Below, piece after piece: positions 1 to 37,097 of a stretch of DNA of 37,097 bases (its first letter is position 1; each line of letters begins with the position of its first letter). The DNA comes from an uncultured Oligoflexia bacterium. Lineage in GTDB: Bacteria; Bdellovibrionota; Bacteriovoracia; Bacteriovoracales; Bacteriovoracaceae. The stretch lies in contig CATLVU010000013.1 in NCBI GenBank assembly GCA_950061135.1, positions 1-37,097 of the forward strand, read 5' to 3'. The notes under the pieces were generated by a model. It was given only the letters and a program-made list of their open reading frames with translations, searched no databases and was not told the DNA's origin. The position numbers and the translations under genes were made by a program.

Positions 1-370
1 AATCTGCGTCTTTTAGTGGTTTAAACTTTCTCTTATTAAGATAGAACATATCTTTATATTTAAGACGTCTAAAAGAAGATTTTTTTGTTAATCCAAAGAC
101 TCCATTAATGATCTCTTGAGGAGAAAACCCTTGGGCCAAGAAGGCACTTACCATTGCGCCAGCACTTGAACCAACATAAGTGCTAATTTCGAGAGGGCGT
201 TCAGGTCTAAATGTTAAATCCGATGAATTTCGGTTATTTTTTAAGATAAACCCTAGCTCTTCAAGGGCCAAAGTAACGCCAATATGCCATGCTGCCGCTT
301 TAACAACACCACCTGATAGAACAAGCGCAATTTTTTTATTTTTAAACTCTGATAAGTCATATTGAGACAT
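1..370 (-). CDS. Patatin-like phospholipase family protein, 3' part truncated by window edge
   Basis: Not in the ORF track (runs off the edge). Reverse translation from the ATG at 370: MSQYDLSEFKNKKIALVLSGGVVKAAAWHIGVTLALEELGF...LEISTYVGSSAGAMVSAFLAQGFSPQEII; oxyanion-type SGGVVKA...HIGV and nucleophile elbow G-S-S-A-G of patatins. Confidence 0.85.
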   Translation of the reverse strand, partial: MSQYDLSEFKNKKIALVLSGGVVKAAAWHIGVTLALEELGFILKNNRNSSDLTFRPERPLEISTYVGSSAGAMVSAFLAQGFSPQEIINGVFGLTKKSSFRRLKYKDMFYLNKRKFKPLKDAD

Positions 371-496
371 AAAATAAGTATAATAGGCACAATGCAAAAT
401 AGAAATAGCATTATTTCATTTGAGTATTCATTTTTTTTGCACAATAGGTCATAATTCAATAAACTATTAGTATTGAATATGCATAAAGGATTAAGC

Positions 497-808
497 ATGG
501 AAGGAAAATGGCTAAGCGTTTTGGAGTTTGCAAGCTATAAAGGCAAATCAATTTCAACTGTTAGGCGCTATATCAAAGCAAACAGAGTAAAACACAAAGA
601 TGTTCAGGGTAAATACTATATTTGGGTGAAGAACTATAAGTCGGATATAAACGATGAAGAAAGAGAGTTATTTGAACTTAAATTAGAAAACCAAAGACTT
701 AAAAAAGAAAATAGAGTTCTAATGGAGGAATTGGCAGAAGTGAAAATGCTGATAAATCTCTATGAACAAAAAGATAAAGAACTTCCACCAGAGATACCAC
801 AATTATGA
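497..808 (+). CDS. Small HTH-like N-terminus plus coiled-coil protein (putative DNA-binding)
   Basis: ORF 473-808; internal ATG at 497 (MEGKWLSVLEFASYKGKSISTVRRYIKANRVKHKDVQGKYYIW) looks like a MerR/excisionase-type HTH followed by a charged heptad-like helix. Stop overlaps the next start (ATGA). Confidence 0.6.
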   Translation: MEGKWLSVLEFASYKGKSISTVRRYIKANRVKHKDVQGKYYIWVKNYKSDINDEERELFELKLENQRLKKENRVLMEELAEVKMLINLYEQKDKELPPEIPQL

Positions 809-2262
809 AAAAAATATTCTTAGCATTTAGCTTGTTACTTGTGAGTAATTTACAGGCCGCAAGTATGAGAGATTGCGCAATTTTACCAATTACAGATACA
901 GCAGGTGACGCTTTAGGTGTAAAAATTTATGAAAGACTAGAGCAAAATCTGAAAGAAGAAAAATGGTGTCGATATAAATCAAGTTCTGATGTGATGGGAA
1001 TTTTGGCCAAATACAGAGACAACTTAGAAAGACATTTAGAAAATAAAATTGTTTTAAAAACTATTGCTCAGCGATTAAACGTAGGTTCGCTAATTAAGGT
1101 TGGACTAAATTATAATGTGGATCAAGTTGAAGTTGAGTTAAAGGTGTATAGTGAAAGTGGTGAAGACCAGTTATTTGGGGAGGTTGCCAATATTCCTAGA
1201 ATTGATGAAGATAGAATATTTTCTAAAATAAAATCGTGGCTAGAGATATATGAAAGAACAATTCCTTATGACGGTAAAGTTCTAGGTATACTTGGAAATC
1301 AAATTACTTTTTCCGTGCATAGAAAAGATGCTTTGTCTGTCGGACAAGATTTTGAAATTAGAAGAGTTATAGGCAAGAAAAAACACCCTTTGTTAAAAAA
1401 GGTTGTTGAGTGGGATTCAATTTTACTGGCCAAGGGGAAGATAAGTAATCTCGCGAGTGGGCAACTTCTGGGAGCAGTAAAAGTTTATACAAATGAGAAA
1501 AAGGTCAGAGAGGGTGATTGGGTAATAGTACAGCCATTGACTATGGGTATTTCAACATTACCTGATGATAAGAGAAGTAAAAGTTTTAAAGAAGGAAGTT
1601 TAGGAGAAGTAACATTAGGTCTAGGACTTTCTTCTGTAAATATTGCGACATCCCCAAGTGCAGGTAATATAAAGTATGGTGGTTATATTTATGGAATTGA
1701 TCTTGAGGTTGAAGCTTGGGTTACCAGAGACTTTTTCGCTCTTGGAAGATTTGATAGAAGAATTGGAACACCAAGTGTTAAGTCTGGAGATGCGGATTCT
1801 GATGAAACAGGACTAAACGCAGGATCAATTAAAGTTGGTGGAGGATTTAAGTACTTACCATTAGGTTTTTTCTATGGGCCGCAAATTAATGCGTATACAG
1901 GTTGGGTAAATTACGGCTATGAAGTTGATTCTTCGGATGTCGATGGAATCGGAACAGTTAATATTAGTGGAATTATGGTGGGTGCTGGTGCGAATATACC
2001 GTTGCAAAAAGGTTTAAGAGTATTTGCACGGGGAGAGGTGATTCCTTTTGCAGATGTAAGCGATGAAGATAATGTCTATGGCAGTAATAAGAATGTTTCC
2101 TCACTTCTTTTTAATCTTGGTATGAGATACCAATTGAATCCAATGTTTACTCTTGTTGGATCGTTTGAGTCGTTAAGTAATACAATGAAATTTAAAGGAT
2201 CAAACTCGGAGTTGGCATTTCGTGAGAGTATGTTTAAAGTCTCTACCATGATTACATTCTAA
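805..2262 (+). CDS. Secreted protein: TolB/FlgT-like N-terminal half plus C-terminal outer-membrane beta-barrel-like half
   Basis: Signal peptide MKKIFLAFSLLLVSNLQA; N-half reads like periplasmic assembly proteins (GKVLGILGNQITFSVHRKDALSVGQDFEIRRV); C-half has alternating aromatic/hydrophobic strands ending in MFKVSTMITF (terminal F). Confidence 0.55.
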   Translation: MKKIFLAFSLLLVSNLQAASMRDCAILPITDTAGDALGVKIYERLEQNLKEEKWCRYKSSSDVMGILAKYRDNLERHLENKIVLKTIAQRLNVGSLIKVGLNYNVDQVEVELKVYSESGEDQLFGEVANIPRIDEDRIFSKIKSWLEIYERTIPYDGKVLGILGNQITFSVHRKDALSVGQDFEIRRVIGKKKHPLLKKVVEWDSILLAKGKISNLASGQLLGAVKVYTNEKKVREGDWVIVQPLTMGISTLPDDKRSKSFKEGSLGEVTLGLGLSSVNIATSPSAGNIKYGGYIYGIDLEVEAWVTRDFFALGRFDRRIGTPSVKSGDADSDETGLNAGSIKVGGGFKYLPLGFFYGPQINAYTGWVNYGYEVDSSDVDGIGTVNISGIMVGAGANIPLQKGLRVFARGEVIPFADVSDEDNVYGSNKNVSSLLFNLGMRYQLNPMFTLVGSFESLSNTMKFKGSNSELAFRESMFKVSTMITF

Positions 2263-2275
2263 AGGCTGGTAGAGA

Positions 2276-4171
2276 GTGGATAGCAAAACACTTGAAGAAA
2301 AAATAATATATCATAAAAACTTGTACTACAAAGGTGTCCCCGAGATATCAGATGAAGAGTATGACTTACTAGAAGAACAGCTTAGAAAAATTGATCCGAA
2401 CTCCTTTGCCCTTCAGCTTGTAGGTTCAAATGTATTTAGTGGTGAAAAAATAAAGCATGATAGAAAAATGCTTTCTCTTGGAAAAACTTATAAAAAAGAA
2501 GATTTATTAAAATGGAAAAAAGAGCATGATCTTGTTGCGACCTTCAAAATAGATGGATCGAGTTGTTCATTAATCTATAAAAATGGGAAATTACAGATTG
2601 GAAAAACCAGAGGAAATGGAAGCTTTGGCGAAAATATTACAGACAAGGCTTTGTTTATCCCGAGTATTCCCAAGACAGTAAAAACACAAGAGTCTTTCGA
2701 GGTAAGAGGTGAGATTTTTTGTAGAAAAGATGCATTTGAAAATTTAAAAAGAGAAATGGAAGGAAGAGGATTAAATATACCAACCTCTCAAAGAAATATA
2801 GTAGCGGGCCTTCTTGGAAGAAAAGAAAATATAGATCTTGCTAAAGAGTTAGAGTTTAATGCATTTGAGTTATATGCTGATGAAACTGAACTAAGTTCAG
2901 AGGTTCAGAAGTTTGAATTTCTCCAGGAGCAAGGTTTTAAAACTCCAAGCTATAAATTGATTAGCGATGATGAAGGTGCAGACGATATAATTAAAGATGC
3001 AGAAAACTTCATGGTTGATGGTGATTACTTAATTGATGGATTAGTTTTTTCGTATAACAGCCTAGAGTTGCATCGAACATTAGGTGAAACTGCGCACCAT
3101 CCTAGATATAAAATGGCCTATAAATTTGCAGGAGATATAGCGATGAGCATAATTAAAAATATCTCATGGCAAGTGTCAAGAAATGGAGTTCTAACACCTG
3201 TTGCAAATATTGAAACAGTTGAACTTAGTGGTGCTAATGTCTCGAGAGTAACATTGCATAATTGGGGTAATGTAAAAGAGAATAAGCTAAAGAAAGGTGA
3301 TTTAATAAAAATCACTAGAAGTGGGGAAGTGATTCCAAAGTTTTTGGAAGTAGTAGAATCCTCTCAAGAAGATTTTAAAGCGCCAGAGAAATGTCCAAGT
3401 TGTGAGCAGAGTATCTTTGAAGAAGATATTAGGCTTTATTGTCATAATGATTATTGTCCTGAGAAAAAACTCGATGAACTAGAAAACTTTGTGAAAAAAA
3501 TTGGTATTGATGACTTAAGCAAGAAGAGACTTGCAAGTTTCATTGAAGCTAAAATTATAAAAGATATTGTGTCGTTATATGAGTTGACTGAAGAGAAACT
3601 ATTGAGTGTAGATAAGGTAAAAGAAAAACTGGCCAATAAGCTATTGAGTAGTATTGAAGACTCAAAGCAGACAAGCCTTTCTGTCTTTATGTCAGCACTC
3701 GGTTTGTCGGGAGGAGCATTAAATACTTGTGAAAAGATTGTATCCGCTGGTTTTAATTCAATTAACAAAATAAAGACTCTAACAGTTGAAGAGCTAATAA
3801 AAATTGATGGTTTTGCACAGAAAAGCTCTGAAGATATAGTCAATTCGATTCAGGATAAAAAAGAACTAATAGACTCTCTTGTCGCCAAAGGTTTCGTATT
3901 TGAAAAAAACGAAACAAAGCAAGGAGAAGTACTGAAAAATAAAAAATTCTGTATTACTGGTACCTTGAGCATGAAACGCTCAGACCTTGAAAAGTTAATC
4001 AAGGCTAATGGTGGTAGTACACAGAGTTCAGTTTCAAAAGCAACGGACTATCTTGTAACAAATGACACTAGCTCAAGTTCAAGTAAGTTTAAAAAAGCAC
4101 AGGAACTATCGATACCCATCATTAGCGAAGTAAAATTACAGGAGCTAATCGATGGGGAAATTAAAATCTAA
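2276..4171 (+). CDS. ligA: NAD-dependent DNA ligase
   Basis: GTG start; Ia domain YHKNLYYKGVPEISDEEYDLLE, adenylation motif KIDGSS, 4-Cys Zn finger CPSCEQ...CHNDYCP, C-terminal BRCT (GEVLKNKKFCITGTLSMKRSDLEKLIKANGG). Confidence 0.97.
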   Translation: MDSKTLEEKIIYHKNLYYKGVPEISDEEYDLLEEQLRKIDPNSFALQLVGSNVFSGEKIKHDRKMLSLGKTYKKEDLLKWKKEHDLVATFKIDGSSCSLIYKNGKLQIGKTRGNGSFGENITDKALFIPSIPKTVKTQESFEVRGEIFCRKDAFENLKREMEGRGLNIPTSQRNIVAGLLGRKENIDLAKELEFNAFELYADETELSSEVQKFEFLQEQGFKTPSYKLISDDEGADDIIKDAENFMVDGDYLIDGLVFSYNSLELHRTLGETAHHPRYKMAYKFAGDIAMSIIKNISWQVSRNGVLTPVANIETVELSGANVSRVTLHNWGNVKENKLKKGDLIKITRSGEVIPKFLEVVESSQEDFKAPEKCPSCEQSIFEEDIRLYCHNDYCPEKKLDELENFVKKIGIDDLSKKRLASFIEAKIIKDIVSLYELTEEKLLSVDKVKEKLANKLLSSIEDSKQTSLSVFMSALGLSGGALNTCEKIVSAGFNSINKIKTLTVEELIKIDGFAQKSSEDIVNSIQDKKELIDSLVAKGFVFEKNETKQGEVLKNKKFCITGTLSMKRSDLEKLIKANGGSTQSSVSKATDYLVTNDTSSSSSKFKKAQELSIPIISEVKLQELIDGEIKI

Positions 4172-5396
4172 GTTTGTTTGTATCCAATGCCAGTACGAAT
4201 CTTTAAAATGGAGCGGTCAGTGTTCAAAATGCTCATCGTGGAATTCGCTAACCGAAAAACAGTGCCTGTCAGAAATAAAGAAATCTCAAATTACTAAACT
4301 AAATTCAATAAATGTAGAGAACAGAGAGAAACAATCAATTGATATAGATGGATTGGACGATATGTTAGGAGGAGGATTACAAAGGGGAGGAGTTTATTTA
4401 TTCAGTGGTAAGCCGGGGACTGGTAAGTCGACTTTGTTTTTAGAAATTATTAAATGTATTAGTGAAGAAACTAATATTCTTTATACATCTGGAGAAGAAA
4501 CTCAAAAACAAATAAAACTTAGGTGTGATCGAGTTGGTCTAAAAAAAGAAAGCCTATATCTTAGTAATACAACTGATACAGAAAAAATAATAAAAGAAAT
4601 GGATGAGAGTAATTGCCAAGTATTGATTATTGACTCTGTTCATACTGTAAACAATGCCCTGGAAGAGCTGGTACAAAAAGTTAAGCAACAAGAAATTATA
4701 TGCCTCTTTGCGGGACAAGTTAATAAAGAGGGTGAGGTTTTGGGTGCCTTATCACTAGAGCACTTGGTAGATGTTGTGTTGAGGATTGAGTTTGTAGCTC
4801 ATTCAAACTTAAGAAAACTATTTGCGACCAAAAATAGGTTCGCTTCAACCGAGGGCTTTGTACTATTTGAACTAATAGAACCAGGGATTCGGATCGTAGG
4901 ACAAACTGAAATCAATGTAAGAATTGAGAGCACAGAGAAAATGATTGGTTTAACTTTTAGTTGTGATTTTAGTAGAAACAATTTTGTTTTAGCTGAAGTT
5001 CAAAGTTTGATAGTAAATACTGAGCAACAGCAAGGATCTAAGCTGGCGGTAGGACTCGGTCAGAAAAAACTATTATTATTGTTAGCGATAATCAAATTAT
5101 GTTTTTCTAAATCATTAAGTTCGAAAAATATTTATGTTAAATTAAGCTCGGTTAACAATTCAGACGAACATGATTTGGCATTAGTCGCAAGTATTTTAAG
5201 TTCTTTGTTCAGAAAAGCTTATAAGGAAAATTATATTTTCATAGGTTGTGTTGATCTTTGCGGAAGAGTTTATATGAACAATAAAGTAACCTACGGTGAA
5301 AAAAATTGTAAAATTGTTACATCGACAGAGTCGCCTGATGAAAATATTGTAAGCATTTCTAATATACGAGAATTAACAAACCTTCTTGCTAGCTAA
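4152..5396 (+). CDS. radA: DNA repair protein RadA/Sms
   Basis: N-terminal C-X2-C...C-X2-C (CIQCQYESLKWSGQCSKC), Walker A GKPGTGKST, KNRF-type motif, Lon-like C-terminal domain. Overlaps ligA by 20 nt. Confidence 0.95.
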   Translation: MGKLKSKFVCIQCQYESLKWSGQCSKCSSWNSLTEKQCLSEIKKSQITKLNSINVENREKQSIDIDGLDDMLGGGLQRGGVYLFSGKPGTGKSTLFLEIIKCISEETNILYTSGEETQKQIKLRCDRVGLKKESLYLSNTTDTEKIIKEMDESNCQVLIIDSVHTVNNALEELVQKVKQQEIICLFAGQVNKEGEVLGALSLEHLVDVVLRIEFVAHSNLRKLFATKNRFASTEGFVLFELIEPGIRIVGQTEINVRIESTEKMIGLTFSCDFSRNNFVLAEVQSLIVNTEQQQGSKLAVGLGQKKLLLLLAIIKLCFSKSLSSKNIYVKLSSVNNSDEHDLALVASILSSLFRKAYKENYIFIGCVDLCGRVYMNNKVTYGEKNCKIVTSTESPDENIVSISNIRELTNLLAS

Positions 5397-6870
5397 ATAA
5401 TTTGGAAATAGTGCTACTCCAACTAGATCTTTTAATTTGGTAATAATCTTCATTGGTAGGAGAAAAAACGTTGTCTTCCTGCCAATGTTTATCCAGTTGA
5501 TCTAAGGTTATTTCTCCTAGACCAACCATTGATCCCAAAGCAACTCCGTAGGCAGTAGTTTCAATAACCTTGGGGCGAATGATTTTACTATGTGAAAAGT
5601 TAGCTTGCATTTGCATAAGGAGATTATTTAAACATGCTCCACCATCTACTTTTATTTCTTGAATTTCCTGACCTGCATCCATTGCCATTGCTGAAATAGA
5701 ATCATTAATAGATAAGGCTATACCCTCTAGGGCTGCACGTGCAATTTGCGGTTTTCCTGTGTCTCTAGTTAATCCCAAAATAGCACCTTTGGCATCTGCA
5801 TTCCAATAAGGGGAGCCTATACCAGTAAAAAATGGAAAAAATTGTATAAAACGCATTTCATCTAAAGATTTAATTTGATTGGCCAATGCCTCAACCTCTG
5901 GACTAGATTCAAAAAAGTTAAGATTATCACGTAACCATTGAACAGCTGCACCGGCAATATAGGATGAGCCTTCTAGTGCATAAGAAGCCTTGCCGTCTTT
6001 TTTATAAGCAACAGTTGTTAGCAATCCATTTTTAGAATATTTTTTTTCAGTGCCTGTGTTTAAAAGAATAAAGGCACCAGTTCCATAAGTACATTTCATA
6101 TCACCAGCTTGATAGCCTGCTTGACCAAAAAGTGCTGCCTGTTGATCACCCAAAATACAATTGATTTCAATTCCATCTGGTAAGAAACCTAAGCCTTTAG
6201 TTTGACCAAAGCTTGAAAAAGAATCAGAAATCGTCGGTAATGAGTCTTCGGGTATTTCAAAAAAAGAAAGTAATTCCTTGTCCCACTGACAAGTATCTAG
6301 ATCCATTAGTAATGTTCTTGATGCATTTGAGGGTTCTGTTTTAAATGATGAACCGTCAGTAAGCTTATATAATAAAAAAGTATCAATAGTAGATAGTAAT
6401 AAATTATTATTCTTAATACTTTCTTTAACCTCTGGATTGTGAGTTAAAAGCCAATTCATTTTTGTACCTGAAAAGTATGGGTCTAGTGGTAGACCTGTCT
6501 TACTTTGAAGGGTTTGATATTTTTCTCGTCGCTCATCGCAATATTGTGAAGTTCTTCTATCTTGCCATACTATAGCATTTGCAAGAGGCACACCGTTTTT
6601 GGTGTAAGCACAAGTTGTCTCTCTTTGATTTGTGATACCAATTGAGATGATTTGTTCTGGTTGAACATTTGAAGAGTCCAATAATTGAGTAATCGTTTCT
6701 TGAACCGTTTTCCAGATTTCATTGAGATTATGCTCGACATGTCCCGGGCTTGGATAGATTTGCGTGAACTCTTTATTAACTTTATTAACAAATTCAAAGG
6801 AATTAGCATCCATCAAAAGTGATGTTGTACCAGTTGTTCCTTGGTCAATTGCGATAACGTATTTTTTCAT
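5389..6870 (-). CDS. glpK: Glycerol kinase
   Basis: FGGY family: AIDQGTTGTTSLLMD, GITNQRETT, WQDRRTSQYC, GDQQAALFGQAGYQAGDMKCTYGTGAFILLNTG, KVDGGACLNNLLMQMQANF. Confidence 0.97.
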   Translation of the reverse strand: MKKYVIAIDQGTTGTTSLLMDANSFEFVNKVNKEFTQIYPSPGHVEHNLNEIWKTVQETITQLLDSSNVQPEQIISIGITNQRETTCAYTKNGVPLANAIVWQDRRTSQYCDERREKYQTLQSKTGLPLDPYFSGTKMNWLLTHNPEVKESIKNNNLLLSTIDTFLLYKLTDGSSFKTEPSNASRTLLMDLDTCQWDKELLSFFEIPEDSLPTISDSFSSFGQTKGLGFLPDGIEINCILGDQQAALFGQAGYQAGDMKCTYGTGAFILLNTGTEKKYSKNGLLTTVAYKKDGKASYALEGSSYIAGAAVQWLRDNLNFFESSPEVEALANQIKSLDEMRFIQFFPFFTGIGSPYWNADAKGAILGLTRDTGKPQIARAALEGIALSINDSISAMAMDAGQEIQEIKVDGGACLNNLLMQMQANFSHSKIIRPKVIETTAYGVALGSMVGLGEITLDQLDKHWQEDNVFSPTNEDYYQIKRSSWSSTISKLFS

Positions 6871-6875
6871 ATGGC

Positions 6876-7109
6876 CTACTTTACTCTAAGGGTTTGGTCT
6901 GGGTCCTCTAATATGATATTAGCAATTCGTTCCCAGCGATCAGCAATATTTGTATTTACAATTCGTAGTGTACCAAAAGAGATAATGGTAATACTAGCGA
7001 GTAATAATACGAATTCGACAATAGTTTGCCCTCGTTTATTTTTTAAAATTTCTTGATTTACTTTACCAAAAGAGGTCGGTAATTTATGACTATATTTAAA
7101 ACGATGCAT
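6876..7109 (-). CDS. TadE/Flp-like class III pilin-type small protein
   Basis: Prepilin-like motif KNKRG|QTIVEFVLLLASITIIS with Glu at +5 after the predicted G|Q cleavage and one hydrophobic helix; 5 nt upstream of glpK. Confidence 0.6.
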   Translation of the reverse strand: MHRFKYSHKLPTSFGKVNQEILKNKRGQTIVEFVLLLASITIISFGTLRIVNTNIADRWERIANIILEDPDQTLRVK

Positions 7110-7132
7110 TCCTGTATTATACTCAGTGAAGG

Positions 7133-7681
7133 ATGATAACCAAAGTGAAGAAATTTTTACCAGTAACCTTTCTTTTAACAGTACTTGTGTTCTTAGTTCA
7201 AGCTACATTAACAGCTGATAAGTCTTCGGCTTCAAAAGAAAAAAAAGATGTTGAGTATCGAAATTATATAAACTCAAAAATTAAGAAGCTAGAGATAAAA
7301 ACAACTGATGGTCTTGTGCTTAATCAAAAATCAGAGTCTAGGCCTGTCATATTAAATTTTTGGGCCTCTTGGTGTACACCATGTATAAAAGAGTTTAAGT
7401 CTTTAAATAAGCTAAAGTCTAAGTACAAAGATAAAATTCTTATTATTGGAATTAATAATGATGATGAAGATCCTTTGATTACAATTAAAAAGATAGAAGA
7501 TAAATATAATCTACTGTTTTCCTCAATGTCTGATCCGGATAGTGAAATTGCCTCTTTGTTAAATCTGAAACATGTTCCCTCCACAATTGTGCTAAAAAAT
7601 TCTAAAGTTGAATTTATCAAAGAGGGAGAGATGAGTTTTCAATCGCCGGAATTTGAGAAGGTGTTAGACAAACTTCTTTAG
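7133..7681 (+). CDS. TlpA/ResA-like thiol-disulfide thioredoxin, membrane-anchored
   Basis: N-terminal TM/signal, WASWCTPCIKEF active site, thioredoxin-like LKHVPSTIVLK cis-Pro. Confidence 0.9.
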   Translation: MITKVKKFLPVTFLLTVLVFLVQATLTADKSSASKEKKDVEYRNYINSKIKKLEIKTTDGLVLNQKSESRPVILNFWASWCTPCIKEFKSLNKLKSKYKDKILIIGINNDDEDPLITIKKIEDKYNLLFSSMSDPDSEIASLLNLKHVPSTIVLKNSKVEFIKEGEMSFQSPEFEKVLDKLL

Positions 7682-7716
7682 GTACGCGCTTCCTTTAGGC
7701 AAAATCAATAACTTAT
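7681..7716. repeat. 36-bp convergent-intergenic element, copy A
   Basis: GGTACGCGCTTCCTTTAGGCAAAATCAATAACTTAT; 32/36 identical to the reverse complement of 32620-32655, first 16 bp perfect. Compared base by base. Confidence 0.85.
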
Positions 7717-8903
7717 CACCAGTTATAATAAAATTGATCAATTGAGTTAAAATCTAAAATTGTAAAAATAGGACGATGGCCTGTAATAATAGCGCCTTGC
7801 TTTTCAAGGCCTAAAGCGGCAGCAGCATTCAAGGTTATGGCCGCTGTAAGTTCTGCGATGTTCATATTTAAGAGCTTCGAAGAAATTGCAGTTAATAAAG
7901 GCAAGTTATCAAAGTGACATGAGCCAGGGTTGTAGTCACTTGCGATTGCCACCTTACAGCCTGCATCGAGCATCTTTCTCGCTGGTGCGAGTGGCTTTCC
8001 AAGAAAAAGAGCTGTTCCGGGTAATAAACTTGCAACTGTATTTGAATTTGCCATTTTTTTTATATTTTTATCAGAAATACATAAAAGATGGTCAGCACTA
8101 AAGGCGCTATAGTCCACGGCAATGCTAGCACCATCATTATCATTTAATTCATCAGCGTGAATTTTAATTTTAAGCTTAAGCTCTTGTGCAGCATCAAATA
8201 AGCTTTTTGTGTCTTGTTCTGTGAAATAGTTTTGCTCGTGAAATATGTCTACAAAATCAATAATGCTTTCACTTGCAAGTTTCTGCATTAGTGGAATACA
8301 AGTATTTTTAATATAGTTTTGAGATGTATCGCCAACAGGTATTGCATGTGCAGCAAGAAATGTATTTATAATTTGGACTTTTCCACAAAAGTCTTGTTTT
8401 AGTTTGTGGATAACTCTAGAAATTAATTCTTCAGATTCAAAAGTAAGGCCGTAACCACTTTTAATTTCGATTGTTTGTACACCATGCTGATGAATTTTCT
8501 CAATACGTTTTTTACCAAGCTCGTAAAGTTCATCAAAGCTTGCATCTTTTGTGGCACTAACAGTGTTTAAAATACCACCGCCTGCAGCTGCGATTTCTTC
8601 GTAAGAAGCACCATTGAGTCTCATGGCGTATTCTTTTGATCGATCACCTGCGAATACAAGATGGGTATGTGAATCAACAATTCCAGGAAGTAGAATCTTT
8701 CCAGTAAAGTCTTCAGGTTTTAAATCTGAAAACTCACTTGGAAGGTTTGAACTAGGCCCTACCCAGAGAATTTCTTTATCATCAAAAATGATTGATGCAT
8801 TTTCAATAATAGAAAGATCTTCAGGAGCAAGATTTCTACCGTCCTTATTATGGGCATTAGTTAAGGTAATAATTTGACTAAAGTTTTTGTAATGTTTTTG
8901 CAT
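7716..8903 (-). CDS. hutI: Imidazolonepropionase
   Basis: Metal-dependent amidohydrolase motifs LLPGIVDSHTHLVFAGDR, AAGGGILNTV, KSGYGLTFESE, HADELND, ASDYNPGSC. Confidence 0.95.
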   Translation of the reverse strand: MQKHYKNFSQIITLTNAHNKDGRNLAPEDLSIIENASIIFDDKEILWVGPSSNLPSEFSDLKPEDFTGKILLPGIVDSHTHLVFAGDRSKEYAMRLNGASYEEIAAAGGGILNTVSATKDASFDELYELGKKRIEKIHQHGVQTIEIKSGYGLTFESEELISRVIHKLKQDFCGKVQIINTFLAAHAIPVGDTSQNYIKNTCIPLMQKLASESIIDFVDIFHEQNYFTEQDTKSLFDAAQELKLKIKIHADELNDNDGASIAVDYSAFSADHLLCISDKNIKKMANSNTVASLLPGTALFLGKPLAPARKMLDAGCKVAIASDYNPGSCHFDNLPLLTAISSKLLNMNIAELTAAITLNAAAALGLEKQGAIITGHRPIFTILDFNSIDQFYYNW

Positions 8904-9119
8904 ATACGGTCAGGCTATAAATTCTCGATCATCCTGTCCAGATGAAATTGGCCTTGTCTATTTTCTCGTTCGTTCTTTAAGAGTTGAAGATAGGTTGCTG
9001 TAACAAGCTGCAATTGAATCAAAAAAAGAAATAAAGTCTTAAAATAGCATGATTAAAACAGAGTAAAATCAAGGCTAAAATTACTCGAAAAAACAGCAAC
9101 TTAAAAGGATTACAGAGTC

Positions 9120-9151
9120 AAAGAAAAGACATTGTATAAAGAAAAGACATT
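9120..9151. repeat. Short direct repeat: two 14-bp copies of AAAGAAAAGACATT (9120-9133, 9138-9151)
   Basis: Read directly; start-to-start spacing 18 bp, in the region upstream of the 9211 gene. Confidence 0.8.
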
Positions 9152-9210
9152 TCAAGGAAAAGCTTACAGGTGCAATGTTATTTTTTTTAGTTGTAAACTA
9201 ATATTAGATT

Positions 9211-9585
9211 ATGAAAATTTTAATGTTAATTTGGGTATTATTTTTTAGCGTTAACGGGTTTTGTATCGGTGGTTCTAAGTCTGTGAGCGAAATAGATAAT
9301 ATTTATCAGTATAATGAAACTGTTTATGACACATCTTTTTTAACGTTTGAAATTAGTGAGCATCTTCTGGCAACAAGAAATCAAATTATCGTTTACTATA
9401 AAGGTAAGGTTGTTGGAGTTTTTCAACCACAAGCTTTTTTGAATAGGAGATATGATAAATCACGAGAGTTAATTTCTGAATTAGAAGGAAGATTTATCTC
9501 TTCAAAGTATGTATTGATTGAAACAAAAGAGGTTCAAGGTCAAAAACATAAAAGCATAAAAAAGTTTAGAGCGTTTAACTTATAA
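9211..9585 (+). CDS. Small secreted hypothetical protein
   Basis: 124 aa with signal-peptide-like N-terminus [18 protein letters not shown]; no recognised family. Confidence 0.6.
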
Positions 9586-11235
9586 GCTTGGAAATTTAAT
9601 TTTAGTTTCCGTCTTTTTAGCAATGTCCAAAGAAATTTCATAACCAGCATCTGCGTGTCTTACAATTCCCATTCCTGAATCAGAATTTAAAACTCTTGAA
9701 AGCCTAGTGTCCATCTCTGTGGTGCCGTCGCAAACGATTACCATTCCTGAGTGTTGTGAATAACCCATTCCAACACCGCCACCGTGATGAAGAGAAATCC
9801 AACTGGCGCCATTATTAATATTGATCATTGCATTTAAAAGCGGCCAATCACTAACTGCGTCTGTTCCGTCTTTCATACCTTCAGTTTCTCTATTTGGTGA
9901 AGCAACAGAACCGCAATCAAGGTGGTCACGACCTATAACAATTGGGGCTTTAACTTTACCTTCTTTTACAAGATGATTAAATAAAAGTGCCGCTTTCTCT
10001 CGATCACCATATTTAAGCCAGCAAATTCTAGATGGAAGCCCTTGAAAACTAATCATTTCTTTGGCCTTGTCTAGCCAGTTATGTAATAGGGTGTTCTCTG
10101 GAAATAATTCTTTTAAAGCTTGGTCAGTTGTATAAATATCTTCAGGGTCTCCTGAAAGTGCTACCCATCTAAAAGGCCCAGAGCCTTCACAGAAAAGAGG
10201 TCTTATATAGGCTGGAACAAAACCTGGAAAATCAAACGCATTTTCAAGGCCTGCAATTTTAGCACCTTCTCTTAAATTATTTCCATAATCAAAAACAAAT
10301 GAGCCTTTAGCTTGAAATGCCAACATAAGCTCAACATGTTTTCTCATGGTTGCAATTGATAATGATTCATATTTTTTAGGATCATCGAGACGAAGTTTAG
10401 AAGCAGCATCTAAACTCATATCCATCGGAACATATCCATTTATCGGATCATGTGCAGATGTCTGATCTGTTACTAAGTCAGGAACAATACCTTGATCAAG
10501 AACAAACTGATAAAAATCTGTAGCATTACCTACTACGCAAATAGATACTGCTTCATTTTTCTTTTGGGCTTCGAGTGCTTTTTCAAGGGCCTCTTCATAT
10601 GTTTGGCATAATATATCTACATATTTAGTTGTAAGTCTTTTTTGAATTCTGCTTTCATCAACATCACATCCTATAAAAACACCTTCTGCCATTTTTACTG
10701 CCAGTGGTTGAGCACCACCCATTCCGCCGATACCAGCAGAAAGAACGAGTCGCCCCTTTAAGTTATCAGCGTTCCAATGTTTTTTTGCTGCCGCCATAAA
10801 GGTTTCATAAGTTCCTTGAAGTATTCCTTGTGAGCCAATATAGATCCAAGAACCAGCAGTCATTTGGCCATACATAATCTTATCTTCTTCTTTTAATTTA
10901 TTAAAATGATCCCATGTCGCCCAATTAGGAACCAAATTAGAGTTTGCGATTAAAACTCGTGGACCTTGAGGGTTACTTGGAAAAACTGCAACAGGCTTTC
11001 CTGACTGAACAATCAAAGTTTCATCATTTTCAAGGTTTTTTAAAGTTGAAATTAAATCATTAAGAGCTTTATGGTTTCTAGCTGCTTGTCCATTACCACC
11101 GTAAACAATTAAATTGTCTCGGTCTTCAGCTACTTCAGGATGAAGATTGTTTAACATACATCTAAGCGCTGCTTCTTGGTGCCAGCCCTTACAAGTTAAT
11201 TCGCTTCCTGTTGGGGGTAATGGTATTTGATTCAT
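9580..11235 (-). CDS. hutU: Urocanate hydratase
   Basis: [88 protein letters not shown]. Confidence 0.98.
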
Positions 11236-11238
11236 TTT

Positions 11239-12780
11239 TTACTCCAATGCTCCAATTTCTTTTTCTACTGTGTCCAAGATTGAAAAGTCACTAATCATAT
11301 CTGTGATTGCTTTGATATCTTGATGAAGAGTTCTATCTTCAGTTATAGGCTCGACTCTTGTTCTAATAAGATCAATGACGGCCTCGATTGCTTTGTTTGA
11401 TTTTAAAGGTCTTAATAAATAAATTGCTTGGGAGTTACATAAAAACTCAATCGCAAGACATCTTTTGGTATTTCTTATGACATCTAATAATTTTCTCCCA
11501 CTGGTAACACCCATGGAGACATGATCTTCTTTATCTGTTGATGTTGGTATTGAATCTACTGAAGCTGGATGGCATAAGTATTTATTCTCTGATGCAAGAG
11601 CGGCCATTGTTACATGGGCAATCATAAGTCCTGAGTTTAGTCCTGATTCTTTTGTTAGAAAAGCAGGCAGATCAGAGAAAGTAGGGTTCATCATTTTTTC
11701 AACACGTCTTTCAGAAATATTGGCAAGCTCTGAAACACCAATTGCAAGGTAGTCCATACACATGGCAAGGGCCTCTCCGTGGAAGTTCCCACCTGAAACA
11801 ACTTTGTCTTTATCAACAAAAATAAGAGGGTTATCAGTGACTGAATTGATTTCAATTGAAAGAACACTTTCTGCATGATCGAGTGTTTGTCTGATGGCAC
11901 CGTGAACTTGTGGTACACATCGAAGAGAATAGGGGTCTTGAACCTTTCCACAATCAATATGAGAATCTGCAATTTCACTTTCAAAACTTAAAATTTTTGT
12001 AAGATTATTACTAACCTTTATTTGTCCTGGTAAAGGTTTGAGAGACGAGATATCTGGATCATAGGCACGCTTAGTTCCTCTAACTGCTTCTAGAGTTGTC
12101 GCGCAGGCAATGTCACCGATTTTAATCATTCTTTTGGCTTCATAAAGGGCAAGAGAGCCTAGCGCCGCCATCACTGCTGTACCATTAATAAGTGCAAGTC
12201 CATCTTTTGCTTTAAGAGAAACAGGCTGTCTTTTTATATCTAAAATAGCATCTAGGGATTGAATCTTTCTTCCTTGATAAAGAACTTCACCTTCTCCAAT
12301 TAAGCATAGTGCTATATGTGACAAGGGAGCAAGATCTCCTGATGCACCAACAGAACCTTTTTCCGGAACCAATGGAATAATATCGTTGTTAATAAAGGCT
12401 AAAAGTAAATCGATGCACTCTGGACTCACTCCTGAATAGCCTGAAGCGAGACAGTTTGCTCGAAGTAACATGATTGCTCTGGTTACGATGGGAGGAAAGA
12501 ACTCACCAACGCCTGTACAATGAGATCGAATTAGATTGTATTGAAGTCTTGCTAAGTCTTTTTTTTCTATGTGCTTGTCAGACAAAGCACCAAAGCCGGT
12601 ATTGATACCGTAAACAGGCTTTCCTTCTTCAACAATTTTGTCTACGTATTCTCTTGCTTTTAAAATCTTGCCCTGGGATTGCTCAGATACAGAAACTTTA
12701 ATAGTTTCTTTGTTTCCGCTCGCTATTTCATATAGCTCGTCAATTGTTAGGCCATTTCCATCAATAATAATTTCTTTCAT
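11239..12780 (-). CDS. hutH: Histidine ammonia-lyase
   Basis: MIO-forming GSVGASGDLAPLSH; YGINTGFGALSD; conserved C-terminal QAIYLLRPLKSNKA. Confidence 0.97.
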   Translation of the reverse strand: MKEIIIDGNGLTIDELYEIASGNKETIKVSVSEQSQGKILKAREYVDKIVEEGKPVYGINTGFGALSDKHIEKKDLARLQYNLIRSHCTGVGEFFPPIVTRAIMLLRANCLASGYSGVSPECIDLLLAFINNDIIPLVPEKGSVGASGDLAPLSHIALCLIGEGEVLYQGRKIQSLDAILDIKRQPVSLKAKDGLALINGTAVMAALGSLALYEAKRMIKIGDIACATTLEAVRGTKRAYDPDISSLKPLPGQIKVSNNLTKILSFESEIADSHIDCGKVQDPYSLRCVPQVHGAIRQTLDHAESVLSIEINSVTDNPLIFVDKDKVVSGGNFHGEALAMCMDYLAIGVSELANISERRVEKMMNPTFSDLPAFLTKESGLNSGLMIAHVTMAALASENKYLCHPASVDSIPTSTDKEDHVSMGVTSGRKLLDVIRNTKRCLAIEFLCNSQAIYLLRPLKSNKAIEAVIDLIRTRVEPITEDRTLHQDIKAITDMISDFSILDTVEKEIGALE

Positions 12781-12783
12781 TTG

Positions 12784-13434
12784 CTATCTCAGTTTTTGAA
12801 TTTGAGCACTATACTTATCAGAGCTTTCACCAAAAATAAATGATCCTGCGACGAGATTATTAGCTCCGGCGCCGCGAAGCGTCTGAGCAGTTTGTTGATT
12901 AACGCCTCCATCAACTTGGATTTGAAACTTTAATCCTTTCTTCGATCTAATATCAGCAAGTTGCTTGACCTTATCGACTGATCCTTCAATAAATTTTTGG
13001 CCCCCAAAGCCTGGATTTACACTCATAATTAAAATGAGATCAATCTTTTCTAGTAGATAAGTTGGAATAACCTCTACAGGAGTTGAAGGATTTAAAGATA
13101 TACCACAGCTATCAAAATTATTTTTAACTTTTGAAATAAGACTGTCGTGATGAGTGACAGCTTCCCAATGAAAAGTGAAATTATGGGTACCAATATTTTT
13201 GAAAGGTTCGATAAAGTCTTCTGGATTTCTCACCATGAAATGTGCGTCCAAAGGATGATTGGTATATTTTTTTATATTCTTAAGTACAGTAGCACCAAAA
13301 GTAAGGTTAGGAACAAAATGGCCATCCATTACATCAAGATGAATCCATAAATTACTTTCATTATCAAAGTTTTTTAACTCTGGGCCAAGATTCATAAAGT
13401 CTGCTGATAAAATACTTGGTGCAATTATGGTCAT
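12784..13434 (-). CDS. rpe: Ribulose-phosphate 3-epimerase
   Basis: APSILSADF, HLDVMDGHFVPNLTFG, MSVNPGFGGQKFI, VDGGVN. Confidence 0.97.
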   Translation of the reverse strand: MTIIAPSILSADFMNLGPELKNFDNESNLWIHLDVMDGHFVPNLTFGATVLKNIKKYTNHPLDAHFMVRNPEDFIEPFKNIGTHNFTFHWEAVTHHDSLISKVKNNFDSCGISLNPSTPVEVIPTYLLEKIDLILIMSVNPGFGGQKFIEGSVDKVKQLADIRSKKGLKFQIQVDGGVNQQTAQTLRGAGANNLVAGSFIFGESSDKYSAQIQKLR

Positions 13435-13436
13435 TT

Positions 13437-14372
13437 TTATTCTCCTAAAGAAGGTTCTTCTTTAAAGCCATTAATAAGATCGGAATCAGAGCAGGCCTTC
13501 TTACCTTCTAATTGAATATAGGAAAGTCTTAAGCTTCCGTCCTGACAACCAACAATAATATTGTTTTTATGAAACTTTATCTCGCCAGGCCCTGCAGATA
13601 CCTCACTTTTGTCTAATTCTAAAATCTTAAGTCGTTTTTTATTTAAGCTACAATAAATACCAGGCCATGGAGTGAAAGCTCTTTTCTTGTTAATTATTTG
13701 TGCGCGAGTGCTTTGTTTAAATTTAATATGGCCATCTTCTCTTTGAAGAGTAGGTGCAAAACTCACTAATGATTCATCTTGTTTTGTAAAAGTAAGGTCG
13801 TTAGAAAGTACCATCGTTACAAAGCGATTCAACGAAAGAGCGGCTTGGAATTTTAATCTTGTAAATAATTGGCCACCTGTTTCTGTTGGAGAAATGGTAA
13901 CTTTATCACTTAGCACCAAATCACCAGCATCCATTTTTTTTACCATTTTTTGAATAGAGACACCTGTGATTTCATCATCGTTTAAAAGAGCATATTGAAT
14001 AGGCGCAGCTCCTCTATATTTTGGCAAAAGTGAAGTATGTATATTAAAGCAACCATGAGCGGGAAGATTCAAAACTTTCGATCCAAGAAATTGAGCAAAT
14101 GCTAAAACGACAATACAATCAATCTTGGAAGTTTCCAGCTCTTGAAGATAATCATCTTCTTTGTTTATATTTTCAGTTTGAATAAGTTTTAGTTTGTTCT
14201 GTTTTGCGAACTCGGCAACAGGAGGACTTGCTAATTTTCCACCTCTTCCTGCTTTTCTATCAGGCATTGTAACTACCGAATGAAGATTAACTAGTGGGTG
14301 TTGAAATAATATTTCAAGAGCGGGAACTGAAAAATCAGGCGTTCCCATAAAAACGACATTAAGCTTTTTCAT
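13437..14372 (-). CDS. fmt: Methionyl-tRNA formyltransferase
   Basis: VVFMGTPDFSVPALE, PDRKAGRG, NIHTSLLPKYRGAAPIQYALLN. Confidence 0.97.
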   Translation of the reverse strand: MKKLNVVFMGTPDFSVPALEILFQHPLVNLHSVVTMPDRKAGRGGKLASPPVAEFAKQNKLKLIQTENINKEDDYLQELETSKIDCIVVLAFAQFLGSKVLNLPAHGCFNIHTSLLPKYRGAAPIQYALLNDDEITGVSIQKMVKKMDAGDLVLSDKVTISPTETGGQLFTRLKFQAALSLNRFVTMVLSNDLTFTKQDESLVSFAPTLQREDGHIKFKQSTRAQIINKKRAFTPWPGIYCSLNKKRLKILELDKSEVSAGPGEIKFHKNNIIVGCQDGSLRLSYIQLEGKKACSDSDLINGFKEEPSLGE

Positions 14373-14375
14373 GAA

Positions 14376-14945
14376 TTATCTCTTTGCTTTAAGTAGCTTC
14401 TTTTTGAAAAAATTTCTTTTCAGTGAACTAAGTCTATCAATAAAAACAATTCCATCTAGGTGATCATTTTCGTGCTGAATGCAAATACTTAAAAGTTCAT
14501 TCGCTGATATTTCGCAATCCTCGCCGTCAGTGTTTTTATAGCTAACAACAATTTCTTCGAATCTTTTTACGTCTTCAAAAATACCAGGCAGGGATAAACA
14601 TCCTTCTTGATATGTAGTTTCTCCAACCTTTTCTTTAATTACAGGATTGATAAAAACACGAGGGTTTAAATTATCAAAAACTACTTCGTCCGATTCTTCA
14701 TCTTTGTATTCGCGAGTATAATCTGTGTCGATTACAAAAACTCTTTTTGATAATCCAATTTGAGGAGCTGCAAGGCCGATTCCAGGGGCCTGATACATGG
14801 TATAAAGCATATTTTTACAAAGAAGTTTTAGTTCTTCATCAAAAACAGTTACTTCCTGTGCCACCTTGGTTAGAACCGGTTCAGGATAAGTGTAAATTTG
14901 TAGTCTTTCGCCTTCTAGGACGTAATTTTGAGTAACAGCTTCCAT
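14376..14945 (-). CDS. def: Peptide deformylase
   Basis: GIGLAAPQIGL, EGCLSLPG, metal-binding QHENDHLDG. Confidence 0.97.
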   Translation of the reverse strand: MEAVTQNYVLEGERLQIYTYPEPVLTKVAQEVTVFDEELKLLCKNMLYTMYQAPGIGLAAPQIGLSKRVFVIDTDYTREYKDEESDEVVFDNLNPRVFINPVIKEKVGETTYQEGCLSLPGIFEDVKRFEEIVVSYKNTDGEDCEISANELLSICIQHENDHLDGIVFIDRLSSLKRNFFKKKLLKAKR

Positions 14946-14969
14946 AGCTCATATATAGCATGATTTTAG

Positions 14970-16067
14970 TCAGTTAGAAAGCTTCTTATTTTTACGATAA
15001 AGATAGAATACATAAAAAAGCACAAGTATTGGAGCAGACATGGTGGCCATAAGAGGAGGTATTTTATTTGAGTTACCCAAAGATTGTGCACCAGATTGTA
15101 AAACCCAAAAACAGATAGTGAAAACGAGGGTGATGACGATATTAATTCCCATACTTTGAGATCGTCTATTGGGTTTAAAAATTCCAGCGACAGGAAATAA
15201 CCCAAAAGAAATACAAGCAAGCGCAAGGCTTAACTTATCTAGGAATAAAATCTCGTATTCTGTAGAGTTAATATCACTTTTTTTAAGTTTTTGAACAAAT
15301 GAATAAAGAGACCCAATATAAAGAGTAGTGATATCAGATTTAAATTGTTGAAAATCTTCTGGCACTTCACTTAACTCTACAATCAGTTTTTCACCGATAT
15401 TAATTACAGGAAAGTTTTTGTCATCAAGAGAGTTGTATTCCATGGCCATAAAAAAATTCCACAGGCCATTTTGTAAATAAGTCGCATGCTTCGCAGTAAT
15501 ATAGCGATAAAGCTTATTGTCTTCGTTGTAAAAATATAATGAGATATCTCTAATCTGATTTCTTTTTTCATCAAAAAAATTAAATGAGGCAAAGTACCGA
15601 GGAGATTTATACCAGTTAAGACCAGCATCGCCGGTTTTACTTCTGGCTAAATAACGGCTTTCGTTTTTTCTACTTTTTTCAAATTCTTGTCTTTTTATTT
15701 TATTGGCAAGTGGTTGGAGATATCCAAGATTTATATATTGTATGGATGCAATAAAAAGAGAGGAGAAAAAAATTATTGAATAAATTTTCAAAGATGAATA
15801 TCCACCAGCAAGTAGACCCATTAACTCACTATGAGCTTTAAGGCGATTAAAGGCGAAAAGACTTGCAAGTAGGGTGCAGACTGGAAGCATTTTTCCTGCA
15901 AGCTCTGGAAGCTTAAGAAGGTATTGCAGAAAAATGGTCCGCATATCATAGTTTCTCATGAAACCATTAATAATATCTCCGATCGTTACAAGTAAAAAAA
16001 GAATGATTAAGGCACCTACTAATGACTTAAACCACTCCTTTAAAATAAGCCTTGATAAAAGATACAA
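14970..16067 (-). CDS. LptF/LptG-type (YjgP/YjgQ) LPS export permease
   Basis: 365 aa: N-terminal TM block, FNRLKAHSELMGLLAGG cytoplasmic motif, periplasmic domain, three C-terminal TMs. Confidence 0.85.
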   Translation of the reverse strand: MYLLSRLILKEWFKSLVGALIILFLLVTIGDIINGFMRNYDMRTIFLQYLLKLPELAGKMLPVCTLLASLFAFNRLKAHSELMGLLAGGYSSLKIYSIIFFSSLFIASIQYINLGYLQPLANKIKRQEFEKSRKNESRYLARSKTGDAGLNWYKSPRYFASFNFFDEKRNQIRDISLYFYNEDNKLYRYITAKHATYLQNGLWNFFMAMEYNSLDDKNFPVINIGEKLIVELSEVPEDFQQFKSDITTLYIGSLYSFVQKLKKSDINSTEYEILFLDKLSLALACISFGLFPVAGIFKPNRRSQSMGINIVITLVFTICFWVLQSGAQSLGNSNKIPPLMATMSAPILVLFYVFYLYRKNKKLSN

Positions 16068-16790
16068 TTATTTTTCTCCTTTAATAAAAAAAGATAAAAA
16101 ATAAAGAATAGGTTTTACAACTCCAGCGAGAAATAAACCGGTTATTTGGTTTTTTTGCGAATGAAGAATAATTTTTGGTGAAACTTGATAGTAGAGCCTA
16201 ATGAAAGAGATACCTAATTTAAATTCTCCAAGATTTTTTTTAAAAATTCTTAACTTGGTTACAACTGGATGCTCTTCGTTTAATAAGTAGGTTGCAATAT
16301 AACATTTTTTGGATTGTACATAAATTTGTCGATGAGCTTCTTGCATAGCTTCAATCCCACTGGGATTCTTTATTTTTGATTTATTTATATACTTACGAAG
16401 AGTTTCAGCATTCAAAACTTGATAGGGTTGATTGATTGTAAATGCAACAAATTGATTCAATGCCTTTTGGTAATTTTCTGATAGCTTGGGAGTTAGGTGA
16501 TTGATTTTAACAAGGTCCCAATAAACTTGGCTTATCAAAAACATTTCGCGCATTTGCTTTTGTGAATCAAACATTGAAGTTGTAATTTTAAAGATATTTT
16601 CTACTTCATTATAATCGGCATAGATTCCTAAATACTGATGATACTTAGAGGCAGCGAGAACATATTCTTTTTTTAAAAATGCTTCACGTCCTTCCTTGGC
16701 GATGGTGATTCTAATATCAAAAAGATGCTTAATCTTTTTAAGCCTTTTTGTTTTTTCTTCATCTGTTTCTTTAAAATCTTGTATATTCAT
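16068..16790 (-). CDS. Hypothetical protein with CFI-box-like C-terminal domain
   Basis: C-terminus CYIATYLLNEEHPVVTKLRIFKKNLGEFKLGISFIRLYYQVSPKII resembles the CFIATAAYG...HP.V..LR.FRD......G..FV.LYY..SP pattern of CFI-box-CTERM domains; helical N-terminal part. Confidence 0.6.
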   Translation of the reverse strand: MNIQDFKETDEEKTKRLKKIKHLFDIRITIAKEGREAFLKKEYVLAASKYHQYLGIYADYNEVENIFKITTSMFDSQKQMREMFLISQVYWDLVKINHLTPKLSENYQKALNQFVAFTINQPYQVLNAETLRKYINKSKIKNPSGIEAMQEAHRQIYVQSKKCYIATYLLNEEHPVVTKLRIFKKNLGEFKLGISFIRLYYQVSPKIILHSQKNQITGLFLAGVVKPILYFLSFFIKGEK

Positions 16791-16792
16791 AG

Positions 16793-17662
16793 TTAAAACA
16801 AAATCGTTAATGCAAAAGAGTGTTGATCCAAAGATTCATTATCTTGCAGAAAAGCGTAGTCTGTGTCTTTGTGATCAGAATTGCGGTACGCATATTCAAG
16901 CGATAGTCTAGGGCCTGTCCAAGAAACACCCCAGCTTTGATATCGAGCCCCCTCAAAATTACTAGTCCCGCCACCGTAGCGAATAAAAAAATCTTTAAAC
17001 ACTCCAACTTGTATCGCCCAGAGATTAAATGATTTTTTATCAGGATTCTCCATATCGCCTGTTCCAATATCATATAAAAAAGAGATCATTTCAGAAAAAG
17101 TATATTGAATTCCCGCTGTAATTTTAAAGTCTTCGTCTACTCTAAATTGAGGGTCATTAATAGTGAGGCCGAATGATAATTGGTTACTTTGTACATGTGT
17201 AAAACCAATTAAAAATTGGTGAAGTTTTAAATACTCGTTGTCTAAATGAGCATCGGTAAATTTATAGATCAAGCCGATAGATGATTTTTTTCCAAGTGGC
17301 CGAGACAATGAAAGAGAGTATCTTTTTCTTCGTTCGCCATTAAAGTATTGATGGATATAGCTAAATCCACCTTTTGCAGATGTGCTGTCATCAATAATTG
17401 AATAAATTTCTTGATGGGAATTATCAAGTAAGGAAGTTTCATCGCCATCATCGTTTAGTGTGAAATCATCTTTTTGATAATAAAATGATGATGTATTAAA
17501 AAATATAGCAGAGGCTGGATTCAAAATCGTAGACTCATTTAGTAAAATCGCACCAACGCCGGCTCCAGAGGTTGACAACAGACGCGTAGACAAAGGTTCT
17601 GGTAATTGTGATAATGCACAGAAGTTAAAAAAAATAGTGATAAATATAATAAGTACTTTCAT
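16793..17662 (-). CDS. Predicted outer-membrane beta-barrel protein
   Basis: Signal peptide MKVLIIFITIFFNFCALS; alternating strands; ends in FALTILF (terminal F). Confidence 0.55.
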   Translation of the reverse strand: MKVLIIFITIFFNFCALSQLPEPLSTRLLSTSGAGVGAILLNESTILNPASAIFFNTSSFYYQKDDFTLNDDGDETSLLDNSHQEIYSIIDDSTSAKGGFSYIHQYFNGERRKRYSLSLSRPLGKKSSIGLIYKFTDAHLDNEYLKLHQFLIGFTHVQSNQLSFGLTINDPQFRVDEDFKITAGIQYTFSEMISFLYDIGTGDMENPDKKSFNLWAIQVGVFKDFFIRYGGGTSNFEGARYQSWGVSWTGPRLSLEYAYRNSDHKDTDYAFLQDNESLDQHSFALTILF

Positions 17663-17716
17663 TGATTTTCAATTATAGATGAATAAGAATAATATAAAAA
17701 CAAAAGAGTTTACTTT

Positions 17717-18697
17717 ATGAGATGGAATAATTTTTTATTAATTTTTATAACGAGTAGTTTATTAGCAAACGCTCATGGAAATACGCCTACTTTAGAGTCA
17801 ATGCTAAGGCATGGAAGTAATACAAGCCTTGAGGGTAAGCTTTTAAACGCAAAGTTTATTGTTCGAAAGACTGAAGCTGCACAAGCAGAGCTTGGACAAA
17901 ACTCTTCTCAAGTATTTGTTCCATTTTCTTATCAAATTGCGGCTTATAAAGATGAAAATATCCATAGGTTTCTTTACTTGAGATATACAGGAGAGGTTGT
18001 AGACTCAGAGTATTTGACTCAGGTAATGGCAGGGCCTGTGAATAAATTTGTGAGCGAATTTCAAAGTAGTTTAACAGCAAATATTTTCACCTCATATATT
18101 GTGAGCCTATTGGGTAATGAAGGTGATGTTTTTATAAATTTTTTAAAGGGGCAAGGAGTTGATGTTCTATTGAACAAAGAACAGTTAAACCAAGCGAAGA
18201 TATCACTTTTACAAGACTACAAATCATATCTTGAAAAGAAAAAAGAAGATGAACAACTAGATATTCCAAACCCTCTTGAGCCGGAAGATCCAGAGCAGAG
18301 ACAAAAAGTTTCAGAGCTAATGAAAGCACCTTTTTTCGAAAAAACAGAGAATTTTAAACTCGTTAAGATAGGAAACGGCTTTAGTTGGATATTTGAAAGA
18401 GATAATGTCTATATCGAATTTAATTTTGAGCACCAACTAACTAAGTTTGCTATAAAGACAGTTGATGGAGTTTATTCATTAATTTTGGAAAATTACGAGG
18501 AGTATCCTGGGGGAGCAATTTTTCCTAAAAATACGATCATAAAATACCCAGATGGAACTAAATACGAAATAGAAGCCTCTAAAATAACAGTTTATAAATC
18601 TAATATTGATGCTTTTAATAGAAAGGTGGATTATTTTAAGAAAAAACTTAATAATGATAAAATAACACCATCACCCGTATTGTTTTTAAGTATTTAA
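17717..18697 (+). CDS. Secreted hypothetical protein
   Basis: Signal peptide MRWNNFLLIFITSSLLANAHG; 326 aa, no recognised domain. Confidence 0.6.
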   Translation: MRWNNFLLIFITSSLLANAHGNTPTLESMLRHGSNTSLEGKLLNAKFIVRKTEAAQAELGQNSSQVFVPFSYQIAAYKDENIHRFLYLRYTGEVVDSEYLTQVMAGPVNKFVSEFQSSLTANIFTSYIVSLLGNEGDVFINFLKGQGVDVLLNKEQLNQAKISLLQDYKSYLEKKKEDEQLDIPNPLEPEDPEQRQKVSELMKAPFFEKTENFKLVKIGNGFSWIFERDNVYIEFNFEHQLTKFAIKTVDGVYSLILENYEEYPGGAIFPKNTIIKYPDGTKYEIEASKITVYKSNIDAFNRKVDYFKKKLNNDKITPSPVLFLSI

Positions 18698-18708
18698 AAG
18701 CAAGACAC

Positions 18709-18735
18709 TCAAGAAATTTTTTAAAATACCGATAG
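18709..18735 (+). promoter_or_regulatory. Candidate sigma-28 (FliA)-like promoter
   Basis: TCAA-N15-ACCGATAG versus consensus TAAA-N15-GCCGATAA, about 25 nt before the 18761 start codon; imperfect. Confidence 0.3.
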
Positions 18736-18760
18736 GCTTAAAGAGTAAAAAAGGTATTTT

Positions 18761-20935
18761 ATGAAATTAAACGTATTTTTTATTTTCTTATTGTTAACTA
18801 GCACTTATTCCTTTGCAGGAAATAGCGGAGACTTAATTTCTGCTTTGTATGATGCTGACTTCTCTGAAGACACGGAAGATATAACGGTTGAGGCACCAGA
18901 ACAAAAGCCGGAGTTTGAATCTTCTTCGTCTGAACAAAAAGTTTGTACTAAAAAAGATCAAATAACAGTTCCTTATAAAATACTTAAAGGTTTATTAAAA
19001 AATAAAAAATTAAATTTCACTCACGATCCAACTACTGGAGAATTAGAAATTGATGGTGGGCTAATGGTGAGCAATTGTAATGATATGTTATCATTTGATT
19101 TTGCAAAGCCTAAGAATGATCTTCCGTATTTATTTCAAGTGAGCATAAAAAAACCGGAAGGGTGTAGTACTGATAAGTGTAAATATTCTGCCTATACCGC
19201 TGATGACGGGATCGCGAATGATGAATTATTAGAGTTAAATTTAGAACCAACTCTTGATGGTTATATTGAGTGTTTAGAAAAAACAAAAGTTTTTAAAGGT
19301 GGAAAAATCTCTGAGGATAATATTGTTTGGCATCCACTAACTAAGTCTGTAACAGGGGCAAATGAAACAGCAGATATTTGGTTTTCATCTCATGGCCCTG
19401 AAGCCGCAAGAAGAGGTGGTGTTTATTCTGACAATCTTAAAAAAGGGATGGGGTGTTATCATTTTGAGCAAGTGAGTAAAGAACCACTTACTTTATACTC
19501 AGAAGCAGATACGGAAAAAAATAAAAAATATGATTATTTTCAAATAGTTTGTAAGTACAAAAACTATAATGCAATCAATGAGCAGATTCGTAACTTTGAA
19601 GGCTATAAAGAATTACAGCAAGAATTGATAAATATTAGAAATAAAAACTTAGAAGATCGAATAAAGCAGTATCACAGAATGCTCCAGGCTGATGACTTAT
19701 CTGGAATTGACCCAGCTGCTTTCAAAGAAGCAACAGGCGATTTTTTAAAATATATTATCGAACCTTTAATTTCTAATATGGATAAGGTTTATTCCCAATA
19801 TCAAAAAGCAACGGGGGATAAGAAAAAACAACTTCTTAGTTTATTAAATACGTTAAGTGAAAAATTACTTACTTACGGTAAAGCTCCTTTTATTGACACA
19901 AAAGACTATAATAAGATGAAAAGTTTTAATGTTAATGCACCTCTGGATAATGCTGATTGGAGAGATGCGGCTTATTATGTCTACCAATTACAAAACCTTG
20001 GTTATCACTATGGTTCAAGTTTTAACAAAGATTTTCAGAAAAAAGTAAGTGGAAAACTTGTTTCGACAACTCAAATAAAACGCGACTTTAAATCTGATAT
20101 TGAAGAGCAAAGACAACTTTTGAGTCAATTAGGACAATTAGCCTCTGATCCGAACAAAAGTTTTTATAGTGACCATATGAAAGTTTATGAGCAAATAAAT
20201 CAGCAGGCATCAAATTACAAAAAAGAACATGATAAGTTGAAAAGACAAGGTATTCAAAGATATGTCATGCAAACTTGTAGTTATGTAGCACAAAATCAGT
20301 ATAGCTTTCAAGCATGTGCAAGGGATACTGCAGCGACATATCAGGATATTATGGAAGAAGAGCAATATGTAATGGATGATTTTCAAAATCGTGCAGCAAG
20401 CGCTTTAAGAGATGCAGATAGATGGAGAAAAATAGAATCTCAAATTCCAGGAAGATCTCAAAAGCAATTTTCGTTTAATCCGAATTCACCAACAAACCCA
20501 AGAGATAAGCAATATATTTATATCAATGGACGAGTTGTTGACCCCGCAGACATTGATGCCCAAACGCTTGCACAGATCCAAGCTTCTGGACAAGGGCAAG
20601 TTGTTAACCAACAACAAGCGCAAGCACTTATGATTCAAAGGTTTTATCAGAATCAAGGTGGCCAACAAGTTCAAAACTCAAGTTTTAATTTCAATGTTCC
20701 ACAGTTCCAAGGAAGATCTCCTGCTCAACAGCAATTACAAGGTAGCAGGATGTGGGCTGGAGGAACTCCATACTTCAATGAAGCTGCCTATTCTCAGCAA
20801 TTGCAATACTTACCAACTCAAAATGGTTTTTATATGAATAGATCAACAACCGCAATGACTCCATGGAATCAAAGGGTTGTTAATTCTTCGACTGGAGCTG
20901 GTGGTAGGTTTTCTTTTTCCCCAACAGCTTATTAA
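18761..20935 (+). CDS. Large secreted hypothetical protein with Q/N/S-rich C-terminus
   Basis: Signal peptide MKLNVFFIFLLLTSTYSFAG; Cys-containing N-half, helical middle, low-complexity QQQAQALMIQRFYQNQGGQQVQNSSFNFNVPQFQG tail. Confidence 0.65.
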   Translation: MKLNVFFIFLLLTSTYSFAGNSGDLISALYDADFSEDTEDITVEAPEQKPEFESSSSEQKVCTKKDQITVPYKILKGLLKNKKLNFTHDPTTGELEIDGGLMVSNCNDMLSFDFAKPKNDLPYLFQVSIKKPEGCSTDKCKYSAYTADDGIANDELLELNLEPTLDGYIECLEKTKVFKGGKISEDNIVWHPLTKSVTGANETADIWFSSHGPEAARRGGVYSDNLKKGMGCYHFEQVSKEPLTLYSEADTEKNKKYDYFQIVCKYKNYNAINEQIRNFEGYKELQQELINIRNKNLEDRIKQYHRMLQADDLSGIDPAAFKEATGDFLKYIIEPLISNMDKVYSQYQKATGDKKKQLLSLLNTLSEKLLTYGKAPFIDTKDYNKMKSFNVNAPLDNADWRDAAYYVYQLQNLGYHYGSSFNKDFQKKVSGKLVSTTQIKRDFKSDIEEQRQLLSQLGQLASDPNKSFYSDHMKVYEQINQQASNYKKEHDKLKRQGIQRYVMQTCSYVAQNQYSFQACARDTAATYQDIMEEEQYVMDDFQNRAASALRDADRWRKIESQIPGRSQKQFSFNPNSPTNPRDKQYIYINGRVVDPADIDAQTLAQIQASGQGQVVNQQQAQALMIQRFYQNQGGQQVQNSSFNFNVPQFQGRSPAQQQLQGSRMWAGGTPYFNEAAYSQQLQYLPTQNGFYMNRSTTAMTPWNQRVVNSSTGAGGRFSFSPTAY

Positions 20936-22326
20936 AACTTAACAGATAATGACATGCCTGTTGCCATTACGTTTTGAGTTTTAAGCTCATCATCAGCGTC
21001 ATTTAAGAATGAGTAAAAATCTCCAACAAAAAGATTACTTAAATAACCACTAATCGTTACAGAAGGGTTCCACATATAATCAAATTCAGTTGTTAATTCG
21101 TAACCTAAATCATCAGCCTGGTCCGCTGCCGCTGTTACAATAGATTTTTGTTCGTGATCATAAAAGTCGTCGCCTTCTGAAGCTACTTGGTTCGCCTTTG
21201 CCCAAAGAGCTGAGATTTTCCAAACCCATTCACTAGAAGAATATTGAGCTTCTAGTTGAGCATACGTAGAATTACTGATGGCCGCATTGTGAATATCATA
21301 GGCACTATTATTATAGCCTCTTAAATTATGATTATATAAAATTTTTCCAACTTTATAATTTGGATGAAGATACATTCCTTCAAAAGAATTTGTTTCTCCG
21401 TCATCACCCTTAACGTAACCCGCATTCAAGTTAAGTTTCCATTGAGTGTTCATCTCAAATGAACTTTCTAAAATATAAGCATTGCTATCAAAGTCAGCAT
21501 CTTCATTAGTGTAAGCTTTTCCAGCATTACCACTAACCATTGGGATTTCTAAAGCTAGCTTTGCTTTTTCCCAGTTTTTTTGGATAAAAATATCGATCAA
21601 TGTTACTTCTTGTGACCCTGTGTTTGCGCCATAAAGCGTACTTTCAGTTTCAACTTCTCTTAGAGCGTAAAAAACACCGAATTTTAAATTTCTATTTGTA
21701 TTGTCATAAAGAGCGTATAGGCTTGTTTCATAGGCATCATATTTCCCATTTGGATTAGAGGAAGTATGTAACTTGGTCCAAGCAGGTGTAAGGTAAAAGT
21801 TTCCAAGCTTAAGCTCAGCTTCTATTCCTTCATACCCTGAAAAATAACGGTTGCGTCTCTCTTCTCCACTGTTAATCAATGCGCCTAATCCAAAATTCTT
21901 AGCAAACCTTCCAACTCTGTATAAAGCTGTGTCAGCATAAATCTCTGCATAGATTTGATTTACATTCAATCCAGAACTCGTTGTTTGGGCAAAGTATGAA
22001 CCAGACTTAGAATCAGTCGTGGTGTCGTCACCAACCTGAGATGTTCTAGATGTGCCGGTTGCAAGTTCACCCTTAATTGTAACCCCATCATTAATTATAA
22101 TGCTTGGGTTAAGAGTCATGATCATATTTTGCTGGCGACCATTATTTTCTTCATCTGTAATACATTGGCTTCCAGCTGCCGGAGTACAAGAATCACTCGT
22201 TCTTCTAACTCCTCGAATAATATCTGTATCTAAAGTGAGCTCTCCACTCCAGTCAACAGGCACTGAAAATGCAGAGAAAGCGGGAACAATTAACAAACCG
22301 ATTAGGATAAATCTTAGAAAAAGCAC
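20932..22326 (-). CDS. Predicted porin-like outer-membrane protein
   Basis: Signal peptide ...LLIVPAFSAFSVP; repeated amphipathic strands; C-terminal MATGMSLSVKF ends in F. Confidence 0.65.
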   Translation of the reverse strand: MLFLRFILIGLLIVPAFSAFSVPVDWSGELTLDTDIIRGVRRTSDSCTPAAGSQCITDEENNGRQQNMIMTLNPSIIINDGVTIKGELATGTSRTSQVGDDTTTDSKSGSYFAQTTSSGLNVNQIYAEIYADTALYRVGRFAKNFGLGALINSGEERRNRYFSGYEGIEAELKLGNFYLTPAWTKLHTSSNPNGKYDAYETSLYALYDNTNRNLKFGVFYALREVETESTLYGANTGSQEVTLIDIFIQKNWEKAKLALEIPMVSGNAGKAYTNEDADFDSNAYILESSFEMNTQWKLNLNAGYVKGDDGETNSFEGMYLHPNYKVGKILYNHNLRGYNNSAYDIHNAAISNSTYAQLEAQYSSSEWVWKISALWAKANQVASEGDDFYDHEQKSIVTAAADQADDLGYELTTEFDYMWNPSVTISGYLSNLFVGDFYSFLNDADDELKTQNVMATGMSLSVKF

Positions 22327-22346
22327 ATAAGCTCCTTATTTTTTAT

Positions 22347-24290
22347 ATGTTTCGTGATAAAAATATATCTAAACAATATAAGACAGGCAAACCAATGAAG
22401 AAACTTGTTTTTAATAAAAAGTTTTTTATTAATTTAGCTAAAGTATTAGCACTTACAGGGATGACGCTGCTTGTTGTTCTGGTCGGTGTCACTGTTAGCA
22501 CTGTCTGGGAACTTCAAATAAAGTTGGAAAGCTCGGAGATAAAGCCGGCTTTTTATGCTCCTAAAAAAGAAGACCTTCTTGAGGCGGGAAGTTCAATTTT
22601 AAAAGAAGACTGGGAAGGATTTTCAACTTTCTTAGTTGAAGATATCTCTGCAGACTCATTTAGCACGCAAAAAAGAACTTTATTTTTAAACAAAGATATA
22701 CAGGTTTCATCTTTAATTGCGAACCATTGTGATCGTGTATATTGCATACAATACGAAAAAGTCTTCAATGAAATCCCATTAAATATTTGGCAAGCACTCG
22801 TTGGGATTGAGGACTTGAGGTTCTTACAGCATAGAGGAGTTGACCCAATAGCAATCGCGAGGGCGCTAGTTGTAGATATTGTTTCCATGCGATTTGTTCA
22901 GGGCGGATCAACAATTACTCAGCAATTAGTCAAAAACCTTTTTTTGACCTCTGAGCGGACTTTGAACAGAAAGTTTAAAGAAGTGATTTATGCCCTTTAT
23001 ATTGAAAACCTTCTTGGGAAAGAAAAAATCTTATCCTTGTATCTCAATGAGGTTTTTTGGGGAACATTTCAAGGTATCTACTTAAAAGGTTTTTACAGTG
23101 CATCTCTTGCTTACTTCAATAAAAAGCCTGATATGTTGACTACTTATGAGGCAACAATTTTGATTAGTATGCTCAAGGGCCCAAATTATTATAGACCGGA
23201 TAAGAATCTTGAAAGACTAAAGTCTAGAGTAGAAGCCGTATTTAAAAGATTAAAAGAGAACAATATCTTTTCTCCCACTGAAGAAAAATGGGATCAAAAA
23301 ACGTGGATAGCATGGCAGACAGAATATATCCAAAGATCCAAAGGGAAGAACTTTAGATTATACTACAGACTTTCACTAGATACAGGTGAAGCGCTTGGCT
23401 CATTCGACTTGTATGTATTACAAAAAACGATCAATTCATATTTAACAAAATTTAAGGAAAAATGGCCGAACGAGGATATAGCAGTGAAACTTATTATTGG
23501 TCATAAAAATTGTACGGACCAAAATTGTCCTCGAATGTATCAGTATTATTCTAAAATTGAGAGAGATTTAAAATTAGCGATTAAAGAAGAGCGGCATCAA
23601 GTTGGTAGCCTATTAAAGCCATTGGTATATGACTTTTTTATAGATCATGGAAAAAAATGGGATGATATGGTTGGGACATCTCCAATTACATTAAATTTAA
23701 AATCAGGTAAATGGAGGCCTAAAGATTATAGCAAAGTCAAAGTGGAGGAAGTGAGTTTACAAACGGCTTTGCAAAAATCAAAAAATATCCCGTTGATAAG
23801 ACTTTCTGAAGAAATGGGCTTTGATAAAGTAGAGCTTATGCTTGAAAAATATATTCCAAATCTCAAGCGACCTTTAGGTGAATATCCCGCACAATTATTG
23901 GGTGCTGTAGAGATGTCTCTGGGAGAAGTCTTTGAGATGTATCAGGATTTTTTGAGTATTAAATGTGAAGAAGTCCTTAATCAAAAAACTACTTTTGAGC
24001 AATCAGTAATTTATTTAATGAGCCGAGCAAAAGAGACGACAATATCGAAAATTGTTGATCCGAGATTGGAGTATTCATACTTATTTGGAAAAACAGGAAC
24101 TTCAAACTTGGGTCATGATAATTGGTATATTGCATTTGATGGAAATTGGATTTACGCCATTTGGGTTGGAGTCGATTCCAACAGAACGGACAAAGAGTTG
24201 TATTTTACTGGTGCATCAACAAGTTATAGGATTTTTCAACAATACTTATTAGGTAGAGGCAAGTTAATTCCGGAAGTATTTTGCAACTAG
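22347..24290 (+). CDS. Penicillin-binding protein with GT51 transglycosylase and transpeptidase-like domain
   Basis: GT51 motifs EDLRFLQHRGVDPIAIARA, GGSTITQQLVKN, RKFKEVIYALYIE; TP motifs S-L-L-K (VGSLLKPL), SKN, KTGTS. In-frame ATG at 22395 (MKKLVFNKKFF...) is a plausible alternative start. Confidence 0.9.
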   Translation: MFRDKNISKQYKTGKPMKKLVFNKKFFINLAKVLALTGMTLLVVLVGVTVSTVWELQIKLESSEIKPAFYAPKKEDLLEAGSSILKEDWEGFSTFLVEDISADSFSTQKRTLFLNKDIQVSSLIANHCDRVYCIQYEKVFNEIPLNIWQALVGIEDLRFLQHRGVDPIAIARALVVDIVSMRFVQGGSTITQQLVKNLFLTSERTLNRKFKEVIYALYIENLLGKEKILSLYLNEVFWGTFQGIYLKGFYSASLAYFNKKPDMLTTYEATILISMLKGPNYYRPDKNLERLKSRVEAVFKRLKENNIFSPTEEKWDQKTWIAWQTEYIQRSKGKNFRLYYRLSLDTGEALGSFDLYVLQKTINSYLTKFKEKWPNEDIAVKLIIGHKNCTDQNCPRMYQYYSKIERDLKLAIKEERHQVGSLLKPLVYDFFIDHGKKWDDMVGTSPITLNLKSGKWRPKDYSKVKVEEVSLQTALQKSKNIPLIRLSEEMGFDKVELMLEKYIPNLKRPLGEYPAQLLGAVEMSLGEVFEMYQDFLSIKCEEVLNQKTTFEQSVIYLMSRAKETTISKIVDPRLEYSYLFGKTGTSNLGHDNWYIAFDGNWIYAIWVGVDSNRTDKELYFTGASTSYRIFQQYLLGRGKLIPEVFCN

Positions 24291-24302
24291 ACGCATTTTG
24301 CC

Positions 24303-24331
24303 TTGCCAAATTTTTAACTGAAAAGTATATT
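24303..24331 (+). promoter_or_regulatory. Sigma-70-type promoter for tRNA-Gln(-prs)
   Basis: TTGCCA (24303-24308), 17-nt spacer, TATATT (24326-24331), 16 nt before the tRNA 5' end. Confidence 0.65.
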
Positions 24332-24347
24332 TTTATGAAAGCAATTT

Positions 24348-24422
24348 AGGGGTGTCGTCAAGTGGTAAGACATCAGATTTTGATTCTGACATGCGCAGGT
24401 TCGATCCCTGCCACCCCTGCCA
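24348..24422 (+). tRNA. tRNA-Gln (anticodon TTG)
   Basis: Acceptor AGGGGTG/CACCCCT, anticodon arm TCAGA-TTTTGAT-TCTGA, T arm GCAGG-TTCGATC-CCTGC, encoded GCCA 3' end. Confidence 0.97.
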
Positions 24423-24437
24423 TCTTTTGGGAGCACT

Positions 24438-25382
24438 ATGAGGCGAATCGTACTAGTATCAGGTACCTCAAATAAAACTCTTTCCAATAAAATTTCAGAA
24501 TATTTAGACGTTCCTTTGGTTGATCCTCAGATCAGAAGGTTTGCTAATGGAGAAATTTTTTGTGAGATAGAGAAAAATGTCAGGGGGGCAGATGTTTTCT
24601 TGATTCAAACCTTGTGTAATCCGGTAAATGATAATGTGATGGAGCTTCTAGTTATCATGGATGCGCTCAAGAGGTCCTCTGCAGCATCTATCACTGCTGT
24701 TGTTCCTCATTTTGCTTATTCCCGCCAAGATAGAAAGGCGTCTCCAAGAACGCCTATTTCAGCCAAGCTTTTATCTGATTTGATAACAGTGGCTGGGGCT
24801 TCGAGGGTTGTGACAATGGATCTTCACGCAGGTCAAATTCAAGGCTTTTTTAATATACCTTTTGACAATATTTATGCGTCACCAGTGTTTTTGACTTATA
24901 TAAGAAGTAATATTAACTCTGATAATATGGTTTTAGTTTCACCTGATGCAGGTGGTGTTGATCGGGTAAGCTGGTATGCAAAACGTCTTGAAAAAGATAT
25001 CGCCATGATTGATAAGCGTAGAACAGGGATGAATAAAGCTGTTGCAATGAATATAGTTGGTGATGTTAAAGGCAAAGACGCAATTATTGTAGATGACATG
25101 ATTGATACAGCTGGAACTTTGGTTGAGGCTGCAAGGTCCTTGAAAAAACATGGCGCGAATAGGATATATTCATTTGCAACTCACGGTATGTTTAGTGGCC
25201 CTGCTGCGCAAAGAATTGCAGAGTGTGAAGAACTAGAAGAAGTCGTTGTAACAGATACTCTTCCGTTATCAGATGAGATGAAAGCAATATCAAAAGTGAA
25301 ATCTTTATCGACTGCAGAGATTTTATCTAAGGCAATACACAGAACTTTTAACCATGACTCTGTCAGTTCACTATTTTTATAA
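24438..25382 (+). CDS. prs: Ribose-phosphate pyrophosphokinase
   Basis: RRFANGEIFCEIEKNVRGADVFLIQ, YSRQDRK, VVTMDLHAGQIQGFF, VDDMIDTAGT PRPP loop. Confidence 0.98.
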   Translation: MRRIVLVSGTSNKTLSNKISEYLDVPLVDPQIRRFANGEIFCEIEKNVRGADVFLIQTLCNPVNDNVMELLVIMDALKRSSAASITAVVPHFAYSRQDRKASPRTPISAKLLSDLITVAGASRVVTMDLHAGQIQGFFNIPFDNIYASPVFLTYIRSNINSDNMVLVSPDAGGVDRVSWYAKRLEKDIAMIDKRRTGMNKAVAMNIVGDVKGKDAIIVDDMIDTAGTLVEAARSLKKHGANRIYSFATHGMFSGPAAQRIAECEELEEVVVTDTLPLSDEMKAISKVKSLSTAEILSKAIHRTFNHDSVSSLFL

Positions 25383-25388
25383 GCCGAA

Positions 25389-25967
25389 ATGATTAAGTTA
25401 ATAGTTGGAGTTGGTAATCCTGGTATTGAATATGAACTAACTAGGCATAATGTTGCTTGGATATTCTTGGATACATGGGATAAATTATCAACGAGTTCGT
25501 GGCAAAGTAAATTTAAAGGTCAATACAGCTCATTTTCTCATAAGGGCGAAAAAGTATACACATTAAAACCTGAAACTTTTATGAACTTAAGTGGTGAAAG
25601 TGTAGGCCCTATGTGTAAGTTTTTTAAAATAAAGCCTGAAGAAGTTTTAGTGATTCATGATGAAGTCGATCTTCCATTTGGACAAGTTCAAATGAAAAAG
25701 GGTGGAGGATTAGCAGGCCATAATGGACTGAAGTCAATATCACAGCATTTAGGGACCCAAGATTTTTATCGATTAAGAATAGGGGTTGATAAGCCCAAAA
25801 GAGGATCCGTTGCTTCATGGGTTCTGGGAAAGTTTCCCGTGGAAGATACGGCAGATTTAGAAAAAGTTTTAAATGCCAGTGCAAAATGCCTTGATGTTTT
25901 CTTAACTTCGGGGTTTAACAAAGCTGCATTGTTGATAAATAAGAAAAATATTTTAGGAGATTCATAA
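25389..25967 (+). CDS. pth: Peptidyl-tRNA hydrolase
   Basis: VGVGNPGIEYELTRHNVAW, KPETFMNLSGESV, VIHDEVDLPFG, GGGLAGHNGLKSI. Confidence 0.97.
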   Translation: MIKLIVGVGNPGIEYELTRHNVAWIFLDTWDKLSTSSWQSKFKGQYSSFSHKGEKVYTLKPETFMNLSGESVGPMCKFFKIKPEEVLVIHDEVDLPFGQVQMKKGGGLAGHNGLKSISQHLGTQDFYRLRIGVDKPKRGSVASWVLGKFPVEDTADLEKVLNASAKCLDVFLTSGFNKAALLINKKNILGDS

Positions 25968-27076
25968 TGGGTTTAAATATAGGAATTGTTGGGCTTCCAA
26001 ACGTTGGAAAATCTACAATCTTTCAAGCTATAACAAGTGCGCCTGCTGAAGCGGCAAACTATCCTTTTTGTACAATCGAGCCAAACGTTGGAACTGTACA
26101 AGTACCAGACGAGCGTATGACAAAAATAACAGGACTTATCAAACCACAAAAAGTTATTCCAGCGATCATTGAGTTTGTTGATATTGCTGGCCTAGTCAAA
26201 GGAGCATCTAAGGGGGAAGGACTTGGTAACCAATTTCTGGGACATATTAGACAAGTCTCTGCGATTGCTCATGTTGTTCGTTGCTTCGAAGATACAGATG
26301 TTGTCCACGTAGATGGAAAAGTTGATCCATTATCAGATATTGAAGTTATCAATATAGAACTTGCATTTGCAGATTTAGAAACAGTAACAAAGCGTCTTGG
26401 AAATCTTGAAAAACTTATGAAGTCTCAAGACAAACAAGTAAAAGCTAGAGCATCTGCTGCAAAGCCTATTCTAGAACAATTGCAAAAAACACTTGAGGAT
26501 GGAAAGCCTGCAAGGAGTCTTAATCTTGATGAAGATAGTGTAGATTTAATAAAGGACTTACATCTCATAACTTTAAAGCCTGTACTTTATGTATGCAATG
26601 TTGATGAAGAGTGTATTTTTGATGATAACGATCATGTTAAAAAAGTTAAAGAATTTGCACAATCAGAAAGCTCTGAAGTTATAAAGATTTGCGGAAAAGT
26701 TGAATCAGAAATAGCACAACTTGATACTTTAGAAGAAAAAACGGAATTTCTTCAAGAGATGGGACTGAATGAATCAGGCCTAGATCTACTTATTAGAAAT
26801 GGCTACAACCTACTAGGCTTAGAAACTTACTTTACTGCAGGGGAAAAAGAAGTTCGAGCTTGGACTTTTGAAAAAGGAATGAAAGCTCCTCAGTGCGCTG
26901 GAATTATTCATACCGACTTTGAAAAAGGTTTTATTAAAGCAGAAGTTTATCACTGTGATGATTTATTTCAGTTAGAAACAGAAGTTAAACTCAAGGAAGC
27001 GGGAAAGCTTCGTATCGAAGGTAAAGAATATCTAGTAAAAGATGGTGATGTGATGCATTTTAGGTTTAATGTTTAA
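25967..27076 (+). CDS. ychF: Ribosome-binding ATPase YchF
   Basis: GIVGLPNVGKSTIFQAIT, NYPFCTIEPNVG, FVDIAGLVKGASKGEGLGNQFL, C-terminal TGS domain ending GDVMHFRFNV. Confidence 0.98.
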   Translation: MGLNIGIVGLPNVGKSTIFQAITSAPAEAANYPFCTIEPNVGTVQVPDERMTKITGLIKPQKVIPAIIEFVDIAGLVKGASKGEGLGNQFLGHIRQVSAIAHVVRCFEDTDVVHVDGKVDPLSDIEVINIELAFADLETVTKRLGNLEKLMKSQDKQVKARASAAKPILEQLQKTLEDGKPARSLNLDEDSVDLIKDLHLITLKPVLYVCNVDEECIFDDNDHVKKVKEFAQSESSEVIKICGKVESEIAQLDTLEEKTEFLQEMGLNESGLDLLIRNGYNLLGLETYFTAGEKEVRAWTFEKGMKAPQCAGIIHTDFEKGFIKAEVYHCDDLFQLETEVKLKEAGKLRIEGKEYLVKDGDVMHFRFNV

Positions 27077-29076
27077 ATTTGCCTTAAGTTCGCCGGAGTT
27101 TCATTTAATCCAATTAGAATATCAAAAACCTTGTTTAATTCTTTAGGGTCTTTAACATTCTCACCAGAATGAAGCATTTTATAGAAGAAAATATTTCTAT
27201 AAATTAAGCGAACGTACTTTCTTGTTTCGTTATATGGAATTTTTTCAATATTGCGAATAAGAGAGTTATCATCAAAGTATTTTTCTTGCCATTCTTTAAC
27301 ACGATGAGGACCTGCATTGTAAGCAGCTAAGGAATAAACGAGATTGTTATCATACTTCTTAAGAAGTTTTTGGAAAAAACGTGTTCCGATACTGATATTT
27401 GTTTTGGGGTTGTATAAACTTCTAGTTCTTACTCGTCTGTAGATTTGTCTAGCGGTTGCAGGCATAAGCTGCATTAGTCCTCGAGCACCGGCAGAAGATA
27501 CAGCTCTCTTGTTAAAGCCAGATTCTTGCCGAATAAGCGCTAACGCTACAACTGGATCGAAATCAGCCTTTGATTTTACAATACGATAAAACGGAGTTGG
27601 AAATAAAATTTCTAAATACTCTTTAGAGATTTCTATTTCTTTAGCATCCAGTGATCGATAAACAATTTTGAATGCCTCTAGATGGTGATCAAATTTATTA
27701 TAAGCCTGAGCTGCAGTGAAAATATAGGGGTTCAATTGAACTTTAAGTTCTCTTAAGTGATCGAGTTCAAAGTCAACAAATTCCGGAAGATTATATTGAG
27801 CCCACAAAGCAACTCTGTGAATACTACCTTGGTTTAGCTCAATAAGGTCTTGGGCAATATCTCTGTCAGCTTGTCTTGCATGTTTCCAGTATTCGTTAAC
27901 ACTATTTTTTTCTTTTTTCTTATTAAGTTTTTTACTCGCCAAAATGGCGTAATAACTTAATGGGTTTGCGGCGATCAGTTTTTCAAGAAATTTATGCGCT
28001 TTTCTTTTATTACCATCACTTTCTAAATAAGTTGCATACCAATATGAAAGTCTTGAATCTTTTAATAAGTTCTCTTCTGATATTTTATCTTCAATGACTT
28101 CCGCTGCATCATCAAAGTCATTTTTTTCTGAATGTATCCATGCAACTTCAAATAGGCTTTCATTGTAATGAGGCGAACTTTTAGAAATATAGTTAAGAAC
28201 TTTTATCGCTTCAGTATATTCTTTTCTTCGTGTAAGAGACTTCCCAAAACTAAGTAAATAAAGATCAGCGTAGTAGTGAGGCATAAGAGGCTTAAGCTTC
28301 TTATAGTTTAAGTGATATTCAGACAATTTGCTTTTAAAGTCCTTATTAGAATCAATCAATTCTAGTATATGATCTGCTTGAGAGCGCAGTTCCTTTTTAA
28401 GATAATAGTTTTCTTTTGATTCAAATAGCGAGAGCTCTTGAAGTTTTTGAGTCGTTTCAGGAGACATGTGAAGATGTGTAACAATAAACAATGGTACACT
28501 TGACTTAAAGTTCTTAAAAGTATCAATCACGAGATCGCTATATGTAGAGAATGCTTTTTTATGAAACTTAATGTTTTTCAAGAAATCGCTTATGGATTGA
28601 GCTCTATTGTTTGAATAAAGAGTTTGAACAACAGAAGAAAAATATTCTTTATCAACATCATGAGTAGGATTCTTGCTTAATATTTCAAGATAATGATTTA
28701 AGCAATGAAGATATGAATTTTCAGAAAGCTTTTTGGTTATATAGTGATCGATCTTTTCATTTTTGATACGATTACATGTGATCTTAACTGCTGACGCACT
28801 TTTTGTTTTATAAATGTCCTGTATATTTTGAGGCCATATCCTATAAGGTTGAAAAATAGGAAACTTCGCAAGATCTTTGATAAGTGTCTTGGTTATATGT
28901 TTGTTTTGATAACCTTTTCTATTGGCAAGATCATATAAGTTTATAAAGTTTTTTGCCGTCTGCTGAACCTCTTTTGAACTGTTAACTTCAAATGCTGCAC
29001 TTCTAGTAGATTTAACAGAAGAAAAACTTATATGAGATAATAGGATAATAGTGATGGTAGTAAAGAATTTAAACAA
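27073..29076 (-). CDS. Soluble lytic transglycosylase (SLT family)
   Basis: Signal peptide, long helical repeat region, catalytic ALIRQESGFNKRAVSSAGARGLMQLMPATA, SLAAYNAGPHRV. Confidence 0.93.
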   Translation of the reverse strand: MFKFFTTITIILLSHISFSSVKSTRSAAFEVNSSKEVQQTAKNFINLYDLANRKGYQNKHITKTLIKDLAKFPIFQPYRIWPQNIQDIYKTKSASAVKITCNRIKNEKIDHYITKKLSENSYLHCLNHYLEILSKNPTHDVDKEYFSSVVQTLYSNNRAQSISDFLKNIKFHKKAFSTYSDLVIDTFKNFKSSVPLFIVTHLHMSPETTQKLQELSLFESKENYYLKKELRSQADHILELIDSNKDFKSKLSEYHLNYKKLKPLMPHYYADLYLLSFGKSLTRRKEYTEAIKVLNYISKSSPHYNESLFEVAWIHSEKNDFDDAAEVIEDKISEENLLKDSRLSYWYATYLESDGNKRKAHKFLEKLIAANPLSYYAILASKKLNKKKEKNSVNEYWKHARQADRDIAQDLIELNQGSIHRVALWAQYNLPEFVDFELDHLRELKVQLNPYIFTAAQAYNKFDHHLEAFKIVYRSLDAKEIEISKEYLEILFPTPFYRIVKSKADFDPVVALALIRQESGFNKRAVSSAGARGLMQLMPATARQIYRRVRTRSLYNPKTNISIGTRFFQKLLKKYDNNLVYSLAAYNAGPHRVKEWQEKYFDDNSLIRNIEKIPYNETRKYVRLIYRNIFFYKMLHSGENVKDPKELNKVFDILIGLNETPANLRQI

Positions 29077-29148
29077 ATTGCCTCCTGCATTTTGTACCCA
29101 AATTTATGGTAACAAATCTTTAGGACGGATGCTATTTGAAAAAATCTT

Positions 29149-29673
29149 CTATATTGATTTTATCTTTTCTTTAATTATTTCAAGGGTTTGTTTTTCTTGA
29201 TCATTTAAGTCAACACTTATGAATTCTAAATACTTATAAAATTGATCTTTTGAGTCAGTATTTTGGCACGATTTAAGATGAGTAACAGTCTCGTTAACTT
29301 CTGCCGGCAGCTCAGTAAAATAATCACCTTTTCTAAAAGTTAATGGAGGAATTTGATCAGACTCCCTTAAGCTTTTTAAATATTGGGTTAGCTTATAAAT
29401 AGGCCCAGCGGTTTTATGACTCAAATAAATACAGATTACAAATGAGATACCAAGATAACAAAATTGACTAAATAGTAGATATTGAAAAATATTATTACGA
29501 GCATCAACGAACATTTGCTCATTTAAAGGTTGTACTTCGATTAGTTTTTCAAAAACTTCATATATAATTACTGGAAAAGTAATTGTTCCCAACAGTATTA
29601 AAGCCAAAACAGCCAAGCAGTACTTAAATTGGTAAGCAGGGTTGATAATAAAAATATTTCTTTTATAGGCCAT
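29149..29673 (-). CDS. Two-TM membrane protein with HAMP-like segment
   Basis: Two hydrophobic segments then SHKTAGPIYKLTQYLKSLRESDQIPPLTFRKGDYFTELPAEVNETV; no downstream effector domain. Confidence 0.6.
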   Translation of the reverse strand: MAYKRNIFIINPAYQFKYCLAVLALILLGTITFPVIIYEVFEKLIEVQPLNEQMFVDARNNIFQYLLFSQFCYLGISFVICIYLSHKTAGPIYKLTQYLKSLRESDQIPPLTFRKGDYFTELPAEVNETVTHLKSCQNTDSKDQFYKYLEFISVDLNDQEKQTLEIIKEKIKSI

Positions 29674-29745
29674 ATAATATTCCTTTAATGTGATCTATCT
29701 ATTAATATAAGGCCAAACGAATGAATTTAAAATTGTAGGAAAATA

Positions 29746-30885
29746 ATGAGCGCTAAGATTGAAGAAATTAAAGAAATCCTTGGAAAAATAACACTCGAGG
29801 GAGAAGCACAAAGCCTTTTTGAAGATAAGCGTATAGCGGATCTTCAAATTAAAGGGGATAGTCTTCATATTAAATATGAGAGAAGAGAGTGGGATGTATC
29901 TCAAAAAAGAGAATTAGAGCAATTAATTACTAAGAGCCTGAGTGCTCTATATACAGAGGAACAACTGTTTTTCATTCCTGTTTCTGGGCAAAAAACAGCT
30001 ACAAGTAATGAAGCAAAGCCTGCTCAATTGAAAGTTGGCCATGGAACAGTTGGAGAAAAAAAGAAAATTAATGGCGTTAAGAGTATTATTGCTATTGGCT
30101 CAGGAAAGGGCGGTGTTGGTAAATCTACATTTACAACAAACTTAGCTTGTAGCTTAAAATCGATGGGACATAAAGTAGGGATTATAGATGCTGATATTTA
30201 TGGGCCATCTCTTCCTCATATGTTTGGCATGAGCAAGCACCAACCAAAGACCAATGAAAATCAAAAAATTCTTCCACTAGAAGGACATGGAGTTAAATTC
30301 ATTAGCTTTGGCAGTTTTATTCATGAAGATGAGCCTGTTGTTTGGCGCGGTCCAATGCTAGGCGGGGTCTTAAATCAATTTTTCTTTGACACAGACTGGG
30401 GAGAATTAGATTTCTTACTGATTGACTTACCACCAGGAACTGGTGATGTGCAATTATCTATGATTCAAAACTTAGAGGTTGATGGCGCGATAATTATTTC
30501 AACCCCTCAAGATGTTGCAATGTTGGATTCAAGAAAAGCACTTCATATGTTTGATAAATTAAACCTACATGTTATCGGGATGGTTGAAAATATGAGTTCA
30601 TTTATATGTGATAAATGTGATTCAGAACATTTTCTTTATGGAACAGGTGGAGTGAAATCGACTTGTAATGAATTGGGTGTTGGTTTTCTAGGCGGAATTT
30701 CAATGGATATTAATCTTAGAAAAAGTGCAGATTTTGGTCATCCATATATGGCCAATGAGGAAAAATTTAAAGACTCTAAGATTTGGAAAGACTATCACAA
30801 AATAGCAAAATCCGTGACCAGCTATATGATGCCTAGTGAGACAAAAAAACAAAGCTTACTTGGAAAAATCTTTAAGAAAAAATGA
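29746..30885 (+). CDS. Mrp/ApbC-type P-loop ATPase (Fe-S cluster carrier)
   Basis: IAIGSGKGGVGKSTFTTNLA, DADIYGPSLPHM, DLPPGTGDVQLS, CDKC pair; DUF59-like N-terminal part. Confidence 0.93.
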   Translation: MSAKIEEIKEILGKITLEGEAQSLFEDKRIADLQIKGDSLHIKYERREWDVSQKRELEQLITKSLSALYTEEQLFFIPVSGQKTATSNEAKPAQLKVGHGTVGEKKKINGVKSIIAIGSGKGGVGKSTFTTNLACSLKSMGHKVGIIDADIYGPSLPHMFGMSKHQPKTNENQKILPLEGHGVKFISFGSFIHEDEPVVWRGPMLGGVLNQFFFDTDWGELDFLLIDLPPGTGDVQLSMIQNLEVDGAIIISTPQDVAMLDSRKALHMFDKLNLHVIGMVENMSSFICDKCDSEHFLYGTGGVKSTCNELGVGFLGGISMDINLRKSADFGHPYMANEEKFKDSKIWKDYHKIAKSVTSYMMPSETKKQSLLGKIFKKK

Positions 30886-31406
30886 TTAACAAAGTTTTAG
30901 AAGAGTTAGAATTACATTGTAATGAGAACTTTTCTGGGAAGTTAAACTTACTATCAAATAACAGCCAGCTATTGGGTACAATTCAATATTATAAAGGCAA
31001 TATTGTTGAATGCTCTTTTGGCAAAAACCAAGGACTCGATGCCATTGAGTCGATTGTTGCAAACTTTCTATATCAAGACTCACTATCAATAATGCCTGAA
31101 CCAGAAATAATTACCCAAGAAAGAAGTTCTTTATATCAAGATAGCTCTAAACTTTTATTTTATATTAAAAGCTTATTTACAAAAAAATATAATCAAATAA
31201 GACCAATTGAAAATATTCTAGTAGAACCGTCTTTTATTAAGAATGGGAAAAATCTATCAAAGAAAGAATTTGATATTCTTTACTCAATAGCTAAATATAA
31301 TAATATAGATGATATTAAAAATAGCTTGAACTTAGATGCATGTTTATTTCAACATTACCTAGGCAGGCTAACAGATAAAAAAGCAATACGATATATAGGG
31401 GAATAA
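30882..31406 (+). CDS. DUF4388/PATAN-like protein
   Basis: FSGKLNLLSNNSQLLGTIQYYKGNIVECSFGKNQGLDAIESI pattern; ATGA overlap with the upstream ATPase gene. Confidence 0.5.
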   Translation: MINKVLEELELHCNENFSGKLNLLSNNSQLLGTIQYYKGNIVECSFGKNQGLDAIESIVANFLYQDSLSIMPEPEIITQERSSLYQDSSKLLFYIKSLFTKKYNQIRPIENILVEPSFIKNGKNLSKKEFDILYSIAKYNNIDDIKNSLNLDACLFQHYLGRLTDKKAIRYIGE

Positions 31407-31407
31407 A

Positions 31408-31599
31408 ATGAAATCTCAAAAACATAATACAGGTGAATTAGCTAAGCTTGAAGTTGAAATAGAAAAGAAGCTTATTGAGGATCTTCAAACAATGTCTAAA
31501 AACTCAGAGCTATCAATTGATGACTTAGTAGCAATAGCAGTGAAAAGATTCAAATCATCTCATGCTGATTATATGGGTATTGATTTAGATTATCCTTAA
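31408..31599 (+). CDS. Small ribbon-helix-helix-like protein
   Basis: LEVEIEKKLIEDLQTMSKNSELSIDDLVAIAVKRF, beta-alpha-alpha pattern; 63 aa. Confidence 0.5.
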   Translation: MKSQKHNTGELAKLEVEIEKKLIEDLQTMSKNSELSIDDLVAIAVKRFKSSHADYMGIDLDYP

Positions 31600-31636
31600 A
31601 AAGCAGTGTAGAAATTATTTCATATCCTGTTTAATC

Positions 31637-31664
31637 TTTTTACACACTTTATCTAGTGTAAAAA
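31637..31664. promoter_or_regulatory. Dyad 1: TTTTTACAC-N10-GTGTAAAAA, candidate activator site
   Basis: Perfect 9-bp inverted arms (31637-31645, 31656-31664), about 72 bp upstream of the -24 element. Confidence 0.5.
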
Positions 31665-31682
31665 AAACAAACACCCACCATG

Positions 31683-31700
31683 AATTACACTATAGTAATT
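31683..31700. promoter_or_regulatory. Dyad 2: AATTAC-N6-GTAATT, candidate activator site
   Basis: Perfect 6-bp inverted arms; shares TTACAC with dyad 1. Confidence 0.4.
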
Positions 31701-31735
31701 ACAGTATCTTAAAGCCTATTTAGGGAACTTTCTTT

Positions 31736-31752
31736 TTGGCATGCTCGTTGCA
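31736..31752 (+). promoter_or_regulatory. Sigma-54 (-24/-12) promoter
   Basis: TTGGCATGCTCGTTGCA; GG and GC separated by exactly 10 nt, close to TGGCACG-N4-TTGCW. Confidence 0.75.
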
Positions 31753-31777
31753 TTATATATTGCCAGAGGAGAGTACA

Positions 31778-32623
31778 ATGAAAAAGTTAAAGAAATTTAT
31801 GATTGGTTCAGGATTAGTAGCTGCGGCATTAGTTGGAGGAACAGGTTTTTATAATTCAAATCAAATGAATGACTTAGCTGTTTTCAATCAGGATCACGGG
31901 ATTAAATTTGCTAAAAGATTAGATGAAATGAACGGTGAATTTATCGCGGGAAATAGAGCTGCTGCTTCAGTTCCAACTGAAAATTGGAAGCCACTTACAG
32001 TTAAAGAGAGTAAAAAAGTGGCAAAAAAAGAGACAGTAAAAACTGAGTCGATTAAAGAAGTTGCAAGTAATATCCCTGCTCCTGCAATTAACGATCTTCG
32101 AGAAACAAAATTAACTGCTGCCTTAGTAAACAAAAAAGCTCTCCAAGTAGGAAAAGATGTTTATGGAACAGTTGAAGTTGTAGATGGTGTTATTGAATCA
32201 TTACATGTAACACTTCCTGGTGGTAACAGAATTGATCTATATGCTAATGAGAGAATGGTTGGAAATGTTTTTCAATACGAAGATACTCATACGGGTGAAA
32301 TGAAAAGCGGACTTCTTTATGAAGTTGAAAAGGGCAAAAAATATATGGTAACTCTTGCAAATGATTCTCAGTTTCCAGGAGCGAGACTTGAGTTTGAAAC
32401 AAATGGTGCTGAGATTGCTTACGGGCAAGATTACTATGAAAAGCAAGAGAGTTGGAATCTTAATTCTCAAAACGAAGATGATAACTATGCAGTAAATGCA
32501 GATGTTCAGCAAGAGCAAGACGTTTATGAGAGTGAAAATCAATACAAAGAAGAAAACTTAAACGAGCAACAAGAGCAAAACGATACAGCAAGTTTTAAAT
32601 TTAATTTCAATGCAAGTGTATAG
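31778..32623 (+). CDS. Secreted/exported hypothetical protein, acidic Q/N-rich C-terminus
   Basis: Track start at 31736 (TTG) lies in the sigma-54 promoter; ATG at 31778 follows AGAGGAGA and gives signal-like MKKLKKFMIGSGLVAAALVGGTG. Confidence 0.7.
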   Translation: MKKLKKFMIGSGLVAAALVGGTGFYNSNQMNDLAVFNQDHGIKFAKRLDEMNGEFIAGNRAAASVPTENWKPLTVKESKKVAKKETVKTESIKEVASNIPAPAINDLRETKLTAALVNKKALQVGKDVYGTVEVVDGVIESLHVTLPGGNRIDLYANERMVGNVFQYEDTHTGEMKSGLLYEVEKGKKYMVTLANDSQFPGARLEFETNGAEIAYGQDYYEKQESWNLNSQNEDDNYAVNADVQQEQDVYESENQYKEENLNEQQEQNDTASFKFNFNASV

Positions 32624-32655
32624 GTAATTGATTTTTCCAAAAGGAAGCGCGTACC
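32620..32655. repeat. 36-bp convergent-intergenic element, copy B (inverted relative to copy A)
   Basis: Reverse complement reads GGTACGCGCTTCCTTTTGGAAAAATCAATTACCTAT; 4 mismatches to copy A. Confidence 0.85.
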
Positions 32656-34011
32656 TTAGCACTCTGGCAAATTAACTGCAAGGCCGCCTTTACTTGTTTC
32701 TTTGTAGTGGCGTTTCATATCTTGTCCAGTTTTCATCATCGTTCTTATGACTTTATCTAGAGAAACATAATGAACACCATCGCCTCTTAATGCCATTTTA
32801 GCCGCATTGATCGCTTTGACAGCTCCCATAGCATTTCTTTCAATACAAGGGATTTGAACAAGACCACCTATAGGGTCGCAAGTCATACCAAGATGATGTT
32901 CCATTGCAATTTCAGCAGCGTTCTCAACTTGCATGGGAGTCCCCCCCATTACTTCACATAGAGCTCCTGCTGCCATTGAGCAGGCGACACCAACTTCACC
33001 TTGGCACCCAACTTCTGCTCCACTTATACTGGCATTCTTTTTATAGAGCATCGCAATTGCTCCGGCAGTGAGTAGGAATTTTTCAATTCCACCAGGTCTA
33101 AATTTATTTGAAAAGTTTTTGTAATACATAATAACCGCAGGAATAATTCCAGCGGCACCATTTGTTGGAGCGGTAACAACCTGTCCTCCATTCGCATTTT
33201 CTTCATTAACGGCAATTGCGTAAAGGTTGACCCAGTCTAAAACATCAAGATAGTCTGAATCGATGGTTGCTTGAAGTTTTTTATAAAGATCAGGAGCCCG
33301 TCTTTTTACCTGAAGTCCCCCTGGTAGAATTCCTTCATTATTAATTCCGTTCTGAATCGATTTTTCCATCGTATTCCAAATAAGTTGTAGCTTATTTAAA
33401 ATATGATCTTCAGAATTAAGTTCACATTCATTTTTTAAGATAAATTGTGAAATAGGTTCTGTTTTTACAAGTGAAAGTAATTCATCAGCAGATGCAAAAG
33501 AATTTATTTCATGAAGGCGTGGAGGCTTTTCTTCGTTCTCCAAAATTGTTCCTCCGCCAATCGAATAATATGTATGTTGGTATAAAACTTCATCTTCAGA
33601 ATTAAAGGCATAGATGGTCATTGCGTTTGGATGAAACGGAAGTGACTTTCTTCTATTAAATTTAATATCTTTTTTAGGATTAAAATCAATTGTTTTAGAA
33701 GTCGATCCAAAGTTTAAAAATGCTTTTTTTTTCTTTATTGTTTCAGCGATATATTCAGGAATATAATTAGAGTTTATTGTTTCAGGGTCATGCCCTTGAA
33801 CCCCTAGTATAAAAGCTTTATCAGTTCCGTGTCCTTTGCCCGTTAATGCTAAAGAGCCAAAGAAATCGCAATGAATTCTAGTCGTACTCTCAAATAAATT
33901 CTTATTGATAAGCTTTTTCACAAATGAGGTTGCAGCTTTCATCGGGCCGACTGTATGTGAACTTGAAGGTCCAATTCCTATAGTGAAAATATCAAAGACA
34001 CTGTAGTTCAT
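32656..34011 (-). CDS. sdaA: L-serine ammonia-lyase (single-chain, Fe-S type)
   Basis: [69 protein letters not shown]. Confidence 0.96.
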
Positions 34012-34742
34012 TAAATTACAAGTCCTAGTGTTTCACAAATCAACCAAAAGGCGAACGAAGTGAATAAAGGAATTGTTATATTGTCATCAATCTTAATGTT
34101 GATCATATCAAACAAAGTTGTTGCTAGTGCCAGCAAAAAACATGAGGCGAAAACTAAAAGTCCAAAACTGTATTCAGTAAAACTTAATAAAACAAAAAGA
34201 GCACTAAAAAATGTCGAGAAGAAAAAAGCCATTGACCCTTGTAGAGTTCTATTCTCTCCAATTTTTATTGTGCCAAACTTAATACCGACAAGCGCTGATA
34301 AAGGATCAGCAAGGGCTAATGTGTATATACCGACAAGAGCAATATTTTTTGGAAAGGTGATAATGGTTAAGAGAAGTGCAATTGCATAAGGAACCATTGC
34401 AGATTCTTTGAGCTGTTCTTCAGCTCTTATAATAAATCTTGTTATAGGAATAAACTTAGAGGCAGTTTCGGGATAGTTGATTCTAATTTGTTCGATAATA
34501 TAAATTCCGCAAGCAATTGTTCCAATGAAATGGATCATCTGTTCATGGCTGAATGAAATGAGATAAAGAGTCGCAAGCGCAATACCATTTCCCATGTGAA
34601 ATAGTCGGCGCATAATTTGTAAATTATTTCTAGTAGATAACTTTGTCGTTCCGGTCTCAGTTTGATCAGAACTAGTATCTATTATAATATCTTCTATATT
34701 TTCAGAGTTCTTCTCTGACCAGCTATAGTCTATTTGTTCCAT
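34011..34742 (-). CDS. Dolichol kinase/CTP-dependent lipid kinase-like membrane protein (SEC59/DGK1-like)
   Basis: RRLFHMGNG, ALADPLSALVGIKFGTIKIGENRTLQGSMAFF, IDDNITIPL; multiple TMs. Confidence 0.65.
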   Translation of the reverse strand: MEQIDYSWSEKNSENIEDIIIDTSSDQTETGTTKLSTRNNLQIMRRLFHMGNGIALATLYLISFSHEQMIHFIGTIACGIYIIEQIRINYPETASKFIPITRFIIRAEEQLKESAMVPYAIALLLTIITFPKNIALVGIYTLALADPLSALVGIKFGTIKIGENRTLQGSMAFFFSTFFSALFVLLSFTEYSFGLLVFASCFLLALATTLFDMINIKIDDNITIPLFTSFAFWLICETLGLVI

Positions 34743-34825
34743 AGTAATTCTCGTTTTAATTATTTATCGGAGTATCATGCGAAATAACTGAGATGTAAAG
34801 ACTTTGGAATTCTAACTATTTGAAA

Positions 34826-36043
34826 TCAGATGGCCTTGCGAGGCTTAATAAACACATTCGCAAAAAATAAACCCAGTATTAATGAGAATGCTATTGTAAT
34901 CATATTGAATGTTGATTGCAGGCCTTCAGTGTATTGTTGAGAGTAAATTAGATTAAGACCCGTAAAACCGATTGCTCCTGGAACAAGAATGATTAATCCA
35001 GGAAATAGGGGAATTAGGGCTGGGCGATTAAGTTTTTCAGCGAAGGCATTCGACAGCATTCCAACAACACAAGCTGCAAGGGCGCTACATAATATTGAGG
35101 GAAAATATAGTCCTGCGAGTTTGTAGCTTCCAAGGGATAAAGTAACACTTAAGAAAACCCATTTAAAATCTTTTTTATGAGCCTGAAACAAAATGGCAAA
35201 AGCGATTGAAATAAAAAATACTAATGCTGGGTAGTACCAATAATTAATTTCAAGTGCTGATCTGAAATCCACAGGCCCAAAAACTTTAGTTCCAAGCTCA
35301 AGACCGACTATTACACCAATCGATATTTTAAAAAAATCGATGATTGTACCTGTCAATCTAGCAGTACCGGCAACAAGGTTCTTTTGAGCAAGCTCCATTA
35401 ACGATATTGTAAATGATAGTCCAGGAATTATGGCAATAAGTGATGCCAAAATAACGGTTTGTAAATTTAATAAAGGGAAAAAGGTAGCTGACATAAAACT
35501 AATAAATGTAATTATTAATGCAGTAATAAATTCGTATAAGTCTTGAATCCGGTCGAATTTATTTTTTAAAATATTAATAAGTCCTGTGATTCCGCCTAAT
35601 ATAAAAGCAGCTGAAAAGTCATATTCATTGCCACCAAGTAAAACAGTTAATGACGATGATAAAATGGCCAACGCAATTAAAACAATCCATCCAGAATACA
35701 AAGACTTCTTTTGTGTTAAAATATTTAATTGATTAATACCTTCTTCAACGGATATTTTGTTTTGAGAAACATAAGATGCAATGTCATCAACATCACTGAG
35801 TTTTCCAAGATCAACATCCCCAGGAAGAACTCTTAGGTTTCTAGTAGTTTGCTCATCTTCGTTCTCATCATCAATGGCAATAGATAAATATGTTGGAGAG
35901 GCAAAGAAATGGCCATAAAGATTTAAAGACTTTGAAACCTCTTTTAGAGCAACTTCGAGGCGGGGAGCATTTGTACCATAATGGTGTAGCGCCTTTCCAA
36001 TCTTAACTATAAATTTAACTTTCTGTGAAAAACTAGCTTGCAA
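34826..36043 (-). CDS. ThrE-family threonine/serine exporter
   Basis: N-terminal cytoplasmic domain (GKALHHYGTNAPRLEVALKEVSKSLNLYG...FASPTYL) then about 10 TMs with IPGLSFTISLMEL and PGLIILVPGAIGF, ThrE/DUF1212+DUF3815 pattern. Confidence 0.85.
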   Translation of the reverse strand: MQASFSQKVKFIVKIGKALHHYGTNAPRLEVALKEVSKSLNLYGHFFASPTYLSIAIDDENEDEQTTRNLRVLPGDVDLGKLSDVDDIASYVSQNKISVEEGINQLNILTQKKSLYSGWIVLIALAILSSSLTVLLGGNEYDFSAAFILGGITGLINILKNKFDRIQDLYEFITALIITFISFMSATFFPLLNLQTVILASLIAIIPGLSFTISLMELAQKNLVAGTARLTGTIIDFFKISIGVIVGLELGTKVFGPVDFRSALEINYWYYPALVFFISIAFAILFQAHKKDFKWVFLSVTLSLGSYKLAGLYFPSILCSALAACVVGMLSNAFAEKLNRPALIPLFPGLIILVPGAIGFTGLNLIYSQQYTEGLQSTFNMITIAFSLILGLFFANVFIKPRKAI

Positions 36044-36052
36044 ATAGTACTC

Positions 36053-36883
36053 CTAAAAAAGATATCTCATATATAAATTAATTTGCAATAAGGCACCTGA
36101 AAATAAAATTTTATATTCATTATCTTCATCATCTTCATCATCTTCATAACTTGAAGCCAGGTTATTATATCCAAAACCAATATCACTTCCAAAGTATAAT
36201 TTTTTACTTAGATTATATTCAAGGTTATGGAGAATTTGAAAATTTATAAAACTTAGAGTTTTGACATACTCGCTATTATTAACGGCAGTAAAGTCAAACT
36301 TAGTTGAGTAATAATCAAGAACCGTTTTTACCTGAAAGACAAAAGGATTAGTCTGATAGTATTTATAGGCTAAACCAAAAGATGGACCGGTGCCAGAAAT
36401 ATTAATATTTGCAATTGTGGTATTGATAAAGCCAACCCCAAAATTTAGTTGGTGGTTTCGTTTATCTAAATAATATTTTGTAAGAAAAGAAGAGCTTAAA
36501 GGACCACCAAGCTCAAGACTGATTGAATGAGCATAAGGAATATCAGGTTTTTTTTCATCCTTAATTAAGATTTTATTCTTTTTTAATTTCTTTAAATATA
36601 AGTAGAGCAAAGAGTTTTTTGTAAGAGTATAAGTACTTCTTTTTTTAGAAAGTTTTCCTAGACAGTAATATTCTTTGCATTTGATAATCTGGCCGAGGGC
36701 CTGAAGCTGATTTTTTTCATAAGCATATAACTTTGTCTTCGAATCTATTTCTAGATCTTTTTTTACAATAAACAAGTTTCCTTCCAGTACTCTATAAATT
36801 TGAAGATCACCACGCTCCATGGCGTACACAAAACTTGGCACAATTGTAAAAAAAATGAATATGGCTGAACAAAAATATGACAT
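36053..36883 (-). CDS. Predicted outer-membrane protein with acidic EDDEDDED repeat
   Basis: Signal-like N-terminus ...FFTIVPSFVYAM; C-half strand-rich, ends in YMRYLF. Confidence 0.55.
   Translation of the reverse strand: MSYFCSAIFIFFTIVPSFVYAMERGDLQIYRVLEGNLFIVKKDLEIDSKTKLYAYEKNQLQALGQIIKCKEYYCLGKLSKKRSTYTLTKNSLLYLYLKKLKKNKILIKDEKKPDIPYAHSISLELGGPLSSSFLTKYYLDKRNHQLNFGVGFINTTIANINISGTGPSFGLAYKYYQTNPFVFQVKTVLDYYSTKFDFTAVNNSEYVKTLSFINFQILHNLEYNLSKKLYFGSDIGFGYNNLASSYEDDEDDEDNEYKILFSGALLQINLYMRYLF
36122..36147. repeat. 9-bp in-frame tandem repeat ATCTTCATC, about 2.9 copies
   Basis: Read directly: atcttcatc atcttcatc atcttcat. Confidence 0.8.
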
Positions 36884-36966
36884 AGAAATATTTTAACTCA
36901 CTAATATCATTAAACAATGCCATTTTATATTTGATTTATTTAGTCGGATAGCCGAAGCGTTTTATA

Positions 36967-37097
36967 ATGAATACTATGACTAAGATGTTCATATTAAGCT
37001 TGGCAATGATTCTTCTACAATCTTGCTTAAATCCTCAATTAGCCTCATTAGAGGAAGTAGAAGTCATTGAAGCTCCATCAACACCGCTCGATGAATT
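36967..37097 (+). CDS. Lipoprotein, truncated by window edge
   Basis: MNTMTKMFILSLAMILLQSCLNPQLASLEEVEVIEAPSTPLDE...; lipobox LLQSC. Alternative ATG at 36976. Confidence 0.65.
   Translation, partial: MNTMTKMFILSLAMILLQSCLNPQLASLEEVEVIEAPSTPLDE

Follow-up and report, generated by a model that had tools for sequence, protein, structure and literature searches.

A conserved sigma-54 control region upstream of an exported-protein gene, and its predicted regulon in Bacteriovoracaceae

The window, the whole 37,097-nucleotide stretch of DNA that was analysed, carries a gene for a 281-residue protein, preceded by a compact block of putative regulatory elements. The features of this locus are as follows.

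31408–31599, + strand: small conserved ORF of 63 aa ending SSHADYMGIDLDYP; the same C-terminus is readable 5' of the promoter in several orthologs
31627–31645: upstream palindrome copy 1, CTGTTTAATCTTTTTACAC; 13.8 bits (matrix from 21 orthologs), 0 of 200 shuffles as high
31637–31664: dyad 1, TTTTTACAC-N10-GTGTAAAAA; right half of copy 1 plus left half of copy 2
31656–31674: upstream palindrome copy 2, GTGTAAAAAAAACAAACAC; 13.0 bits (same 21-ortholog matrix), 0 of 200 shuffles as high
31683–31700: dyad 2, AATTAC-N6-GTAATT; present, at chance level
31696–31711, + strand: IHF-like element TAATTACAGTATCTTA (13-mer TTACAGTATCTTA at 31699–31711), from ortholog conservation
31737–31752, + strand: predicted sigma-54 -24/-12 promoter TGGCATGCTCGTTGCA; GG and GC invariant in 21/21 orthologs
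31763, + strand: predicted transcription start, from spacing (12 nt after the C of the -12 GC) and ortholog conservation
31765–31771, + strand: Shine-Dalgarno sequence AGAGGAG, from the sequence
31778–32623, + strand: regulated gene, 281 aa; orthologs begin at ATG 31778; AlphaFold model

The initial annotation had proposed a sigma-54 promoter with exact GG-N10-GC spacing. As expected for this class, the site reads as TGGCAYR-N4-TTGCW, with GG at 31738–31739 and GC at 31750–31751, and it is the sole exact match to TGGCAYN5TTGCW in the whole window. The genome encodes a single copy of rpoN, and upstream activator sites lie about 60–150 bp from the start. Sixteen sites matching TGGCAN6TTGCW were found in the organism's own genome, against 2 for a reversed-pattern control. 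A sigma-54 site with 10–12 of 12 consensus letters lies just 5' of the ATG at all 22 ortholog loci (21 distinct), and the promoter is kept despite the other orthologs' proteins being only 18–43% identical to P0001, the window gene product. Alignment of the 21 promoters also revealed a conserved AT tract after the -12 element and GGCA around -2 to +2. Judged by this conservation, 31737–31752 is almost certainly a functional sigma-54 promoter of this Bacteriovoracaceae-type bacterium, as proposed, and it is a real element retained family-wide.

The ORF track had placed the start at TTG 31736, which, as the initial annotation pointed out, overlaps the -24 element; its proposal that translation begins instead at ATG 31778, after the Shine-Dalgarno sequence, also stands. 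Ortholog alignments begin at this ATG, and the leaders vary in length and do not keep frame. Together these observations settle the start-codon question for 31778, and TTG 31736 was rejected. Matches to the product were found in 20 of the 116 genomes searched (own genome included), and more orthologs of the gene were recovered by DNA pattern alone (L085, L087, L090, L111, L128, L132, L140 and L141). In the protein, an N-terminal membrane helix (residues 2–32 in the model) is followed by a variable linker, then by a small beta domain at about residues 104–212 (AlphaFold domain pLDDT 86, pTM 0.76) and lastly by an acidic tail ending FNFNASV; inspection by eye showed no obvious cleavage motif. 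The product has no Pfam or NCBIfam match, and a structure search found nothing significant in the PDB (best E-values 0.007 with the full model and 0.024 with the domain). The model suggests that the product, earlier described as secreted, is exported but probably membrane-anchored. The earlier prediction that expression of this exported protein is conditional appears right on the sequence. The 63-aa ORF at 31408–31599, with its SHADYMG-type conserved C-terminus, lies outside the promoter.

A de novo search for palindromic motifs in the 150 bp upstream of 21 promoters yielded a 19-bp palindrome, cTGTCTAAAaTTTAGACAg, in 21/21 distinct orthologs, with a log-likelihood of 161 compared with 31±3.3 (maximum 39) in 30 shuffled sets. 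Its position relative to the -24 element varies among orthologs from 28 to 111 bp, mostly 60–100 bp, so plain ancestry of aligned DNA does not account for its recurrence. Two perfect inverted repeats, centred 87 bp (dyad 1) and 46 bp (dyad 2) upstream of the GG, had originally been taken as the enhancer sites. Both repeats are present and the notion of upstream enhancer sites holds, but the binding unit is better described as the 19-bp palindrome in two copies. Dyad 1, with perfect 9-bp arms, is improbable as a chance repeat (1000 dinucleotide shuffles, P=0.018). Dyad 2 is no more than chance would produce (expectation 0.8; P=0.55 for one or more) and overlaps the IHF-like element; a comparable dyad at that distance occurs in only one ortholog, L004, and we rejected it as a binding site. 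Were the promoter and dyads no more than chance similarities in AT-rich DNA, a chance-level repeat such as dyad 2 taken alone would be in keeping, but conservation in 21/21 orthologs refutes this for the promoter and the palindromes, and we assign the idea a negligible probability. The palindromes themselves are very probably the regulator sites of the exported-protein regulon described below. Their (C/G)TGTC sequence presumably resembles the sites of PilR-type regulators.

Between the activator sites and the -24 element lies a further conserved element, TAATTTCAgttacTT, which resembles the IHF consensus. In most orthologs it is found 40–41 bp upstream of TGGCA, and in a few at 30–31 or 51 bp, spacings that differ by about one helical turn. 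The motif gave an EM log-likelihood of 90, compared with 45±3 in shuffles, and the mean ortholog match to WATCARN4TTR was 7.5/9 as against 6.8±0.13 in shuffles, the window's own best being 7/9. Three IHF/HU-family genes are present in the genome. Taken as a whole, 31627–31777 reads as a complete sigma-54 control region.

The same arrangement recurs elsewhere. The pattern TGTCTA-N5-TAGACA followed after 40–100 bp by TGGCAN6TTGC is present in 34 of the 112 related genomes, with 0 for the reversed control, and scanning 85,000 species genomes yielded at least 80 stretches, mostly from Bacteriovoracaceae, Halobacteriovorax and other Bdellovibrionota. An export-type N-terminus, called by a simple hydrophobicity rule, was found in 55 of 71 downstream ORFs among the non-Bacteroidales matches listed, compared with 132 of 312 neighbours (p=8e-8). 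Pfam assigned the listed downstream ORFs to subtilases (4), class-III aminotransferases (3, not exported) and PLD-like proteins (3), with single S41, M15, transglycosylase and Lnb_N matches; most have no family. The products are mostly exported, and comprise proteases, lipoproteins and PLD-like enzymes. The class-III aminotransferases, without export signal, follow regulon-type promoters in L094, L119 and L155 and are outliers. In the own genome, 6 of the 16 sigma-54 sites have a palindrome about 40–110 bp upstream and precede mostly exported products (a subtilase, a lipoprotein and other exported or membrane proteins), while the sites without a palindrome presumably answer to other activators. 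By its sequence, the window promoter reads as part of an exported-protein regulon of the Bacteriovoracaceae.

About ten of the listed scan matches are Bacteroidales stretches located before TolC- and MacB-like genes; these were set aside as belonging to a different regulon. In L082, L084, L092, L101, L106, L108, L114, L134 and L157 the palindrome and sigma-54 site stand at near-constant spacing, and an unrelated activator with a similar site is probably responsible.

We then asked which protein might read the palindrome. Among the sigma-54-activator-like proteins encoded in the own genome, the best-linked candidate is P0002, a GAF-AAA+-Fis protein (G000:C33:576-2078) that is near-universal in the family and has the PF00158 AAA+ domain and Fis helix-turn-helix of bacterial enhancer-binding proteins; it carries a GAF domain in place of the receiver domain that, together with a PilS kinase partner, marks a PilR-type regulator. 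With a matrix learned from the window gene's orthologs only, the palindrome was found in 26 of 29 P0002-type promoters (3.7% expected), at two fixed places: on the TTGTAA -35 element and 34 bp upstream of it. Promoters of two control regulators, the L039 and L046 types, were essentially without sites (3/24 and 1/24), and both were rejected as palindrome readers. In the own-genome P0002 promoter the palindromes score weakly (6 bits at -35), and the promoters of out-of-family P0002 relatives have none, which indicates that P0002 autoregulation is a family trait and that another protein could bind those sites. The P0002 helix-turn-helix has no other strong match in the family genomes, the next being the L046 type at about 50% identity, and no active paralog with this helix-turn-helix was found in the family genomes searched, although the own assembly is 88.6% complete and one could be missing there. 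From these sequence relationships P0002 likely binds the palindromes, and it probably also binds and represses its own sigma-70-type promoter. By eye, the P0002-type genes L166–L195 show a further conserved palindrome, approximately TTACGC-N2-4-GCGTAA, between the sigma-70-type -10 element and the start codon.

P0002 differs from a working activator in its AAA+ domain. The GAFTGA loop, which contacts sigma-54, is deleted, and Walker B reads LNN instead of the LDE associated with ATP hydrolysis, while Walker A is kept; P0002 is therefore a relative of bacterial enhancer-binding proteins and not a functional member of their class. GAFTGA or GSFTGA is kept in 9/9 out-of-family relatives and, within the family, in G038 and G027. 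In the tree, the losses fall into two clades, one with the deletion (19 rows, support 100/100) and the other with a substitution (18 rows, 99/95). The loop was lost twice, by two routes, and palindrome-sigma-54 promoters persist in genomes from each of these clades. Given these losses and the persistence of the promoters, we infer that P0002 cannot be a conventional activator: either a partner has to supply the ATPase or P0002 has to act as a repressor. Neither the regulon nor its GAFTGA-less linked regulator had been recognised in the initial annotation. A second family-wide AAA-Fis regulator, L046 (G000:C18; orthologs L221–L244), adjoins a flagellar rod gene, and its own-genome copy also lacks GAFTGA. 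At G000:C86 (L047:1000-2892) an open frame runs from the N-terminal region of an L-arabinose isomerase (PF02610, E 1.6e-85) into a GAF-AAA-Fis regulator that likewise has no GAFTGA, which is either a real fusion or an assembly join.

These data allow us to propose a mechanism. The two 19-bp palindromes, with centres near -127 and -98, would be bound by a dedicated regulator, most likely P0002, the IHF-like site near -58 would bend the DNA, and RNA polymerase-sigma-54 would occupy the -24/-12 element, with transcription from about 31763 and translation from ATG 31778. P0002 would most likely supply DNA binding and signal sensing and, since it lacks the GAFTGA loop and the Walker B DE, another AAA+ protein with an intact GAFTGA most likely provides the ATPase, through a mixed ring or recruitment. 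Conservation establishes, at the level of sequence, the promoter, palindromes, IHF-like site, start codon, regulon, P0002 autoregulatory sites and GAFTGA loss; from these we infer the binding of P0002 to the palindromes and the partner protein. The model as a whole is reasonably probable, while on the choice of a partner ATPase over repression our judgement is evenly divided. We also suggest, more tentatively and at less than even confidence, that one protein reads the DNA while another remodels sigma-54, that the regulator's ATPase was disabled twice independently and that the exported-protein regulon is probably part of the predatory or surface programme. At L040 (G000:C8), the gene for a GAFTGA-positive response regulator stands between a histidine kinase gene and lspA (lipoprotein signal peptidase), all three on the same strand, which hints at a link between sigma-54 control and lipoprotein maturation; from this context we guess that the response regulator L040 is a candidate partner of P0002.

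Two other readings of the regulator have to be weighed. P0002 might act as an anti-activator, holding the palindromes and its own -35 region and keeping the regulon off, with a different GAFTGA-positive protein activating from the same sites once P0002 leaves, or from solution. The lack of GAFTGA and Walker B would fit such a role, as would the palindrome that overlaps the -35 of P0002 itself, a repressor position, and in Caulobacter the NtrC protein, which has no GAFTGA, controls sigma-70 promoters and acts as a repressor of some genes (PMC10274813). However, palindromes mostly 60–110 bp upstream with an IHF-like site between have the geometry of activator sites rather than occluding ones, and the family genomes searched yielded no further regulator sharing this recognition helix. 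We consider this account somewhat improbable.

It is less probable still, and in our view unlikely, that another activator, for example of the response-regulator type with an intact GAFTGA, reads the palindromes and that P0002 is simply one of its target genes. Candidates exist, as six other AAA+ regulators in the own genome keep GAFTGA or GSFTGA, and L040, in its kinase-regulator-lspA operon, has relatives across the family. Against this, the two other regulators tested across orthologs (3/24 and 1/24, above) have promoters without the palindrome, and no other own-genome regulator gene has one close upstream. Moreover, the out-of-family P0002 relatives keep a near-identical helix together with an intact GAFTGA, and two of their genomes, G097 and G108, carry the palindrome-sigma-54 pattern. 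The model in which P0002 reads the palindromes and a partner supplies the ATPase is the one we retain.

With this regulon the Bacteriovoracaceae would gain a sigma-54 system with a readable address code, from which unknown exported genes can be listed from DNA alone. It also provides a natural setting in which to ask whether an activator relative without GAFTGA can function at sigma-54 promoters, where that loop is held to be required. Published work on BALO regulation that we found concerns FliA and RpoE-like factors. In the literature covered, neither the palindrome CTGTCTA-N5-TAGACAG nor any sigma-54 regulon of this group was described, which is weak evidence as few subscription journals were covered.

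The view of sigma-54 as a controller of the cell exterior (Francke 2011, PMC3162934), in a text without mention of Bdellovibrio, is alike in describing a regulon of exported and envelope proteins. Canonical sigma-54 promoters with activator sites and IHF, of the NtrC, NifA and NorR type, share the -24/-12 element, the pair of palindromes at about 100 bp upstream and an intervening IHF-like site; they differ in that the linked regulator here, P0002, lacks GAFTGA. GAFTGA-less relatives elsewhere have been reported on sigma-70 promoters or judged not to be sigma-54-linked (PMC10274813, PMC3162934). Among these, Caulobacter and Rhodobacter capsulatus NtrC, TyrR and V. cholerae VpsR have AAA+ loop 1 deleted or altered and the DNA-binding domain kept, as in P0002, whereas the sites matched to P0002 precede conserved sigma-54 promoters. 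Finally, although the partner of P0002 is putative here, the hetero-oligomeric FleQ/FleT, HrpR/HrpS and VnfA paralogs (PMC7277832, PMC9542535) offer a model of how a partner ATPase might act on promoters of the sigma-54 type.
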